Source: Egibacter rhizosphaerae
Lineage (GTDB): Bacteria; Actinomycetota; Nitriliruptoria; Euzebyales; Egibacteraceae
Length of the DNA: 64,000 nt
Assembly (NCBI RefSeq): GCF_004322855.1
Contig: NZ_CP036402.1
Location: 1,736,001 to 1,800,000, forward strand
Reading direction: 5' to 3'
Of the stretch, positions 1-64,000 are shown piece by piece (position 1 is the stretch's first letter; every line of letters begins with the position of its first letter). The position numbers and the translations under genes were made by a program. Under the pieces are notes generated by a model. That model was not told the origin of the DNA, ran no database searches, and saw only the letters and a list, made by a program, of their open reading frames with translations.

Positions 1-687
1 TCCAGGGCCGACGAAGCCCGGCGCGACGGCCCGAGCACCCCCACGTCCCAGCGTGCACACGCCCTGTTGCCGGCGGGTGGCACCGTGCTTGACGTGGGGT
101 GCGGAGCGGGAGCGGCCAGCCTGCCCCTCGCCGGGCGCGCGGGCGCCCTCATCGGTGTCGACGAGTCCGAGGCATTGCTCGACGCCTTCGCCGACCGCGC
201 TCGCCGGGAGCAGCTACGAGCGGAGACGGTGGGCGGCCGCTGGCCAGACGTGGCCGGGCGCGTTCCGATCGCCGACGTCGTCGTCTGCACCCACGTGGCC
301 TACAACGTGCCCGACATCGACGCCTTCCTCGCCGCGTTGACCGCCCACGCGCGCCGCGCCGTGCTCCTCGAGGCGACGGTCACGCATCCGCTCAGCTGGA
401 CGGCGCCGTTCTGGCGAGCGCTGCACGGCCTGGAGCGCCCGGAGGGCCCCACGAGCGAGCACCTCATCGCGCTCGTCCGCGCGCACGGGCGCCAGCCACG
501 CATCGACCGGTGGGAGCAGCCCCAGCGCGCCGACCGCCCGGGCGACGACGCGACGACGTTCCTGCGACGTCACCTGTGCCTCACCGCGGACCGTGCCGAG
601 CAGATCGGTGCCCTCCTCGAGGCTCACCCGCCGCCCCAACAACGGCGCGTTGTCTCGCTCGCCTGGCGCGCCGGCGCCGACCAGTAG
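1..687 (+). CDS. SAM-dependent methyltransferase (5' end cut by the window)
   Basis: The reading frame is open from base 1, so the true start lies outside the window. About 15 residues into the visible part of the Rossmann fold comes motif I, VLDVGCGAGAASLPLA, followed by an acidic turn (IGVDESEALLDAF) that would hold the ribose of S-adenosylmethionine. The motif IV region reads DVVVCTHVAYNVPDIDAFL, as in class I methyltransferases of the UbiE/Methyltransf_11 type. A helical C-terminal part contains a WTAPFWRALHGLERP stretch. The substrate cannot be read from the sequence. It converges on the cytosine methyltransferase gene, with 26 bases between the stops. It is a small-molecule type enzyme and not obviously part of the restriction-modification cassette that follows. 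Confidence 0.8.
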   Translation, partial: SRADEARRDGPSTPTSQRAHALLPAGGTVLDVGCGAGAASLPLAGRAGALIGVDESEALLDAFADRARREQLRAETVGGRWPDVAGRVPIADVVVCTHVAYNVPDIDAFLAALTAHARRAVLLEATVTHPLSWTAPFWRALHGLERPEGPTSEHLIALVRAHGRQPRIDRWEQPQRADRPGDDATTFLRRHLCLTADRAEQIGALLEAHPPPQQRRVVSLAWRAGADQ

Positions 688-693
688 CCGGAA

Positions 694-705
694 CTGCGAT
701 CGCAG
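694..705. other. 12-bp palindrome between convergent genes
   Basis: CTGCGATCGCAG is a perfect palindrome containing the octamer GCGATCGC. It sits in the 26-base gap between the stop codons of two convergent genes. It may be chance, part of a small terminator stem, or an edge of the restriction-modification cassette. No U-rich tract follows on either strand. Confidence 0.4.
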
Positions 706-713
706 AAGCTTTG

Positions 714-1802
714 TCAGTGATCGCGCTGCTCCGACGCCGTCACGACCTCCCGAGCGACCGCGGCGGCGAGCGGCGGCGGAACGCTGTTGCCGAGCTGGGA
801 CTGGACCGAGGCACGATTGCCGGCCAGGTCGAAGTCGTCGGGGTAGCCGAATAGGCGCTTGAGCTCGGGGACGCGCAAGCGGCGGTTCTCCCAGTGGAAG
901 GGGCCGACGTTCGGTCCGGGCTGAGCCTGGATGGTGGGCGACGGCTTGTCGGGGGAGAGCTTGAGCAGGAACGACCAGTAGCGGCTGCGCCACTCGAAGA
1001 CTGGCTCGGGGTGGCCGCGCTCGGCGGTGAGGTGGAGGTAGTTCTCTCCCGGGGGGATCTGGGGCAGCAGGTGGCCCCACTTGCCGCGCACCTCCTCGCC
1101 AGCCTCGGGCTCGGTGGCCAGGCCCTCGAGCGCTTGGCCGGCGGTGACGTGCGGTCGCGCGAGGTTGCCGGTGTCGCGGCGCTCCCACTTGCCACCGTGC
1201 GTGGGGGCGGGCAGCTCGGGGCACGGCTCGTCCTTGGGCACGCCGACGATGAACAGGCGTGGCCGAGACTGAGCGACACCGTAGTCGGCGGCGTTGAGGA
1301 CCTTCCAGCGGTAGTCGTAGCCGGCAGCGTCGATCTCGCGGAGCAGCCGCCTGAAGGCTGGGCGGCTCGCCCGATTGTCGTAGGTGAGCGCGTAGACGTT
1401 CTCGAGAACGAACGCGCACGGCTGCGCCTGAGCGAGCACCCGCGTGTACTCCTGCAGGAGGCTCGCGTCGGGGTCGTGACCGGCGCGCTTCCAGTCGAGC
1501 CAGAAGCCGGACTTGGAGAAGGGCGTGCACGGAGGGCCACCGACGAGCAGGTCCGGTCGCTCGCCAGCGACAAGGCCGGCGGCGCCGAGGATCCGCTCGG
1601 TAGGGAGGTGGAGGATGTCCTCGCGGATGACCGGGGCGGCGAGGCCATGGAAGTTCTTCTCGAGTGTGTCGGCGGCGTCGTCATCGGGCTCGACAGCGGC
1701 GGCGACGGCGTAGCCGGCTTGCTCTATGCCAAGGTCAAGGCCGCCGGCGCCCGAGAACAGCGAGATCGCCACGCGTCGGCGTGCAGTAGTGGTGTCGATC
1801 AT
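714..1802 (-). CDS. DNA (cytosine-5)-methyltransferase of a restriction-modification system
   Basis: This 362-residue protein carries the C5-methyltransferase motifs in canonical order. Motif I is LFSGAGGLDLG near residue 15. Motif IV is GGPPCTPFS, with the catalytic Cys near residue 92. Motif VI is ENV with its Glu near 134, motif VIII is QSRPRLF, and motif X near the C-terminus is GNSVPPPLA. It would transfer a methyl group from SAM to C5 of cytosine in a short target. The target cannot be deduced because the recognition domain, roughly residues 200-310, is family-specific. The ATG at 1802 places motif I at the usual distance; the open frame upstream is not needed. It is the last gene of a minus-strand set with a PD-(D/E)XK endonuclease and a Vsr endonuclease, so it most likely protects host DNA from that nuclease. 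Confidence 0.93.
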   Translation of the reverse strand: MIDTTTARRRVAISLFSGAGGLDLGIEQAGYAVAAAVEPDDDAADTLEKNFHGLAAPVIREDILHLPTERILGAAGLVAGERPDLLVGGPPCTPFSKSGFWLDWKRAGHDPDASLLQEYTRVLAQAQPCAFVLENVYALTYDNRASRPAFRRLLREIDAAGYDYRWKVLNAADYGVAQSRPRLFIVGVPKDEPCPELPAPTHGGKWERRDTGNLARPHVTAGQALEGLATEPEAGEEVRGKWGHLLPQIPPGENYLHLTAERGHPEPVFEWRSRYWSFLLKLSPDKPSPTIQAQPGPNVGPFHWENRRLRVPELKRLFGYPDDFDLAGNRASVQSQLGNSVPPPLAAAVAREVVTASEQRDH

Positions 1803-1919
1803 GCCCGCAGCATGCCACGTGGATGTGACCAGACTCGGCAAGCGGGGCCCGGTGGCTGTGGACATCGGGCTGCCGGCGGCGGCATGAGAGCTTGGACCCG
1901 ATCGGATGTCCGCGGGGGG

Positions 1920-3089
1920 TCAGGTCCCGGGCAGCGTCGGCTGCCAGGTCTCGTCGACGGTGTGGAAGTTGTGGAGCTTGTCGGGGTAGTCCGGGTAGCG
2001 CGGCATGTCGGCGGTCCGCTTGAAGCGGAACTCCCAGGCGTGGGTCTGCGGGTACAGGCATGCGGCGACGACATCGAACGCGTCGGTGTCATACAGCCGC
2101 CCGGGGACGCTGCCACGCGTCTTCCAGAGCTCGACGAGCGGGGCGCCGGTCGCGGGGTCGGTGCGGGTGGAGAGCACGTTCTTACACTCGACGCGGAGTG
2201 ACTCGCCGTCGACGACGACCTCGAAGTCGGGCTGGGCGTCCTTGTCGAGGGGGATGACTCGCGCCTCGGGCAGGTGCTCGCGCAGATGCCGCTCGAGATG
2301 CAGCTCAGCGACGCCGCCCTTGACCGCCGTACCGAGGCGCCGCCGATCGGCGATCAGGTCGAGGATCTCGTGGGCGTTGAGGCCCCACTCGTCCTCGAGG
2401 CTGTGGCGGAGCCCCTCGGATGGTCGCTGGCCGGCTCGGACCGCGGCCTGATGCCGGAGCGCCTGGTCCAGCTCGAGTTCGCGGGCGTCGCGCTCGAAGC
2501 GGAGCAGGTCGACCAGGCGCTCGGACCGGAAGGCGATGCAGGTCTCGAAACCCTGCGCCGAGCGGGCCTCCCGTCTTGTGCCGGGCGCGTTGCCGCGCTC
2601 CCAGACGTGCCAGCCGCCCTCTTGGGCCACGGCGATGTCGTGGTGGCGCACCTGCACCGAGTTGCCCATCGGCAGTGGGTCGTACAGGCGCGGGTCAAGC
2701 GCGACGCCGATGCCCGCGTCGAGCTGTATCCCAATCACCGCCGTGGCGTCGACCCCGGCGGGGTCGAAGCCCACCGGATGCTCCCAGTCCTCCCAGGCGC
2801 TCTCGGACATGAGCCGGACCTGGATCTCGTACTCGTCCTCGGGTCTCCCGCCGGTGCCGAGGCTCTTGGAGCGGAACGCATAGACCATCGCGCCGAGCCG
2901 CTCGTCGCCTGGCAGACGGATGCCCAGGTGCATCGGCGAGACCCCGGCTCCGCTCTCCGAGAGGACGGTCCCACCTGAGGCCTCCGCGGCGTCGCGCAGC
3001 CACACGGCGAGGTCGTCCTTGCCGCGGGAGCGGTAGGCGTTGGCGTACGAGCGGCCGGCGATGGGCGCGCTGCGATCCCACTCGACCAA
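1920..3089 (-). CDS. Putative type II restriction endonuclease, PD-(D/E)XK fold
   Basis: This 389-residue protein is best explained as the nuclease partner of the adjacent cytosine methyltransferase. The C-terminal part shows a PD-(D/E)XK core: an acidic helix (AELHLERHL, about residues 261-269), then QPDFEVVVDGESLRVECKN with Asp288, Glu301 and Lys303 in the D-X(n)-E-X-K arrangement. The first 250 residues match no family I recognise and may bind DNA or dimerise. The start is TTG at 3089, with GGGAGGG five bases upstream. It lies between the Vsr gene (53 bases upstream) and the methyltransferase gene, all on the minus strand. Assignment rests on the nuclease motif and gene order; the cleavage site is unknown. 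Confidence 0.75.
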   Translation of the reverse strand: MVEWDRSAPIAGRSYANAYRSRGKDDLAVWLRDAAEASGGTVLSESGAGVSPMHLGIRLPGDERLGAMVYAFRSKSLGTGGRPEDEYEIQVRLMSESAWEDWEHPVGFDPAGVDATAVIGIQLDAGIGVALDPRLYDPLPMGNSVQVRHHDIAVAQEGGWHVWERGNAPGTRREARSAQGFETCIAFRSERLVDLLRFERDARELELDQALRHQAAVRAGQRPSEGLRHSLEDEWGLNAHEILDLIADRRRLGTAVKGGVAELHLERHLREHLPEARVIPLDKDAQPDFEVVVDGESLRVECKNVLSTRTDPATGAPLVELWKTRGSVPGRLYDTDAFDVVAACLYPQTHAWEFRFKRTADMPRYPDYPDKLHNFHTVDETWQPTLPGT

Positions 3090-3142
3090 CCTGGCCCTCC
3101 CGCCTCGCCGACGCCCGGGGACGAGGCTAGCGGACGATCAGC

Positions 3143-3577
3143 TCAGCCGGGGGCGTCGAGGGCGCAGGCGACTTTGACAACGGCGTCGTCGACGGACTCG
3201 TGCTCCCAGATGCGCACCGGCGTCCAGCCGGCCTGGCGCAGCCGCGCGTCGGTGTCGGCGTCGCGCTCTCGGTTGCGAGCGATCTTCGAGCGCCAGTACT
3301 CGGCGTTGGTGGACGGCTCGCCGTAGTGCTGGGGGCACCCGTGCCAGTAGCAGCCGTCGACGAACACGGCGACGCGGCGTCGGGTGAACACGAGGTCGGC
3401 GCGCCGCCGCAGCTCGGGAATCGGAGGATGGTCGACGCGGTAGCGGTAGCCGAGACGGTGCAAGGCTCGGCGCAGTGCGAGCTCAGGGCTGGTGTCTCGT
3501 CCTCGGTTCCCCAGCATCACCGCGCGGGAGGCCTCGGACGAGGCCCAGGAGCCGGGTGGAAGACTGTGATCGGCCAT
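3143..3577 (-). CDS. vsr: Very short patch repair (Vsr) endonuclease
   Basis: This 144-residue protein nicks 5' of T:G mismatches created when 5-methylcytosine deaminates, so it accompanies C5-methyltransferases. The N-terminal family block NRGRDTSPELALRRALHRLG is followed by RRADLVFTRRRVAVFVDGC, containing the catalytic Asp strand. WHGCPQHY gives the zinc and active-site Cys/His cluster, and EYWRSKIARNRERD and WEHES close the fold. The ATG at 3577 gives the family's usual N-terminal length; an ATG at 3607 would add ten residues without an obvious ribosome binding site. It is first in the minus-strand vsr-endonuclease-methyltransferase cassette and begins about 70 bases from the 3' end of tRNA-Ser. 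Confidence 0.92.
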   Translation of the reverse strand: MADHSLPPGSWASSEASRAVMLGNRGRDTSPELALRRALHRLGYRYRVDHPPIPELRRRADLVFTRRRVAVFVDGCYWHGCPQHYGEPSTNAEYWRSKIARNRERDADTDARLRQAGWTPVRIWEHESVDDAVVKVACALDAPG

Positions 3578-3646
3578 GGTCGGGATGAGCGCTCGTTCAC
3601 GTCCCATTCAGCACGACAGAAGGCACGTGTCCAGACGTGCCACCGG

Positions 3647-3733
3647 TGGTGGAGGTGGGATTCGAACCCACGAGGGCTTTCGCCCTACCCGCTTTCGAGG
3701 CGGGCGCACTAGGCCTGACTATGCGACTCCACC
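3647..3733 (-). tRNA. tRNA-Ser (anticodon CGA)
   Basis: On the minus strand the acceptor 5' arm GGTGGAG pairs with CTCCACC at the 3' end. The anticodon stem CCCGC/GCGGG encloses the loop CTCGAAA, giving anticodon CGA, which reads UCG serine codons. The long variable arm AGGGCGAAAGCCCT is typical of tRNA-Ser, and the T arm contains GTGGGTTCGAATCCCAC. No complete CCA is visibly encoded: CC follows the base after the acceptor stem. The 5' end overlaps the last 15 bases of tadA on the same strand. Confidence 0.95.
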
Positions 3734-4231
3734 CGCGGGCCCGAGGCTAGCAATCCGGTGGTTACGCCGCGACCGCGCGCGCCGGGCACGGAAGAAGCGC
3801 TGCAGCATCTCGCCGGCCTCGTCCGCGCGCACTCCACCGGTCACGGCCACCTGGTGGTTGAGGCGTTCGTCCCGGCACACGTCGTAGAGCGACCCGACGG
3901 CGCCGGCCTTGGGATCGTGCGCACCAAACACGAGCGCGGGCAAGCGGGCGTTCACCAGCGCTCCGGCGCACATCACGCAGGGCTCGAGGGTCACGTAGAG
4001 CCAGCAGTCGTCGAGGCGCCACTGGCCCAGCGCCCGAGCCGCGCGCCGGATGGCGACCAGCTCGGCATGCGCGGTGGGGTCGGCATCGACCTCGCGACGG
4101 TTGCGGCCGCTGGCCAGCTTCTCGCCGTCGCGCACCACGAGCGCGCCGACCGGCACGTCGCCGTCGCGTTCGGCCGCCCGTGCTTCCTCGAGGGCGCGGT
4201 CCATCCAGATCCGGTGGGTCAGGCCAGGCAT
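3719..4231 (-). CDS. tadA: tRNA-specific adenosine deaminase TadA
   Basis: This 170-residue zinc deaminase converts A34 to inosine in the tRNA-Arg(ACG) anticodon. The zinc site is visible as HAE (His55, Glu57) and PCVMC (Cys85, Cys88), with the proton-shuttling Glu in the HAE motif. The surrounding DVPVGALVVRDG, NRREVDADPTAHAE and LEPCVMCAGALVNAR segments are diagnostic of TadA. ATG 4231 is the natural start; the frame is open upstream but reads through the region opposite the kelch gene end. The final codons and stop (3719-3721) lie inside the 5' arm of tRNA-Ser(CGA) on the same strand. A primary transcript spanning both would need processing within the coding sequence. Confidence 0.95.
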   Translation of the reverse strand: MPGLTHRIWMDRALEEARAAERDGDVPVGALVVRDGEKLASGRNRREVDADPTAHAELVAIRRAARALGQWRLDDCWLYVTLEPCVMCAGALVNARLPALVFGAHDPKAGAVGSLYDVCRDERLNHQVAVTGGVRADEAGEMLQRFFRARRARSRRNHRIASLGPAGGVA

Positions 4232-4278
4232 CCGTCCAGTATCGCGCGGCGCAACGGGATCCGTCGCGGGTCCCCGAC

Positions 4279-5559
4279 TCAATCGGGCCGCCACGCCATC
4301 GACCTTCCGGGCCGCTCCCCTCCGAACCCGCCCAGCACCAGGACCTCCTCGCCCGTCCAGACGGCGTTCGCGCCCACGCGGCCGCCGAGGGGTGGAGGCG
4401 GCAACGGCCGCCAGAATCCCTGCGCATGATCCCAGACCGCGCCGTCCTCGAGCGGCCGCGAGGTGCGCCCACCCCAAATGAACAGGGCGTCGTCGGTCCA
4501 GGTGGCAGCGTGGTCCGAGCGCGGGGCCAGCGGCGGTGCCGTGAGCCGGTGCCAGCTGGCCCGCATGGGGTCGTAGGCACGCAGCGGATCCGGCTCGTCG
4601 CCGATCGGCACCCCGCCCCAGACGATCATCTGGCCCCCGACCGGGGATCCAGCGGAGGTGTCGGACGTCTCGGAGCCGCCGGCAGCTGCGGACGCGCCGG
4701 CGTTCCAGACCGCCGTGGCGTCCGCACGGCCCGTGTCGGCCGGGGGCGTCACGGACCAGGTGTCGAGTCGGGGGAAGTAGCGGGCGCCGCCGGCGAAGCG
4801 CTGGCCGCCCTCCCCCTCCCCGCCCCAGACGAGGAGTTCGCCGTCACCCGCGACCGCGGCGTGCCGTGCGCGCGCCTCGATGGGCGCGTCGCGGATCGTG
4901 CGCCACGCGTCCCGGGCCGGGTCGTACGCCGCCCCATCGGCCCGGAACCCCTCACCGCGCCCGCCCCACACGATCGCCTCCGAGCCGGTCCACACCATGC
5001 GGTGGTGGACCCGACCAGGAATCGGCGCCCGTGGCAGCGGCCGCCAGGCGTCGTCGATCGGATCGTAGGCGGCACCGTCCCCGAGTTCCCGGCCACCGGC
5101 GCCCCCGGGTCCGTGACGCGCGCGTCCACCCCATACGAGGAACTCCTCGCCGGTCCAGACCGCCGCGTGATGGACGCGGGGCTCCAGCGGCGCCTCGGGC
5201 AGCTCGCGCCACCGCCCCGCGTCCGCGTCGAGGGCGGCACCGAGCGGTGCGCTGGGGGCGGCGGTCCCGCCCCAGATCACGGCCTCCCCCGTTCCTCCGT
5301 CACCGTCCAGCACCGCGGCGGTGGCACCGGTGCGGGGCCCGACCGGCCCGTCGGGCAGTTCGCGCCACTCGCCGGCCGGCTCGACGGGCGTGCGCTCGAC
5401 CGGCTCGGGCGAACGGACCCCGGACTCCCCGAAGGGGGTGCTGCCTGCCCACACCCAGAGTGCACCGGCAGCCACGAGGCCGAGGGCCACCAGCGCACCG
5501 CGGCGCGACCCGCGCCGCGCGCGGACGGTCTGCTGTTCCCAGGCGCCGTCATCGGTCAC
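4279..5559 (-). CDS. Kelch-repeat beta-propeller protein with N-terminal membrane anchor
   Basis: The 426-residue product begins with a basic stretch (RARRGSRRG), then one hydrophobic helix (ALVALGLVAAGALWVWAG), so it should be a signal-anchored or exported protein. The rest repeats a kelch-like pattern at about 50-residue spacing. Each blade carries forms of W-R-x-L-P-x-x-P, a histidine pair such as HHAAVW or DHAATW, T-G-E-E/S-x and V-W-G-G-R. About six blades can be counted, which would close a beta-propeller. No catalytic residue is evident; such proteins bind carbohydrate or protein partners. The start is uncertain: GTG 5559 is preferred because the alternative GTG at 5613 abuts a strong hairpin. 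Neither has a good ribosome binding site. Confidence 0.75.
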   Translation of the reverse strand: MTDDGAWEQQTVRARRGSRRGALVALGLVAAGALWVWAGSTPFGESGVRSPEPVERTPVEPAGEWRELPDGPVGPRTGATAAVLDGDGGTGEAVIWGGTAAPSAPLGAALDADAGRWRELPEAPLEPRVHHAAVWTGEEFLVWGGRARHGPGGAGGRELGDGAAYDPIDDAWRPLPRAPIPGRVHHRMVWTGSEAIVWGGRGEGFRADGAAYDPARDAWRTIRDAPIEARARHAAVAGDGELLVWGGEGEGGQRFAGGARYFPRLDTWSVTPPADTGRADATAVWNAGASAAAGGSETSDTSAGSPVGGQMIVWGGVPIGDEPDPLRAYDPMRASWHRLTAPPLAPRSDHAATWTDDALFIWGGRTSRPLEDGAVWDHAQGFWRPLPPPPLGGRVGANAVWTGEEVLVLGGFGGERPGRSMAWRPD

Positions 5560-5617
5560 GTCGCTGAGGGTACCGGGTCGGTGGTGCGCTGGTTCGTCCT
5601 TCGGCGGTCGCACGCGC

Positions 5618-5644
5618 GAGGCCCCGGCCGAGTGCCGGGGCCTC
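5618..5644 (-). terminator. Hairpin downstream of the Hsp20 remnant
   Basis: GAGGCCCCGG and CCGGGGCCTC form a perfect 10-bp stem around a seven-base loop. On the minus strand it lies 30 bases past the stop codon of the Hsp20 fragment, where a terminator would be expected. There is no T tract, which is common in high-GC actinobacteria. Confidence 0.55.
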
Positions 5645-5674
5645 GTGAGTGACCGGGTTCGCGCCGGCCGGTGG

Positions 5675-5776
5675 CTAGTTCACGTCGACCACGTCGCGGC
5701 CCGATCCCTGACCGACCTCGATGCGCCGCGGCTTCTGCTCGGGCGGGTGAGCGATCGCCAGTTCGAGCACGCCGTT
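5675..5776 (-). pseudogene. 3' remnant of a small heat-shock protein (Hsp20) gene
   Basis: Thirty-three codons ending in TAG (5675-5677) read as the end of an alpha-crystallin/Hsp20 protein. The visible blocks are NGVLELAIAHPPEQ, matching the last beta strand, and KPRRIEV, the conserved C-terminal extension motif of actinobacterial Hsp20 proteins, then a short tail. Upstream of codon 1 in the same frame the sequence no longer resembles Hsp20 (for example TAPPWW), and there is no start codon. The remaining roughly 110 residues are missing. The neighbouring 50 bases towards 5830 are visibly less GC-rich than their surroundings. I read this as a deletion or insertion scar that removed the body of the gene between mrpG and the kelch gene. 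Confidence 0.65.
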
Positions 5777-5876
5777 CCACCACGGTGGAGCAGTCCGTAA
5801 ACCCACGAACAGAGAACCAATCAGCTCGAGCGTGCACCCGGCGCCCGCCGTGGGGGTCCAGGGGGCGGGGGACCGC

Positions 5877-6215
5877 CTAGGAACGATCCCGATGGGGTGA
5901 GTGCGGCGCCAGGTCGTCGTGCACCGTGCCCTCCCAGAGCGGCGTGCCCGAGTGGTAGGCAGCTCGCCCGAGCACGTGGCCAGCCAGCGGCGCGGTCGCG
6001 AACTGCAGGAAGATCGCGACGACCATCTTCACCGTCGCGGACACTCCCGGTTCCAGGAAGGCGACCCCCGCGAGGACCAGCGCGACGCCGAGGCCGACCG
6101 CCTTGGTGGACGCGTTCACGCGGGTGAGCAGGTCCGGGAAGCGCAGGACGCCCACGCCGGCGAGCAGGACGAGCACCACCCCGAGCCCGATGAGGGCAGA
6201 GCCGACGATGCTCAC
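5877..6215 (-). CDS. mrpG: Mrp Na+/H+ antiporter subunit G
   Basis: A 112-residue membrane protein with three hydrophobic helices and the MnhG family pattern GVLRFPDLLTRVNASTKAVGLG. It is the last gene of the seven-gene Mrp cluster and its start overlaps the end of mrpF by four bases. In the complex it is a small subunit required for assembly and antiport, with no catalytic residues of its own known. The tail ends in a charged HSPHRDRS segment. Length and position match known mrpG/mnhG genes. Confidence 0.93.
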   Translation of the reverse strand: MSIVGSALIGLGVVLVLLAGVGVLRFPDLLTRVNASTKAVGLGVALVLAGVAFLEPGVSATVKMVVAIFLQFATAPLAGHVLGRAAYHSGTPLWEGTVHDDLAPHSPHRDRS

Positions 6216-6472
6216 TGGTCACCCCGCTTGCCGACCAGACGAGCGAGGGCGACCGTGGCGAGGAATCCGAGCAGGGTCGCGACGAGCACGACGTCGAGGA
6301 ACATCTCGCTGCCCGACCGCACACCCATGAGGCCGAACACCGCAACCAGCGTGAACAAGCACACGTCGGCGCCGACGGCCCGATCGGCGACGGTGGGGCC
6401 GATCGCCGTTCGGATGAGGCCGAGCAGGAACGCGACACCGAGCCCCGCGAGTGCGACATCGATCCCGGTCAC
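6212..6472 (-). CDS. mrpF: Mrp Na+/H+ antiporter subunit F
   Basis: An 86-residue protein with three transmembrane helices. The family core GPTVADRAVGADV falls between helix 1 and helix 2, and FLDVVLVATLLGFLATVALARL forms helix 3. It overlaps mrpG downstream and mrpE upstream by four bases each, so it is translationally coupled. Size and motif are standard for MnhF/MrpF, a small membrane subunit of the multi-subunit cation/proton antiporter. Confidence 0.93.
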   Translation of the reverse strand: MTGIDVALAGLGVAFLLGLIRTAIGPTVADRAVGADVCLFTLVAVFGLMGVRSGSEMFLDVVLVATLLGFLATVALARLVGKRGDQ

Positions 6473-6885
6473 GTGGCCTCCCCTCGGTCACCCGGCGTTC
6501 TCCTCGCCACCCTGCCCTCCGGGGGACGCGCTGGGCTCGATGGGCCACGAGTGGCGGCTAGCAGCCGCCGTTCCATGCGCCACACCTGTTCGAGGAAGTC
6601 GTCCAGCGGGTCGGCGTAGAGGGTGTGCACGTACAGCACGTTGCGGTCCTCCTCCACCTCGATGGACAAGGTGCCCGGGGTCATCGAGATCGAGTTCGCG
6701 AGCAGCATGATCTCGGTGTCGGTCTCGCAGGCCGTCTCCACACGCACGATCCCGGCGGCCATCGAATAGCGGGGGGTCAAGACCTCCCAGGCCACCCGGG
6801 CGTTGGCCAGGATGAGCTCCCAGATGAAGAACAGCACGTACGCCACGACCTGGGGCAGGCGGGCGAGGATCGCGACGATCGCCAT
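6469..6885 (-). CDS. mrpE: Mrp Na+/H+ antiporter subunit E
   Basis: A 138-residue protein with an N-terminal hydrophobic segment (VVAYVLFFIWELILANARVA), then a soluble part containing the MnhE motif NSISMTPGTLSIEVEEDRN and the LYVHTLYADP strand. The C-terminus is Arg/Pro-rich and longer than a minimal MrpE. The family normally has two adjacent N-terminal helices; here the N-terminus is compact. It is coupled to mrpF by a four-base overlap and separated from mrpD by three bases. Confidence 0.92.
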   Translation of the reverse strand: MAIVAILARLPQVVAYVLFFIWELILANARVAWEVLTPRYSMAAGIVRVETACETDTEIMLLANSISMTPGTLSIEVEEDRNVLYVHTLYADPLDDFLEQVWRMERRLLAATRGPSSPARPPEGRVARRTPGDRGEAT

Positions 6886-6888
6886 CGC

Positions 6889-8472
6889 TCAGCCCTCCGT
6901 CCTGAGCGCGTCGAGGTAGGCCGAAGGGTCGAGCAGGGCCTCGGACGCCGACTCGACGACCGTGAGCAGCGGCTGCGCCCCGATCCCGAGCAACAGGGTC
7001 GCCGTGCCGATGACCACGCACGGCGCCACGATCCCGACACCACGCCGGACACGATCCCCGTGGCCGGTCGCGTCCCCGTGGCCGGTCGCGTCCCCGTGGC
7101 CCGCGGCGTCGCCATGGCCGGCGGCGCTTCCGGCCCCCCCGGCGGGCACCGGCATGCCCTCGGCCATCTTCATGGGTTCGTGCTCCGACGCGGGCTCACC
7201 CCAGAAGACCCCGTTCCAGATCTTGATCATCGACATGAGCGTGAAGAACGAGACGATCACGGCGACGGCACCGGCGAGCAGCGCTCCGTCGTCGAATGCG
7301 GCGCGCACCAGCAGGTACTTGCCGACGAACCCGCTGGTCGGCGGCAGGCCGGCGAGCGCCAGCGCGGACAGGATGAACCCGGTCGCGAGCAGCGGACGCG
7401 CACGCACGATGCCCCCCAACCGCGCGAGGGTGCCCGTGCCGTAGATCGCCTCGACCGCCCCGGCCGCGAGGAACAGGGATCCCTTCACCGCGATGTACTG
7501 GATGAAGTAGAAGATCCCGGCCGTCACGCCGGCGACGGTCCAGAGGCCCAGCGGCAGGACGAGATAGCCGACCTGGCTGACCATGTGGAACGCGAGGATG
7601 CCGCGCATGTCGCCCTTGCCGACCGCGCCGAGCACCCCCACGACCATCGTGAGGCCTGCGATCGCGAGCAGCGCCCCGGCATACATGGGATCGCCGTCGA
7701 AGACCACCGCGTAGAGCCGGTAGAGGACGTAGACACCGGCTTTGGTCAGCAGCCCGCTGAACAACGCGGTCACCGCCGGCGACGCCTCGACGTAGCTCCG
7801 CGGCAGCCACGTGTGCAGGGGGACGATCGAGGCCTTCACACACACCGCGAGGGCGACCACCCCGGTGGCTGCGGCGGCCAGCGGTTCCCGCCCGGCGCCG
7901 GCCAGGACCCCGAAGTTGACGCTGCCGACGGTGCCGTAGACCAGCGCGATGCCGACGAGGAACACCGTCGACGCGAGCAGGTTCACCCCGACGTACAAGG
8001 CGCCCGCCCGCACCTGCGCCGCGGCCCCGCGCAGAGTCAGCAGGACGTACGAGGCGATGAGCATCACCTCGAACATCACGAACAGGTTGAACAGGTCGGC
8101 GGTGAGGAACGAGCCGTACACCCCCGCGACCAGCGCCAGCACCATGGGATGGAACAGCGGGTGGCGGTCCTCGCCGCTGGCGATCGAGAACAGCACGCTC
8201 GCGAGCGTCATGAACGACGCGATCGCCAGCAGCAGCGCCGCGAACCCGTCCGCGACGAAGGGAATGGCGATCCCCACCTCCCAGCCCCCCACCTGGTGAC
8301 CGAGGACGTCGCCGTCGCGGGTCACCGCGACGAAGACCACCGAGAGCCCCAGGACGGCCGCGACCGTCACCATCGTCAGCACCCGCTGGACCCGGCGGCG
8401 ATGGCGGGCGACGAGGCTCAGCGCGCTCGCCAGCAGCGGCAACGCGACGGGCAGCGTCAGCAGGCTGTTCAC
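6889..8472 (-). CDS. mrpD: Mrp Na+/H+ antiporter subunit D
   Basis: A 527-residue polytopic membrane protein homologous to NuoN/NuoM-type complex I subunits, about 14 helices. Family hallmarks include the FMTLASVLFSIASGEDRHPLF loop region, FVMFEVMLIASYVLL with its helix 5 Glu, and WLPRSYVEASPAVTALFSG with the helix 7 Lys further on (LLTKAGVYVLYR). It conducts protons coupled to sodium export. Near residues 448-473, between the last helices, sits an insert of four His/Asp/Gly repeats (forms of GHGDAT) encoded by 18-bp tandem repeats, absent from ordinary MrpD. It overlaps mrpC by four bases. Confidence 0.95.
   Translation of the reverse strand: MNSLLTLPVALPLLASALSLVARHRRRVQRVLTMVTVAAVLGLSVVFVAVTRDGDVLGHQVGGWEVGIAIPFVADGFAALLLAIASFMTLASVLFSIASGEDRHPLFHPMVLALVAGVYGSFLTADLFNLFVMFEVMLIASYVLLTLRGAAAQVRAGALYVGVNLLASTVFLVGIALVYGTVGSVNFGVLAGAGREPLAAAATGVVALAVCVKASIVPLHTWLPRSYVEASPAVTALFSGLLTKAGVYVLYRLYAVVFDGDPMYAGALLAIAGLTMVVGVLGAVGKGDMRGILAFHMVSQVGYLVLPLGLWTVAGVTAGIFYFIQYIAVKGSLFLAAGAVEAIYGTGTLARLGGIVRARPLLATGFILSALALAGLPPTSGFVGKYLLVRAAFDDGALLAGAVAVIVSFFTLMSMIKIWNGVFWGEPASEHEPMKMAEGMPVPAGGAGSAAGHGDAAGHGDATGHGDATGHGDRVRRGVGIVAPCVVIGTATLLLGIGAQPLLTVVESASEALLDPSAYLDALRTEG
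7055..7126 (-). repeat. 18-bp tandem repeats inside mrpD
   Basis: Four head-to-tail 18-bp units (plus-strand consensus TCCCCGTGGCCGGTCGCG) start at 7055, 7073, 7091 and 7109. The first two are identical and the last two diverged. On the coding strand they give repeated Gly-His-Gly-Asp-Ala-Thr units. The unit length is a multiple of three, so copy number can change without loss of frame. Confidence 0.85.
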
Positions 8473-8822
8473 GAGCCACCCGCCTCGTCGCTCCCGGGGA
8501 CCGACTCCGCCTCACCGTGTTCGATGTCGTCGTCGCCGAGGACGTCCGCACTCCGATAGGCCAGGGCGAGCAGGAAGGCGGTGATCCCGAACGCGATGAC
8601 GATCGCCGTGAGCGCGAAGGCTTGCGGCAGCGGGTCGGCTTGGGCCCCGTTCTCCCCGATGAATGGCACCGCGCGGCGAGCGACACCGCCGCTGGCGACC
8701 AGTGCGGTGGTGCCGGCGTGACCGAGCAGCACGAACCCGAGCACGACCCGGACGAGGCCTCGCTGCAGGATGAGGTACGTCCCCCCCGCGGCGCAGAGCC
8801 CCACGATCAGCGCCGCGGTCAT
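8469..8822 (-). CDS. mrpC: Mrp Na+/H+ antiporter subunit C
   Basis: A 117-residue NuoK-like protein with three transmembrane helices: [39 protein letters not shown] forms the first two, and [25 protein letters not shown] the third. The conserved NuoK/MnhC DPLPQALxLTAIVI block is intact. ATG 8822 overlaps the mrpB stop (8819-8821) as ATGA, so it is preferred over the open frame extending upstream. Product length matches MnhC proteins. Confidence 0.94.
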
Positions 8823-9304
8823 CGGCGGCCCTCCCGGGGGCTCTCCGACCCCGTGTCGGGATCGGGGACCCACGTCGGCAGTCCCGGTGTCACCCGATCG
8901 TCGTCACGCGGCTCGCCGAGGTAGGTCATGATGGCGACCACCATCCCGACCACGATCAGCCAGACGCCCACGTCGAACACCAGTGAGGCGGCCAACTCGA
9001 ACTGTCCCAACTCGAACTTGGCGCTCTGCAGGAAGCTCTGGCCGAGCACGAGACCACCGATTCCGTAGACGGTCGCGAGCGCGAGCCCCCATCCGCACAG
9101 CGGGACGAAGCGCAGGAACCGGTACCGGAGCACGCCCCGGGTGCCGAGGGTCAGGTACTCGAGGACGACAGCGGCGCCGGCGGCGAGACCCCCGATGAAG
9201 CCTCCCCCCACCTCGTTGTGCCCGCGCAGAAGCAGGTAGAGGCTGAAGGCGACCATCAACGGGACGAGCACCCGCTGCCCGGTGCGCAGGATCACGGTGC
9301 TCAC
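8819..9304 (-). CDS. mrpB: Mrp Na+/H+ antiporter subunit B
   Basis: A 161-residue MnhB protein with four predicted helices. The family block [20 protein letters not shown] is complete, followed by [19 protein letters not shown] and a last helix ending [14 protein letters not shown]. The C-terminal 30 residues are hydrophilic. It overlaps mrpA and mrpC by four bases on either side. In some bacteria the MrpB-like domain is fused to MrpA; here a MrpB-like tail domain also exists in MrpA, as is usual for the seven-gene type. Confidence 0.94.
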
Positions 9305-11685
9305 CGCGTCACCTCCTCGCCCTCGTCCGCATCCCCGTCGTCGCCCGGTGCCGCACCGGAGTACGGATCGACGTCCCGCGGCTCCTCACCAGGCTGTGCG
9401 CGAGCGCGGCCGTCCGGGACGAGGCGGACCAGCGCGTACATGCCGGCCGCCGCGATCGCGAGCACGCCCACCTCGCCCAAGGTGTCGAGGGCGCGGAAGT
9501 CCACGAGGATCGTGTTGACGACGTTGCTGCCGCCGGTCACCTCCTCGGCCTCAGCGAGGTAGTAGGCGGCGGGATCGGACTCCCCGCGCCGTCCGGTCAG
9601 CAGATAGGTCCCCGCGAACGCCAGCGCGCCGACCACCGCCGCGATGACACCCGCGCCGGCGACCCGGGGGCGGCGGACCCGCAGGAAGTCCGGAGGCAAC
9701 CGGCGGAACACGAGCACCACCAGCGCCACGGTCAGGGTCTCCACGAGCAGCTGCGTCAGCGCCAGGTCGGGTGCGCCGATCTGCACGAACCAGGCGGCGA
9801 TCAGGAACCCTGTCAAGCCGAGCATCGCGACGGCGCCGACGCGGCTCTTGGCCTGCGCCATGCCCGCGATCGAGAGCACGAGCAACGCCACGATTCCCCA
9901 GTCCAGGGGCTCGTGGGGAGCTGGCGGCTGGGCGGTGGTGAGATCCGCGGCCAGGGCGACCGCGGTGCCGCCCACCGCGAGGACCACGAGGACCGGCGCC
10001 ACGTGCACCGCGATCGACGAGGACGCGGCCGGGGCGCCGATGCGCTTGCCGAGCGCGATCGACTGATCGTAGAGCCGGTCGAACGTCCCCTCGCCGTCGA
10101 TCGGCAGGCGGACCCGGCCCTGGAGCCGCTCGACGCGCTCCCGCGTCAGGAACAACGCGATGCCGCCACCGACGACGATGGCCGACATCAGGAGCGGCAG
10201 GGTGAGGCCGTGCCACAGTGAGAGGCCGAACTCGGGGCTCTCCCCGGTGGTGTCGAGCCCCACGACGTTGGCGTACGGGCTGAGCAGCGGGACGACGAGG
10301 CCCAGCGCGAGGCCGGCCACGCCGAGGAGCAGCGGGGCGGCCTCGAACGACAGCGGTGGCGCGTGCGCGTGCGTACGCAACGGCCCCTCGAACGTGCGCC
10401 AGTAGTAGCGGGCGCTGTAGGCGAACGTGAAGACGCTCGCCGCGACCGCCAGCGTGGCCGAGGTCGGCGCGAGCCACGCGGCACCGGGGGACTCGACGAA
10501 CGCGGCGAAGGCCTCCTCCTTCGACACGAACCCGAGCAGTGGGGGCAGCCCGGCCATCGAGACCGCGGCCAGCCCGCCGGCGAGCGCCGTGCGCGGCATG
10601 TCGGCCCTGAGCCCGCCGAGCTCGCGCAGGTCGCGCGTCCCCGTCTCGTGGTCGACGATCCCGACGCTCATGAAGAGCGTGGCCTTGTACAGCGCGTGGG
10701 CGAACAGGTGCACCCCGGCTGCCCCGAGCGCGAGCGGTGTGCCGATGCCGATCAATCCGGTCAGGAAGCCGAGCTGGCTGACCGTGCCGTACGCCAGCAG
10801 GCGCTTGAGGTCGTTCGCCTTGGTCGCGACGACCGCGCCGAGCAGCGCGGTCCCGAGGCCGAACAGGACGAGCGGCACCTGCCAGACGGGCTCCCCGCCG
10901 AACACCGGGGTCAGCCGGAAGAGCAGGTAGATGCCGGCCTTGACCATCGTGGCGGCGTGCAGGTACGTGCTGACGGGGGTGGGGGCGACCATCGCCCCAG
11001 GCAGCCAGAAGTGGAAGGGGAACTGCGCGCTCTTGGTGAACGCGCCGAGCAGGATGAGCACCACGATGGCCGGCATGGTCGGCGCCGCGAGCACCGCCTC
11101 GGGGCTCCGAAGGATCTCGGACAGCACGAACGTGTCGGCGGCCAGTCCGAGGAGCACGAACCCGGCGAGCAGCGCGAGCCCGCCGACCGCGGTGACGAGG
11201 AACGCTCGCGTCGCGCCCTGCGCGCCCTCGCCCTTGCCGCCGATCAGGAAGAAGCTCGAGACGCTGGTGAACTCCCAGAACACGAACAGCGCGATGAGAT
11301 CGTCGGCGAGGACGAGCCCGAGCATCGAGGCGGCGAAGAAGGTCAGCAGCGCGAGGAAGCGCCCCGCCTTCGCCCGGTCCGTGCCGAAGTACCGCGCGCT
11401 GTACGCGAGCACCAGGGCACCGATGCCGAGCACGATCAGGCTGAACAGCAGCCCGAGGCCGTCCATGCGCAGCGCGAGGGTGAGGTCGGCGGAGGGGATC
11501 CAGGCGAGTTCCCCCGTCACAGGCTCGCCGGCGACCACACCCGGCACCTCGGTCGCGACCAGCACGGTGAAGACCGCCAGGACGCCCGCCAGCAGCCATC
11601 CGGCGTCGCGACCCATGGCCGTGGCGAGCGGCTTCGCGATCGCGGCGGCGAGGAAGGTGGCCGCAAGGACGCCCACGAGGATCAT
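9301..11685 (-). CDS. mrpA: Mrp Na+/H+ antiporter subunit A
   Basis: A 794-residue membrane subunit related to NuoL, followed by the C-terminal MnhA extension. In the NuoL-like part, [18 protein letters not shown] carries the helix 5 Glu, [34 protein letters not shown] includes the conserved Lys and the HAATMVKAG motif, and [19 protein letters not shown] follows. The extension contains [38 protein letters not shown], the DUF4040/MnhB-like core thought to hold the cation path. It is the first gene of mrpABCDEFG. The 214 bases upstream should hold the operon promoter, but no convincing one stands out. The C-terminal tail is acidic. Confidence 0.96.
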
Positions 11686-11899
11686 GCGCCGGCCTCCCGG
11701 CGCGCAGGGGCGTGGTGCGGCGTCGGCGGGATCGGGCTCATGAGGGCATCAGCGTGGGGCTCTTGCGACTTGGGGGTCGATGGCGGGACCCGCCGAGGAC
11801 GTCGACGGCGCCCTAGGATCGCGCAGTGGATCCGGTGACGCCACTCGGCTCGCCCACAAGGCCGACGGGGCGGCAGTACCTTGCACGGAATGCCGCGGC

Positions 11900-12883
11900 C
11901 TACCTCCAGGGCAGCGCCTTCCGCTGTCCCCAGTAGGCCGAGGGGTCCTCGGCGAGCTCGGTGACGGCACCGGTGGACACCGCCGAAGCGAGTCCGACCG
12001 CGCGCGCGTTCGCCGCCACTTGGCCCGGCGTGGCCGCTCCGGACAGCACGATGTCGCTCCACGGCTGCGCCAGTGCGAGCGCGAGCGCGAGCGCATCGGC
12101 CGTCGGGGGTTCCGCCCCTGCCCCGGCGCACGACAGCAACCCGGTCGCCGCGTCCCCGCCGGGGGCGAGCCGCCCGTTGGCCAGCGCCTCCTTCACCACG
12201 ACGACGAGGCCCGCGTCGTGTGCCTCCGCCAGCGCCGGAGCGGCGGATGGCTCGAGCGGATTCCAGGTGGCCTGCACCACCGCGAACGGGCAGCGGTCCA
12301 GCGCCGCGAGCGCCGCCCGCACGACGTCGGCCTGCTGCGGACCGCTCGTCGTGAACCCGACCCGCACGCCCTCCGCCGCCAGGTCGGCGAGCAGATCGAG
12401 GACCTCCGGGTCGCTGAGCACACCGGTATCGAGCGTCGCCGAGTGGATCTGGTAGACGTCGAGTCGGTCGCCCAGCACCGCCCGCGTCTCGCCGATTTGC
12501 CGGCGCAACGCAGCGGCCGAGTGGTCCTTCACCTCGTGGGTCGACGCGTCCATCCGCCAACCACCGGTGTAGGCGTATCCCCACTTGGACGCGATGGTGA
12601 CCCCGTCCGCGTCGGCCCCACGGCGATCGAGCCAGCTCGCGAGGAACGCCTCGGCTCGACCGTACGAGCGTGCGGCGTCGACGTAGCGCAGCCCCGCCTC
12701 GAGAGCTGCGTCAAGGACCTCGTGACTGCGCCGCTCCAGGTCGGCCACGCCACGCGCCTGCCCGAGGTCCTCCGCGTGTCCGATGGTCAGGTACGCGGGG
12801 CGGCCCACCGCTGCGAGCCCGATGCCGAGCGGGGTGGCGGGTAGCTCGGAGGCGCCAACGCGAATCCGTGGTATGAGCTGCAT
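11900..12883 (-). CDS. Aldo/keto reductase
   Basis: A 327-residue (beta/alpha)8 NADPH-dependent oxidoreductase. The catalytic tetrad is visible: Asp and Tyr in YVDAARSYGRAEAF, Lys in IASKWGY, and His in DVYQIHSATLD. The C-terminal cofactor segment DIVLSGAATPGQVAANA matches the family's pyrophosphate-binding turn. ATG 12883 gives a standard N-terminus; an upstream open stretch of 23 codons runs through direct repeats and is not credible. The substrate is not predictable, but the group resembles the D-threo-aldose dehydrogenase-like AKRs. It is a lone minus-strand gene divergent from the signal-peptidase-like gene. Confidence 0.9.
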   Translation of the reverse strand: MQLIPRIRVGASELPATPLGIGLAAVGRPAYLTIGHAEDLGQARGVADLERRSHEVLDAALEAGLRYVDAARSYGRAEAFLASWLDRRGADADGVTIASKWGYAYTGGWRMDASTHEVKDHSAAALRRQIGETRAVLGDRLDVYQIHSATLDTGVLSDPEVLDLLADLAAEGVRVGFTTSGPQQADVVRAALAALDRCPFAVVQATWNPLEPSAAPALAEAHDAGLVVVVKEALANGRLAPGGDAATGLLSCAGAGAEPPTADALALALALAQPWSDIVLSGAATPGQVAANARAVGLASAVSTGAVTELAEDPSAYWGQRKALPWR

Positions 12884-12904
12884 GCGCACAGTCAACCGCG
12901 CCGA

Positions 12905-12970
12905 CTCACCGGGCGCATCCGCCCCGTTCACAGCGCAGCTCACCGGGCGCATGCGCCCCGTTCACAGCGC
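12905..12970. repeat. Two 32-bp direct repeats in a divergent promoter region
   Basis: Copies at 12905-12936 and 12939-12970 differ at one base and share the blocks CTCACCGGGCGCAT and CGCCCCGTTCACAGCGC. They lie 20-90 bases upstream of the aldo/keto reductase start and about 90 bases upstream of the divergent signal-peptidase-like gene. They could be a regulator's tandem sites or a recent duplication. Confidence 0.8.
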
Positions 12971-13060
12971 CCGGTCCCGGATCCGCGCCGCTGGCACACC
13001 GACCGGGTATCGTCCGGCCGAGGGGAGCAAGGACCCCGTGGCGACCAGGCGGCGACGCAG

Positions 13061-13789
13061 ATGACCGACCCTCCGCCCTCCGACGGACCCGAGGAACTCG
13101 ACCCCCCCGACCGGCCCGCCCGTCCCGGCGGGAACGGCCGAAGGGGCGAGCAGAACGCGCACAACGGGCAGGCCGCACCGGCGACGCCGCGCAGGCGGCC
13201 GTGGCCACGCCGACGCGAGGACGGCCCGCCCGTGCCGGCGCTGTTGCTTCGCGGGCTCGCCGCGATGTTCCTCGTCTCCCTCGCGGTCGCCGCCCTCACC
13301 GTGGGGGCGTTCACGTGGCTGGACGGCGCGGAAGCGCACGTCGTCACGGACGACGCCATGACCGGCGCCCTGGAACGGGGTGACGTCGCCCTCGTGCAGC
13401 CGGCGGGAGCGATCTCGGAGGGCATCGTGGTGCGATGGGTCGACGACCGGGGTGCCGCCCACGTGCACCGCGTCGTGCGGGAGGGGGAGGCGCTGCGCAT
13501 GATCGCCGACCGGCACCGGTCACCGGTCGCCGAGATCAACGCGGACCGGGTCACCGGGGTGGTCGACCGACGCGTCCCCTGGGCCGGGGCCCCCCTGGTC
13601 TGGCTCGCCGAAGGCTCGGTGGGGCGGCTCGGCGCCTTCCTGCTGCTCTGCGCCGCCGCGATCGGCACCATCGCCGCGGTGCCGTTGCGGCCCGGCGTGA
13701 TCGGCGAACGGGACCTGCCGCCGGGTGACGGGTCGGAGAATGCGAACGCGCCCGGCGACGCTCGTCGAGGACCGCGCGTGCCCGCGTAG
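13061..13789 (+). CDS. Signal peptidase I-like membrane protein lacking the catalytic serine
   Basis: The 242-residue protein has a long Pro/Arg-rich cytoplasmic N-terminus, a membrane helix at about residues 64-87, a beta-rich S24/S26-type domain, and a second helix near 190-207. The fold signature of SipW/archaeal signal peptidases is recognisable: a GDVALVQPAGAISEGIVVRW strand pair and AHVHRVVREGEALRMIADR, corresponding to the conserved HRV motif. Where active enzymes have S-G-S-M, this protein has DDAMTGAL, with no Ser next to the Met. It is therefore probably not a conventional serine/lysine or serine/histidine peptidase, despite keeping the fold. Its role is unknown. The ATG start is at the end of a 177-base gap holding direct repeats. 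Confidence 0.65.
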   Translation: MTDPPPSDGPEELDPPDRPARPGGNGRRGEQNAHNGQAAPATPRRRPWPRRREDGPPVPALLLRGLAAMFLVSLAVAALTVGAFTWLDGAEAHVVTDDAMTGALERGDVALVQPAGAISEGIVVRWVDDRGAAHVHRVVREGEALRMIADRHRSPVAEINADRVTGVVDRRVPWAGAPLVWLAEGSVGRLGAFLLLCAAAIGTIAAVPLRPGVIGERDLPPGDGSENANAPGDARRGPRVPA

Positions 13790-13830
13790 CGGCGCTCGCG
13801 AGCACCCCAGGCGATCGAGCGTCGGTGCGC

Positions 13831-14397
13831 TCAGCCCTTCGGCGCGGGTTCGTGAGCGACCGCCTCGACGCAGATGCCCGCGGCGAACGTGAGCGTGACC
13901 CAAGCGCCCTTGCGGACGCGCGCATCGGCGACCGCGACGCCGTCGCGGCCGACGAGCACCGCGAGCAGCGTGGCGAGCACGTCACCGTGCGAGCACACGA
14001 CGACGCGTCCACGAGCGTGCGAGCGGACGAGTTCGTCGACCGCCGCGAGGGCGCGCCCGCCGAGCCACGCGGATCCGACCCAGGCCGAGCCGCGGTCGAC
14101 CGGCGGAGCGATCCGTCGATCGGCGAGCCTTCGGTCCGTCACGACCGGCGCGTCCGTGAGCTGACCGAGCAGCTCGACGGTCTCGACGCAGCGCGTCAGC
14201 GGGCTCGTGCGCACCCCCGAGAGGGGTGAGGGGTCACCCGACCCGCCGCTCGCCAGCCGATCGGAGAGCCACTTGGCCTGCCCCCGCCCTCCGGCGTCCA
14301 GCGGCCGCGACTCGTCGTGGTCGGTCCAGGAGCGCCGGCCGACAGCCTTGGCGTGGCGCAACAGCTCGACGACCGTGACCGGGCCTTCGGCGCTCAG
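13831..14397 (-). CDS. sixA: SixA-like phosphohistidine phosphatase (histidine phosphatase superfamily)
   Basis: A 188-residue member of the histidine phosphatase clan. The phosphate pocket is built from LLRHAKA near the N-terminus, with the nucleophilic His and its Arg, TSPLTRCVETVELL in the middle, and VVVCSHGDVLATLL, giving the second His. There is no ATG, GTG or TTG in frame ahead of the first strand. The only good signal is AGGAGG at 14405-14410, seven bases before CTG at 14397 (or four before CTG 14400), so a CTG start is proposed. The gene lies 113 bases downstream of pntB on the same strand. SixA-type enzymes dephosphorylate histidine on phosphotransfer proteins; the substrate here is unknown. 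Confidence 0.85.
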   Translation of the reverse strand: MSAEGPVTVVELLRHAKAVGRRSWTDHDESRPLDAGGRGQAKWLSDRLASGGSGDPSPLSGVRTSPLTRCVETVELLGQLTDAPVVTDRRLADRRIAPPVDRGSAWVGSAWLGGRALAAVDELVRSHARGRVVVCSHGDVLATLLAVLVGRDGVAVADARVRKGAWVTLTFAAGICVEAVAHEPAPKG

Positions 14398-14510
14398 CAG
14401 CGCACCTCCTGCTCCACCTCCCGGCCTACCCGGTCGGCGCGTACCGCCGGTGCGGCCCCAAGGATAACCGGGATCCCGCCAGCCGGTCGGTGCACCCCCA
14501 TCGCCGGCGC

Positions 14511-15938
14511 TCAGCCGGCCGGGGCGCCCTCCGCGACCTCGGCGGTGAGGGAGTCGAGCACGCCCTTGGCATCGCCGAAGAGCATCACCGTGTTGTCGGC
14601 CTCGAACAGATCGTTCTTGATCCCCGCGTATCCGGGGGCCAGCGAGCGCTTGATCACGAAGACGCGCCGCGCACGGCCGACTTCCAGGATCGGCATACCG
14701 GCGATGGGGCTGCCCGGCTGCGTGTTCGCGGCCGGGTTCACGACGTCGTTGGCGCCGACGACGATGACCGCGTCGGTGTGCGCGAAGTCCTGGTTGATCT
14801 CGCTCATCTCGAAGAGCTGCTCGTAGGGCACCTCGGCCTCGGCGAGCACGACGTTCATGTGTCCGGGCATGCGCCCGGCCACCGGGTGGATGGCGAACCG
14901 CACCTCGACCCCGCGACGCCCCAGTGCCGCGGCGAGCTCCTTGACCGCGTGCTGTCCGCGCGCTGCCGCGATGCCGTATCCCGGGACGATGATCACCGAT
15001 TGCGCGGACTCGAGGACCATCGCCGCTTCCTCGGCGTCGCTGGAGACCACGGACTCGTACGCCTCGGCCCCTTCGCCGCCGGTGGCGTCCCCGCCGTAGC
15101 CGCCGACGATGACGTTCGCGAGCGATCGGTTCATCGCCCGGCACATGATCTGGGTGAGGATGAGACCGGCGGCCCCCACCATCGTGCCGGCGATGATCAG
15201 GAGGTTGTTCTCGAGTGCGAAACCGGTCGCCGCGGCCGCCAGCCCCGACAGCGAGTTCAGCAGGCTGATCACGACCGGCATGTCGGCCCCACCGATGGGC
15301 AGGACCAGCACGACACCGGCCACCAGGCTCGCGGCGACGAGGCCGGCGACGAGCGCCGAAGCCGTCAGCGGATCGGCGAGGGCGAAGAGACCGCCGAGCC
15401 CCGCCGCCAGACCGCCCGCGAGGAGGAGTGTCAACAGGATCCCGCGCAGGGGGATCCGAGGCTGCCCCTTCACGGTGCCGCGCAACTTCAGCTCGGCCAG
15501 GATGCTGCCGGTGAACGTCGTGACGCCGATGAGGATCGACAGCGAGACCGTGATCGCGCTGGCCATCCCGAGAACGACCGCGGCGGGATCGTCCGCGCCG
15601 GCCTCGACGACCTCCAGCCAGAACAGCGCGAGAGCGACCAGCGCCGAGGCAGCACCGCCGAACCCGTTGAACCGCGCGACGATCTCGGGCATCTGGGTCG
15701 CCTTGGCGCGCACCACGATCAGGACCCCGACCACGGCCCCCACGGCAAGACCACCCGCGATCCACCGGTAGTCGACCAACCCCTGCTCGACGAGCGTGAT
15801 GACGACCGCCAGCAACATCCCGCTGGCGATCAGCAGGTTCCCGCTCCGCGCGGTGCGGATCTTCGACAGGCGCTTCAGCCCGACGACGAACAACGCGATG
15901 CTCGCCAGGGCGGCGAGCGCGATCAGATCACCGGTCAC
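14511..15938 (-). CDS. pntB: NAD(P) transhydrogenase subunit beta
   Basis: A 475-residue protein with eight or nine membrane helices (about residues 1-255), then the NADP(H)-binding domain III. Domain III features are visible: VIIVPGYGIAAARGQHAVKEL (dinucleotide fold entry), FAIHPVAGRMPGHMNVVLAEA, DAVIVVGANDVVNPAA and VFVIKRSLAPGYAGIKN. The enzyme couples hydride transfer between NADH and NADP+ to inward proton flow and supplies NADPH. It starts at GTG 15938 with a four-base overlap with pntAB. Length and domain order are typical of the three-gene form of the transhydrogenase. Confidence 0.96.
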   Translation of the reverse strand: MTGDLIALAALASIALFVVGLKRLSKIRTARSGNLLIASGMLLAVVITLVEQGLVDYRWIAGGLAVGAVVGVLIVVRAKATQMPEIVARFNGFGGAASALVALALFWLEVVEAGADDPAAVVLGMASAITVSLSILIGVTTFTGSILAELKLRGTVKGQPRIPLRGILLTLLLAGGLAAGLGGLFALADPLTASALVAGLVAASLVAGVVLVLPIGGADMPVVISLLNSLSGLAAAATGFALENNLLIIAGTMVGAAGLILTQIMCRAMNRSLANVIVGGYGGDATGGEGAEAYESVVSSDAEEAAMVLESAQSVIIVPGYGIAAARGQHAVKELAAALGRRGVEVRFAIHPVAGRMPGHMNVVLAEAEVPYEQLFEMSEINQDFAHTDAVIVVGANDVVNPAANTQPGSPIAGMPILEVGRARRVFVIKRSLAPGYAGIKNDLFEADNTVMLFGDAKGVLDSLTAEVAEGAPAG

Positions 15939-16222
15939 CGGTCACCCCCGCCGCCGAACCGGGACAGCATCCGGTCGGTCACCAGGAACCCTCCCACCAC
16001 GTTGATGGTGGCGAGGACGAGGGCCAGCGTGCCGAGCACCACTCCGACACTGGGATCGGCGACGGTGACCAGCGAGAGCGCCCCGAGGACCGTGATGCCG
16101 CTGAGCGCGTTGGCACCGCTCATCAGCGGGGTGTGCAACGTGGGAGGCACCTTGGTGATGAGCTCGAACCCCAGGAAGGCGGCGAGCACGAACACGTAGA
16201 TGCTGACCAGCAGCGGCCCCAT
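15935..16222 (-). CDS. pntAB: NAD(P) transhydrogenase alpha subunit, membrane part
   Basis: A 95-residue protein with three transmembrane helices. The family block FLGFELITKVPPTLHTPLMSGANALSGI is complete; it is the conserved core of the alpha-2 subunit, followed by the hydrophobic GALSLVTVADPSVGVVLGTLALVLATINVVGGFLVTDRML. It contributes helices to the proton channel with PntB. The start overlaps the pntAA stop by one base and the end overlaps pntB by four bases, so all three are translationally coupled. Confidence 0.96.
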   Translation of the reverse strand: MGPLLVSIYVFVLAAFLGFELITKVPPTLHTPLMSGANALSGITVLGALSLVTVADPSVGVVLGTLALVLATINVVGGFLVTDRMLSRFGGGGDR

Positions 16223-17358
16223 CAGGCGGCTCCTTCCGCGAGCAACTCGGCGGTGGGGGCGTGCGCCACGCCGCCGTCGTGCGTGAGCAGGGCACCGGAG
16301 ACCACCTCGTCGTCGAGGTCGAGCGCCAGTGAGCCCGAGTCGTCGACGAGCAGCTTCATCAGCGCGCGGATGTTGCGCGCGAACAGCGCGCTCGCCTCGC
16401 CGGCCATGTCCGAGGGCAGGTGCTGGCCGGGGATGATCCGCACCTCACCGCGGTGCACCTCGGCGGCGGGGTCGGTGAGCTCACAGTTGCCGCCGTCGGC
16501 AGCAGCTACGTCGATCAGGACGCTGCCCGCGGGCATGGCCTCGACCATCTCGGCGGTCACCAGCCGTGGCGCGGGGCGGCCGGGCACCTGAGCCGTGGTG
16601 ATGACCGCGTGGGCCTCGCGCAACCGCTCGGTCAGCACCGCTCGTTGACGCGCCAGGAAGTCCTCACCCACCTCCGCCGCATAGCCCCCCTCGGCGGAGA
16701 GGTCGCTGGCCTCGGGCACCTCGATGAACTTCCCGCCGAGGCTCTCGACCTCCTCCTTGGCGGCCTCACGGATGTCGGAGACATGCACGATCGCGCCGAG
16801 CCGCCTTGCGGTCGCGACGGCTTGCAGGCCCGCCACGCCCGCACCGAGCACGACCACCTGCGCAGGACGGATCGTCCCGGCGGCGGTCATGAAGAGCGGG
16901 AAGTACTTGTCGATCTCGTGCGCGGCGACGATCACGGCCCGATATCCGGCGACGTTGGCCTGACTGGACAGTGCGTCCATCGCCTGCGCTCGGCTGACGC
17001 GCGGCAGCAGCTCCAAGGCCAGCGTCGTGATCTTCCGCTCGGCCAGCAGACCGACGGCCTCGCGGTTGCGATGCGGCGCGACGAATCCCAGCAGGACCGC
17101 GCGCTCGGGCAGTGCTCTGGCCTCGTCGGGGCTCGGGGGCGACACGCGCGCGACGACATCCGCGTCGGCGATCCCCTCAGCGCTCACGAGTTCGGCGCCG
17201 GCCGCCGCGAACGCATCGTCCGACCACCGCGCGCCCTCCCCCGCGCCGCGCTCGACACGCACGTCGATGCCGGCCTCGCACAACGCCGTCACCGTCTCGG
17301 GGCTCACCGCGACCCGCCGCTCACCCGCAGCGCGCTCCCGCGGCACGAACAACAACAT
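16222..17358 (-). CDS. pntAA: NAD(P) transhydrogenase alpha subunit, NAD(H)-binding part
   Basis: A 378-residue soluble subunit of the alanine dehydrogenase/PNT family. The N-terminal signature FVPRERAAGERRVAVSPETV is followed by SSQANVAGYRAVIVAA, then the NAD Rossmann motif VVVLGAGVAGLQAVATARRLGAIV with the acidic end VSDIR. The mobile-loop region (EVGEDFLARQ) and the VTAEMVEAMPAGSVLIDVAAADGGNCE block are present. ATG 17358 matches the family N-terminus; the open frame upstream is not part of it. It heads the pntAA-pntAB-pntB set, with sixA downstream. Confidence 0.95.
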   Translation of the reverse strand: MLLFVPRERAAGERRVAVSPETVTALCEAGIDVRVERGAGEGARWSDDAFAAAGAELVSAEGIADADVVARVSPPSPDEARALPERAVLLGFVAPHRNREAVGLLAERKITTLALELLPRVSRAQAMDALSSQANVAGYRAVIVAAHEIDKYFPLFMTAAGTIRPAQVVVLGAGVAGLQAVATARRLGAIVHVSDIREAAKEEVESLGGKFIEVPEASDLSAEGGYAAEVGEDFLARQRAVLTERLREAHAVITTAQVPGRPAPRLVTAEMVEAMPAGSVLIDVAAADGGNCELTDPAAEVHRGEVRIIPGQHLPSDMAGEASALFARNIRALMKLLVDDSGSLALDLDDEVVSGALLTHDGGVAHAPTAELLAEGAA

Positions 17359-17524
17359 CGGGACGACCCTCCATCGGGACGACGCGCTCGGGCATCCTGC
17401 CCGGGCACCGATCTCCGCCGACCCGGTCGCGTGCATCGTGCCGTCTCTCGCCGTCGACAGCCAGTCGAGGGGCCCGCGAGCGATGGCCACGCGTGCAGGT
17501 TCGGTCCCGGAACCCGGCCAGGGG

Positions 17525-17559
17525 CGGCGTCTACCCACCCCCGGCGTCTACCCACCCCC
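17525..17559. repeat. 17-bp tandem duplication upstream of a membrane protein gene
   Basis: Two copies of GGCGTCTACCCACCCCC sit head to tail between 17526 and 17559, with a shared C at the edges. They end about 21 bases before the ATG at 17581, just ahead of TAGGGT, a possible -10 element for a nearly leaderless transcript. Confidence 0.75.
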
Positions 17560-17580
17560 TTCGTAGGGTACGGTCGGGTC

Positions 17581-18144
17581 ATGACGGCCGTGCGTGTGCC
17601 GCGGGACGATTTCACTGGCGGCGCCTTGCCGCCGGTGTGCGTCCGTACGGGTGTGGACGCCGAGGCGACGGTGCCCAGCCGCGCGACCCGCGTGCCCCTG
17701 TGGATCTGGCCGCTGCTCGCGTTCGGGCTGATCCCGTTCTTCATCGCGCTCTTCTTCACGCTGCGCGTCGTCGAGGGTTCGGTGCCGCTGGCCCGACACC
17801 ATTCCGACGAGATCGCGCTGCTCCGCCAGGCGGCGCGGCTCGGCGCTGCCGTGGGCGCGCTCGCGCTCTTCGTCTGGCTGCTCACCCAGTGGGCGCCCTT
17901 CGCGCTGCTCGGCGTGGCGGCCCTGGCGACGGCCCTGGTCGTTTGGCTCGCGCGGCGTGACCGGGAGCCCACGGCGGCGCTGCGTGGTGAGGAGGTCGTG
18001 CTGCGCGGCGTTCATCCCCGGTTCCGGGATGCCGTGCGCGCGCAGTACCCGAGCCAGGCGGCGGGCCTACGGGGGATCGACTCCACCAGCGACGCGCCTC
18101 CGGGGGAGAGCCCGCCCGGCGAGGCCCCCGGCGACGAGCGATAA
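17581..18144 (+). CDS. Membrane protein of unknown function with a Cys-containing N-terminal motif
   Basis: I do not recognise a named family. The 187-residue product starts with a short domain containing GGALPPVCVRTGVDAEA, a pattern seen in several uncharacterised actinobacterial membrane proteins. A hydrophobic helix follows (IWPLLAFGLIPFFIALFFTL), then after a polar stretch two closely spaced helices (LGAAVGALALFVWLLTQ and FALLGVAALATALVVWLA). The C-terminal 50 residues are soluble, with HPRFRDAVRAQYP and a Gly/Pro/Glu-rich end. There is no ribosome binding site, but TAGGGT at 17564-17569 lies 11 bases before the ATG, suggesting a leaderless mRNA. It is divergent from pntAA. Confidence 0.7.
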   Translation: MTAVRVPRDDFTGGALPPVCVRTGVDAEATVPSRATRVPLWIWPLLAFGLIPFFIALFFTLRVVEGSVPLARHHSDEIALLRQAARLGAAVGALALFVWLLTQWAPFALLGVAALATALVVWLARRDREPTAALRGEEVVLRGVHPRFRDAVRAQYPSQAAGLRGIDSTSDAPPGESPPGEAPGDER

Positions 18145-18389
18145 CGGGCCCGCGCGAGGCGGAGGTGCGGCACCGACAGGAGGGTGCGGCACGACCCCGG
18201 TGGCGCCGACGAGCGGTCCCCCACGAACAACTCGCCGGTAATCCTCGCGGCACCCCCCACGACACCTGCGAGGCGCCTACCGGGATCGCGCCGTCACCCA
18301 GTTCGACGCATCAACCCCCTCGGAGGTTGCGCGCCGAGTGAAGATTCTTCCCCGATTCCCGACGGCCCACGCGCCCGAGGCCCACCGCA

Positions 18390-18539
18390 CTACTCGCAGC
18401 ACTTGCCGACCCACCCGCACGCGTCGCATCGCCCGTGCGCACCCTCGGGGCGCAGGACCGTCTGCCAACAGTTCGGACACAGTTCGCCCGCCTGGTTGCC
18501 GCAGGCCGGCAACTCCCCTCGGTTCTCGCGGGGGGACAC
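18390..18539 (-). CDS. Small zinc-ribbon protein (49 residues)
   Basis: A short minus-strand frame from GTG 18539 to TAG 18390. AGGAGG lies at 18545-18550, five bases before the start; an earlier in-frame GTG at 18545 overlaps that site and is less likely. The product has seven cysteines: one in LPACGN, a first CPNC in ELCPNCWQ, a second CDAC in GRCDACGWVG, and a terminal CCE. The two CxxC knuckles about 14 residues apart make a zinc ribbon, as in small ribosome- or RNA-associated and rubredoxin-like proteins. No partner gene is evident: it sits alone in a 620-base gap, opposite in direction to the genes on both sides. The function is unknown. Confidence 0.65.
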   Translation of the reverse strand: MSPRENRGELPACGNQAGELCPNCWQTVLRPEGAHGRCDACGWVGKCCE

Positions 18540-18766
18540 CCTCACCTCCTGCTCGTTCCGCTCGTTCACCTGTCGGCGGCCGGGGTGACCTCAGGCTCAC
18601 CCTTCCGAAGGGACATGATGCAGCGCGGCCGACGCGCAGCGTGGAAGGTGGCGCGCGGCAAGCACGTACGATGCCCCTCGGAGGCGTGTGGGAGCATCGG
18701 GCGCGATCCCCACGACACCCACGCACCGAGACCCACGCACTGGGACCCGACGCAGGAGGAGGGCGT

Positions 18767-20080
18767 ATGGCGGGCGAGCTCGTGCGGCAGGTCGCGCGGG
18801 CCACGCCGGCCGACCGGAACCGCTACGTCGACTTCCTCCGCGTGACGGCCCTCGGCGCCGTGGTCGTCGGTCACTGGATCATCCCGGTGTTCGTGCCCGC
18901 GAACGGCGACTTCGCGGTTCACTTCATCATGACCCAGGAGCCGTGGACCCGCTGGGCCACGTGGCTGTTTCAGGTCATGCCCGTGTTCTTCATCGTGGGC
19001 GGCTACGCGAACGCCGTGGCCTGGACGCGGGCCGAGGCCGCGGGCGAATCCGCCGTCGCCTGGGCGAGTCGCCGTGCTCGACGGCTGTTGCGTCCGCTCG
19101 CGCCGGTGGTCGTGGCCTGGGTGGTGCTCGTCGCCGTCGGCCAGGCGGTCGGGGTCGAGGCGCGCTGGCTCACGTTCGCCTCGCAGAGCGCCCTGGTGCC
19201 CGCCTGGTTCCTCGCGGTCTACGTCGTGGTCACGGTCGCGGTCCCGATCACACTGCGCCTCGAGGAGCGGCTCGGTCTGGCACTGCCGGCGGTCCTGGCC
19301 GCTCTGGTGGCCGGGACCGACGCGCTCGCTCTCGGTGCCAGCGAGGAGGTGCAGTGGGCGAACTTCGTGTGGGTCTGGTTCGCCGTCCACCAGCTGGGAC
19401 TGCGCTGGCACCGTCGCGGGCTGGTGCGCCCGGTCGGCGGCATCGCGTTGCTCGTGGCCGGCGTCGCGTCGCTGGGCGTCCTCGTGACGCTGGCCGGCTA
19501 CCCGGTGGACATGGTGGCGGAGGAGAACGGACGCACGAACGCGACCCCGCCGTCGCTGGCGATGCTCGGACTCGCCGTCGCGCAACTCGGGCTCGTCGCC
19601 CTGTTGCGCCCACCGCTGGAGCGGGCACTCGCCCGTCCCGGCCTGTGGGGCGCGGTCGCGCTGGTCGGCAGCCGCATCATGACCGTGTTCCTGTGGCACA
19701 TGACCGCCATGATCGCGGTCGCCGCCGGCCTCGCGGCCGCCGGCTGGCTCCCTTTGCGGGACGCGCTCGACTGGGGTTGGTGGAGCAGCCGCCCCGTCTG
19801 GATGCTGATGTGCGCGGTCGTGCTGGCGGTCCTGGTCGCCCTCCTCGGCCGCGCCGAGCGGGTGCCCCGGAACCGGTCGGTCTCGCCCACGGGTGCCGTC
19901 GGGACGACCGCGGGCGCGCTCGTCACGGCCGTGGCCGTCGGCACCCTGTCGGCGGGTGGCGTGTACGACGCCGACGGCCCTCTCGGGCTCGCACTGTGGC
20001 CGCTCGTGGCGCTCCTCGCCGCCCTGGCCGCGCTCGGTGTCCTCGAGCGCGATCGGCCGACCGACGAGGTGTCGGGCTGA
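18767..20080 (+). CDS. Acyltransferase family 3 membrane protein (OafA/YrhL-like)
   Basis: A 437-residue integral membrane protein with about ten helices. The N-terminal RNRYVDFLRVTALGAVVVGHWI holds the conserved Arg and the catalytic-type His of acyltransferase 3 enzymes. VMPVFFIVGGYANAVAW matches the second family block (FFxxxGF), and IMTVFLWHMTAMI the last. Such proteins transfer acetyl or other acyl groups from the cytoplasmic face to sugars, lipids or peptides of the envelope; the acceptor here is unknown. The start is ATG 18767, with GGAGGAGGG five bases upstream. The frame is open upstream, but that stretch runs antisense over the zinc-ribbon gene. Confidence 0.85.
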   Translation: MAGELVRQVARATPADRNRYVDFLRVTALGAVVVGHWIIPVFVPANGDFAVHFIMTQEPWTRWATWLFQVMPVFFIVGGYANAVAWTRAEAAGESAVAWASRRARRLLRPLAPVVVAWVVLVAVGQAVGVEARWLTFASQSALVPAWFLAVYVVVTVAVPITLRLEERLGLALPAVLAALVAGTDALALGASEEVQWANFVWVWFAVHQLGLRWHRRGLVRPVGGIALLVAGVASLGVLVTLAGYPVDMVAEENGRTNATPPSLAMLGLAVAQLGLVALLRPPLERALARPGLWGAVALVGSRIMTVFLWHMTAMIAVAAGLAAAGWLPLRDALDWGWWSSRPVWMLMCAVVLAVLVALLGRAERVPRNRSVSPTGAVGTTAGALVTAVAVGTLSAGGVYDADGPLGLALWPLVALLAALAALGVLERDRPTDEVSG

Positions 20081-20181
20081 CCCGCCATTCCGCGCCCTTT
20101 CGGGCGCACCCGCCTTGCGTCGCACCCGCTTTCGCGCTACATCTCGACGCGGCCGAGCACGCCTTCCCGAGAGGCCCGCCG

Positions 20182-20934
20182 ATGACCCGCGACCCCCGGA
20201 CCTTCCCGCACGTGGACGGTGCCAGTCCACCCGTCACGCTGTCGTCGATCCCGACCTGCCCGGCCGCGGTGATGGGACGCCGCTGTCAGGCCCTCGGGTT
20301 CGACTGCCTCGGCGGCGACGGGGAGGCCGCGTGCATCAATCGGTGGGAGTGGCTCGAAGCACTGTGGACCCCCGACCACGTGGCGCGGGGGCTCGCCGAG
20401 CGGGCGGACCGGTCCGAGCTCACGATCGACGACGCCGCACCGGAGCTCGTCGGCGCGGTCGCCGAGCTCCTGGGGCAGCTCGCGGTGGGGGCGCTGCTCA
20501 GCCCGAACCAGGCTCTCGACATGTCCGACGGCCGCGTCGCGGTCGGGTTCGGCGAATGCGGGCGTGCCCTTCGTGCCCACGTCGAGGAGGCCCGCCTCGT
20601 CGCCCTCCCCGAGGACCCGGTGTCGCTGCGGGACGGTGTCGAGCTCGTCGACACGCATCGCCAGTTGCTGACCCGGCAGGCCAACGACCTGCTCGAGGCG
20701 CTCGCTCCGCTGGTACGCGTGGCCGCCGAGGCCAGCTCCCCGTCGACGACGAGCCTCTGGTCGGAGGTCGACGCGGCGCTGCAGCGCGCCGCGGGACGCG
20801 TCGGACAGCGGTTGCACGCCCCGGAACGGGCTGCGGGGTGCGCCTACGAGCTGGCCGTGCTCGCCACTCCCCCGCTACCGCCGTGCCTGGGCAGTCACCG
20901 GACCTCGACTGCATCCACTGGACCGGGGCACTGA
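20182..20934 (+). CDS. FhuF-like (ferric siderophore reductase-like) protein
   Basis: A 250-residue soluble protein. The second half resembles the FhuF/IucA-IucC C-terminal fold: DMSDGRVAVGFGE, LVDTHRQLLTRQANDLLEALAPLVRVAAE, then SLWSEVDAALQRAAGRVG, which parallels the LWgnvA...al block of FhuF. Classical FhuF binds a [2Fe-2S] cluster through a C-terminal CC-X(10)-C-XX-C. Here cysteines cluster instead at the N-terminus (Cys in IPTCPA, RRCQA, FDCLGG, EAACIN) with a lone CAYEL and PPCLGS near the end, so cofactor binding would differ. No siderophore genes are adjacent. The family call is moderate; iron-siderophore reduction is inference. Confidence 0.5.
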   Translation: MTRDPRTFPHVDGASPPVTLSSIPTCPAAVMGRRCQALGFDCLGGDGEAACINRWEWLEALWTPDHVARGLAERADRSELTIDDAAPELVGAVAELLGQLAVGALLSPNQALDMSDGRVAVGFGECGRALRAHVEEARLVALPEDPVSLRDGVELVDTHRQLLTRQANDLLEALAPLVRVAAEASSPSTTSLWSEVDAALQRAAGRVGQRLHAPERAAGCAYELAVLATPPLPPCLGSHRTSTASTGPGH

Positions 20935-21070
20935 TCGACGAGCCTCGAGGTTGGCCACGGCCCACGCGGACACGCCGGCACTCCATGTTGGAGGTTCGGG
21001 AATCCCCGGCCCGAGACGATCGTTGGGACGCCGCGAGGCGTCACACCGCCAGCGATGATCCGGGGGACAC

Positions 21071-21847
21071 GTGCACGAGGACGCGACCGGCGATCGGTGG
21101 ACCGACGACGGGGCCGCGCGCGTCGAACGAGGCGCGAAACGGGTGCGGGCGCAGCTCGCGGGCACGTTCGTGGCTGACACGACCCGCCCTCTGCTCGTTT
21201 GGGAGCATCCCCACTACCCCACTTACTACGTACCCGAGGCGGACGTGCGCCTCGACCTGCTGAGGGCGGAAGGCGAGTCGAGGTCGACACCGGCTGGCGG
21301 CCACGCCGAGGCGCACGGCCTGGCCGTCGGTGAGCGCATCGTGCCCGGTGCCGCGCACTGGTACCGGGACGGCGCCGCGGACGCGCTACGCGGGTACGTG
21401 CGCCTGGACTGGGGCGCCATGGACGCGTGGTTCGAGGAGGACGAGCAGGTCTTCGTCCATCCCCGCGACCCCTACAAGCGTGTCGACGTGCTGCAGAGCT
21501 CCCGCCACGTGCAAATCGCCGTCGAGGGGATCACGATCGCGGACAGCCACCAGCCGCGCATCCTGTTCGAGACGGGGCTTCCGCCCCGGTATTACCTGCC
21601 CAAGCCCGACGTCGCGATGTCGTGTCTGGAGCCCACCGACACCGTGACGCGCTGCCCCTACAAGGGCACCGCGAGCTACTACGCCGTGAAGGTGCAGGGG
21701 ACCCGCCGTCCCGACCTCGCGTGGTGGTATCCCGCACCGACGTGGGAGAGCGCCCTGATCGCCGGCTACGTCTGCTTCTACGACGAGCGGGTGGAGGTCA
21801 CCGTCGACGGCGTACGCCAGGTACCCCCCGACACGCCGTTCGCCTGA
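21071..21847 (+). CDS. Tandem DUF427 domain protein
   Basis: A 258-residue protein with two copies of the DUF427 fold. Copy one, about residues 27-125, includes GTFVADTTRPLLVWEHPHYPTYYVPEADVRLDLL and AAHWYRDG. Copy two, about 145-245, includes ITIADSHQPRILFETGLPPRYYLPKPDVAMSCL, CPYKGTASYYAVK and PAPTWESALIAGYVCFYDERVEVTVDG. The YY(L/V)P motif and CxYKG in the second copy are hallmarks; in copy one the CPYKG block is replaced by HGLAVG. Biochemical function is not established for the family. The start is GTG 21071, with GGGGGA nearby. It is monocistronic and converges on the amidohydrolase gene. Confidence 0.85.
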   Translation: MHEDATGDRWTDDGAARVERGAKRVRAQLAGTFVADTTRPLLVWEHPHYPTYYVPEADVRLDLLRAEGESRSTPAGGHAEAHGLAVGERIVPGAAHWYRDGAADALRGYVRLDWGAMDAWFEEDEQVFVHPRDPYKRVDVLQSSRHVQIAVEGITIADSHQPRILFETGLPPRYYLPKPDVAMSCLEPTDTVTRCPYKGTASYYAVKVQGTRRPDLAWWYPAPTWESALIAGYVCFYDERVEVTVDGVRQVPPDTPFA

Positions 21848-21883
21848 CGCCCGGCGCGCCGTCCGGATCCACCGCTGCCCGGC

Positions 21884-23164
21884 TCAGTGACGCTCGAGCG
21901 GCACGTCGGGGACCTCCGGCGCGAACGTCACCTGCTCGGTGCTGCGCACGACCACACGGCCGTCTCGCAGGACCACCCGGGGTGGAGCGTGGCGTCGGAG
22001 CACCTCGACGGCGTCGCTCTCGCCGAGCACGACGAGGTCGGCCGCAGCGCCGGGTTCGATCCCCACGGTGCTGCCATCGAGCACGCGGTGGGCCTCGGTG
22101 GTCACCAGATCGAGCAGCGCCTCGAGGGTCGGGAGATCGAAACGCCGCCACAGGTGAGCGGCCAGGAAGGCCACCTCGAGGAGGTTGTGCTGCCCGAACG
22201 GGTAGTAGGCGTCCGCGATGTCGTCCTGGCCGATCGCCACCGGGACACCGGCCTCGCGCAGCTCGAGCGCGCGCAGGAACGCGGCACCGGTGTGAGGGTC
22301 GGTCACGAAGCGCAGCCCCGCGTCGCGAACGATCGGGAGCACCTGCGCGAATCGTTCGGGCGTGTACGCCCCGAGGGCACGTGCATGGCACGCCACCCCG
22401 CGGCCCTCCCAGCCACGCGCCACGAGGGCCCTCGCGAGCCACTCGGTCGTGCGCAGGCGGGGATCCGCCGCGTCGTCGGTCAGCATGGCCACGTCCCGGC
22501 CGCTGTCGACCGCGAGGGCGACCATGCGGTCGATGTGCGCCTTCTGCGCGGCCTCGCCGTCCTCGATCCAAGGGATCCCACCGACCACGTCAGCCCCCAG
22601 GCCGAGCGCCTGCTCGACGAGCCCCGCGGCCCCGGGGTCGCGCACGATCCCGTCCTGGGGGAACGCCACCACCTTCGCGGTCACCAGACCCGCGAACTCG
22701 TCCCGGGCCCGCAAGGCCCCGCGCACTCCGTGCAGACCGGCTGCCGTGTCCGTATCGGCGAACGCCAGCACGCGCGTGACCCCGTGCCGCAGACCGGCCG
22801 CGAGGGCCCTTCGAGCGTTGTCGGCATTCCAGTCGGTCTCGTACCGGGACTTGACCGCCGCGGCGCGGTCGACCGCGGCCGCCGCGCCAGCCATCGCCTC
22901 GCCGGTGTAGAGGTCGACCGCACCATCACCCGCCGCCGCGAACGTGTGCGCCTTGCAGACGTGCAGGTGGGCGTCCGCGAACGAGGGCAACACCAGGCCC
23001 CCGCCCGCGTCGATGACCTCCGCGGCTCGGGGCGCGGGCTCGGTGGCGCTCACCGCGAGGATGCGCCCGTCCCGCACGGCGACGCTCGCGCGCCCGGAAA
23101 GGCCGCGGAGCGTCGCGTCCACGATGACGAGGTCGGCCGTCGGGCGGGTGGGTTCGTCGCTCAT
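21884..23164 (-). CDS. Amidohydrolase, cytosine deaminase-like (CodA type)
   Basis: A 426-residue metal-dependent amidohydrolase. The N-terminal beta-sandwich ends at VLPSFADAHLHVCKAH, with the first metal HxH. The TIM barrel shows LTDDAADPRLRTTEWLARAL, GVACHARALGAYTPERFAQVLP, RFVTDPHTGAAF and VPVAIGQDDIADAYYPFGQHNLLEVAFLAAHL. The last matches the cytosine deaminase block containing the catalytic Asp and the (W/Y)YPxG motif. The C-terminal EPGAAADLVVL closes the sandwich. It likely deaminates or hydrolyses a cyclic amidine such as cytosine, isocytosine or creatinine; the exact substrate is inference. The ATG start is followed directly by a typical family N-terminus. It is monocistronic. Confidence 0.82.
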   Translation of the reverse strand: MSDEPTRPTADLVIVDATLRGLSGRASVAVRDGRILAVSATEPAPRAAEVIDAGGGLVLPSFADAHLHVCKAHTFAAAGDGAVDLYTGEAMAGAAAAVDRAAAVKSRYETDWNADNARRALAAGLRHGVTRVLAFADTDTAAGLHGVRGALRARDEFAGLVTAKVVAFPQDGIVRDPGAAGLVEQALGLGADVVGGIPWIEDGEAAQKAHIDRMVALAVDSGRDVAMLTDDAADPRLRTTEWLARALVARGWEGRGVACHARALGAYTPERFAQVLPIVRDAGLRFVTDPHTGAAFLRALELREAGVPVAIGQDDIADAYYPFGQHNLLEVAFLAAHLWRRFDLPTLEALLDLVTTEAHRVLDGSTVGIEPGAAADLVVLGESDAVEVLRRHAPPRVVLRDGRVVVRSTEQVTFAPEVPDVPLERH

Positions 23165-23366
23165 GCGGGCAGCCTACGCGGCCGGCGGGAACCGAACGCT
23201 CGCACCGGCCGGGCCGTCCCCACCGTCCCCACCCCGCGTGGGAGGCGGGTCCAGTCGCGTCCACCTTCGGGTGGAGCGTGAAATCGTCTCCGACACCGAT
23301 TCGTGCGACCAGCCCCGTTCCTACCGTCGCTGGCGACCGATGCGGCGACGACCGAAAGGAACGACG

Positions 23367-24395
23367 ATGCATCGACGGACACCACTGATGGCGCTGGCGG
23401 CGGGGATGGCCCTGCTGGTATCGGCATGCTCGGCGGCGCTCGACACCCCGGACGGGGGGCCCGCGGGCGAGCGGGTCGCGGCCGCCGCCGAGGCCACCGC
23501 GGACGAGACCGCGCGGATGAGCTTCGAGACGCGGATGGAGGGGCTGCCGGACGAGGCCGGCACCGGCGCACTCGGGGTCAGCGGCGAGGGTGAGCTCGAC
23601 CTCGCCGAGCAGCGCATGCACCTCACGATGGCGATCGACGACATGCCGGACGGGGCGTCCGCGCAGGCGGACGCCAGCGTCGGGGGGGACGAGGAGATGG
23701 AGATCCTCGTGGACGGCACCACCGCGTACCTGCGCATGCCCCGGGCGGCCGACCAGCTCGACGTCGACGCGGAGTGGATCCGCATGGACGCCGCACAGCT
23801 CCAGGCCGACGAGACCGCCGGCTTCGGCGGGCAGCTCGACTGGGATCCCAACACCCAGCTCACGCTGCTCGAGGAGGCCGCCACCACCGTCGAGGAGGTC
23901 GGCGAGGGCGAGGTCCGGGGACAGCAGGCCACCCGGTACGAGATGACGACCGACCTCGAGGCACTCGCGCTCGACGAGGTCGATGATCCCGACGAGCGCG
24001 AGGCGGTCGACACGATGCTGACGGGGCTCGGGATCGCGGAGATGCCGACCGAGGTGTGGGTCGACGACCGGGACCGCGTGGTGCGCATGGACGCCGCCGT
24101 CGAGCTCTCGGACCTCGATACGAGCACGCTCCTGCCGGAGGAGGGCGAGCTCCCGCAGGGCACCGATATTCCCGACTCGGACGAGCTCCCCGATGGCGCC
24201 GACCTACCCGAGTCGGACGAGCTCGACGAACTCGCCGGGGACCTCCTCGAAGGGCTCAGCCAGACGACCACGATCGAGTTCTTCGACTTCGGCGCGGAGG
24301 TCGAGTTCGCCTTCCCCGACGACGGCGACGTGGTCGAGGCCGGCGAGATCGAGGGGATGCCCCAGCCGGACGACGTCGACGACCTGGAACGCTGA
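23367..24395 (+). CDS. Acidic lipoprotein, LppX/LprG-like
   Basis: A 342-residue lipoprotein. The signal peptide has basic RR after the start and a lipobox ending VSAC at residue 21 or so. The mature part follows the LppX_LprAFG pattern: an early ATADETARMSFETRMEG helix-strand, alternating strands (EILVDGTTAYLRMP, EWIRMDA), RGQQATRYEMTTDLEAL, then PTEVWVDDRDRVVRMDA and FDFGAEVEFAFP. That fold makes a hydrophobic pocket that carries lipids across the periplasm in mycobacteria. The mature sequence is heavily Asp/Glu-rich, with an acidic insert near residues 245-290. ATG 23367 has GAAAGGA seven bases upstream. It converges on the ABC permease across a strong hairpin. Confidence 0.75.
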   Translation: MHRRTPLMALAAGMALLVSACSAALDTPDGGPAGERVAAAAEATADETARMSFETRMEGLPDEAGTGALGVSGEGELDLAEQRMHLTMAIDDMPDGASAQADASVGGDEEMEILVDGTTAYLRMPRAADQLDVDAEWIRMDAAQLQADETAGFGGQLDWDPNTQLTLLEEAATTVEEVGEGEVRGQQATRYEMTTDLEALALDEVDDPDEREAVDTMLTGLGIAEMPTEVWVDDRDRVVRMDAAVELSDLDTSTLLPEEGELPQGTDIPDSDELPDGADLPESDELDELAGDLLEGLSQTTTIEFFDFGAEVEFAFPDDGDVVEAGEIEGMPQPDDVDDLER

Positions 24396-24411
24396 GCCGG
24401 TCAGTGCCACG

Positions 24412-24438
24412 CCGGGCCCGCGCCCTGCGCGGGCCCGG
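24412..24438. terminator. Perfect 12-bp hairpin between convergent genes
   Basis: CCGGGCCCGCGC and GCGCGGGCCCGG enclose a three-base CCT loop. It lies 17 bases past the lipoprotein stop on one strand and 41 bases past the permease stop on the other, so it can serve both directions. No U tract follows, as is usual for very GC-rich terminators. Confidence 0.7.
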
Positions 24439-24478
24439 GTGCTCGTCCGGCCGTCGCGCTGGGCGGATCGGGGCCTGC

Positions 24479-25390
24479 CTACTTGCCGACCCCCGCGGTG
24501 AGGCCCCGCACGAACTGTCGAGCGAACACCAGGTAGAGCAGGATGAGCGGCAGTGCGCCGAGCGTCAGCGTCGCGAGCACGGCGTTCCAGTCGGCGCTGA
24601 ACTGGCCGATAAACTGCTGGACCGCGAGGGTGACCGTCGAGGTCGCGTCGCTCGGCGCGAGGATGAGCGGGAACCAGAGATCGTTCCAGATCGGCAGCAT
24701 GCTCGCGACCGCGACGGCGGCGAGCCCCGGACGGACGATCGGCAACAGGATCGCGAACACGCGGTACTCGCTCGCGCCGTCCACGCGGGCGGCCTCCCGC
24801 AGCTCCGTCGGCGCCTGCCGGAAGAACTGGGTGAGCAGCACCACCGCGAGCGGCAACCCCATCGCGACGTAGACGAGCACCAGCGCCGTTCGAGTGTTGA
24901 CGAGGCCCAACTGGTTCATGAGCTGCAGGATGCTCACGGTGCCGAGGCGGATCGGCACCATGATCCCCAGGGCGAGGTAGGCGAGCAGGAAGGGCGCGAT
25001 CTTCACGCGGTACTCGGTGAGCGCGAACGCCGCCATCGCCGCGAACAGCACCGTGAGCACGACGCTCGCGACGGTCACCGTGATGCTGTTGGCGAAATAG
25101 GTGACGAAGTCGGCGCGGTTGAATACGGACTCGTAGCCGTCCCCGGAGAACGTCTCGGGTGTCGGCGGCGCGAAGGGCGAATCGAAGATCGCCGCCCGCT
25201 CCTTGAGCGAGTTCATGACGATCATGGCGATGGGCGCGAGCGCGACCAACGTGTAGCCCACGAGGATGCCGTGGACGGCGATCCTCGCGCGCAGCTGCCG
25301 CCGTCGCGACTGGCGCTCGCGGACGAGCTGCCCGGCCGACGGCTCCGGTGAGGAGGTCGCGCTGTCGGTGGTGTCCCGTGTCGTAGTCAT
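24479..25390 (-). CDS. Sugar ABC transporter permease (MalG/CUT1 type)
   Basis: A 303-residue inner-membrane permease with six helices. The BPD_transp_1 coupling loop is EAARVDGASEYRVFAILLPIVRPGLA, the EAA motif that docks on an ATPase. LGLVNTRTALVLVYVAMGLPLAVVLL precedes it and LWFPLILAPSD follows, as in MalG-like proteins. The 35-residue cytoplasmic N-terminus is polar and starts at ATG 25390, overlapping the partner permease gene by four bases. It works with that permease and the solute-binding lipoprotein; no ATPase is encoded nearby, so a shared MsiK-type ATPase elsewhere is likely. That last point is inference from how CUT1 systems operate in actinobacteria. Confidence 0.93.
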   Translation of the reverse strand: MTTTRDTTDSATSSPEPSAGQLVRERQSRRRQLRARIAVHGILVGYTLVALAPIAMIVMNSLKERAAIFDSPFAPPTPETFSGDGYESVFNRADFVTYFANSITVTVASVVLTVLFAAMAAFALTEYRVKIAPFLLAYLALGIMVPIRLGTVSILQLMNQLGLVNTRTALVLVYVAMGLPLAVVLLTQFFRQAPTELREAARVDGASEYRVFAILLPIVRPGLAAVAVASMLPIWNDLWFPLILAPSDATSTVTLAVQQFIGQFSADWNAVLATLTLGALPLILLYLVFARQFVRGLTAGVGK

Positions 25391-26277
25391 GAGCTCAGGT
25401 CGTAGGTCCGCAGGCGACGATGGACGAGCAGCAGGTAGAGCGCGACGCCGATGAGGATGATGATGAACATGAGGCTCGCGACCGCCGCTCCGAGGGTGAC
25501 GCTCCCCGTGGCGGTCTGGGCGCCGAGGAACGTCCGGTAGAACAGCGTCCCGAAGATGTCGGTCGAGAAGTTCGGACCCGCGAACGGCCCTTGCACCGAG
25601 TAGATCAGGTCGAAGGCATTGAAGTTCGCGATGTAGGTGATGACCGAGATGATCCCGAACATCGGCGCGAGCAGCGGGAACTTCACGCGCCAGAACGTCT
25701 GCCAGCCGCTCGCGCCGTCGATGCGGGCGGCCTCGTCGAGCTCCCGCGGGATGTTCACGAGCACCGCGTACAGGAACAGCATCGGGATCCCGACGTACTG
25801 CCAGACGCTCATGAGCGACAGCGTCGGCAGGGCGGTGCTCTCCAGCCCCAGTAGCGGGGTCTCGACGAAGCCCCACAGCGGACTCAGGATCAGCTGCCAG
25901 ATGAACCCGACGACCACCACCGAGAGCGTCGTGGGGATGAAGATCAGCGTGCGGTACCAGCCCTCGCTGCGGCGGAGGAACCCGGAGGTGAGTAGTCCGG
26001 CGATCAGCAACCCGATGGGGTTCTGCACGATGAGGTGGATCGCGAAGAACTGGACATTGTTCACGAACGCGTTCCAGAAGCGCGGGGCCGCGAACTGGTC
26101 GGTCAACAGGTACACGAAGTTCGCGAGCCCCACGAACGCGACGCCGCCGTCGTCCGCACCGGTGTAGAGGCTGAGACGGAGCGAGTCGACGATCGGGTAG
26201 ATCCCGAACATCGTGTAGACCAGCAGCGCTGGGGCCAGGAACACGACGAACGGGAGACGGTAGCCACGCCTCAGCAA
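25387..26277 (-). CDS. Sugar ABC transporter permease (MalF/CUT1 type)
   Basis: A 296-residue permease with six membrane helices. The EAA loop reads DEAARIDGASGWQTFWRVKFPLLAPMFG. The N-terminal FLAPALLVYTMFGIYPIVDSLRLSLY and the SVWQYVGIPMLFLYAVLVNIP block fit MalF-type CUT1 permeases such as those for cellobiose, chitobiose or N-acetylglucosamine. The start is TTG 26277, with AGGAGGG five bases ahead. It overlaps the second permease by four bases and follows the binding-protein gene after a 100-base gap. Confidence 0.92.
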   Translation of the reverse strand: MLRRGYRLPFVVFLAPALLVYTMFGIYPIVDSLRLSLYTGADDGGVAFVGLANFVYLLTDQFAAPRFWNAFVNNVQFFAIHLIVQNPIGLLIAGLLTSGFLRRSEGWYRTLIFIPTTLSVVVVGFIWQLILSPLWGFVETPLLGLESTALPTLSLMSVWQYVGIPMLFLYAVLVNIPRELDEAARIDGASGWQTFWRVKFPLLAPMFGIISVITYIANFNAFDLIYSVQGPFAGPNFSTDIFGTLFYRTFLGAQTATGSVTLGAAVASLMFIIILIGVALYLLLVHRRLRTYDLSS

Positions 26278-26377
26278 GGCGCCCTCCTGGATCGACGGTG
26301 CCCGGCCCCGCGGCCGACGACCGCGGGGCCGGCCAGCTGCGACCCCCGTCGGGATCGCAGCGTGGCGGGTGCGGAGC

Positions 26378-27766
26378 CTACTGCTGCGGCTCGTACCACG
26401 ACTCGAGCGCTTCCTGCACGCCCGCAGCCACCTCCTGGGGAGGCAGGTCCTCGTTCCACATCTGCACGGTCAACCGCTGGGCCTCCTCCTCCGCACCGGG
26501 ATCCCCGGCAGTGAGGTCCTCGAAGTTGATCCGCGCCGTGCTCTCGCAGTCGTCACGCCAGGACACGAACTCGCTGGCGAGTTCGTGGTCGATGTCGACC
26601 TCGTACTCCCCGAGCGGGAAGAACCCGGGCACCTCGTTGGCGTACATCTCGCCGAACTCCTGGGTGGCTGCCCATTCGAGGAAGGTCCTGACCTCCTCGG
26701 GGTGATCGGTGTCGGCGTTCATCCCCATGCCCATGTCCGGGTGGTCGTTGATGTGGCACTGGTCCTGACCCTCGGGCACCGGCGGCTCGAACACGTCGAT
26801 CTCCACCTCGCCGATGTCCTCGAACAGGCTGATCTCCCAGGACCCTGCGGGCATGATCGCCGCATCGCCGATCGCGAACAACTGCTGGGTGTCCTCATAG
26901 GTGATGGCCTCGAACCCGCTGGGGAAGTACGGCTGCCACTCGTCGATGAACTCCCACGCCGCCACGAAGTCGTCGTGGGTGTAGGCACGGTCGCCGGCCA
27001 ACAGCTCCTGGCGGCCCTCCTCACCGTCCCAGAAGTTCGGCCCGGCGAGGTCGAAGGCAGTGCTGACGGCGATCCAGCCGTCGGCAGTCCCCCAGGACAG
27101 GGGCGTGTACGTGCCGTCATCCTCGAGCGCCCCGAGCGTGTCGAGGAACTCGTCGGTGGTCTCGGGCGGTTCGACGCCGACCTGGTCGAACGCCTCGGTG
27201 TTGTAGTAGAAGCCGTGGATCACGGAGGCGAGCGGCAGGCAGAACTGCTCGCCGTCGTCGGCCGACTGCCAGGGGTTCAGCGCGAACTCGTCGAAGTTCT
27301 CGAGGCCCTCGAGGTCGTCGATCGGCTCGAGGAAGCCGTCACCGTGCAGCTCGCGAGCACGGTCGAACGAGCGACACGTGATGATGTCCCCGGCCGTGTC
27401 CCCTTCGAGGCGCGAACGCAGCGCCCCGTCGTACTCGGTGGGGGCGGTCGGATCGAAGCTGAGCTCGATGTCGGGGTGCTCCTCCTCGAAGGCCGGGATG
27501 ATCTCGTTCTCCCACTGATCGATGTCGTCGCTGCGCCAGCTCTCGATCGAGAGCGTCACGGCCTCACCGTCGTCGGGTTCGTCCTCGTCGTCGGGTTCAT
27601 CCTCGTCGTCGGGATCGTCGTCCGGATCGTCGTCCGGCTCGTCGGGCTCCTCGTCGGGCTCGTCATCGGCGATGTCCGCGGGGTCGTCCTCGACCTCGGG
27701 CTCGCAGGCGAGGGCCAGAAGCCCGAGGGCCAGAATCAGCGCCAACGGCGCGAGTCGTCTCATCAT
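26378..27766 (-). CDS. Sugar ABC transporter solute-binding lipoprotein
   Basis: A 462-residue extracellular solute-binding protein of the CUT1 type. The signal peptide LAPLALILALGLLALAC provides a lipobox with Cys at about residue 20. From there to residue 70 runs a linker composed almost only of Asp, Glu and Pro. The binding domain begins VTLSIESWRSDDIDQWENEIIPAFEEEHPDI and includes FCLPLASVIHGFYYNTEAF and MPAGSWEISLFEDIG. It captures a sugar and hands it to the two permeases downstream. Two GntR-type palindromes 95-185 bases upstream suggest control by a DasR-like regulator, hence perhaps an amino sugar or chito-oligosaccharide; the substrate is inference. ATG 27766 has AGGAAGG upstream. 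Confidence 0.9.
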   Translation of the reverse strand: MMRRLAPLALILALGLLALACEPEVEDDPADIADDEPDEEPDEPDDDPDDDPDDEDEPDDEDEPDDGEAVTLSIESWRSDDIDQWENEIIPAFEEEHPDIELSFDPTAPTEYDGALRSRLEGDTAGDIITCRSFDRARELHGDGFLEPIDDLEGLENFDEFALNPWQSADDGEQFCLPLASVIHGFYYNTEAFDQVGVEPPETTDEFLDTLGALEDDGTYTPLSWGTADGWIAVSTAFDLAGPNFWDGEEGRQELLAGDRAYTHDDFVAAWEFIDEWQPYFPSGFEAITYEDTQQLFAIGDAAIMPAGSWEISLFEDIGEVEIDVFEPPVPEGQDQCHINDHPDMGMGMNADTDHPEEVRTFLEWAATQEFGEMYANEVPGFFPLGEYEVDIDHELASEFVSWRDDCESTARINFEDLTAGDPGAEEEAQRLTVQMWNEDLPPQEVAAGVQEALESWYEPQQ

Positions 27767-27860
27767 CACGGCCTTCCTCGCTTCGTGTGTCGGCAGCAGC
27801 CGAGGCACGCCACCTGCTCTCCCCGGCACGACGATGGGGCACCGTAGCAACGATCCGCGT

Positions 27861-27874
27861 AGTGGTCTAGATCT
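27861..27874. promoter_or_regulatory. GntR/DasR-like operator (imperfect)
   Basis: AGTGGTCTAGATCT matches the left ten positions of the DasR-responsive element core A(G/C)TGGTCTAGACCA, the site bound by GntR regulators of amino-sugar genes. The right half is degenerate. It lies 95 bases upstream of the binding-protein start codon. Confidence 0.5.
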
Positions 27875-27935
27875 TTTCTCGAATCGCCAATCCGGCAGGC
27901 AGTTCACGGCGAACACGCGCCTGCCATGGATGACA

Positions 27936-27949
27936 GTGGACTAGTCCAC
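27936..27949. promoter_or_regulatory. Perfect 14-bp palindrome, probable GntR-family operator
   Basis: GTGGACTAGTCCAC is a perfect inverted repeat with the TGG...CTAG...CCA architecture of GntR-family sites. It is 75 bases from the first such site, on the side away from the transporter genes. The pair could allow looping repression of the transporter promoter. Confidence 0.55.
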
Positions 27950-28133
27950 AACGGAGCCGTTGCGACTGGGACGGTTCCGTGGCTGATGCGCCGACAATCG
28001 GGACACGCCTCGCGCGGGCCACCCCCGCGCACGGGCTCGGAGCCGTCTCGCGGTCCGCAGGACGGCCGTCCCGCCTCCGCGGCGGTGTCACACCCGCGAG
28101 TTACGGTGCCGATGATCGGGCCGGTGGGCCCGG

Positions 28134-28229
28134 CCCGCGACGAGAGCGGCCCGCGACGAGAGCGGCGACCGACGAGAGCGGCGACCGACGAGAGCGGCAA
28201 CCGACGAGAGCGGCAACCGACGAGAGCGG
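28134..28229. repeat. 16-bp tandem repeat array upstream of the SbcD-like gene
   Basis: Six head-to-tail units of 16 bp, consensus CGACCGACGAGAGCGG, run from 28134 to 28229 with a few substitutions at unit positions 1-5. A degraded seventh unit continues to about 28258, ending 17 bases before the ATG of the nuclease gene. The 16-bp period is not a multiple of three, so the array is unlikely to be coding. Confidence 0.9.
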
Positions 28230-28275
28230 CAACCGGCGACCGACGAGACCAGCGACCGCCCGGGAGGCCCCAAGC

Positions 28276-29553
28276 ATGAACCAGCCGTGCTTCGTGCACG
28301 CCGCGGACCTGCATCTCGACACGCCGTTCGAGGGCGTGCGCCAGGACGCGCCGGAGATGGCCGAACTGTTGCGCGACGCCTCCCTCGACGCCTTCGACCG
28401 GCTCGTCGACCTCACCCTCGAGCGTGGGGCCGCGTTCCTCGCGATCGCCGGCGACATCTACGACGGCGCCGACCGCGGGCTCCGCGCCCAGTTGCGGTTC
28501 CGCGACGGGCTCGCCCGGCTCGCCGAGGCCGGGACCCCCACCTTCGTGGTCCATGGCAACCACGACCCGGTCGAGGACGGCTGGTCGGCGATCCGCTCGT
28601 GGCCCGACGCGGTGACGATCTTCAGCGCGCACGAGGTCGAGACGCGCCGCGTCGAGCTCGGCGGGGCACCGTTCGCCACCGTGCACGGCATCAGCTACCC
28701 GCAGCGCGCGGTGCACGAGAACCTCGCGCGCCGGTTCGCCCGAACGGACGATCCGGGCCTGCACGTCGGGGTCCTGCACTGCACCGTCGGCCACCAGCCC
28801 GAACACGACCCCTACAGCCCTTGCACCGTCGAGGACCTTCGCGCCACCGGGCTCGACTACTGGGCGCTCGGGCACATCCACCGCCGTGCGGTCGTACACC
28901 GCCACGACCCCTGGGTCGTCTACAGCGGCAACACCCAGGGCCGCAGCCCGAAGCCGTCCGAGCAGGGCGCGAAGGGCGCGCTGGTCGTGCCGGTCGAGCA
29001 GACGGGCGGCCGGCTCGAGCCGCGCGAGCCGGAGTTCGTGGCGCTCGACCGCGTGCGCTTCACCGAGGTGGCGGTCGACACCGACGAGCTCACCGAGATC
29101 AGCGAGGTCGCCGACGCACTCGCGACAGCCGCCCACGACGCGCGGACCGGGGCCGAGGGTCGGGCGCTCGTGCTGCGCGCCCGCCTCACCGGCCGTGGCC
29201 CGGTCCACCGCGACCTCGCACGGCCGGGGGTGGTCGACGACCTCCTCACGGGGCTCCGCGACCAGGTCGCGGGCGGCGACCCGCCTGTCTGGTGGGACCG
29301 GGTCCGCGACGAGACCCGTCCCCCGCTCGACCGCGAGGCCCTGCGCGCGCGCCCGGATGTCACGGGCGAGGTCGTGCGCCTCGTCGACCGCTTGCACGCC
29401 GAACCCGACGAGCTCGCCCGGCTCGGGGGCGAGGCCGACCGCATCCTGCGCTCGCTGGGCCACGACGTACCGGAGGGCCGACCCCTGGCCGATCTGCTCG
29501 GCGAGGCCGAGACGCGCGCGCTCGACGCGCTCGACGACGGGGCGGGGGGGTGA
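28276..29553 (+). CDS. DNA repair exonuclease, SbcD/YhaO-like metallophosphoesterase
   Basis: A 425-residue calcineurin-like phosphoesterase. The metal ligands are visible in order: DLHLD (Asp11, His13), GDIYD (Asp60), GNHD (Asn95, His96), a conserved His in VLHCTVGH, and GHIHR near residue 198. The capping domain after residue 240 is family-typical. SbcD/Mre11-type nucleases work with an SMC-like ATPase; that partner is encoded immediately downstream and its start overlaps this stop as GTGA. The protein closest in plan is YhaO of Firmicutes, which pairs with YhaN. ATG 28276 has GGGAGG nine bases upstream. It should act on DNA ends in the cytoplasm. Confidence 0.9.
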   Translation: MNQPCFVHAADLHLDTPFEGVRQDAPEMAELLRDASLDAFDRLVDLTLERGAAFLAIAGDIYDGADRGLRAQLRFRDGLARLAEAGTPTFVVHGNHDPVEDGWSAIRSWPDAVTIFSAHEVETRRVELGGAPFATVHGISYPQRAVHENLARRFARTDDPGLHVGVLHCTVGHQPEHDPYSPCTVEDLRATGLDYWALGHIHRRAVVHRHDPWVVYSGNTQGRSPKPSEQGAKGALVVPVEQTGGRLEPREPEFVALDRVRFTEVAVDTDELTEISEVADALATAAHDARTGAEGRALVLRARLTGRGPVHRDLARPGVVDDLLTGLRDQVAGGDPPVWWDRVRDETRPPLDREALRARPDVTGEVVRLVDRLHAEPDELARLGGEADRILRSLGHDVPEGRPLADLLGEAETRALDALDDGAGG

Positions 29554-32500
29554 CGCGAGTGCGCATCACCGGCTGGCACGTCGACGCGCTCGGCACGTTG
29601 CGTGACACCGGCGTCGGCGACCTGCCCGACGGCCTGGTCGTCGTGCACGGACCGAACGCCTCGGGCAAGACGACGTTGCTCGCGTTCCTGCGCCGTACGC
29701 TGTTCGGCTACCCGCACGGCAACCGCCGCGACGTCAACCACTACGAGCCGGTCGATGGCACGGCCTGGCGGGGCGGCCGCGTACGCCTCGACGCCGCCGA
29801 CCGACCGGTGACCGTCGAGCGCCACGCAGGACGCGGCGGGCGACTGCAGGTCCTGCTGCCCGACGAGACCGTGGTCGGCGAGGACGAGCTGCGCCGGATC
29901 ACGGGCGGGTGCGACGAGCAGCTGTTCCGCGCGGTGTACGCGTTCGGCCTCGACGAACTCGCCACCCTGTCGAGCCTCGAGGAGGAGTCCGTGCGCGACC
30001 GGCTGTTCTCGGCCGGCATCGCGGGCGCCGGACGGTCCGCCCGCGCGGCGATCGCGGAGCTCGACGGGCGCGTGAAGGAGCTGTGGACCCCGGCGAGCCG
30101 CCAGCGCGAGATCGATCGACAGCAGGACGCGCTCCAGCGCATCGACACTGAGCTCGCCGAGGTACGCCGGGCGGCTCGGAACTACCCCGAGCGGTTGCGC
30201 GAGGAAGAGCGACAAGAGGACGAGGTGGCCCGACTCACCGAAAAAGTGCGCGAGGTCGAGGCCGCGCGCCGCCGCGCGGAGCGGCTGCTGGCCGCCTGGC
30301 CGGCCTGGGTGCGCCGCCGCCGCGCGGAGCAAGCCCTCGACGACCTCGGCGAGGTGCCCGAGCTCCCGGCTGACGGCGTGCAGCGTCTCGAACGGCTCGA
30401 CGAGCGCATCGCCGCCGCCGACCTACGACTCGCCGACATCACCGCCGAGCGGGGGGCGCTCGCCGAGCAACGCGACGCCGCCGAGGTCGACGACCGGCTC
30501 GCGGAGCTCGCCACCGAGGCCGCCGAACTCGACGCCGAGCGGGAGGCCCAGCGCGTACGCCTCGACCGCCTCGACGAGCTCGACCGGGAGCTCCACCAGG
30601 CGACCGTCGAGCTCGACCGTGCGCTCGCCGATCTCGGCCCCGGCTGGGACCGCCACACGCTGGAGCGTTTCGACGCCTCCATCCCCGCCCGCGGCGAGCT
30701 GCGCGAGTGGCAGGCCGAGCTCGAGCAAGCCGACCGGGCCGTCGCGGACGCCGAGCGCGACCTCGCCGCCGCCGCCGAGCAGGCAGACGAGGCGAACGCC
30801 ATCGCTGCCCGCGCACGCCATGCGGTCGACGAGACCCTTCCTGGTGCCCGGAGCGGCGAGGGCCACCACGGCGGCGAGGCTCACGCGAGCAGGCAGGACC
30901 ACGGCGGCAGCGCGGACCACGGCGGCAGCGCGGACCACGACGGCAGCGCGGGCGCCCCGCCCAGCCTGGAGACGCTCGAGCAGCGCGGGGCCGCGCTCGC
31001 CGAGGTGCGGGTCGCGGCCGGCGAGCGGGACGCGGCCGACGCCGAGCTCGCGGCGATCGAGCGCACCAGCGCTGCCGGCGCTGGATCCGGCGTGCCCGGC
31101 TGGGCTCCCCCAGCGGGAGGCGTCGCCGCGCTCGCGGCCGGCGGCGTGGCGGTCTGGCAGGCATTGGCCGGCGCAACCGTGCCCGCGGCCGGGGCGGGTG
31201 CGCTCACCGCACTGCTCGTGGTCGCTGCGCTGGCCCTGCGTCGCTGGTCCGGTGGGGGCAGCGGACCGGGCGCGGCCGGGGCCGACGACGCCCACCGGAG
31301 ACGCGAGCAGGCCGTCGAGCGCGTTGCTCAGCACGCGAGCCTGTTGGGGCTGCCCGCCCAACCGTCCACCGCCGCCATCGAGCGAGCGGCGCAGGCACTG
31401 GACCGCGCGCGGCGCGAACGCGAGCGTCTCGACCGGCTCGAAGAGGAGGCCCGCACCGCCGAGCGAACCGCGGAGCGCGCCAGCGAGAAGCGGGATGCCG
31501 CCTCCGAGCGCCGAGAGGCGCGCATCGCGGACCGCGACGCGCTTGCCCGGCGTTGGCGGCAGTGGTGCACCGCGCGCGAGCTCGACCCGAAACTCATCCC
31601 CGCCACTGCCGCCGACGTGTTCACGCAGGTCGCGCGGGCCCGCGAGCACCGCGACCGTGTCGCCGCGCTGGAGGCCGAGCGGGACGCGGCCGCCGAGACC
31701 GTGGACGGCTTCGCCCGCCGAGCGGCGCGGGCGCTGGCCACCGCGGGGCGGGACGGCGCGAACGGCAGTTCGGCGACTGACCGTGCCGGACGTGACACGC
31801 TACGGGCACGGCTCGACGCGGTCCGCGAGCTCGCCGCCGACGTGCGGGCCGATGCCGCGGCCCGCACCGAACGGGACCGCCTCACGGAACGCGACACCGA
31901 GCTGGAGCGCGAGGCGCAGGAGCAGGCCCGCCGCCGCGACGCCGCCCGGGCCGAACGCGACACGCTGCTTGGCAACGCCGGCGTCGACGACGTGGACGCC
32001 TTCCGCGAGCTCGCCGAGTGCGCCCAGGCGCAGGCGCGACGGCGCGAGGAGCAGCGGCAGGCCGAGGCCGCCCTGACCGAGCAGCTCGGCGAGGGCGAGG
32101 GAGCCGCCGAGCTGCGCGCAGCGCTCGCCACGGGCCGGACCGATGCGTGGGGGGCCGAGCGCGACCGCGCGACCGAGCAGCGCGAGGAGCTCAGCGAGGC
32201 CCGGGACGCGGCGCTCGAGGAACTGCACGAGGCTCGCCGACGGCGGGAGGAGCTCGAGACGAGCGAGCGCATCGCGGAGCTCGAGCGGCAGCGGCACACC
32301 GCGCTCGCCGAGCGCGACGCGCAGGTGCACGAGTGGCGGGTGGCCGCGCTCGCGCGCGACCTCGTGAACGAGACCCTCGCCGGCTTCGAGCGCGATCGAC
32401 AGCCGGGGGTGCTGCGGCGCGCGGCCGAGCACTTCGCCACCGTCACCGACGGCGCGCACACGCGCGTGGTGCAGCGCGAGGATGACCTCCTCGTCGCCGA

Positions 32501-32840
32501 CCCAGGCGATCGGACGTGGCCGGTCGAGTCGCTCTCGCGCGGCACCGCCGAGCAGCTGTACCTGTGCTTGAGGCTCGCGCTCGCCGAGGACCTCGGGGAC
32601 CGCGAGACGGCCATGCCGTTCGTCATGGACGACGTGCTCGTGAACTTCGACCCCGACCGCGCCGAGCAGGTCGCGCGATTGCTCGCCGACGTCGCCACCC
32701 ATCACCAGGTGCTCTACTTCACTTGCCATCCACACACCGTCGAGCTGCTCGAGAAGGCCGGCGCGAGCGAGGTCTACGACCTGCCCAGGGACGGCGGCCC
32801 CCCGGTGGCTCGCTACACCGACCGCGACAGGGACCGTTAG
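29550..32840 (+). CDS. YhaN-like SMC-type ATPase, partner of the SbcD-like nuclease
   Basis: A 1096-residue AAA/SMC-like ATPase. Walker A is GPNASGKTT at residues 34-42, preceded by the DLPDGLVVVH strand. Long coiled coils (about 165-430 and 590-940) flank a central region with two hydrophobic helices (VAALAAGGVAVWQAL and LTALLVVAALALRRW), as in YhaN proteins. The C-terminal head shows the signature LSRGTAEQLYLCLRLALAEDLG, Walker B PFVMDDVLVNFDPDR and the switch His in YFTCHPHTVELL. An insert near residues 450-467 contains three units of DHGGSA encoded by 18-bp repeats. The GTG start at 29550 overlaps the nuclease stop. Together the pair should process DNA ends. The membrane helices hint at a membrane-tethered complex, which is inference. 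Confidence 0.9.
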   Translation: MTRVRITGWHVDALGTLRDTGVGDLPDGLVVVHGPNASGKTTLLAFLRRTLFGYPHGNRRDVNHYEPVDGTAWRGGRVRLDAADRPVTVERHAGRGGRLQVLLPDETVVGEDELRRITGGCDEQLFRAVYAFGLDELATLSSLEEESVRDRLFSAGIAGAGRSARAAIAELDGRVKELWTPASRQREIDRQQDALQRIDTELAEVRRAARNYPERLREEERQEDEVARLTEKVREVEAARRRAERLLAAWPAWVRRRRAEQALDDLGEVPELPADGVQRLERLDERIAAADLRLADITAERGALAEQRDAAEVDDRLAELATEAAELDAEREAQRVRLDRLDELDRELHQATVELDRALADLGPGWDRHTLERFDASIPARGELREWQAELEQADRAVADAERDLAAAAEQADEANAIAARARHAVDETLPGARSGEGHHGGEAHASRQDHGGSADHGGSADHDGSAGAPPSLETLEQRGAALAEVRVAAGERDAADAELAAIERTSAAGAGSGVPGWAPPAGGVAALAAGGVAVWQALAGATVPAAGAGALTALLVVAALALRRWSGGGSGPGAAGADDAHRRREQAVERVAQHASLLGLPAQPSTAAIERAAQALDRARRERERLDRLEEEARTAERTAERASEKRDAASERREARIADRDALARRWRQWCTARELDPKLIPATAADVFTQVARAREHRDRVAALEAERDAAAETVDGFARRAARALATAGRDGANGSSATDRAGRDTLRARLDAVRELAADVRADAAARTERDRLTERDTELEREAQEQARRRDAARAERDTLLGNAGVDDVDAFRELAECAQAQARRREEQRQAEAALTEQLGEGEGAAELRAALATGRTDAWGAERDRATEQREELSEARDAALEELHEARRRREELETSERIAELERQRHTALAERDAQVHEWRVAALARDLVNETLAGFERDRQPGVLRRAAEHFATVTDGAHTRVVQREDDLLVADPGDRTWPVESLSRGTAEQLYLCLRLALAEDLGDRETAMPFVMDDVLVNFDPDRAEQVARLLADVATHHQVLYFTCHPHTVELLEKAGASEVYDLPRDGGPPVARYTDRDRDR
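30897..30950 (+). repeat. 18-bp tandem repeats inside the YhaN-like gene
   Basis: Three units of GACCACGGCGGCAGCGCG start at 30897, 30915 and 30933; the third has one substitution. They encode a His/Asp/Gly/Ser-rich insert in a loop between the coiled coil and the central helices. Copy-number change would stay in frame. Confidence 0.9.
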
Positions 32841-32843
32841 ACC

Positions 32844-33461
32844 ATGGGACGAGCCGCCGACCTCTGGAACGCCCACCGGGACCTCGCCGACGCGTGCCTC
32901 GAGCACCCGTTCGTGCAGGGGATCGGCTCGGGCGCCTTGGCGAGGGACAGCTTCGTGTTCTACGTCGAGCAGGACGCGTTCTTCCTCGCCAGTTTCGCCC
33001 GCGCCTACGCGCTCGCGTTCGCGAAAGCCCCCGACACGTCGACGATGGTCGAGATCCGGGCGCTGCTCGACGGGGTCTTCGAGGAGCTCGAGCTGCACCG
33101 CGGCTACGCCCAGCGGTGGGGAGCATCGCTCGAACCCGAGCCCTCGGCGGCCACATCAGCGTACACCGACTTCCTGCTGCGCGTCGCCTGGAGCGAGCCG
33201 GTGGCCTCGATCATGGCCGCAATGACCCCCTGCATGCGGCTGTACGCCCACCTCGGTACCCGGCTCGCCGAGGACGGGCGCCCCGACAGCCCCTACCACG
33301 AGTGGGTCGACACGTACGCCGATCCGGAGTTCGACGCGCTCGCCGCCCGCATGGAAGCGGTCCTCGACACCCACGACGACGGCAGCCGGACGCTCGATCG
33401 CCACTACCGCACCGCCATGGCACGCGAGTACGACTTCTTCGACCAGGCGGTGCGCGGCTGA
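32844..33461 (+). CDS. tenA: TenA/THI-4 family protein (thiaminase II-like)
   Basis: A 205-residue all-helical TenA protein. HPFVQGIGSGALARDSFVFYVEQDAFFLASFARAYALA contains the family core with the Tyr and Asp that line the pyrimidine pocket. SEPVASIMAAMTPCMRLYAHLG carries the cysteine in the position of the catalytic Cys135 of Bacillus TenA. HEWVDTYADPEFDAL matches the substrate-binding Tyr/Glu region. The C-terminal Glu in REYDFFDQA aligns with the usual catalytic Glu. It would hydrolyse aminopyrimidine derivatives for thiamine salvage. It begins three bases after the ATPase stop, so it is probably cotranscribed, although the functions are not obviously linked. Confidence 0.88.
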   Translation: MGRAADLWNAHRDLADACLEHPFVQGIGSGALARDSFVFYVEQDAFFLASFARAYALAFAKAPDTSTMVEIRALLDGVFEELELHRGYAQRWGASLEPEPSAATSAYTDFLLRVAWSEPVASIMAAMTPCMRLYAHLGTRLAEDGRPDSPYHEWVDTYADPEFDALAARMEAVLDTHDDGSRTLDRHYRTAMAREYDFFDQAVRG

Positions 33462-33490
33462 CCTACGGGACCCTGTGCTGCTTCGGCCAC

Positions 33491-33540
33491 GGTTGACGAC
33501 CGGTTGCGCCCCACGTAGGATCGAGGTTGACGAACGGTTG
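33491..33540. repeat. Two 16-bp direct repeats flanking the -10 box, probable operator
   Basis: GGTTGACGACCGGTTG (33491-33506) and GGTTGACGAACGGTTG (33525-33540) differ at one base and are spaced 34 bp start to start, about three helical turns. They sit on either side of the -10 element, a layout suited to autoregulation by the HTH antitoxin just downstream. Three copies of GTCGCAC(G/C)AG follow at 33551-33582. Confidence 0.65.
33493..33521 (+). promoter_or_regulatory. Sigma-70-type promoter of the toxin-antitoxin operon
   Basis: TTGACG at 33493-33498 and TAGGAT at 33516-33521 are separated by exactly 17 bases. The -35 box lies within one of two copies of a 16-bp direct repeat, so binding of a regulator there would compete with polymerase. 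The predicted transcript start is near 33528, about 67 bases before the antitoxin GTG. Confidence 0.7.
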
Positions 33541-33594
33541 TCCTGTCGGTGTCGCACGAGGGTCGCACCAGGGTCGCACGAGGAAGGAGAGCCC

Positions 33595-34041
33595 GTGGCC
33601 GCACCCGAGTTGCTGCACGACGATCCCGCGCAGGCGGCGACGGAGCTGGTGGCGGCACACGGCGACGACACGGCTTGGCTCGACCGCTTCGCCGAGGCTC
33701 TCGATCGACAGCGCGGCGCCCAACAGCTCGAGCGCGTCCGTTCCGTGTGGGGCCTCTCGCAAGCCGAGACCGCCCGCGTGTTCGGTGTCTCGCGACAAGC
33801 GGTCAGCAAGTGGCTCGGTCGCGGCGTGCCGAGTGAGCGGGCCGAGGCGATCGCCGATCTGGCCGCCGCCAGCGACCTGCTCACCCGCTACCTGCAGCGC
33901 GATCGGATCCCGGCGGTCGTGCGCCGGCCCGCGCCGGCGCTCTCTGACCGGTCGCTGCTGCAGATCGCCGCCGAGGGCGAGACGGGCGAGGTGCTACGCG
34001 CCTGTCGCGAGATGTTCGACGTGACCGGCGTTCACGCGTAG
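33595..34041 (+). CDS. HTH antitoxin of a RES-type toxin-antitoxin pair
   Basis: A 148-residue protein with a central helix-turn-helix, LSQAETARVFGVSRQAVSKWLGRGVP, typical of Xre-like DNA binders. It is followed by a C-terminal part (RSLLQIAAEGETGEVLRACREMFDV) that may wrap the toxin. GTG 33595 is preceded by AGGAAGGAG. The gene ends 13 bases before a RES-domain gene, the standard antitoxin-toxin order of the Xre/RES and MbcTA systems. It probably neutralises the toxin and represses its own promoter, where two direct repeats bracket the -10 box. Sequence resemblance to the classical MbcA/ParS antitoxins is weak; the call rests on the HTH and the neighbour. Confidence 0.8.
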   Translation: MAAPELLHDDPAQAATELVAAHGDDTAWLDRFAEALDRQRGAQQLERVRSVWGLSQAETARVFGVSRQAVSKWLGRGVPSERAEAIADLAAASDLLTRYLQRDRIPAVVRRPAPALSDRSLLQIAAEGETGEVLRACREMFDVTGVHA

Positions 34042-34054
34042 CTCCAGCCCCACC

Positions 34055-34591
34055 ATGCGGACCGAACGCCTGCGCGACGGGCACCACTGGTTGCGGGTCG
34101 CCGACCCCGCCTGGCAGGACCCGCTGGATCCGACGTTCGCGGCCCAGCGAGGTGGCCGCTGGAATCCGCCCGACAGCTTCCCGACCCTGTACGTGAACGA
34201 GGACGTCGTCACCGCGCGGTTGAACCTACGCGCGTTCATCGCGAACTGGCCCTACGAGCCCGAGGATCTGCGCGACGACACCGGGCCGATCCTCGTCGCG
34301 GCGACCCTGCCGTCGGGACAACACGCTGTCGATGTCCACACCCCCGAGGGGGTGGCCGCGATCGCTCTTCCCACCACCTACCCGCTCGACGAGACCGGGG
34401 CCCTCGTCGGGCACGCGACGTGTCAGCCGATCGGCGCGCAGGCCCACGAGCAGGGCTTGCGCGGGGTGCGCTGCCGGTCGGCGCAGACGCCCGACGGCGC
34501 GGGCCGCGAGCTCGCATGGTTCCCGGCCGGTCGGCGCAGCCGCGCCCGCCGGCAGCACACGCTCCCCTTCGAGACGTGGTTCTGGGGCTAA
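34055..34591 (+). CDS. RES-domain toxin (NAD+-targeting)
   Basis: A 178-residue RES protein. The N-terminal Arg (LRVADPAWQDPLDP) and the GGRWNPPDSFPTLYVNEDVVTARLNL segment carry the family's Arg, Gly-Arg-Trp-Asn and Tyr, which form the ADP-ribosyltransferase-like pocket. The closing block GVRCRSAQTPDGAGRELAWFP matches the conserved G(I/V)R-Y-S...FP motif. RES toxins such as MbcT deplete NAD+ by hydrolysis or phosphorolysis and arrest growth or protect against phage. Where the family has a Glu after the Tyr strand, this protein reads NEDVVTA, so Glu or Asp is available. It is coupled to the HTH antitoxin. Confidence 0.85.
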   Translation: MRTERLRDGHHWLRVADPAWQDPLDPTFAAQRGGRWNPPDSFPTLYVNEDVVTARLNLRAFIANWPYEPEDLRDDTGPILVAATLPSGQHAVDVHTPEGVAAIALPTTYPLDETGALVGHATCQPIGAQAHEQGLRGVRCRSAQTPDGAGRELAWFPAGRRSRARRQHTLPFETWFWG

Positions 34592-34657
34592 GGTCCAGCC
34601 CCGTCGGGGGGTAGGCGCCTTGCCGGGACCGCCGGCGATGTGGGAGCCTCGTCCACC

Positions 34658-35941
34658 ATGGTTCAGGACGGGGTGGCGTTGCCATTGGAGGGCGTTCGGG
34701 TCGTCGAGCACGGTTCGTTCGTCGCCATCCCCCTCGCGGGGATGCTGCTCGCGCAGCTCGGCGCCGAGGTCGTCCGGCTCGACCCGGCCGGCGGCGCGGC
34801 CGACCTCGGACGCCTCCCCCGTAGCGAGAACGGCGAGAGCATCTACTGGGCGAGCCTCAACAAGGGCAAGCGGTCGGTCGCCCTGAACCTGCGCAACATC
34901 GCCGGTCGCGAGCTCGCGACGCGCCTGATCACCGACGCCGCCCCCGACGCGGGGGTGTTCCTGACCAACGTCATCGGTAGGCCCTGGCTCGCCGACGAGG
35001 AGCTGCGCACCCACCGCGAGGACCTCGTGCACGTCCAGCTCACCGGGACTCCGAACGGCGGTGCCGCCGTCGACTACACGATCAACGCGGCGACCGGGGT
35101 GCCGCTGCTCACCGGCCCCGGGGACCTGGGGGTGCCGGTCAACCACGTCCTGCCGGCCTGGGATGTCGCTGCGGGCGAGCTCGCGGCGCTCGCCGCGGTC
35201 GCCCTCGAGCGCCAGCGCGCCCGCACCGGCTCGGGCGGGCACCTGCGGCTGTCGCTCGCGGACGTCGCGGTCTCCACACTCGGGCACCTCGGATTCCTCG
35301 CCGAACGGTCGCTCGGGATCGACGATCGGGATCGCGACGGCAACTTCGTGTACGGCACGTTCGGCACCGACTTCCCGACCGCGGACGGGGAGCGCGTCAT
35401 GGTCGTTGCGATCACCCCACGCCAGTGGCGGGAGCTGGTGGCCATCACCGGGCTGGAAGAGGCCGTGGCCGCCCTCGAACAGGGCACCGGCGTGGACCTC
35501 GACGACGAAGCGGGGCGATTCGAACTGCGCGAGGCCCTCGCGGCGCTGCTGCGACCGTGGTTCGCCGCACGGACCGCCGAGGAGGTGGCCGCGACCTTCG
35601 CGGACGCCGCGGTACTGGTTCAGCGCTACCGCACGGTGGACGAGCTCGTGCACGCGTGCGCCGGCGAGGCCTCGGCACTCGAGTCCGACCGGGCTCCCGA
35701 GGGAAACGCGCGACCGGCACCCGAGGTGACCGCAGGGGTCGTCTCATGGTTGGACCAGCCCGGCATCGGCCGGTTGCTCGCCGCTGGCAGCGCGCTCAGC
35801 ACCGGCGGGAGATCGATCGCGCCCCCGACGGCGGCACCGACCTTCGGCGGCGACACCGAACCCCTGCTCGCGGAGGTGCTCGGGCTCTCCCGCACCGAGC
35901 TCGGGCGAGCCCGCGACGCCGGCGCGTTCTCCTCGGGATGA
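34658..35941 (+). CDS. Family III CoA-transferase, similar to 2-methylfumaryl-CoA isomerase
   Basis: A 427-residue CaiB/BaiF protein. LEGVRVVEHGSFVAIPLAGMLLAQLGAEVVRLDP is the family opening, and ASLNKGKRSVALNLRN the CoA-binding Lys-Arg loop. VNHVLPAWDVAAGELAALAAVALERQRA supplies the catalytic Asp in the AWD context. The wording VDYTINAATGVPLLTGP and PVNHVLPAWDVAAG resembles mesaconyl-C1-CoA:C4-CoA isomerase of the 3-hydroxypropionate bicycle more than formyl-CoA transferase. No other gene of that pathway is in the window, so the substrate is uncertain. ATG 34658 is chosen; a GTG 18 bases upstream is possible. It is monocistronic. Confidence 0.8.
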   Translation: MVQDGVALPLEGVRVVEHGSFVAIPLAGMLLAQLGAEVVRLDPAGGAADLGRLPRSENGESIYWASLNKGKRSVALNLRNIAGRELATRLITDAAPDAGVFLTNVIGRPWLADEELRTHREDLVHVQLTGTPNGGAAVDYTINAATGVPLLTGPGDLGVPVNHVLPAWDVAAGELAALAAVALERQRARTGSGGHLRLSLADVAVSTLGHLGFLAERSLGIDDRDRDGNFVYGTFGTDFPTADGERVMVVAITPRQWRELVAITGLEEAVAALEQGTGVDLDDEAGRFELREALAALLRPWFAARTAEEVAATFADAAVLVQRYRTVDELVHACAGEASALESDRAPEGNARPAPEVTAGVVSWLDQPGIGRLLAAGSALSTGGRSIAPPTAAPTFGGDTEPLLAEVLGLSRTELGRARDAGAFSSG

Positions 35942-36030
35942 CCTGACGCCGACGGGCTCCGCGCTCACGATCCACAAGCCGATACGACCGATTCCCGGGT
36001 GTCCGGCATCCCTCGCGGCAACCTACCCCC

Positions 36031-36585
36031 ATGCGCACCTGGAACCGCGCCATCCGTGCCATCCGCCGCGACCTCGGGCGTCAGGTCCGCGGCGGCAGCA
36101 GCGACCTCCTCACGGTCGTGGTGGGCGACGCACACGCGCCACACCTGCTCGTGGGCGCGCGCACCCCGGGTTCCGGCGGGCGAGGCTCGGCCCTGGCGGA
36201 AACGCTGGTGTGCGCTCAAATGGCGCGGCCGGCTCGAGTTCAGGCCGCGGTCGGGGTGCGGGACGGCGGGCGGTTCGGTGGCCGGCTCGGCCTCGTCTGG
36301 GTCGCCGACGTGCAGCACGTCGCCGACGGTTGGGTCGAGTCGTGCCGCACGTTCGGCTGGTCGCACGAGAGGATGTGGCTGCGGTGGGCGACGCTGGACG
36401 GGAACGAGGACTTCCCGCCCGGGATCCGCGACATCGCCGTGATGGCGCTCCAACCGTGGGCGGTGGACGACGAGGACTATCGCCACCAGCTCGGGGCCAT
36501 GCTCGGTTCCGGACTCCGACTGCGGCTGAGCCCCCACGCGCGGCGGCGGGGCTGGACCCCCGCCGGGCTGCTCACCGCCCGTTGA
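36031..36585 (+). CDS. Hypothetical protein
   Basis: I do not recognise this 184-residue product. The N-terminus is strongly basic (WNRAIRAIRRDLGRQVRGG), followed by a mixed alpha/beta stretch (SDLLTVVVGDAHAPHLLVGAR). The middle is LGLVWVADVQHVADGWVESCRTFGWSHERMWLRWATLDGN, and the end has an Arg-rich helix. There is no signal peptide or membrane helix. Codon use follows the surrounding genes (G/C at third positions), which supports coding. No ribosome binding site precedes the ATG; CTACCCCC lies directly upstream. It is convergent with the RecQ gene. It could be a nucleic-acid-associated protein given its charge, but that is speculation. Confidence 0.6.
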   Translation: MRTWNRAIRAIRRDLGRQVRGGSSDLLTVVVGDAHAPHLLVGARTPGSGGRGSALAETLVCAQMARPARVQAAVGVRDGGRFGGRLGLVWVADVQHVADGWVESCRTFGWSHERMWLRWATLDGNEDFPPGIRDIAVMALQPWAVDDEDYRHQLGAMLGSGLRLRLSPHARRRGWTPAGLLTAR

Positions 36586-36639
36586 GCCGCTCGGTGGGGC
36601 CACCCCGCCGCCCGACGAGCCCGCCCGCTCGCAGCGGTT

Positions 36640-38799
36640 TCAGGGATCGTGGTGCAACACGAGCGGGAGCACCTCGTCGGCGCCGGCCTCGCCGAGGAGC
36701 TCGGCGGCCACCGCCACCGTCCAGCGGGAGTGCGCGACGTCGTCGATGAGCAGGCAGGGGCCCGCGGGGAGGGTCACGTCGGGGTCGGTCCCGAGGGCGG
36801 CGAGGGCACCGGAGACCTGCTGAGAAGAGTTGGCACGGGGCCGCTGCGGTGCGGTGTCGTCCACGCGGACCAACGGGTCGGCCCGTTCCAGGCGTCCACG
36901 TGTGGCGAGTTCGTCGGCGATCGCGGCGACCATCGGGCCCCGGCGGCGGGAGGGCACCGTGGCGATCCACGTGGGACGGCGGTCCCAGTCCCAGCGCGCC
37001 AGGACCGCGACGAGACCGTCGAGGACTTCGGCGAACGCGGAGCGCAGCGCGGCCGTGGCACCGCCCGCGCGCGGGTCGCCAGCATGCTCGAGGAGGAGGT
37101 CGAGGGGGTGCTCCCACCCGTGGTCGGCGCCGATCGCCAACGCTCTGCCCGGCCGCGGCGGGTGCGCGAGCCTCCCCCGGCGGTCGGCGAGCCCGACGGG
37201 CCACTGGCGCCGGGCGTCGAGCACCACGTCCCGGCCGCGCAGGCTGCGTTGCGCCCGCGACACGCGATCGGGGTCAGGTGCCGAAGGGCCGATGCGCTCG
37301 CCGGTGCAGCGAGCACAGCGTCCACAGGCCACGGCCGGATCGTCGGGTCCCCGACCGTCGGTGTCGTCGAGCTCGGCCCGCAGGAACGCCATCAGGCAAC
37401 CGGTGCGGGCCCGGTACGTCCGCATCGCCTCGGCCTCGGCCTCTCGGGCGGCTCGCACCCGCGCCAACCGCTCCGGATCGGGGCGCCACGGCCGCCCGGT
37501 CGCCACCCATCCCCCGTCGACGCGATCGACCGCGCCGTCGACGTCGGTGACCTTGAGCACGAGCTCCAGCATCGTGCGCCGCAGGTTCACGTCGCGTTCG
37601 AGCTTCGCGGTCGACACCGGCTCGTCGTACGCGGTCAACGCGTCGAGCACCTCCCGGACCCGACTCTCGGACGGGAGCGCCTGCCGTTCGAAGTGCTCCC
37701 AGATGCGTTCGTCGGTGGGGCCCGGCAAGGCGACCACCTCGGCGCGGTCGAGCGCACGGCCCGCCCGCCCGATCGCCTGGTAGTACGCGATGGGGCTGGC
37801 CGGCAGGCCGAGGTGGGCGACGAACGCGAGATCGGGCTTGTCGTAGCCCATCCCCAACGCGGTCGTCGCGCAGACGACGGCCACCTCGTTGCTCACGAGC
37901 AAGGCCTCGATCCGCTCACGCTCCGCGGGATCCGTGCGGCCGGTGTACGCGACCGCGTCGAGGCCCTCGGCGGCGAGGAACTGCGCGGCCCGTTCGGCAT
38001 CGGCGACAGTGAGGCAGTAGACGATCCCCGAACCCGGAGTGGTGGGCACCCAGTCCGCGAGCCACGCGAGGCGTTCGGGCATCCCGCCGAGGTCGCGGAG
38101 GTCGAGCACGAGGCTCGCGCGGTCGAGGTCGCCCCGGAGCGTGATCGGGTCGGCACCGAGCTGGTCGGCGACGTCGGCGATGACGCGCTCGTTCGCGGTC
38201 GCGGTGGTCGCGAGCACCGGTGTGCCGTCGGGCAGCGCGGCGAGCACGTCGCGGATGCGCCGGTAGTCCGGCCGGAAGTCGTGGCCCCAGTCGCTGATGC
38301 AGTGCGCCTCGTCGATGACGACCATGCCGACGTGTCCCGCGAGGGGCTCGAGCACGTCGCGGCGGAACCCGGGATGGTTGAGCCGCTCGGGGGAGATCAG
38401 CAGGAGATCGACCCCGCCGTCCGTCGTACGGCTGGCGACGTCCTGCCAATCGCCCACGTTGGTCGAGTTGATCGTCTCCGCCGCGAGGCCGATCCGCTGC
38501 GCGGCCGCGATCTGATCTCGCATGAGCGCGAGCAGCGGGCTCACGAGCAACGTCGGCCCCGCCCCCGCGTCACGGCGCAGCCGGGTGGCGATGAAGTAGA
38601 CCGCCGACTTCCCCCACCCGGTCCGTTGCACCACGAGCGCACGACGACACTCGTCCACGAGCGCGCCGATCGCCTCGGCCTGGTCGTCTCGCAACGCCGC
38701 ATCGTCCCCGGCGAGGTCGCACAACAACGTCGCGGCACGCTCACGCGTCGCGGTGGTCACCTCGTTCAGTTCGATCCTCTCGGTCCTCCGCTGCCCCAT
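36640..38799 (-). CDS. RecQ family DNA helicase with C-terminal phosphoribosyltransferase-like domain
   Basis: A 719-residue superfamily 2 helicase. Motif 0 is DDQAEAI, Walker A QRTGWGKSAVYF, and the aromatic-rich loop and DEAH box VVIDEAHCISDWGHDFRPDYRRI are classic RecQ. Motif V reads VVCATTALGMGYDKPDLAFVAHLGLPASPIAYYQAIGRAGR. A four-Cys zinc site is reduced to CGRCARC near residue 490, with another Cys upstream (TGCLMAF). Instead of an HRDC domain, the last 150 residues resemble a type I phosphoribosyltransferase, ending with LPAGPCLLIDDVAHSRWTV, a PRPP-loop motif. The start is ATG 38799; ATG 38829 is an alternative. It probably unwinds DNA in recombination repair. The role of the PRTase tail is unknown. 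Confidence 0.92.
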   Translation of the reverse strand: MGQRRTERIELNEVTTATRERAATLLCDLAGDDAALRDDQAEAIGALVDECRRALVVQRTGWGKSAVYFIATRLRRDAGAGPTLLVSPLLALMRDQIAAAQRIGLAAETINSTNVGDWQDVASRTTDGGVDLLLISPERLNHPGFRRDVLEPLAGHVGMVVIDEAHCISDWGHDFRPDYRRIRDVLAALPDGTPVLATTATANERVIADVADQLGADPITLRGDLDRASLVLDLRDLGGMPERLAWLADWVPTTPGSGIVYCLTVADAERAAQFLAAEGLDAVAYTGRTDPAERERIEALLVSNEVAVVCATTALGMGYDKPDLAFVAHLGLPASPIAYYQAIGRAGRALDRAEVVALPGPTDERIWEHFERQALPSESRVREVLDALTAYDEPVSTAKLERDVNLRRTMLELVLKVTDVDGAVDRVDGGWVATGRPWRPDPERLARVRAAREAEAEAMRTYRARTGCLMAFLRAELDDTDGRGPDDPAVACGRCARCTGERIGPSAPDPDRVSRAQRSLRGRDVVLDARRQWPVGLADRRGRLAHPPRPGRALAIGADHGWEHPLDLLLEHAGDPRAGGATAALRSAFAEVLDGLVAVLARWDWDRRPTWIATVPSRRRGPMVAAIADELATRGRLERADPLVRVDDTAPQRPRANSSQQVSGALAALGTDPDVTLPAGPCLLIDDVAHSRWTVAVAAELLGEAGADEVLPLVLHHDP

Positions 38800-38864
38800 G
38801 CCCGGAACGGTACCGGGGAGGGCCGACATCCCGGCCGAAACAGCCCGGCGAGGCTGTGGAAAGG

Positions 38865-39419
38865 TCAGTCACCTGCCAGCCGTCGCCGGACGAGCTCCCG
38901 CGCGCTCGCCAGGCCGTCGGTCACGAGTCCGAGACCCGCGAGGGCGAACGCGCCCTCGAGCACGAACGCGCACTCTCTCGCGACCGTCTCGGCGTCGTCC
39001 ACGCCCGCCTCGGCGATCAACTCGACCCAGCGGCGCAGCATCCGGCTCTTGTGGCGTGCCACCACCGCGCGGCCGGGATGCTCGTCGGGCAGCTCGGCTG
39101 CGGCGTTGACGAACGCGCATCCGCGGAAGCCCCGCTCGTCCAGGTAGCGCACGTAGAGGTCCACCGGTGCCAGCGCCCGGGCGACGGGCTCGTCGCGCCC
39201 GTCGATCTCGGCCTCGAGCCGCGCGAAGAAGCGCGCGTCCCGGTCCTCGAGGTAGGCGACGACCAACTCGTCCTTGGAGCCGAAGTTGCTGTAGAGCGTC
39301 ATCTTCGCGACGCCGGCGTCGGCCACGAGCGTGTCGACGCCGGTCGCGGTGATGCCCGCCCGGTAGAAGTGCTGCCCGGCGACGCGCAGCAGATCGTCCC
39401 GGCGACTGGGTCGCGGCAT
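38865..39419 (-). CDS. TetR-family transcriptional repressor
   Basis: A 184-residue TetR protein. The N-terminal DNA-binding domain reads DDLLRVAGQHFYRAGITATGVDTLVADAGVAKMTLYSNFGSKDELVVAYL, a textbook TetR helix-turn-helix. The C-terminal ligand domain contains FRGCAFVNAAAELPDEHP, typical of the AcrR/QacR-like TetR_C_33 group. It is divergent from the MFS gene, with a perfect inverted repeat in the 77-base gap. It most likely represses both itself and the MFS-hydrolase pair until a small molecule binds. ATG 39419 is preferred over a 12-codon upstream extension. Confidence 0.93.
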   Translation of the reverse strand: MPRPSRRDDLLRVAGQHFYRAGITATGVDTLVADAGVAKMTLYSNFGSKDELVVAYLEDRDARFFARLEAEIDGRDEPVARALAPVDLYVRYLDERGFRGCAFVNAAAELPDEHPGRAVVARHKSRMLRRWVELIAEAGVDDAETVARECAFVLEGAFALAGLGLVTDGLASARELVRRRLAGD

Positions 39420-39457
39420 TCGTCTCCCCTCTCGGGAATACCGCAAGCCTACCATCG

Positions 39458-39481
39458 GTTAGACAGACCGATCTGTCTAAC
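39458..39481. promoter_or_regulatory. TetR operator
   Basis: Perfect inverted repeat with nine-base arms GTTAGACAG and CTGTCTAAC around the six-base centre ACCGAT. It lies between the divergent TetR (start 39419) and MFS (start 39497) genes, 38 and 15 bases from their start codons. TAGACAG half-sites are typical for TetR regulators of this class. Confidence 0.88.
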
Positions 39482-39496
39482 TACTGGAGTGCGGAC

Positions 39497-40804
39497 ATGC
39501 GGGAGCTCGTGGCGGCGGGTGCCGGACTGATCGCGGTGACCTACGGGCTCGCACGGTTCGCCCTGGGACTCTTCGTACCGGAGCTGCAGGCCGCGTTCGA
39601 CGTGACGGCGACCGTCATCGGCGTCGTGATGGGCGCCTCGTTCGCCGGCTATCTCACCGCGCTCCTGGCGGTCGGCCGGCTCGTCGGGCGCCTGGGTGCC
39701 CGCACGGTCGCCGTCGGGGGAGGTCTCGCGGCGGTCGCGGGTACCGCCGGCGTCGCGGCCGCGCCCGTCGCGGTCGCGCTCGGGGTGGCAGCGTTCGTCG
39801 GGGGCGCCTCGACCGGGTTGGCCTCACCCGCGTTGGCCAGCGCCGTCGAGCACCGGCTCGCCGTGGCCGTCCGGCCGGCCGCGCAGACGGTGATCAACGC
39901 CGGCACGTCCCTGGGGTTGATCGCGGCCGTCCCGGTCGCGCTCACCGTCGCCGCCGCCTGGCGCACCGCCTGGTGGGTCTTCGCCGGCGTCGCGCTGTTG
40001 GCTACCGCCTCCGTCGCGGTCGCGCTGCGGGCGCCGAGCCGTGCGCCGCGGCCGGATCGCGGGGCAGCGCGCTCCCCCGCCACCGACCCTGCGGCCTCCC
40101 GGCACACGGGTGCGGGCGGGGCCGGGCGCGCGGGCACCGGCTCGACAGCCCTTGACGACCCGTTCGTGCCCGTCACCGCCGGGACCGCTCACCGGCACGT
40201 GCTGAGCCCTGCCCTGGTCGCCGCGGCTGCGCTCCTGGGGGTGGCCAGCGCCGCCTTCTGGAGCTTCGGGCGCGAGGCGCTCGAGACGCTCGGCAGCCTG
40301 TCGCCGCTGGTCGGACGCACCGCGTGGATGGCGGCCGGCGTGGGCGGGCTGGCCGGTGCGGGGGCCGGCAGTCTGTCGGTGCGCTACGGACTACGAACCG
40401 CGCTGCTGATCGGCTGGACACCGCTGGCCGCCTCCCTCGCGTGGCTGGGGAGCGGCCCGTCCTCGCCCGTACCCGCCTACGCCGCCGCCGGCGCGTTCGG
40501 CGCCGGTTATATGGTGCTCACCGGGCTCCTCATCGTGTGGAGCGTCCGCGATCGTCCCGACCGCCCCGCCACCGCCGTGGCCGCGGCCTTCGCGATCCTC
40601 GCGATCGGTCAGAGTGCCGGCGCCCCGCTCGCCGGCGCGCTGACCGATCAGGCAGGGCTCGCGTGGGCCTTCGCCGTGGCAACGTTCGCCGCGCTCGGCG
40701 GTGCCCTCGCCCTGCCATCCCGAGCGAAGCGCCGGGACAGCCCGTCCGAACCCGCACCACGACTGCCCGCAGCCCGCGAGGAAGGAGAAGGAGATGACCG
40801 CTGA
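39497..40804 (+). CDS. MFS transporter (YbfB/YjiJ-like)
   Basis: A 435-residue 12-helix major facilitator. The N-terminal LIAVTYGLARFALGLFVPELQAAFDVTATVIGVVMGASFAGYLTALLAVGRLVGRLGAR contains the MFS motif A-like loop (GRLVGRLGAR). A polar central loop at about residues 185-235 separates the two six-helix halves. The family of close relatives includes sulfite/organosulfonate exporters and drug efflux carriers; the substrate is not known. The divergent TetR gene and operator imply inducible export. The end overlaps the hydrolase start by 11 bases, so the two are co-translated. Confidence 0.88.
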   Translation: MRELVAAGAGLIAVTYGLARFALGLFVPELQAAFDVTATVIGVVMGASFAGYLTALLAVGRLVGRLGARTVAVGGGLAAVAGTAGVAAAPVAVALGVAAFVGGASTGLASPALASAVEHRLAVAVRPAAQTVINAGTSLGLIAAVPVALTVAAAWRTAWWVFAGVALLATASVAVALRAPSRAPRPDRGAARSPATDPAASRHTGAGGAGRAGTGSTALDDPFVPVTAGTAHRHVLSPALVAAAALLGVASAAFWSFGREALETLGSLSPLVGRTAWMAAGVGGLAGAGAGSLSVRYGLRTALLIGWTPLAASLAWLGSGPSSPVPAYAAAGAFGAGYMVLTGLLIVWSVRDRPDRPATAVAAAFAILAIGQSAGAPLAGALTDQAGLAWAFAVATFAALGGALALPSRAKRRDSPSEPAPRLPAAREEGEGDDR

Positions 40805-41648
40805 CTGGGAGCTCACCCGGTCGTTCGACAGCGAGCAGGGGGAGGTTCGCTGGGACGTCCGGGGCCAGGGACCGCCCGTGGTGCTGGTGCACGGGACACC
40901 GTTCTCGTCGTTCGTGTGGCACGAGGTCGCACGGGCGCTGGCGCATCGGTTCACCGTGTACGCCTACGACCTCGCGGGCTACGGCAGCAGCGCACAGCAC
41001 GACGGCCAGGACGTGTCCCTGGCCGCACAGGGGCGCGTACTCGCCGCGCTGCTCGACCATTGGGGGCTGGACTCCCCGCACGTGGTCGGTCACGACTTTG
41101 GGGGCGCCGTCGCGCTGCGGGCGCTGCTGGTCGAGCAGCGCCCCTACGCTCGCCTGGCCCTGCTCGACGCGGTGGCGCTCGCGCCTTGGGGCACGGGCTT
41201 CTTCCAACTCGCCAGCGACCACGCCGACACGCTCAACCAGCTGCCCGACCCGGTCCACGAGGGGCTGGTGCGCGGCTACGTCGGCTGGCCGATGCAGTCA
41301 CGGCCGGCGCCCGGGGTGGTCGATCGGCTGGCGGCGCCGTGGCTGGGCGAGCGCGGCAAGGCCGCGTTGTACCGGCAGATCACGCAGAACGACCAGCGCT
41401 GGACCGAGGAGGTCGAGCAGCGGCTGGACGAGATCGCGATCCCGACCCTGGTGCTGTGGGGCGAGGAGGACCAGTGGCTCCCCGCCGAGCAGGGCCGGGA
41501 GTTGGCGGCACGCATCCCGGACGCACGATTCCGAGCGATCCCCGACGCCGACCATCTCGTCCAGTTCGACGCCCCGGCGATCGTGGCGGTCGAGCTCACC
41601 GCGTTCCTCACCGACGGAGCCGGGCCCGTCGCCGGGATCGACGGCTAG
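40794..41648 (+). CDS. Alpha/beta hydrolase with Asp nucleophile (dehalogenase/epoxide hydrolase-like)
   Basis: A 284-residue alpha/beta hydrolase. The oxyanion motif HGTP is at residues 33-36 and the nucleophile elbow is VVGHDFGGAVALR. The nucleophile position holds Asp101, as in haloalkane dehalogenases, fluoroacetate dehalogenases and epoxide hydrolases, not Ser. The acid may come from LWGEEDQWLP, and the catalytic His from IPDADHLVQFD near residue 260. It would cleave via an alkyl-enzyme ester. The AGGAAGGAGAAGGAG stretch precedes ATG 40794. It forms an operon with the upstream MFS carrier under the TetR operator, suggesting coupled detoxification and export. Confidence 0.85.
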   Translation: MTADWELTRSFDSEQGEVRWDVRGQGPPVVLVHGTPFSSFVWHEVARALAHRFTVYAYDLAGYGSSAQHDGQDVSLAAQGRVLAALLDHWGLDSPHVVGHDFGGAVALRALLVEQRPYARLALLDAVALAPWGTGFFQLASDHADTLNQLPDPVHEGLVRGYVGWPMQSRPAPGVVDRLAAPWLGERGKAALYRQITQNDQRWTEEVEQRLDEIAIPTLVLWGEEDQWLPAEQGRELAARIPDARFRAIPDADHLVQFDAPAIVAVELTAFLTDGAGPVAGIDG

Positions 41649-42394
41649 CGGAAGCGGTCGACCCACTCCTGCACCTGGGGGCTGCTGGCGGACACGGCCT
41701 GGGCCCACGTCTCCTGCGCGAGGACCGCGTCGAGATCGTCCGTGTCCTCTGCGAGGCGCGTGGTGGCGACGATGTGTCCGCGGAGGTCGTCGGGCACCTG
41801 GGCGCAGCGGGCCGCGAGCTCGAGGGCAGCGTCCCGCGGCTCCTCGTACGGCCCGTCGGCCAGCCCCCACTCGACCGCACGCGCCGCGTCCAGTGATTCG
41901 CCGAGCAGCAGCGTGCGCAACGCCCGCGAGGCCCCCAGACGACGCACGAGGAACAGGGTGCAGCCTCCTCCGGGATGCAGGCCGATCCTCGCGAACGTCG
42001 CGCCGAAGGTGGCGTCGTGCCCGGCGATCCGAATGTCGCACGAGAGGGCGAGGTTGAGCCCCGCCCCGACCGCGGCGCCCTGGACCGCAGCGATCACCGG
42101 TACCGGCAGGTCACGCAGGTCCAGGAAGGCCCGGTAGTAGTCCTGCAACAGCTCGTGGGTCTGCGCCACCGGCCGATCGGGATGGCCGAACAGTTCCGGC
42201 AGATCCGCCCCCGCGCAGAAGGCCTTCCCCTCGCCGGAGACGACCACGACCCGATCGCCCGCCTCCCGGCAGGCCGCGGCCGCCGCGCGCAGTTCGGTGG
42301 ACATCTCGAGGTTCATGGCGTTCCGCCGCTCGGGGGCGGACAGGACGAGCTCCCGTACACCGTCGCCGTGCTCGATCGTTCGAACCGTGCTCAC
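41645..42394 (-). CDS. Enoyl-CoA hydratase/isomerase (crotonase-fold) family protein
   Basis: A 249-residue crotonase-fold protein. The CoA-binding and oxyanion elements are intact: SAPERRNAMNLEM, AFCAGADLPELF and VIAAVQGAAVGAGLNLALSCDIRIA. In place of the two catalytic glutamates of true hydratases, the aligned stretches read GATFARIGLHPGGG and GASRALRTLLLGE, where Phe and Arg stand at those positions. So it is unlikely to hydrate enoyl-CoA; isomerase, hydrolase or lyase activity is possible. The start is GTG 42394, with GGAGGG four bases upstream. It converges on the hydrolase (four-base stop overlap) and diverges from the transhydrogenase gene. Confidence 0.85.
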   Translation of the reverse strand: MSTVRTIEHGDGVRELVLSAPERRNAMNLEMSTELRAAAAACREAGDRVVVVSGEGKAFCAGADLPELFGHPDRPVAQTHELLQDYYRAFLDLRDLPVPVIAAVQGAAVGAGLNLALSCDIRIAGHDATFGATFARIGLHPGGGCTLFLVRRLGASRALRTLLLGESLDAARAVEWGLADGPYEEPRDAALELAARCAQVPDDLRGHIVATTRLAEDTDDLDAVLAQETWAQAVSASSPQVQEWVDRFR

Positions 42395-42520
42395 TGGACC
42401 CTCCGGATTCGGCACCGTCGGTGCGATGGTTGCCTCCGCCCGATCCGGGTGACGCCATCGCACCGCACCTCGGGCATCATGTCACGTGGCATCGACCCAC
42501 GGCCGAGGACACGAGGATCC

Positions 42521-43794
42521 ATGACCTCCTACCTCACCGACACGGTCTTCACCTGGGGCGGCCCTCCCATCAAGTTCGGGGCCGGGGCCGTGGACGAGCT
42601 CGGCCATGACCTGGGCCGGTGGGGGGCGGAGCGCATCCTGCTGCTCACCGACCCCGGTGTCGCCGCGACCGGCCTGCCCGAGCGCGTGCTCGAGCAGCTC
42701 TCGGACGCGGGGATCAAGTGCGACCTCTACGCGAGCGTCCACGTCGAGCCCACCGACGAGAGCCTGCGGGCGGCAGCGGCCCACGCGGCACCGGGCGAGT
42801 GGGACGCCTTCCTCGCCGTCGGCGGAGGCTCGGTCATCGACACCGCAAAGGCCGTGAGCCTCCTCACGAGCCACGGCGGCGACCTGATGGACTACGTCAA
42901 CCCGCCCGTCGGCCGAGGCCACGCGCCACCGGGGAGGTGACACCGATCGTCGCCGTCCCCACCACCGCGGGCACCGGTTCGGAGAGCACGCCGGTGTGCG
43001 TGCTCGACATCCTCGGGCTGGGCGTCAAGTCCGGCATCAGCCACCCGCGCCTGCGCCCGTCGCTCGCGATCGTGGACCCGCTCACCACCCTGTCGGTTCC
43101 GCCCCAGGTGACCGCAGCCGCCGGCGTCGACGTGCTCACGCACGCGCTCGAGTCGTACACCTCGCGCCCCTACGACGCGCGCCCTCGGGGGCAGCCCCAC
43201 GAGCGCGTGGCCTACTGCGGCGCCAACCCGATCTCGGACGTCTGGTGCGAGCGAGCGCTGTCGCTGCTGGCGCGCTCCTTCCGGCGGGCCGTGCACAACG
43301 GCCACGATCTCGAGGCACGCAGCGACATGATGCTCGCCGCTACCTTTGCCGGCCTCGGGTTCGGCAACGCCGGTGTCCACGTCCCGCATGCCTGCGGCTA
43401 CCCGATCGCCGGCCGGGTGGAGCATTACCGGCCCGAGGGCTACCCCGACGCGCCGCTGGTCCCCCACGGCCAGTCCGTGGGGGTGACCGCGCCCGCGGCG
43501 TTCCGGTTCACCCAGCCGGCCCAGCCCGAGCGGCACACCCACGCGGCCGAGCTGCTGGGGGCGGACGTGCACCGCGCGCGCTCGCCACGGGACGCACTAC
43601 CCGACGCCCTTGTGTCGCTGTTCGCCGACGTCGGGCAGCCCCGCGGCGTCGCCGCGTTCGGCTACGACGAGGCCGACCTCGACACCCTCGTCGAGGGCGC
43701 GCTCGCCCAGCAGCGCCTGCTCGTCGGGGCACCGCGCGAGGTGACCGCCGAGGACCTCCGGAACATCCTCCTGGAGTCCATGGAAAACGACTGA
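42521..43794 (+). pseudogene. Hydroxyacid-oxoacid transhydrogenase-like Fe-ADH, frameshifted
   Basis: Two adjacent frames together encode one iron-dependent alcohol dehydrogenase of about 424 residues. Frame one (42521-42940) gives TDTVFTWGGPPIKFGAGAVDELG, a hallmark of hydroxyacid-oxoacid transhydrogenase, and the NAD motif AVGGGSVIDTAKAV, then hits TGA after GRGHAPPG. The other frame resumes with EVTPIVAVPTTAGTGSESTP and continues through the metal ligands: Asp and His in AAGVDVLTHALESY, His in HVPHACGYPIAG, and His in VPHGQSVG. Restoring one G in the GGGG run at 42933-42936 would join them. The enzyme would oxidise 4-hydroxybutyrate using 2-oxoglutarate. Nothing else is degraded, so a recent mutation or an assembly error is likely. 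Confidence 0.88.
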
Positions 43795-43841
43795 CGCCGG
43801 ATCGGCCACCCGCACCCGGCCAACGCGTCGAGGTGGACCGA

Positions 43842-43871
43842 TTGGGGCGCACGGCCGCGCACCCGTAGCAT
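43842..43871 (+). promoter_or_regulatory. Possible promoter of the EamA transporter gene
   Basis: TTGGGG at 43842-43847 and TAGCAT at 43866-43871 are 18 bases apart. A transcript would start near 43878 and leave a leader of about 160 bases before the GTG at 44041. The -35 box is weak. Confidence 0.4.
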
Positions 43872-43902
43872 CCGATCCACCTCACGATGCTGCGGCCGTG
43901 GC

Positions 43903-43927
43903 GGTCCCACGCGCGGGGAGTGGGACC
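43903..43927 (+). other. Hairpin in the leader of the EamA transporter gene
   Basis: GGTCCCAC (43903-43910) and GTGGGACC (43920-43927) form a perfect 8-bp stem with a nine-base loop. It lies in the middle of the predicted 160-base leader. I could not match the surrounding sequence to a known riboswitch consensus. Confidence 0.55.
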
Positions 43928-44040
43928 GGCGGCCGGCGCCCCGACCCCCGGAGCCGCGTGACCCCCTGTCCGTCCCCCCGATCCACCCACCGCGCGTCCC
44001 GTGGCGGGATGCACGCCGAACCGCTGAAGGGTGATCCGGC

Positions 44041-44931
44041 GTGACCGCCGGAGCGGTCGCCCTCGTCCTGCTCGCCGCGCTCGCGCACGCGTCGTGGAAC
44101 CTGCTTGCCAAGCGCGGGGGCGCGCGCGGGGTCGCCTTCGTCTGGATCTACACGGTGGTCGAGATGGTGCTCTGGGCACCGATCGCCCTCGGAGCCGCCC
44201 TCGTGACCTCCGCGGAGGTCGGCGTCGCGGCGCTCGTGCTGATGCTCGGTAGCGCCGTGCTGCACAGCGCCTACGTCGTGCTGCTGCAGCGCGGCTACGC
44301 CACCGGCGACCTCTCGTTCGTGTACCCGTTCGCGCGAGGTCTCGCGCCCCTGATCGCGGTGGGCGGTGCCGTGCTGCTCCTCGGGGAGCAGCCCACGCTC
44401 TTGGCCCTCGCCGGAGCCGTCGCGGTCGCGGGGGGTGTGGTGTGGATCGGCCTCACCGCCCGCGGCGGCGCCCCCAGATCGTCCGGGGTCGGGGTCGTGC
44501 GGAACCCCCTGGGCCCTCCGCTGTTCTACGCGCTCGCGACGGCGACGATGATCGCGGGCTACACCGTTTGGGACGGGTACGCCATGCAGACGCTCACGCT
44601 GACGCCGATCCTCTACCACTGGGGCGGAACGGTGGGCCGCGTGGGCCTGCTGGCCCCGGCCGTGTGGGGACGTTGGGACGAGCTCCGTCGCGTCGGCCGC
44701 GACGCCCGTACCTCCATCGTCGGCATCGCCCTGCTCGCGCCGCTCGCCTACATGCTCGTCCTGTGGGCGTTCACCCTGGCCCCGGTCTCGTACGTCGCGC
44801 CCGCGCGCGAGGCGAGCATCGTGGTCGCGACCGCCATGGGAGTGCTCCTGCTCGGCGAGCGCAGCACCGCGCAGCGGGTGATCGCCGCGGCGGTCATCGC
44901 CGTCGGCGTCTTCCTCCTCAGCGTCGCCTGA
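44041..44931 (+). CDS. EamA/DMT-family transporter
   Basis: A 296-residue drug/metabolite transporter with ten helices in two EamA repeats. The first repeat has ALAHASWNLLAKRGG, SFVYPFARGLAPLIAVGGAVLLLGEQPT and AGAVAVAGGVVWIGL. The second ends APVSYVAPAREASIVVATAMGVLLLGERSTAQRVIAAAVIAVGVFLLSVA. GEQ and GER after helices 4 and 9 are family features. It probably exports amino acids or small metabolites; direction and substrate are unknown. GTG 44041 has GAAGGG nine bases upstream. The long leader with a strong stem may regulate it. It converges on an MFS gene. Confidence 0.85.
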   Translation: MTAGAVALVLLAALAHASWNLLAKRGGARGVAFVWIYTVVEMVLWAPIALGAALVTSAEVGVAALVLMLGSAVLHSAYVVLLQRGYATGDLSFVYPFARGLAPLIAVGGAVLLLGEQPTLLALAGAVAVAGGVVWIGLTARGGAPRSSGVGVVRNPLGPPLFYALATATMIAGYTVWDGYAMQTLTLTPILYHWGGTVGRVGLLAPAVWGRWDELRRVGRDARTSIVGIALLAPLAYMLVLWAFTLAPVSYVAPAREASIVVATAMGVLLLGERSTAQRVIAAAVIAVGVFLLSVA

Positions 44932-44961
44932 GACCTGTCGAGCCGCCCGCCCGACCCGCCA

Positions 44962-46200
44962 TCAAGGCGCGTCGTGCTCGAGCGCCACGGCATCGCGCCG
45001 CTCCAACACGACGTGCACGCCCGCGATGACGGCCGCGAGCGCGAACATCGCGGTCGTGCCCGCCCACGCGAGGTCGTAGCCGTCCGTGTGGTCCACCGCC
45101 GCGCCGAACAGGACCGGGGCGACGATGAACCCGCCGTAGAAGGCTGCCTGCACGATCCCCGAGGCCCGTCCCGTCCGACCGTTCGGCGCTCCGCGGATGA
45201 CGGCGAGCATCCCGACGGCGTTCCAGGACATCGCGCTGCAGCCGAACAGCAGCGCCCCGATCCACAGCAGCGCCCCCTGCAGCTGCGCGGCCCAGATCGC
45301 CGCCTGGCCGAGGGTCGCGAGCACGGCGAGCAGCAGCAACGCCGGCGCGACCCGCTGTCTGCGCTCGGTCGCCCGTCCCCACCACACCCGGGCGACGACG
45401 CCCACCGCGGACCCGAAGCCGAACGCGGCGCCCGCCGTGCTCGGCGCGAAGTCGAGGGACTCCACGGCGTAGATGACGAGGAAGGCGCCGAACGAGGACG
45501 CGGCCGCACCCATCGCGAGCGCGTAGGCCGAGAGCCAACCCACCCGGACCGTGGGAACCGCCCCGGGCGCGACGCTCGGCGCCGCGCGCTCGTCGGGCAC
45601 GACCCGGCCGCGCACCGCGCGCACCGCGGCGGCCGCGAGCAGCAGCGTCACGACCGCCAGGATCACCAGCGCGCTGCGCCACCCCACCCACGCCGCGAGC
45701 GGCGCGGCGCCGACCCCGGCCAGCGCACTGCCGGCGAGCACGCCCGACTGCTTCACCCCGGTCACGACGCCGCGCCGCCCCGCCGGCAGCCGCTCCGCGA
45801 TGAGCAGATTCGTCACGGGGTTCATGACCGCGATGCCGACACCGCCGACGACCATCGCGACGAGCAGCCACCCGACCGCCGGCGCCGCCGCCATCAGCAG
45901 CAACGTCGCGACGCTCGCGACGAGCAGCGTCACCACCATGACGCCAGCGCCGAGGCGGTCGACCAGGGGACCGGCCACCGGCGACAGGACCGCTGCGGAG
46001 GTGAACAGAACGCTCGTCAGGAGCCCCAGCTCGGCACGCGTCGTGTCCAGGTCCTCGGCGATGAACGGCGCGAGCGCGCCGACGAGGAACTGCACGATCG
46101 CTGCGACCGCCATGATGACCACGAGCGCGGCCGCGAATCCGAGCACCCCGCGGGCGGGTCGCGCGCGGTCGAACCGCGTCGACGGTGTCCAGAACGGCAT
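44962..46200 (-). CDS. MFS transporter
   Basis: A 412-residue 12-helix carrier. Motif A-like loops are SPVAGPLVDRLGAGVM after helix 2 and RVWWGRATERRQR after helix 8. ERLPAGRRGVVTGVKQSGVLAGSALAGVGAAPLAAWVGWR resembles the cyanate/CynX and YcxA-like carriers. The helix 5 segment GVKQSG is characteristic of that group. It is monocistronic and convergent with the EamA gene. The substrate is unknown. Confidence 0.85.
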   Translation of the reverse strand: MPFWTPSTRFDRARPARGVLGFAAALVVIMAVAAIVQFLVGALAPFIAEDLDTTRAELGLLTSVLFTSAAVLSPVAGPLVDRLGAGVMVVTLLVASVATLLLMAAAPAVGWLLVAMVVGGVGIAVMNPVTNLLIAERLPAGRRGVVTGVKQSGVLAGSALAGVGAAPLAAWVGWRSALVILAVVTLLLAAAAVRAVRGRVVPDERAAPSVAPGAVPTVRVGWLSAYALAMGAAASSFGAFLVIYAVESLDFAPSTAGAAFGFGSAVGVVARVWWGRATERRQRVAPALLLLAVLATLGQAAIWAAQLQGALLWIGALLFGCSAMSWNAVGMLAVIRGAPNGRTGRASGIVQAAFYGGFIVAPVLFGAAVDHTDGYDLAWAGTTAMFALAAVIAGVHVVLERRDAVALEHDAP

Positions 46201-46349
46201 GCCCCGATCATCCCCGTTCGCGCCCGAGGCTGCGAATCGGGCGGCGGGTCACGGCCGGGGGCGCACCGGTCACGGTTCGGACACACCGATGCGCGCACCA
46301 GCCCGCAAAGGGCCGGCGGCAAGCACGACAGCGGCGGCACTCGCCCCGG

Positions 46350-47927
46350 TCAGCCCCCGTGGCCCCCGCGGTCGGGCGGGGGCTCGTCGTCGGCGCTGAC
46401 CGTCTGCTCGACGATCGGATCGGGTACCGGCTCACCGACCTTGCGCTCACCGAGTCGGGCCGCGCCGCACCCCGCGAGCAACGCCGCGACCAGCACGTAG
46501 GCGATGCTGTAGTCGGGTGACGCGTTCAACCCCAGCTCCGGGGCATGGATGACACCGACGAACGAGAGCCCCGCGCCGACCAGGGCGACCACCGCCGCGC
46601 GGTAGAAGCGGACGTCGATGACGAACACGGTGATCGCGCCGAGCAGCATGGCCGTGAACAACGCGCCCTGCCCGAGCGGGACGATGCCCTCGGAGACGTC
46701 GGCGAGGACCTCGGGTGCCTCCCCGTCGAACTGCGTCATCACCCAGTTCGCGAAGTACGGCAACATCGCGATCGCCACGGCTGCGTGGTGGCGGACCTCG
46801 GTCGTCTGGTACGCGGTGGCGATCATCGAGATACCCACGAACACCAGGATCGGCCCGACCGCCGCGAGCGGGATGATCGCCGCCATCGCGGCGATGAGCC
46901 CCGAGAGGGCGGCAAGCAGGTAGACGGCGCCATTGAGGATGCTGTACCCGCGACCGGCGCCCATCCACTTCGACCCGACCGAGGCGATGTACACGGTGGT
47001 CGGGAACATCGAGCCGAAGAGCGCCCCGATGACCGTGCCGGCCCCGTCGACCGCTTGGCACTCGCGCACGTCGTACCGGTCGCCGGCCGCCTCCATGGCC
47101 TCGACGTTGTTCATCGTCTCTACGGCGTTGTAGAGGGTGATCGGCAGGACGACGGCCAGCAGGGTCGCCGCGGCGCCGAACAACAGGGTGAGGCCGTCGA
47201 ACCCCGCGACCGTCGGCACCGCCGGCCACCACCCGACCCGGTCGAGGCCCTCGGCGGCCTCGCCGGTGTCGGCAACGCCGATCGCGTAGGCCAGGGCGGT
47301 GCCGATGAGGATCGCGACGAGCGAGGCGGGGATCCGGAACGGCAGTGCCACCTTGCCGACGAAGGCGACGAGCACGATCGCGAGCGCGACGAGCCCCACG
47401 ATCGGTGCGTCGAACACCGTGAAGAGCAGTTCTCCGGCGATGAACGTGAGCGCGACTCCGGCGAGCGCGCCGAGCATCGCCGCGCGCGGGAGGTGGTGCT
47501 TCACCCACCGCCCGATCAGCGCGAACGCCGCCTCGACCACGCCGGCGAGCAGGGCTGCGGCGGTGGCGACCCGCCAGGCGGTCTCCGGGTCGCCGGTCAG
47601 CTCCAGCGCCGGCAGGGAGACGCCGAACAGGAACACGAACATGACCGGCGTGCTGATGCCGTAGGCGAGCGCGGTCACGTCCGTCCGCTGCTCGCGGCGG
47701 GCGAGTCGCGCGGCCATCCACGCGTAGTAGAGGTTGCCGGCGAGCACCGCGACCGCGGCCCCGGGGATGACGCGCCCGAAAACGATCTCGGGCGGGTACC
47801 CGAACCCCAGGAGGGTCACCGCCACGATGATGAAGTTCGCGGCGTTGTTCTGGAACAGCGCGAAGAACCCGTCGACGTCCTGGCGTTTGAACCACGGGTA
47901 GCGGACGTCGCTGGTGGCGGTCGTCAT
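46350..47927 (-). CDS. NCS2/AzgA-type permease (xanthine/uracil permease superfamily)
   Basis: A 525-residue membrane protein with about 12-14 helices. QNNAANFIIVAVTLLGFGYPPEIVFGRVIPGAAVAVLAGNLYYAW and TALAYGISTPVMFVFLFGVSLPAL resemble the AzgA-like branch (COG2252). The helix 10 block TTVYIASVGSKWMGAGRGYSILNGAVY corresponds to the substrate-site region. LPITLYNAVETMNNVEAMEAAGDRYDVRECQAVDGAGTVIGALFGS matches the helix 8 motif with its conserved Glu. The likely substrates are purines or related bases, but this sub-branch is poorly characterised. It follows a HAD phosphatase gene on the same strand after a 304-base gap that holds strong secondary structure. Confidence 0.82.
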   Translation of the reverse strand: MTTATSDVRYPWFKRQDVDGFFALFQNNAANFIIVAVTLLGFGYPPEIVFGRVIPGAAVAVLAGNLYYAWMAARLARREQRTDVTALAYGISTPVMFVFLFGVSLPALELTGDPETAWRVATAAALLAGVVEAAFALIGRWVKHHLPRAAMLGALAGVALTFIAGELLFTVFDAPIVGLVALAIVLVAFVGKVALPFRIPASLVAILIGTALAYAIGVADTGEAAEGLDRVGWWPAVPTVAGFDGLTLLFGAAATLLAVVLPITLYNAVETMNNVEAMEAAGDRYDVRECQAVDGAGTVIGALFGSMFPTTVYIASVGSKWMGAGRGYSILNGAVYLLAALSGLIAAMAAIIPLAAVGPILVFVGISMIATAYQTTEVRHHAAVAIAMLPYFANWVMTQFDGEAPEVLADVSEGIVPLGQGALFTAMLLGAITVFVIDVRFYRAAVVALVGAGLSFVGVIHAPELGLNASPDYSIAYVLVAALLAGCGAARLGERKVGEPVPDPIVEQTVSADDEPPPDRGGHGG

Positions 47928-48231
47928 TCACGGCCTCCCGGCTGGCCGCAACGCTGGAAGCGCGGGGAACGTCCCTCCCGACCGAGCCCCCGTGCGTGGG
48001 GGGACTCCGCCGCTCTCACTCACGTCGCGTGGCTGACGTGTGACGGTCCGGCAGCCTGCGGGCGCGGGCCGGCCCCGTCAAGCCCCGGTGATCCCGACTC
48101 GCGACGGCTCGCTGTGTCGCTGCGCGGGTCCGCGCCGCCTTTCGGGCTCTCGGGGCCTGGCGGCCCGAGAGGCACCCAAAAATGGGGACTACTCGCGATT
48201 GCTCGGAGCGCAAAACACGCACGATCGATCA
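47928..48231. other. 304-bp gap with strong hairpin upstream of the permease gene
   Basis: No gene is seen. An 8-bp stem CTCTCGGG/CCCGAGAG (48147-48154 with 48164-48171) stands next to CCC-AAAAAT-GGG (48175-48186). Read on the minus strand, these follow the HAD gene stop (48232) and precede the permease start by about 220 bases. They may be a terminator for the HAD gene, a leader element for the permease, or both. Confidence 0.5.
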
Positions 48232-48987
48232 CTAGCGATCACGCTCCCGGACACGAACCTTCTCGACCGCGACCTCGCTCCAGGCGGCGGCCCAGACGGC
48301 CGAATCGAGCGCGTCGTTGGGAGCGTCCGTGCGCACCAGGACGCAGACGGGCACCCCCGCGCGCTCCGCCGCAAGGGCATCGTGCGCGCTGTCCCCGAAG
48401 AACACGACCCGCTCTGGGGCGACACCGAGCTGCGCGCACGCCACGTGCACGGCCGAGGGGTCCGGTTTTCCGTGGTCGACCTGGTCGGCGCCCACCACGA
48501 CGCGTACGGCGTCACCCAACCCCACGCGCCGCAGGTGTGCCCGGGCCCGGGCCGTCGTGTCGGCCGTCACCACGCCGACCGAGCCGGTGGCCACACGGCA
48601 CCGTTCGACCGCCTCCACCGCCCCCGGGAGTGCGGCGACGTGCGCCTCGATGTCGATGCGGGCGTCGACGCGTTCGATCGCCCTCGCCACTTCCTCGTCA
48701 GCCCGGACAACGGCGAGGTCCGCCAGCTCCCGGGACAGGGTGTGGTTCAGCACCTCGACGGTCCCGCCGGCCAGCGCACTGTCGGGCAGCACGCGCCCGT
48801 CCGCGAGCCCGATGGCGCCGCGCAGGGCGGGGGCCGACAACGACGGGTGCCTCGTGACCAACTCGTCGATCACCGCCTCACCCCAGACCGTCCACGGCCC
48901 GTGGAGGTCGATGATCGTCCCGTCCTTGTCGAACAACGCCGCCTCGGCGCGGAACTCGCGTCCAGCGACGCGCAGCTCGAGGCCCAT
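48232..48987 (-). CDS. HAD-family phosphatase
   Basis: A 251-residue haloacid dehalogenase-like hydrolase. Motif I is ALFDKDGTIIDLHGPW, with the nucleophilic Asp and the general acid/base Asp two residues later. Motif II Thr is in VGVVTADTTARARAHL. Motif III Lys lies in VDHGKPDPSAVHVA and motif IV in VVFFGDSAHDALAAERAGV. The helical cap between motifs I and II is of the phosphoglycolate phosphatase type (C1). The start is ATG 48987, with GGAGGT nine bases upstream. It lies 147 bases downstream of a DeoR regulator on the same strand, a common pairing for sugar-phosphate metabolism. The substrate is unknown. Confidence 0.88.
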   Translation of the reverse strand: MGLELRVAGREFRAEAALFDKDGTIIDLHGPWTVWGEAVIDELVTRHPSLSAPALRGAIGLADGRVLPDSALAGGTVEVLNHTLSRELADLAVVRADEEVARAIERVDARIDIEAHVAALPGAVEAVERCRVATGSVGVVTADTTARARAHLRRVGLGDAVRVVVGADQVDHGKPDPSAVHVACAQLGVAPERVVFFGDSAHDALAAERAGVPVCVLVRTDAPNDALDSAVWAAAWSEVAVEKVRVRERDR

Positions 48988-49134
48988 CCTCCCACGACCT
49001 CCGTGATCCGGGTCCGGTCCGCACAGCCGGCGCCATCCAGGACACGTGACCCAGGCCAAGCACGGCTCATGCGCGATCGTGCATATTAGGTCAGCAAGCC
49101 GCGCGATAGTAATCACGAGTTGGCTGCGCAGTGC

Positions 49135-49914
49135 TCAGCTGGTGAGCACGGTGATACCGGCCTCGGCGAAAGCGTCCAGCTCCTCGCTCGTTGCGCCCGG
49201 GTCCGTGACGAGCGTCTGGACCCCCGACAGGGCCAGCGTGCGCACGAACGCCTGCTTGCCGAGCTTGTGGCTGTCGGCGACGACGACCGTGCGTCGCGCG
49301 CGGCTGGCCATCTGACGGCTCGTGGTCGCCTCGTCCTCGTCGTTCGAGGTCGCGCCGAGGACGGAATCGATGGCGTCCACGCCGATGAACACGACGTCGA
49401 GGACGACGTCGTCGAGCATCGCGCCGGCGAACGGCCCGACGAGCTCGTAGGTCTGGGAGCGCACCCGCCCTCCGACCACCACGAGCTTGAACCCGGTCCG
49501 CAGGACCAGCTCGCTCGCGATGTTGAGCGCGTTGGTGACGACCGTCGTGACGTTCGCGGCTTCACGCAGGTCGCTGCGTCCCCCGAGCGCGCGAGCCACC
49601 TCCGTGGTCGTCGTTCCCCCGTTCAGCCCGACGACCTCACCCGGCGCCACGAGGTTCGCGGCGATCCGACCGATCCGTTGCTTCTCGGCCGCTCGCCGCG
49701 CACTGCGGTAGCGCAGGGGGAGGTCGTAGGCCACGGCGGTCGCGACGATCCCTCCGTGCGTGCGCGTCGCGAGGTCCTGCTCCGCGAGCTCCTTGAAGTC
49801 CCGTCGGACGGTCGCCGGCGACACGCCGAGCCGCTCCGAGGCGGTCGCGACATCGAGGCTGCCCTCGTCGGAAAGCAGCTCCAGCAGCTTGTTCCATCGC
49901 GCGCGGCGATCCAC
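49135..49914 (-). CDS. DeoR-family transcriptional regulator
   Basis: A 259-residue DeoR/GlpR regulator. The N-terminal winged HTH reads ARWNKLLELLSDEGSLDVATASERLGVSPATVRRDFKELAEQDLATRTHGGIV, the DeoR signature. The sensor domain contains LVAPGEVVGLNGGTTTTEVARAL, FKLVVVGGRVRSQTYELVGPFA and TVVVADSHKLG, the isomerase-like phosphosugar pocket. It senses a phosphorylated sugar and controls nearby catabolic genes, possibly the HAD phosphatase and the permease. The start is GTG 49914, with AAGGAG eight bases upstream. A perfect 10-bp palindrome, GACACGTGTC (49971-49980), lies 57 bases upstream and could be its own operator. Confidence 0.92.
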   Translation of the reverse strand: MDRRARWNKLLELLSDEGSLDVATASERLGVSPATVRRDFKELAEQDLATRTHGGIVATAVAYDLPLRYRSARRAAEKQRIGRIAANLVAPGEVVGLNGGTTTTEVARALGGRSDLREAANVTTVVTNALNIASELVLRTGFKLVVVGGRVRSQTYELVGPFAGAMLDDVVLDVVFIGVDAIDSVLGATSNDEDEATTSRQMASRARRTVVVADSHKLGKQAFVRTLALSGVQTLVTDPGATSEELDAFAEAGITVLTS

Positions 49915-49970
49915 GGGTCCGGCTCCTTGGTCGCGCAGCCCTTCGGAGGCCGCTCGAACGCGGACATCCT

Positions 49971-49980
49971 GACACGTGTC
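49971..49980. promoter_or_regulatory. 10-bp palindrome upstream of the deoR-type gene
   Basis: GACACGTGTC is a perfect inverted repeat in the 79-base gap between the helicase stop and the regulator start. It may be an autoregulatory operator; short palindromes also arise by chance. Confidence 0.3.
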
Positions 49981-49993
49981 GAGCCCGTCGCCT

Positions 49994-51379
49994 CTAGCGG
50001 CGTGAGGACGACCCGGAGGGGTGGTTCGAGGCGGAAGGGCGATTCGAGGCGGCGCGCCGACTCGCCGACGAACGGCTCCCGGACGAACGCCCCCCACGGG
50101 AGCGGCTCCGCGGGCGGTTCGCCCCGTCGTTCGAGCCGTTCGACCCGTTCGAGCCGTTCGACCCGTTCGAGCCGTTCGACCCGTTCGAGCCTCGCCTGGA
50201 CGAGCCCTGTCCACCGTGCTCGACGGGGACCTCGCCGCGACGCGAGCCCCCCTCGCCGGTCAGCTCCTCGACCGCGACCGCGTCGATCCGCGGACGGATC
50301 GCCAGCTGGCGCTGCAGACCCTTGACGTCCCCGACCTTGTCGGGGGCGACGAACGTGACGACGACGCCGTCGTTACCGGCCCGACCGGTCCGCCCCGAAC
50401 GGTGCACGTAGTCCTTGTCGGTCGCGGGCGGGTCGTAGTGCACGACCACGCCGACGTCATCGACATGGATGCCCCGCGCCGCGATGTCGGTGGCCACCAA
50501 GGCCGCGACGCGACCGTTCGAGAAGTCGGCGAGCGCGCGCTCGCGTTGCCCCTGCGAACGGTTGCCGTGGATCGCCGCCGAACGCACCCCCTCGCGGTTC
50601 AGCTGCTTGGCGACGCGGTCCGCGGCGTGCTTGGTCCTGGTGAACACAATCGCCGGGGAGAGCGTGTTCACGACGTCGCGGGTGTACGCGACCCGCCCCT
50701 GCGGCTGCGCGTGCCAGAAGAAGTGGCGGACGTCGCCGGTCGACTCCGCGCTGCCGGCGAGCTCGTGGCGTGCGGGGTCCCGCTGGTAACGGCGGATCAG
50801 CACGTCCACGTCCCCGTCCAGCGTCGCGGAGAACAGCAGGGTCTGCCGGTCAGTCGCCGTCTTGTCGAGGAGGCGCTGGACCTCGGGGAGGAAGCCCATG
50901 TCGGCCATGCGATCGGCCTCGTCGATCACGACGAGATCCACCTTGGAGAGGTCGGCGTCGCCGCGGCGCACCAGATCCGCCAGTCGCCCGGGGCACGCGA
51001 TCGCGATGTCGATGCCGCGCCGCAGGCACCGCTGGTCGCGACTCAGGCTGGTGCCGCCGTAGAAGGTGGCGACCGAGCGGCCTCGCGCGTCGGCGAGGGG
51101 CCGCAGCTCGTCGGCGACCTGGCCGGCCAGCTCACGGGTCGGGACGAGCACGAGCGCTCGCGGTCGGCGCGGTGAGCCTTCGCCGACCCGCGTGGCGAGG
51201 GGGACCGAGAACGCCAGGGTCTTGCCGGAGCCCGTGGGCGCCCGGCCGGTCAGATCCTTGCCGGCCATCGCGTCGGCGATGGTCGCGGCCTGAATGGGGA
51301 ACGGGGCGGTCACGCCGCCCCGTGCCAACGTGTCGACGAGCTTCGACGGCACGCCGAGCTCGGTGAAGGTGTTCGTCAA
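49994..51379 (-). CDS. DEAD-box RNA helicase with Ser-Asn-Gly repeat tail
   Basis: A 461-residue superfamily 2 RNA helicase. The Q motif is FTELGVPSKLVDTLARGGVTAPFPIQ, Walker A APTGSGKT, the DEAD box VVIDEADRMADMGFLPEV and motif III LLFSATLD. Motifs V and VI are ALVATDIAARGIHVDDVGVVVHYDPP and HRSGRTGRAG. The C-terminal tail from about residue 385 is disordered: seven Ser-Asn-Gly triplets from 9-bp repeats, then an Arg/Ser-rich RNA-binding tail. The start is TTG 51379, with AGGAG eight bases upstream; the open frame beyond it lacks helicase homology. It would remodel RNA in ribosome assembly or decay, as CsdA/RhlE types do. Confidence 0.93.
   Translation of the reverse strand: MTNTFTELGVPSKLVDTLARGGVTAPFPIQAATIADAMAGKDLTGRAPTGSGKTLAFSVPLATRVGEGSPRRPRALVLVPTRELAGQVADELRPLADARGRSVATFYGGTSLSRDQRCLRRGIDIAIACPGRLADLVRRGDADLSKVDLVVIDEADRMADMGFLPEVQRLLDKTATDRQTLLFSATLDGDVDVLIRRYQRDPARHELAGSAESTGDVRHFFWHAQPQGRVAYTRDVVNTLSPAIVFTRTKHAADRVAKQLNREGVRSAAIHGNRSQGQRERALADFSNGRVAALVATDIAARGIHVDDVGVVVHYDPPATDKDYVHRSGRTGRAGNDGVVVTFVAPDKVGDVKGLQRQLAIRPRIDAVAVEELTGEGGSRRGEVPVEHGGQGSSRRGSNGSNGSNGSNGSNGSNGSNDGANRPRSRSRGGRSSGSRSSASRRAASNRPSASNHPSGSSSRR
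50129..50191 (-). repeat. 9-bp coding microsatellite in the helicase tail
   Basis: Seven 9-bp units alternate GTTCGAGCC and GTTCGACCC on the plus strand. On the coding strand they give consecutive Ser-Asn-Gly triplets. The unit keeps frame, so tail length could vary between strains by slippage. Confidence 0.9.
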
Positions 51380-51763
51380 GGTCTTGGCTCCTGACCGGCT
51401 GCGTTCGAGCCGGACGGTCAGTGGGCGCACGACGCGTCGCCGCGCGCATGGGCGAACACGCCCGAAGAGGTGACGGCGAGATCCCGCGATCACGTCCGGC
51501 GCCTGGCGGTCGGATGCACCGATTCGGCGGATCCGTGCGGCGCGCGTGTTCCGGGCGAGCGTGGCCGCCCGTACGGACAGTGTAGGGGCTCGAGGCCTCC
51601 GGGGCCGCGAGGCGGGCCGGACGGGACCCGCGGTCGCCGCGAGCGCAGGCCGGACGGGACCCGCGGTCGCCGCAAGCGCAGGCTCCGCGAGCCGCCGGAA
51701 CGAACCGCTCGGACGGCACGTCGAACCGCGCGACCGACACCGCCCTCGCGATCGGAGGCCCCG
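51380..51763. other. 384-bp divergent intergenic region with direct repeat
   Basis: The gap between the helicase and the DUF4349 lipoprotein gene contains no convincing gene. Its main feature is a 33-bp-period direct repeat at 51615-51682. GC-rich sequence elsewhere shows no clear -35/-10 pair. Confidence 0.5.
51615..51682. repeat. Two 35-bp direct repeats
   Basis: Copies at 51615-51649 and 51648-51682 overlap by two bases (33-bp period) and differ at one base. Both contain GGCCGGACGGGACCCGCGG and TCGCCGC. They lie about 80-150 bases upstream of the DUF4349 lipoprotein start. Confidence 0.85.
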
Positions 51764-52732
51764 ATGACCCGCCCACGGTCCCGCACCCCCGCACTGCCCG
51801 CGGCGCTCCTCGGCGCACTGGGCCTGGCCCTGCTGCTCGCAGCCTGCAGCGCAGGCGACGAGGCCGTCGAGGATGCCGCGGAGGAGGTCGACGAAGCCGA
51901 CATGGAGTCACCGGACGCCGACGAGCCGATCGAGGCCCCCGCGTCCGAGGCGGACGACGCGGCCGAGGCGGACGACGGGGCCGAGGCGGACGACGGGGTC
52001 GGCGGAGCCGCACCGGCCAGCGACCTCGACGACACAACCGCGCGGGACGGCCAGTACCTCGTGCGGGAGGGCTCGTTGGTGCTCGTGTACGACGGCTCCT
52101 TCGAGCGCACCTTCGACGAGCTTGACGATCTGGCCGAACACCTCGGCGGCGCGATCGGCGACATCGACACCGACACCGGCCCCGACGGCGCGGAGTTCGG
52201 CACCGTCGGCATCGAGGTGCCCGTCGACGCCTACGACGAACTGCTGCGCGCCGTCGCCGACCTGGGGGAGGTGGAGCGCCGCGACATTCGCACCGAGGAC
52301 GTCACCGGTGAGCACGTCGACCTCTCGAGCCGGCTGCGCCACGCGGAATCCCTGGAGGACTTCTACCTGGGGCTCTACGACGACGCCGAGGACGTCGACG
52401 AAGCGCTGGCGATCAGCCAGCAACTCGAGCAGGTGCAGGAGCGCATCGAGCGGCTGCGCGGCCAACTCGACGAGCTCGAGGACCGAGCCGCCACCTCGAC
52501 CCTGCGCGTCGAGCTCGTCCCGGCGGGCTACGACGTCGACGATCGCGAGCCCGACACCGCGGCGTTCGGCGGCTACTGGTCCGAGGCCGCCGACGGGTTC
52601 GTGCAGGTCGCCGGCACCCTGCTGGTGCTCGCCGTGGGCGCGATCCCGCTGCTGCTCGCCGGCGCCGCACTCGTCCTGGCCGGCCTCGCCGCGCGCCGGG
52701 CATGGAAGCGCACCTCCGCGCCCTCCACCTGA
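51764..52732 (+). CDS. DUF4349 lipoprotein
   Basis: A 322-residue lipoprotein. The signal peptide ALPAALLGALGLALLLAAC ends in a lipobox Cys at about residue 28. An acidic low-complexity linker of Asp, Glu and Ala runs to residue 92. The DUF4349 domain follows: REGSLVLVYDGSFERTFDELDDLAEHLGGAIG, TVGIEVPVDAYDELLRAVADLGEVERRDI, EDVTGEHVDLSSRLRHAESLEDF, then a coiled-coil helix EALAISQQLEQVQERIERLRGQLDELEDRAATSTLRVEL. A C-terminal membrane helix VQVAGTLLVLAVGAIPLLLAGAALVLAGL ends in a basic tail. So it is held at both ends of the mature chain. Family function is unknown. ATG 51764 has GGAGG five bases upstream. Confidence 0.88.
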   Translation: MTRPRSRTPALPAALLGALGLALLLAACSAGDEAVEDAAEEVDEADMESPDADEPIEAPASEADDAAEADDGAEADDGVGGAAPASDLDDTTARDGQYLVREGSLVLVYDGSFERTFDELDDLAEHLGGAIGDIDTDTGPDGAEFGTVGIEVPVDAYDELLRAVADLGEVERRDIRTEDVTGEHVDLSSRLRHAESLEDFYLGLYDDAEDVDEALAISQQLEQVQERIERLRGQLDELEDRAATSTLRVELVPAGYDVDDREPDTAAFGGYWSEAADGFVQVAGTLLVLAVGAIPLLLAGAALVLAGLAARRAWKRTSAPST

Positions 52733-52831
52733 AGCCCTGCCTGCCGGGCTTGCACGGTGCCGGAGCGGCCTGATTTCTTACAGGAATCCGTGATGCGTGT
52801 GCCGCGCAACCGTCCGCAAGGAGGGCGCACC

Positions 52832-55540
52832 GTGTTCTCGAAGTGGCGACGAACGCTTCTGACGGCCGCGCTCGGAGGTGTCGCGGTCGCCGGCGTGGCG
52901 ACCGCGGCCGTGCTCGCCGACGCCGACCACGAGGAGGCTGACGCTCCCGACGTCGCCGAGGGTTCCGCGACGGCTGAGGAGGAGCCCCCTCCGACGAAGA
53001 GCATCGGGTTCTACGTCGGCAGCGACCTCACCGATGACGGCTCGACGCTGCTCGGCGGGTTCGGCCACGAGCCCTCGAGCCACTGGCTCGAGATCATCCC
53101 GCGTCAGGAGCACCCGGCGGGCTCGACCACCCAGGTGGGGGTCACCGAGGACGCCCGGATCCCGGGTGAGCTCATCGAGATCCCCCAGGCCGAGGAGACC
53201 AACAAGTACATCTCCTCGCTCTACTCCGAGTTCGCCGGCTTTCCCCCGCCGCTGACCAACGGCGGACTCAACGACCAGGGCGTGGCCGCCCGCGACATCT
53301 GGTCGCCCTCGCGGCCCGAGATCGAGGAGATCGCCGAGGAGGAGGAGCCTCAGGAGGGCCCGCAGTACTCCGACCTCGCGCGTGCGGCCATGGAGCGGGC
53401 CTCCACTGCCGAGGAGGCCGTCGACATCGTCGGCGGGCTCATGGAGGAGCACGGCTACTCGACCTACGGCGGCAACTCGCACCTGTTCGCCGACGAGGAC
53501 GAGGGCTGGGTGTTCATCAACTACGCCCATCCCGACGGGGAGCTCTGGGCCGCCGAGCGACTCGGCTCGGACGAGGTCCGCGTCTCCTACCCGGGCTACA
53601 TCCGCGACTTTCCGGCCGACCACGAGGACGATCCGGACTTCAAGGCCTCGGACGAGCTCGTCGATTTCGCCGTCGATCAGGGCTGGTACGACCCCGCCGA
53701 GGACGGCGAGACCCTCGACCTGCTCGAGGTGTTCGGCGTGGGGCAGTTCCCCGCCGACGACGACGAGGAGGAGGACTACGTCGCCCCGACCTTCTACCAG
53801 GACGCCCGCGACCCCGAGGAACGCGAGGAGGAGGTCCGGGACCTGATCGACGAGCGGGGCGACATCAGCCTCGAGGACATGCTGGCGCTGGTCCGCGACC
53901 CGCGTTGGTCGACCGATCACGCCGGCTACGGGCAGGTCGCGCACCTGCGGCCCGACACCCACGAGGAGCTGCAGACCCTCTGGACCGCGACGACCAGCTC
54001 GGTCACCACGCCGTACGTGCCGATCCCGATCGGCGCCGAGGAGGTGCCGCCGGAGTTCCGCCAGCACCGCTACATGACCTCGGGCTCCCCCTCCGACTTC
54101 CTGAGCGACGACTACCAGGCGCAGGAGGGCACCCGGTACGGCACCCGCGAGTTCAAGCGGCTGATGTACCTGGCCTGCGAGGAGCCGGGCGAGTTCTACA
54201 CGGACGTCACCGGGGAGATCGAGGACTTCGAGCTGGACCTGCTCGCCGAGCGTGACGAGCTCGAGAGCCAGGCCCGCGAGCTGTTCGACGCTGGCGATGC
54301 CGAGGCCGCCCGCGAGCTGCTCACCGAGAACGTCGGGGAGCGGCTGCTCGAGAGCATGGACCTCGCGATGGCGCTCAGCGACGAGGTCGAGGACGACCTG
54401 CGAACGAACTGGGACATCCGCGAGCCCGAGGGCGAGGAGTTCGAGGGCGACCGCAGCGAGACGACCCCGCCGGCCAGCCAGGACATGGGCGGCCCGGGCA
54501 CCGAGATGGTCAACTGCTACGACGACGACCTGCACGCGGACTATCCGCGTACGCACGGCGCCTACACCGACGTGGCACCCGATCCGGTCGACCGCATCAG
54601 CGGGGACGACCGGATCGAGACCGCGCTCGAGCTCGCCCGCACGTTCGACGCGTCCGACGAGGTGGTGATCGGGCGCGCGGACGACTACGCGGACGCCCTC
54701 GCCGGCGGACCGCTGGCCGCGGCCGGGCAGGCCCCGCTCCTGCTGACACCGCAGGACGGCCTGCGGGAGGACGTCGCCACCGAGATCGACCGGCTCCGCG
54801 CGGACACCGCGCACGTGCTCGGTGGCGAGGCCGCGTTGAGCGAAGAGGTCGAGGGGGAGCTCGAGGACGCCGGTATCACGACCATCGAGCGCCACGAGGG
54901 TGAGAACCGGTTCGCGACGACGGCGGCGGTCGCCGACGCACTCGACACCGACGTCGACACGGTCTTCCTCGTCGAGGGCGACCATCCCGATCCCGACCGC
55001 GGGTGGCCGGACGCCGTCAGCGTCTCCACCCTCGCGGCGTACGAGCAGCAGCCGATCCTCCTCGCGCTGCAGGACCACCTGCCCGAGGGGACCGAGGCGG
55101 CGCTCGAGGCGCTCGACCCCGACGAAGTCGTCGTGGTCGGCGGCTCGGCGGCCGTCTCGGACGAGGTCGCGGCCGAGGCGGAGCGAATCGTCGGCGATCT
55201 CGATCGCCTGTCGGGCGAGAACCGCTACGAGACCTCCGCGGCGGTCGCCGATCGGGCGGCGGAGGCCGGCATCGCCGACGACCACGCCTGGGTGGCCAGC
55301 GGCCACGGCTGGGCGGACTCGTTGGCGGCGGCACCCGTCGCCGGTGCGACCACCGAGGCCGGGACGGCTCCGACCGGCAACCTGCTGCTCGTCGACGGCG
55401 GCAGCCTGGATGCCTCCCCCGCAACCCGGGGCTGGGTCGCCGACCGCTCGGAGACCCTCGACGGGCTCACTGCCGTCGGTGGCACGGCCGCCATCGACGA
55501 CGCGGTCCTCGAGGAGTTGGGCGCACTGCTCGAGGAGTAG
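52832..55540 (+). CDS. Exported C69/U34-type peptidase-like protein with three cell-wall-binding repeats
   Basis: A 902-residue exported protein. The signal peptide is RRTLLTAALGGVAVAGVATAAVLA. The peptidase C69/U34 dipeptidase fold follows: SIGFYVGSDLTDDGSTLLGGFGHEP, LIEIPQAEETNKY, LTNGGLNDQGVAARDIWS, YGGNSHLFADEDEGWVFINY and EDMLALVRDPRW. Active enzymes begin this domain with a nucleophilic Cys; here the aligned position is Ser in TKSIGF, so Cys-dependent activity is doubtful. From about residue 590, three cell-wall-binding type 2 repeats start at DRISGDDRIETA, ERHEGENRFATT and DRLSGENRYETS and should hold it on the wall. The start is GTG 52832, with AAGGAGGG six bases upstream. The protein is very acidic. 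Confidence 0.85.
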   Translation: MFSKWRRTLLTAALGGVAVAGVATAAVLADADHEEADAPDVAEGSATAEEEPPPTKSIGFYVGSDLTDDGSTLLGGFGHEPSSHWLEIIPRQEHPAGSTTQVGVTEDARIPGELIEIPQAEETNKYISSLYSEFAGFPPPLTNGGLNDQGVAARDIWSPSRPEIEEIAEEEEPQEGPQYSDLARAAMERASTAEEAVDIVGGLMEEHGYSTYGGNSHLFADEDEGWVFINYAHPDGELWAAERLGSDEVRVSYPGYIRDFPADHEDDPDFKASDELVDFAVDQGWYDPAEDGETLDLLEVFGVGQFPADDDEEEDYVAPTFYQDARDPEEREEEVRDLIDERGDISLEDMLALVRDPRWSTDHAGYGQVAHLRPDTHEELQTLWTATTSSVTTPYVPIPIGAEEVPPEFRQHRYMTSGSPSDFLSDDYQAQEGTRYGTREFKRLMYLACEEPGEFYTDVTGEIEDFELDLLAERDELESQARELFDAGDAEAARELLTENVGERLLESMDLAMALSDEVEDDLRTNWDIREPEGEEFEGDRSETTPPASQDMGGPGTEMVNCYDDDLHADYPRTHGAYTDVAPDPVDRISGDDRIETALELARTFDASDEVVIGRADDYADALAGGPLAAAGQAPLLLTPQDGLREDVATEIDRLRADTAHVLGGEAALSEEVEGELEDAGITTIERHEGENRFATTAAVADALDTDVDTVFLVEGDHPDPDRGWPDAVSVSTLAAYEQQPILLALQDHLPEGTEAALEALDPDEVVVVGGSAAVSDEVAAEAERIVGDLDRLSGENRYETSAAVADRAAEAGIADDHAWVASGHGWADSLAAAPVAGATTEAGTAPTGNLLLVDGGSLDASPATRGWVADRSETLDGLTAVGGTAAIDDAVLEELGALLEE

Positions 55541-55604
55541 TCGGTTCCCCATCCGGGGCTCGTGGCACCGGCCACGGGCCCCGGCCCGCCGGGTTCGGCG
55601 CGGC

Positions 55605-55621
55605 ACCGCTCGCCGCGAGCG
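55605..55621. terminator. Hairpin between convergent genes
   Basis: CCGCTCG and CGAGCGG form a 7-bp stem with a three-base loop, 65 bases after the peptidase-like gene stop and 31 bases past the stop of the convergent oxidoreductase gene. No U tract follows. It is a plausible but unproven bidirectional terminator. Confidence 0.4.
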
Positions 55622-55651
55622 GTCTCGAGGCCCCACGAGCCCCCGGGGCCT

Positions 55652-56638
55652 TCACTGCGCGGCAGCCACGATCCGCTCGAGCACCCGCATGTTCGCGACC
55701 CCGTCCCCGGCGGGGATCGGCACCCCGGTGCCGTCCAGAACCGCTCGGGCGAACCGCTCACCCTGGACGGTGTACGGGCTCACCCCCGCGAACTCGAACG
55801 TCTCCGGCGTCTCGAGCGCCGGCAGCCCCTTGCCCGTGGAGAGATGGACCCGCGTCGGGCGGTCGGGCGGGATGTTGAACGGGAGCTCGACGTGGATGCG
55901 TCCCTCGGTGCCGTGGATCGTCACGTACTGGTCCGGCTTCGCGCGCGTCGAGCAGGTGAGCGTGGCGACCCCGTCGTCGTCGAAGCACAACACCGCACTC
56001 GTCGTGGTGTCCACGCCGAGCGCGGGCTCGGTGATCATGGCGCCCTCCACGTCGCTCGGCTCGGCACCGAAGAGCATCCGCGCGACGTTCACCCCGTAAC
56101 AGCCGAGGTCGAGCAGAGCGCCGCCGCCGGCCTCGGCGATGTTGCGGATGTTGGCGGGGTCGTCGTTGTAGTACGAGAACCAGGTGTGCACCGCCTGCAA
56201 TGCCCCGATCCGCCCCGAGGCCACGAGGTCTCGGGCCCGCTCCCAGCTGGGGTGCAGGCGGTACATGAACGCTTCCATGAACGTGACGCCGGCCGCGTGC
56301 GCCTCGTCCACCATCCGCTGGGCGTCGGCGGAGGTCAGCGCGAGGGGCTTCTCGCAGAGCACGTGCTTGCCGGCCCGGGCGGCGGCGATCGCCCACTCAC
56401 CGTGCAGATGGTTGGGCAGCGGGATGTAGACGGCGTCGACCTCGGCGTCGGCGAGCAGGTCCGCGTACGTGCCGTGGTCTCGTGGGATCCCGAGACGGGA
56501 CGCCGCCTCGCGGGCCGTTCCCGGGTCCCGCGACGTGATCGCGACGACCTCGCAGTCGCGCGCGTGCCCAAGGGCGGGCACGACCTTCTCGGTCGCGATC
56601 CTGGCGGTCCCCATCACACCCCATCGCAGTGCGGCCAC
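55652..56638 (-). CDS. Gfo/Idh/MocA family oxidoreductase
   Basis: A 328-residue NAD(P)-dependent oxidoreductase. The N-terminal Rossmann motif is LRWGVMGTARIATEKVVPAL; AVYIPLPNHLHGEWAIAAARAGKHVLCEKPLAL contains the catalytic-site EKP lysine. FMEAFMYRLHPSWERARDLV and GGGALLDLGCYGVNVARMLFG give the C-terminal GFO_IDH_MocA domain with the conserved Asp and Tyr/His positions. It likely oxidises a sugar, inositol or sugar-derived dihydrodiol. The start is GTG 56638, with GAGGAGA four bases upstream. It follows a GH3 hexosaminidase gene on the same strand by 28 bases, so the pair may act on released (amino)sugars. Confidence 0.9.
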   Translation of the reverse strand: MAALRWGVMGTARIATEKVVPALGHARDCEVVAITSRDPGTAREAASRLGIPRDHGTYADLLADAEVDAVYIPLPNHLHGEWAIAAARAGKHVLCEKPLALTSADAQRMVDEAHAAGVTFMEAFMYRLHPSWERARDLVASGRIGALQAVHTWFSYYNDDPANIRNIAEAGGGALLDLGCYGVNVARMLFGAEPSDVEGAMITEPALGVDTTTSAVLCFDDDGVATLTCSTRAKPDQYVTIHGTEGRIHVELPFNIPPDRPTRVHLSTGKGLPALETPETFEFAGVSPYTVQGERFARAVLDGTGVPIPAGDGVANMRVLERIVAAAQ

Positions 56639-56666
56639 GGTGTCTCCTCGGTTCGCGGTGGCGTTC

Positions 56667-58613
56667 TCAGTCGCAGTCGGCCAGGGCGGCTCCGTCGCCG
56701 ACGGCGTGCGCACCCACCGGGACGGGCAGCCGGCCGGGGGCCTCGCCACCGCGGAGGACCTCGGCCGCCGCCGTCATCGCCGCGCGGCCCCGGTCGTAGG
56801 TCGCCAGGTGCACGTCGGCGTCGGTCACGGTGGCGTCGTAGGGCTCCGCGGAGGCGACGGCGACGACGCTCGTGTCCGATTCGGCGAGGCGGGCGCCGAG
56901 TTGCTGCTGACCGGTCGACCGCCACGCCGAGGTCGTGACCTGTACCACCAGGTCCGCGTCGACCGCGGCCGACACGGCGTCGGCGATCTGATCGGCGCTC
57001 GGTTGCTGGTCGGTGGGCACCGCCGCGATCGACGCCCCGTCCGTGTCGAGCAGCGGCGCGAGTTCCTCCACCCCGCCGTCGCGCGGCCCCACGACCGCGA
57101 CGGCCTCGCCCTCGGCGAACGGCAGGACGTCGCAGGCCGCCTCGATCGCGGTGACGGCGGCACGCGCGACCTCCTCGGACAGGCCGGTGTGTTCGTCGAC
57201 GCCGACCGCGCCGTCGGGGATCGGGGCCCGCGCGGCCCGGTCGTCACCGAGAAGCCCCAGCTCGGCCTTCCAGATCAGCACCCGGCGCACTGATGCATCG
57301 AGCCGGTCCTCGTCCAGGGCGCCGGTCTCGACGGCGTCGATCAACCCCGCCCGCACGTCGGGGAGGTCCGGTGGCATGAGCAGGACGTCGACCCCGGCCT
57401 CCAGGGCCTCGAGGGCGACCTCGGCCGGCTCACCGCGGCCGGTGATGCCCTCCATGTCGAGCGCATCGGTCACGACCACACCGTCGAAGCCCAGATCCTC
57501 GCGCAGCAACCCGTCGATCATCGCGGGGGACACCGTCGCCGGCCGGCCCTCGTCGTCGAAGGCCGGAACGGCCAAGTGTCCGGGCATCACCGCCCCGACC
57601 CCCGCCTCGATCGCCTCGCGGAACGGCGGCAGCGCCACCGCTCGGAGCGCCTCCTCCGCGTCGTCGACGGTCGGGAGCGCCTCGTGGCTGTCCACGTCCA
57701 CGCTGCCGTGCCCCGGGAAGTGCTTGGCGGTCGCTCCCACCCCGCCGTCGTCGAGGCCACGTACCTGCGCGGCCACCATCCGACCGACCAGCTCGGGCTC
57801 CGCGCCGACCGAGCGCACCCCGATCACCGGGTTCGTGGGCTCGGTGTTGACGTCGGCCGTGGGGGCGAGCGTGACATTGATCCCGACCGCGCGCAGCTCG
57901 ACCGCGGCCGCCCGGGCACTCTCCTCGGCCAGCGCCACGTCGTCGGCGGCACCGAGCGCCATCGGACCGGGCATGCGCGTGAACGGCTCAGGGGTCCGGG
58001 TGATGAACCCGTGCTCCTGATCGGTGGCCACGAGCAACGGCACCCCGGTGGCTTCGGTCGCGGCCTCCTGCAACCCGTCGGACAGCGTCGCGACCTGTTC
58101 GGGCCCCTGGATGTTGCCGAGCTCGGGATCGGGCTCGTCGTCGACCCCGGCGTACGTGAAATAGATGACGCCACCCAGGTCGTGGCGCGCCACGACCTCC
58201 GCGGGTGTGGGCGCGCCGAAGCGGGCCGCGTTCTCGGCCGCCGCCGGTGCGCTCACCTCGGTGGGGTGATCGCCCCGCACGTCGGCGACCAGCAGCTGGC
58301 CGACCTTCTGCTCCCACGACAGACGCTCGAGGACCCGCTCGGCCTGCGCGACCGCGTCCCCGGCCGGCTCATCGGGCGTGCCCTCGGCCTCCTCGTCAGC
58401 GTCGCCCGTCGCCGTCCCGTTCGTGGGGTCATGCTGCGGCTCGTCGTCGAGGGTGGGACGGTCCGGTGCCGGGTCGCCCGTCGCCTCCTCCCGCTCGTCG
58501 GGGCTGGATCGACCGGGAGCGTCACCGGGAGGCTCGGCCTCGCAGCCGAGCAGCACGAGGCCAGCCACAGCGAACACCCAACCCGCGGCCACCCCGCGGC
58601 GGTGCCCGGTCAC
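56667..58613 (-). CDS. Lipoprotein beta-N-acetylhexosaminidase, GH3 (NagZ-like)
   Basis: A 648-residue lipoprotein with lipobox LVLLGC near residue 24. An acidic Asp/Glu/Pro/Thr linker of about 70 residues precedes the (beta/alpha)8 domain. GH3 hallmarks are visible: VPLLVATDQEHGFITR, the NagZ-diagnostic KHFPGHGSVDVDSHEALP with the His/Asp acid-base pair, VMPGHLAVPAFD and the nucleophile in VVVTDALDMEGI. A second alpha/beta sandwich domain follows (AVAVVGPRDGG, VVAVASAEPYD), as in two-domain GH3 enzymes. It would remove N-acetylglucosamine from muropeptides or chito-oligosaccharides outside the membrane. The start is GTG 58613, overlapping the stop of the PhnD-like gene as GTGA. Confidence 0.92.
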   Translation of the reverse strand: MTGHRRGVAAGWVFAVAGLVLLGCEAEPPGDAPGRSSPDEREEATGDPAPDRPTLDDEPQHDPTNGTATGDADEEAEGTPDEPAGDAVAQAERVLERLSWEQKVGQLLVADVRGDHPTEVSAPAAAENAARFGAPTPAEVVARHDLGGVIYFTYAGVDDEPDPELGNIQGPEQVATLSDGLQEAATEATGVPLLVATDQEHGFITRTPEPFTRMPGPMALGAADDVALAEESARAAAVELRAVGINVTLAPTADVNTEPTNPVIGVRSVGAEPELVGRMVAAQVRGLDDGGVGATAKHFPGHGSVDVDSHEALPTVDDAEEALRAVALPPFREAIEAGVGAVMPGHLAVPAFDDEGRPATVSPAMIDGLLREDLGFDGVVVTDALDMEGITGRGEPAEVALEALEAGVDVLLMPPDLPDVRAGLIDAVETGALDEDRLDASVRRVLIWKAELGLLGDDRAARAPIPDGAVGVDEHTGLSEEVARAAVTAIEAACDVLPFAEGEAVAVVGPRDGGVEELAPLLDTDGASIAAVPTDQQPSADQIADAVSAAVDADLVVQVTTSAWRSTGQQQLGARLAESDTSVVAVASAEPYDATVTDADVHLATYDRGRAAMTAAAEVLRGGEAPGRLPVPVGAHAVGDGAALADCD

Positions 58614-59386
58614 GGAGCCTCGAGCGCCGGACGAACGGTCCGCACCCCGGCGTAGGTCTCGTCGGCGACCCGCCCGAAGCCGGCGAGGCCCGCGTCGGTC
58701 AGCGCGGAGCCCCCTCGTAGGGCGAGCATCGCGACGGCGAGGGCGTCGCGCTCGGCCGCGGTCAGGGCAGGACCCGCCACCATCGGCTGCGTGGGATGCG
58801 GCCCCAGCACGCCCACGCAACGCAGCCCGTCGCGGGGCCGCAGACCGTCGTGGGCGCCCCGCCGGACCTGTGCGTCGATCGCAGCGGCATCGGCCTCCCC
58901 CGCCTCGACCATGGCCATGGACCGCTCGTGACTCCCGGAGAACACCGTGCGTGCGCGGGGCAGGAACTCGGTGATCGCGTGGTAACCGCTCTGCGAGCAG
59001 GGATCGTTCGCCGCCCAGGTCGCGTCCGCGAGGTCCTCGACCGAGCCGGCGGGATGCTCCGGGCGCACCACGACCTCGGAGACGTGCCGGGCCACGCCTG
59101 CGCTGCGCGGGTCGCTCGGCACGGGCGCGACCCCGACCAGGGAGACGGGGACCGCTCCGTGCCGCAGCCAACGGTAGGAGGGTGCGCACACGAACCCGAT
59201 GTCGGCCCCGTACGACGTGAACGGCACGCCGTCAGGGCCGGGCCCGGACCGGCTGGCGTCGAAGTGCAGTTCCACCGGGCGGTCGAGCGTGCGCGCGACC
59301 ACGGACGCGAGACGTTCGAACAGCCATACCGGACCCGCGGGCACGAGGTAGCTCACCATCCGCAATGGAGCGCCGGGGCGATGCAT
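58610..59386 (-). CDS. PhnD/SsuA-like substrate-binding protein without signal peptide
   Basis: A 258-residue type 2 periplasmic-binding fold related to phosphate/phosphonate-binding PhnD proteins. Recognisable parts are VSYLVPAGPVWLFERLASVVARTLDRPVELHFD, the ligand region ADIGFVCAPSYRWLRHG, DATWAANDPCSQSGYHAITEFL and VEAGEADAAAIDAQV. There is no signal peptide or lipobox: the start, MHRPGAPLRMVSYLV, enters directly into the first strand. No permease or ATPase is adjacent. Its GTGA overlap with a GH3 lipoprotein gene indicates co-translation. It may act as a cytoplasmic binding or sensor protein, or the true start may be missed. The ligand is unknown. Confidence 0.8.
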   Translation of the reverse strand: MHRPGAPLRMVSYLVPAGPVWLFERLASVVARTLDRPVELHFDASRSGPGPDGVPFTSYGADIGFVCAPSYRWLRHGAVPVSLVGVAPVPSDPRSAGVARHVSEVVVRPEHPAGSVEDLADATWAANDPCSQSGYHAITEFLPRARTVFSGSHERSMAMVEAGEADAAAIDAQVRRGAHDGLRPRDGLRCVGVLGPHPTQPMVAGPALTAAERDALAVAMLALRGGSALTDAGLAGFGRVADETYAGVRTVRPALEAP

Positions 59387-59441
59387 GCGGCTAGCTTGAC
59401 CGATAAGCGCGCCGGTCGCAGCCCCGACCAGTCACCGGGGC

Positions 59442-59500
59442 ACGCCCGAGGGGCCGGGACGCCGAGAGGGGGGACGTTCCTCCCCGCCCCTCTCGGGCGT
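59442..59500 (-). terminator. Strong hairpin after the chemoreceptor gene
   Basis: ACGCCGAGAGGGG (59459-59471) pairs with CCCCTCTCGGGCGT (59487-59500) with one bulge. A second partner, ACGCCCGAGGGG (59442-59453), could pair with the same right arm. It lies 28 bases beyond the chemoreceptor stop on the minus strand, in a 141-base gap. Confidence 0.65.
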
Positions 59501-59527
59501 GTCGCGCGGCGACGCGGCTCGGCGCGG

Positions 59528-61108
59528 CTAGCGGTGCGAGCCGGTGCCGCTGAGCTGCGAGTCGTCGGACTGTCCCCAGCCGCCGCGCTCGGCGGAGTGC
59601 GACTCCTGCGGGGAGCGGCTGTCGGTTCCCACCGCCCGATGGGCCGCGGCGCCGGCGCCCGAACGATCAACCGACTCACCGGCCTGCCCCTCGACCACCT
59701 CTCGCAGCTCGGCGGACAGCGCGGTCAGGTGCTGCGCCGTCGAGTGGGTCCGGTTCGCCGATGCCGCAGTGCTCTCGGCGGCCTCCGCCACGCTCGCGAT
59801 ATTCGACGCGATCTGGCTGGAGCCCTCGCTCGCCTCGTTGACGCTGCGCGCGATCTCGTTGGTGGTCGCGCTCTGCTCCTCCACCGAGGAGGCGATCGTC
59901 TGGGAGATCTCGGCGACCTGGTCGATTACCTCGCTGATCTGCTCGATCGCCGTCACGGCGGACGAGGAGTCGGTCTGGATCGTCGTGATGCGCTGCGAGA
60001 TGTCGTCGGTCGCCTGCGACGTCTGCTGCGCCAGCTCCTTCACCTCGTTGGCCACCACGGCGAAGCCCTTGCCCGCCTCCCCGGCGCGCGCGGCCTCGAT
60101 CGTCGCGTTGAGGGCGAGGAGGTTCGTCTGCTCCGCGATCGAGTTGATCACCTCGATGACCTTGCCGATCTCGGCCGACGACTCGCCCAGCTGCGAGACG
60201 GTCTGGTTCGCCTGCTGGGCGGACTCGACGGCCCGGCCGGTCACCTTGTTCGCCTCGTCGGTGTTCTGGCTGATCTCCTGCACCGTCGAGGTCATCTCCT
60301 CGACCGCGGTGGCGACCGTCGCGACGTTCTGGCTCACCTGCTCGCCCGCCGCGGCGACCACATTGGCCTGGCTCGCGGTCTCCTCGGCCGCCGAGCTCAT
60401 CTCGGTCGACACCCCGCTCAACTCGTCGGCGGACTCGGCGAGCCCCTCCGCGGACGACCCGACCTGCCGGGTGATCTGGCGGGTCACGAGGACGGCCAGC
60501 GCCCCCACGATCAGCAGCGCGATGAGGATCCCGACGAGGATCTGGGTCTGCGCCTGCGCCGCCTCGGCGTTCGCGTCGTCCCGGCGCTGCTCCATCAGCT
60601 GGTCGCGCTCGCCCATGAGCGCCGCGTACTCGGCCTCGACGACGTCCATGTTGTCGTCCACCTCGCCCTGGGCGGCGAACTCCTGCGCGGCCTCGGAACC
60701 GTCGGCCTCGGACGTCTCGAGGATCCCGTCGAGCAGGGTGAAGTGCTGCTCGGTCCGGGGTCGTACGTCGGTCACGAACGCCTGCACCTCGTCGACCTGG
60801 GTGATGTCGGCGACCGTGTCGAGGTGCTCGAACGCGGCTTCCTGGGTCCCCCCGTAGGTTTCGAGCTCGCCGGCGTCGCCGGTGATGAGGTACTCGAACA
60901 CCGCAGCCTCGCCTTCGCTCATCGCGGCGATGTAGCGGTCGAGCTCGGCGTTGATGGCCGCCGTCCTCTCCAGATCGGTGGCGGCCTCGTCGAGGTCAGC
61001 GATGGCGTCATACGCAACCCACCCCATTGCTAGGAGGCCAACGACGGCCACCCCGAACGATGCGAACAGCTTGAACTTGAGCGACGCGCGCTTGAACCGG
61101 GATAGCAC
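59528..61108 (-). CDS. Methyl-accepting chemotaxis protein
   Basis: A 526-residue membrane chemoreceptor. TM1 is [24 protein letters not shown] near residues 14-35. A four-helix-bundle sensor (about 36-190) follows, then TM2 [19 protein letters not shown] and a HAMP-like linker. The signalling hairpin tip is [44 protein letters not shown], the invariant receptor core that binds CheA/CheW. Glu/Gln-rich methylation helices flank it. The C-terminal 40 residues are Ser/Gly-rich without the CheR/CheB pentapeptide. No che or fla genes are in the window, so it is an orphan receptor here. The start is GTG 61108, with AGGGGGA seven bases upstream. Confidence 0.94.
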
Positions 61109-61462
61109 AGTGGTCCCCCTGGAATCGGATGGTTCTTGCTCGGCCGACGAGGGTCCGCGAACCGCCCGGCCTGGTGTCCTGCGCGAGGCGCCGGGTCCGG
61201 TCAACGACACCCGCCACGGTCCCTTCGCGCAGCCTGTTCTCCCGCCGGTCGACCCGACGGACGACGAGATAAGGGCCCGAACTACTGGCGTCCCGGTCGC
61301 ATCGAGTGCCGCTCGAGCTCCGAAGCGCACCCGATGGCCGAGAACGGCCGGGGCCGGCGTTCGCAAGTAGTGGCGTCAGCGCACTATCCTCCCGCCGGCC
61401 GGACTTCCCCGCGACCGCCACGCCGGCGGAGAGCCTCACCGACGCCACGGAGTAGTCGCCGC
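61109..61462. other. 354-bp divergent intergenic region
   Basis: The gap separates the chemoreceptor (minus) from the Na+/phosphate cotransporter (plus). It must hold both promoters. The only symmetry noticed is TAGTG/CACTA (61368-61386) upstream of the cotransporter. No gene is seen. Confidence 0.5.
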
Positions 61463-62629
61463 GTGCCCTCGGTCCCGGACGACCCCTCACCACGGCCGGC
61501 GCGCGCCCGCGTCACCGGAATGTCGCGCGGCGAGCGGCTTCTGCGCCTCCTGCTGCTCGTCGCCCTGCTCTACCTCTTCCTGCTGGCAGTGGACACGCTG
61601 GGCAACGGGATCGCCGGCTTCGGGGAGGGCTTCACCGACCAGCTGTTCCGCGGCATCGGCAACCCCGCGGTCGGCCTGCTGGTCGGCGTGCTCGCCACCG
61701 TGCTCGCGCAGTCGTCCTCGGTGACCACCGCCACCCTCGTCGGGCTCGTCGCGAGCGGCGTGGTCGGCGTCGACGAGGCGGTGCCGGTGATCATGGGCGC
61801 CAACGTCGGCACGACCATCACCAACACGCTCGCGTCGTTGGGAAGCATTCGCCGCACCGAGGAGTTCCGCCGCGCCTTCACCGGCGCGACGATGCACGAT
61901 GTGTTCAACCTGGCCAGCATCGTCATCCTTCTCCCGGTGGAGCTCCTGACGGGTCTGCTCTCGCGCACGGCCGTGTTCCTGAGCGACTTCGTCGGCGACG
62001 CGCAGACCGGCGAGTTCGAGAGCCCCGTGCGCGCGGTGGTGGCCGGGGTCGGCGAACAGATCGAGGCGGGAGTCAATGCCCTCGCGCCGGGGGACCTCGT
62101 CGCCGCCGGCACCCTGCTCGTGCTCGGGTTGGGCCTGATCTTCGGCACGCTCTACTCGATCACGAGGAACATGCGCGTGGTGATGGCGGGCACCGCGGAA
62201 CGCTGGCTGAACGCGGTGCTCGGCCGGGCCGGCACGCTCGCGATCCTGATCGGCATCGTGCTCACGGTCGCGGTGCAGTCCTCCAGCATCGCGACCGCCC
62301 TGCTCATCCCGATGATCGCCGCGGGCGTGCTCCGGCTCGACCATGCCTATCCGGTAACTCTGGGGGCGAACCTCGGCACGACGGTGAGCGCCCTGCTGGC
62401 CGCGCTCGCCGTCCCCGGGATCGCGGGGCTGCAGATCGCCCTCGTGCATCTCGCGTTCAACGTCGTCGGCCTCTTGCTGTTCTGGCCGATCCCGCCGCTG
62501 CGCCGCATTCCCCTGCGCGCGGCCCGTTGGATGGGCGACCAGGCGGTCAAACGGCGGAGCACCGTGCTCGCGTACGTGATCCTGCTCTTCTATGTCGTGC
62601 CATTCGTCGGCATCCTCGTACTCCGCTGA
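61463..62629 (+). CDS. Na+/phosphate cotransporter (NptA/YjbB-like, Na_Pi_cotrans)
   Basis: A 388-residue membrane protein built of two inverted Na_Pi_cotrans repeats. Each repeat carries the QSSS motif: VLAQSSSVTTATLVGLVASG and VAVQSSSIATALLIPMIAAG. Each is followed by a matching block, VPVIMGANVGTTITNTLASLG and YPVTLGANLGTTVSALLAAL. These are the sodium and phosphate site signatures of NaPi-II and NptA. It imports phosphate with sodium. GTG 61463 is chosen because GGAG lies ten bases upstream; ATG 61520 would shorten the polar N-terminus by 19 residues. A PhoU-like gene follows after 11 bases, as in many bacterial NptA loci. Confidence 0.9.
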   Translation: MPSVPDDPSPRPARARVTGMSRGERLLRLLLLVALLYLFLLAVDTLGNGIAGFGEGFTDQLFRGIGNPAVGLLVGVLATVLAQSSSVTTATLVGLVASGVVGVDEAVPVIMGANVGTTITNTLASLGSIRRTEEFRRAFTGATMHDVFNLASIVILLPVELLTGLLSRTAVFLSDFVGDAQTGEFESPVRAVVAGVGEQIEAGVNALAPGDLVAAGTLLVLGLGLIFGTLYSITRNMRVVMAGTAERWLNAVLGRAGTLAILIGIVLTVAVQSSSIATALLIPMIAAGVLRLDHAYPVTLGANLGTTVSALLAALAVPGIAGLQIALVHLAFNVVGLLLFWPIPPLRRIPLRAARWMGDQAVKRRSTVLAYVILLFYVVPFVGILVLR

Positions 62630-62640
62630 CTGGAGGCGCC

Positions 62641-63303
62641 ATGTTCCGCTGGCTGCGTGGAAGCTCCGATGGCCTCGCCGAGGTCGAGGAGGCCTTCAAG
62701 GAGATGCTCGCCGACGGCCGTCGGGTCTTCGACCTGGCCTTCGACGCGCGACTGGGCGAGGCCGCTCCCGAGAGCATCAAGAGCGAGCTCGAGGCCACCG
62801 AGGAGCGCACCGACGAGGCCGAACGCCGGATCCGGCGCCTCCTGCTCACCCACGCGAGCGTGCAGGGCGGCGCGAACATCTCCGCCTGCCTGCTCTACAT
62901 GAGCGTCGCCAAGGACGCGGAGCGGGTCGCCGACCTGTCCAAGAACGTGTTCGGGATCGCCGACACGGTCGGCACGCAGCCTCACAGCGAGCTGTTCGAC
63001 GAGCTCGCGAGGCTGCGGGCCGAGGTCTCGCCCATGATCACCGACGCGGCGCGGATCTTCGCCGAGGAGCGCACGGAGGAGGCCGAACGATTCCTGGAAC
63101 GGGCTCGGGGACTCCAGGGAGACTGCCGCCGCCGCATCGACGACTTGCTGCTCGAGCGCGTCGCCGTGCCTCAGCCCGCGGCGACCGCGATGACCTACCG
63201 TCAGCTGTCGCGGGTGCTCGCGAACCTGCTCAACATCGTCTCCGCCGTGGTGATGCCCCTCGATCAGCTGGACTACCCGCACCGGGCCCCCGGCGAGGAG
63301 TAG
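62641..63303 (+). CDS. PhoU-domain protein
   Basis: A 220-residue all-helical protein with one to two PhoU-like helical repeats. Visible features are VEEAFKEMLADGRRVFDLAFDARLG, EATEERTDEAERRIRRLLLTHASVQGGANISACLLYMSVAKDAERVADLSKNVFGIA, with the E/D-X-X-(E/D)R metal-binding pattern of PhoU, and ITDAARIFAEERTEEAERFLERA. PhoU proteins form metal clusters and control phosphate transporters. In NptA systems a PhoU-like partner is often fused or adjacent, so this one probably regulates the upstream Na/Pi carrier. ATG 62641 has TGGAGG four bases upstream. Confidence 0.88.
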   Translation: MFRWLRGSSDGLAEVEEAFKEMLADGRRVFDLAFDARLGEAAPESIKSELEATEERTDEAERRIRRLLLTHASVQGGANISACLLYMSVAKDAERVADLSKNVFGIADTVGTQPHSELFDELARLRAEVSPMITDAARIFAEERTEEAERFLERARGLQGDCRRRIDDLLLERVAVPQPAATAMTYRQLSRVLANLLNIVSAVVMPLDQLDYPHRAPGEE

Positions 63304-63430
63304 CAGCGGCGTCACGACGCGATGGCCGCCGACGCGACCCCGCCGGCTCGATTCCCCCGTGGCTCCCGCGCAACGCGGCCGAGGCGTCGGCGGTCGGGAG
63401 CCGACCGTGGCTGCGACCTACACTCGCGGC

Positions 63431-64000
63431 ATGGCTCCGACAACCATCCCCGCGCACGTCGACGACCCCGTCAACGCGAAGATCCTCGCGGTCTCCGAGG
63501 ATCGCGTGCAGGGATTCCACCGCGAGCCCCTGCGCACGATCGCCGAGCAGTCGGAGGTCGAGCTCGACACGGTGATCACCCGCATCGCCGCGATGCTGCG
63601 AGAGGGCACGATCCGCCGGGTGCGCCAGACGCTGATGTCGACGAGCCTCGCTCCGGGGGCGCTCGTGGCGTGGCGACTTCCCGGGGAGCGGATCAAACCC
63701 GCCTTCGAGTTCATGTTCCGCGAGGACCCCTTCAGCGGGCACGTCGTGACGCGGAGCACCGACCGTGACACCCCCGGCAGCGACTACAAGCTCTGGACCA
63801 CGCTGAAGGTGCCGCGACCGTACGACATGGAGGCGCACTGTCGGTATCTCGCCGAGCGGACCGGCGCCACGGCGTACAAGCTCCTGCCGGCGAAGAAGCT
63901 GTTCGCGCTCGGCGTCGGCCACGTGCGTCGCCGCGAGATCGAGCCCGGCGACCGGACCGATGAACCGGGTCGGGTGCTCGACACCGAGGTGGTGGACCTG
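63431..64000 (+). CDS. AsnC/Lrp-type protein related to AhbA/NirD-like siroheme decarboxylases (3' end cut)
   Basis: The frame opens at ATG 63431 and runs off the window end, giving 190 residues so far. An N-terminal winged HTH of the AsnC type (EPLRTIAEQSEVELDTVITRIAAMLREGTIRRVRQTL) is followed by an alpha/beta domain. That domain contains DPFSGHVVTRSTDRDTPGSDYKLWTTLKVP, YDMEAHCRYLAERTGATAYKLLPAKKLFALGVGHVRRR. The HTH-plus-RAM-like layout with a KLWTTLKVP strand resembles AhbA/AhbB and NirD/G/H/L proteins, which decarboxylate siroheme, as well as Lrp regulators. Enzyme or regulator cannot be decided. TACACT ends six bases before the ATG, consistent with a leaderless transcript. Confidence 0.7.
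   Translation, partial: MAPTTIPAHVDDPVNAKILAVSEDRVQGFHREPLRTIAEQSEVELDTVITRIAAMLREGTIRRVRQTLMSTSLAPGALVAWRLPGERIKPAFEFMFREDPFSGHVVTRSTDRDTPGSDYKLWTTLKVPRPYDMEAHCRYLAERTGATAYKLLPAKKLFALGVGHVRRREIEPGDRTDEPGRVLDTEVVDL

Follow-up and report, generated by a model that had tools for sequence, protein, structure and literature searches.

A small zinc-ribbon protein family with an invariant C-terminal cysteine pair on actinobacterial chromosomes and in uncultured phages

Our findings reveal a genuine, conserved, single-copy gene of 49 codons in the actinobacterium Egibacter rhizosphaerae, the product of which belongs to a small zinc-ribbon family that apparently has never been described before. The gene lies in a stretch of 64,000 nucleotides of the chromosome, which we analysed as a whole and refer to as the window. 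Members of the family are found on the chromosomes of many actinobacterial families and on at least 189 viral contigs, and no Pfam, NCBIfam or PHROGs model covers them at curated cut-offs or with a clear E-value; likewise, a search of the open-access literature returned no paper describing the family. Two neighbouring cysteines at the C-terminus are invariant and may react with oxidants or metals, and their placement, like that of the redox cysteine in the tail of a class II ribonucleotide reductase (RNR), provides a concrete, testable prediction. Our best current guess is that the family functions in thiol redox or metal chemistry, which, if true, would give bacteria a thiol or metal module of very small size and phages an unexpected accessory gene.

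The coding sequence occupies positions 18390 to 18539 of the window on the reverse strand, stop codon included, and initiates at a GTG that is preceded at a spacing of 5 by the Shine-Dalgarno sequence AGGAGG (18545 to 18550, reverse strand). Its product, VSPRENRGELPACGNQAGELCPNCWQTVLRPEGAHGRCDACGWVGKCCE, comprises 49 amino acids, seven of which are cysteines. The span of 18390 to 18550 given in the preliminary description correctly locates the frame, though its coding part ends at 18539 and the upper limit takes in the Shine-Dalgarno sequence. An alternative in-frame GTG at 18569 would extend the protein to 59 residues; it is without a Shine-Dalgarno sequence and the added residues are not conserved. 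The gene is the sole occupant of a gap of 622 bases and is antisense to both sides, since the convergent neighbour (17581 to 18144, encoding a membrane-like protein of 187 residues with no Pfam family) and the divergent neighbour (18767 to 20080, encoding an acyltransferase, PF01757) are both on the forward strand. The arrangement first recognized from the sequence, that of a seven-cysteine frame with a perfect Shine-Dalgarno sequence standing alone and antisense to its neighbours, is therefore borne out. A six-frame search with the pattern CxxC-x10-16-CxxC-x3-5-CC-stop gave one occurrence in the window and none in 60 random windows generated with a first-order Markov model, and just one copy in the whole genome, a single contig of 4.64 Mb, is convincing. 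Elsewhere in the window, a tRNA gene at 3647 to 3733 on the reverse strand is the only Rfam match at gathering score.

Relatives of the gene occur within the same family, in genomes G001, G009, G017 and G018, and within another family of the class, in G031, G033, G038 and G050, with the public records of the close relatives being Nitriliruptoria and Nitriliruptorales metagenome-assembled genomes (MAGs). The close relatives share the start and the Shine-Dalgarno sequence, which reads AGGAGG at a spacing of 5 to 6 in three of them (L070, L071 and L077) and AGGAG in another (L072), and show 67-84% identity. Compared with four close relatives from f1, the gene has a dN/dS of 0.10-0.15 at a pS of about 0.5 over the last 37 codons, a pattern that is less strong in the remaining five frames. 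That the frame arose by chance can be dismissed with near certainty: a consensus scan around it found no promoter or terminator, a scan that is uninformative in this GC-rich genome, and the flanking genes in relatives are unlike those of the window, but the low dN/dS and the conservation across many families and phages already refute the idea and uphold the original proposal of a real small gene. Across the phylum, profile searches of 395 genomes recovered approximately 27 clear members, distributed patchily over many families, and 14 members were present in 118 genomes of one order.

The window protein displays the pattern C-x2-C-x10-H-x2-C-x2-C-G-x4-C-C. In our alignment of 30 members (A4), Cys21, Cys24, His35, Cys38, Cys41, Cys47 and Cys48 are invariant, and Glu32, Ala34 and Gly42 are nearly so. 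On the reverse strand, the first knuckle (Cys21-x2-Cys24) is encoded at 18468 to 18479 and the second (Cys38-x2-Cys41) at 18417 to 18428; all four of these cysteines are predicted zinc ligands and are retained in every aligned relative, the opposite of the lack of conservation named at the outset as grounds for refutation. His35, encoded at 18435 to 18437, stands three residues ahead of Cys38, and the vicinal pair Cys47-Cys48, encoded at 18396 to 18401, is one residue from the C-terminus. In the chromosomal members, the pair is always found 1-7 residues from the C-terminus (38/38). The first cysteine, Cys13 (18501 to 18503 on the reverse strand, as computed from the frame), is common but not essential: it is present in 36 of the 38 chromosomal members, at a distance from the ribbon that varies from 6 to 16 residues, and is missing from several phage members. 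The preliminary description of a seven-cysteine zinc ribbon stands with respect to the knuckles, with the correction that the first cysteine is not essential. Most commonly, the core of the family reads CPxCGxxMxPEHAHYRCxxCGWRDSCCD; the window protein represents a divergent branch, with EGAH, GKCCE and one additional residue.

As a model from the single sequence was poor, we used an alignment-based structure model, which is of moderate confidence (mean pLDDT of 73.8, with 77-89 in the core) and has a ribbon hairpin with strands at residues 30-32 and 35-37. The two invariant CxxC knuckles together with this modelled hairpin place the protein in the zinc ribbon fold group, and we strongly infer that Cys21, Cys24, Cys38 and Cys41 hold one zinc in a single ribbon. 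The zinc-ribbon fold proposed initially is further supported by weak profile matches to many zinc ribbons, including RpoM, TFS, Csl4 and bL32. The best Pfam match of the window protein is to DZR_2, at 13.4 bits against a cut-off of 27, and the matches of other family members are weak and scattered (best Pfam E-value of 2.6e-5, to a C1 domain; best NCBIfam E-value of 0.001). In PHROGs, phage members gave E-values above 0.009 and the window protein had no match.

The genes around the chromosomal copies differ by lineage. An Rpf-like gene lies upstream in the MAGs of f1, an MFS_3 transporter gene is divergent from the zinc-ribbon gene mainly in lineages f27 and f74, and what we take to be DUF72-like and phosphatase-like genes stand beside it in f12. 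In G050 (L076:8210-8745), the stop codon of the member runs into what may be the GTG start of a downstream DUF2237 gene, which suggests translational coupling of the two genes in that lineage; a search for DUF2237 in the other loci found no recurrence. A conserved operon partner is ruled out, as the neighbours change between lineages.

Our leading, still tentative proposal is that the protein is a thiol module that stands alone and serves redox or metal chemistry. By analogy with the reductase tail discussed below, the zinc would be structural, and the ribbon would serve to present His35 and the vicinal Cys47-Cys48 pair as a reactive dithiol end. Such a small soluble module would most likely cycle between dithiol and disulfide, as an electron relay or as a sensor of oxidants or electrophiles; alternatively, the Cys47-Cys48 end could hold a soft metal. 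The proposal is consistent with the invariance of six cysteines and His35, the near invariance of Glu32, and the fixed proximity of the cysteine pair to the C-terminus. The acidic to neutral character of the protein sets it apart from typical nucleic-acid binders, and the variability of its gene neighbours fits a general thiol protein. Against the proposal, all of the conserved cysteines could be metal ligands, and the structure model is of moderate confidence.

The nearest mechanistic parallel that we can suggest is the zinc finger of the class II RNR NrdJ. The enzyme from Stackebrandtia nassauensis has six cysteines at its C-terminus that both bind zinc and relay electrons, with C920, C923, C936 and C939 as the proposed zinc ligands and C933/C945 as the redox pair (PMC5704485). 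In structure predictions of NrdJ, this redox pair and the zinc lie at opposite ends (PMC9669993), an arrangement that favours a thiol module. The NrdJ CRD tail (e.g., CFSCGIRMQRSGACHVCEQCGTTTGCS, from the genomes analysed) and the window protein have in common a CxxC...CxxCG-x4-C arrangement at the C-terminus, one zinc (predicted here) and an acidic to neutral character. Through CG-x4-C, Cys47 takes the place of C945. Unlike the tail, which is a domain of a 950-residue enzyme, the window protein is free-standing, adds a second C-terminal cysteine, and has the invariant His35 where the reductase has the redox cysteine C933, so that the six-cysteine set of the tail is incomplete in this family. 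The similarity to the tail is no stronger than that to an unrelated ribbon, with hhalign P-values of 8.3e-6 to the NrdJ tail and 4.2e-10 to the bL32 control; because the control matched better, we do not claim common descent, and the placement of the extra cysteine alone is what the two have in common.

A second possibility is that the protein is a zinc ribbon that binds nucleic acid, the ribosome or RNA polymerase, which we consider unlikely. Foldseek searches of the model against the PDB returned mostly ribosome and RNA polymerase zinc ribbons, the top matches being ribosomal zinc ribbons, small archaeal zinc-ribbon ribosome factors and RNA polymerase subunits. The weak profile matches to RpoM, TFS, Csl4 and bL32 point in the same direction, and the phage copies could suit a role in host takeover. 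However, none of the fold matches is significant (best E-value of 0.35), and the invariant C-terminal pair and His35 are left unexplained. The mean net charge of the 38 chromosomal members is -2.5 (range -5 to +1), compared with +14 for bL32. With such charges and fold matches, the RNA or ribosome binding put forward in the preliminary description is not supported.

Metal handling is to us similarly improbable as the role of the protein. In addition to the ribbon zinc, a second site formed by His35, Cys47 and Cys48, joined by Cys13 where present, would store, sense or transfer zinc, copper or another soft metal. Seven cysteines and one conserved histidine in 49 residues would suit two four-ligand sites, and the prevalence of Cys13 among the chromosomal members agrees with this. 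Yet a second site that includes Cys13 is weakened by the phage members that do without this residue and by its variable distance from the ribbon. Furthermore, there is no consistent adjacent metal transporter or regulator, as the MFS_3 gene is adjacent mainly in the two lineages named above.

Far less probable than either is that the protein is a stand-alone partner of class II RNR, acting in trans in the manner of the C-terminal zinc finger of the enzyme. The cysteine placement matches the NrdJ tail, and, for such an RNR, neither thioredoxins nor glutaredoxins were found to include the native reductant (PMC5704485). On the other hand, the NrdJ of the Egibacter genome and those of relatives have a complete tail. 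Nearly every genome of the class has NrdJ, but the zinc-ribbon gene is rare, and in the loci that we read the gene was not seen beside nrdJ. We found no association between the gene and NrdJ in the 395 genomes: 4 of the approximately 27 family genomes (G193, G216, G232 and G262) are without a NrdJ match, about the same rate as overall (51/395), and the gene is therefore unlike a reductase partner. The complete tail and this absence of association across genomes lead us to reject a split or trans-acting NrdJ tail. As a separate observation, the NrdJ of the Egibacter genome (L067, G000:C1:3929870-3934225) matches the model in three segments within a single frame of 1794 codons, compared with 940-1000 in related genomes; this hints at sizeable in-frame insertions, for example inteins, and the three-segment pattern also occurs in several relatives.

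Returning to the proposed thiol module, comparison with other small zinc-ribbon proteins provides further context. We observed a second stand-alone and highly conserved zinc-ribbon family of approximately 50 residues in f15 genomes (L154-L166), which has a CSDP end; the frame at L158 ends CEVCGTEMFGLHCKLVCPNCGYRRDCSDP. This family (CEVCGTEMYGLHCKLVCPNCGYRRDCSDP) has the same CG-x4-C ending as the window family, which we count in favour of a thiol module. Its 'LHCKLVCPNCGYRRDCSDP' proteins, themselves uncharacterised, are free zinc ribbons of 50 residues, and the profiles of the two families match over the whole core (P-value of 1.8e-9), but these proteins have CSDP where the window family has CC-D/E and a loop cysteine where it has EHAH. 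The Haloferax zinc finger u-proteins HVO_0758 and HVO_2753, of the C(P)XCG type, are also free-standing, with fewer than 70 residues and two CPxC(G) zinc knuckles. HVO_0758 has four essential cysteines and a positively charged helix (PMC10716476). The window protein has CPNC, followed by Trp where most of the family has Gly, and CDACG within its 49 residues, a likeness to the u-proteins by description only; those proteins are archaeal, and neither a C-terminal CC nor EHAH is described for HVO_0758. The redox-regulated chaperone Ruc (Rv0991c), from which oxidation releases zinc (PMC7448276), is likewise small and actinobacterial, with a zinc ribbon in which four cysteines hold the metal, as predicted in the window protein. 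Unlike the window family, with its ribbon at the C-terminal end and varying neighbours, Ruc has only four cysteines and an N-terminal ribbon, depends for its activity on a long disordered tail, and is encoded next to chaperone genes; the family is thus not of the Ruc type.

A scan of viral contigs with an enlarged profile confirmed 189 relatives. Each of the best 80 of these has a frame with the complete motif close to the C-terminus, a conservation that is partly by construction because the scan looked for EHAH and CG..CC patterns. Searches of named phages and plasmids gave no convincing match, and the viral relatives are from uncultured phages. In the loci read, nearby genes encode terminase subunits, portal, endolysin, peptide deformylase, a Dps-like protein and dCMP deaminase, and WhiB-like genes, which occur in 11 loci, suggest that the hosts are actinobacteria. 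Some of the chromosomal cores resemble a phage core more than any other chromosomal core sampled; that at L110, for example, is 93% identical to a phage core and 81% identical to the nearest sampled chromosomal core. Gene exchange between actinobacterial chromosomes and phages is therefore likely, as judged from these sequence identities. In its broadest form, which we regard as doubtful, our proposal would make the family the first of a novel class of tiny stand-alone modules for redox or metal-thiol chemistry, zinc ribbons with a vicinal dithiol at the C-terminal end turned towards an invariant histidine, which would be exchanged between chromosomes and abundant uncultured phages, with the phages using it to keep a host thiol enzyme working in infection. 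On one phage contig (L190:2508-2957), a peptide deformylase gene is directly upstream of the zinc-ribbon gene, an arrangement for which no recurrence was seen in other loci. On several phage contigs (L197, L201 and L215), proteins with recurring motifs such as TKGxxxGHPFRGNQW or KGGPGSGRH are encoded beside the zinc-ribbon gene, sometimes in adjacent genes.
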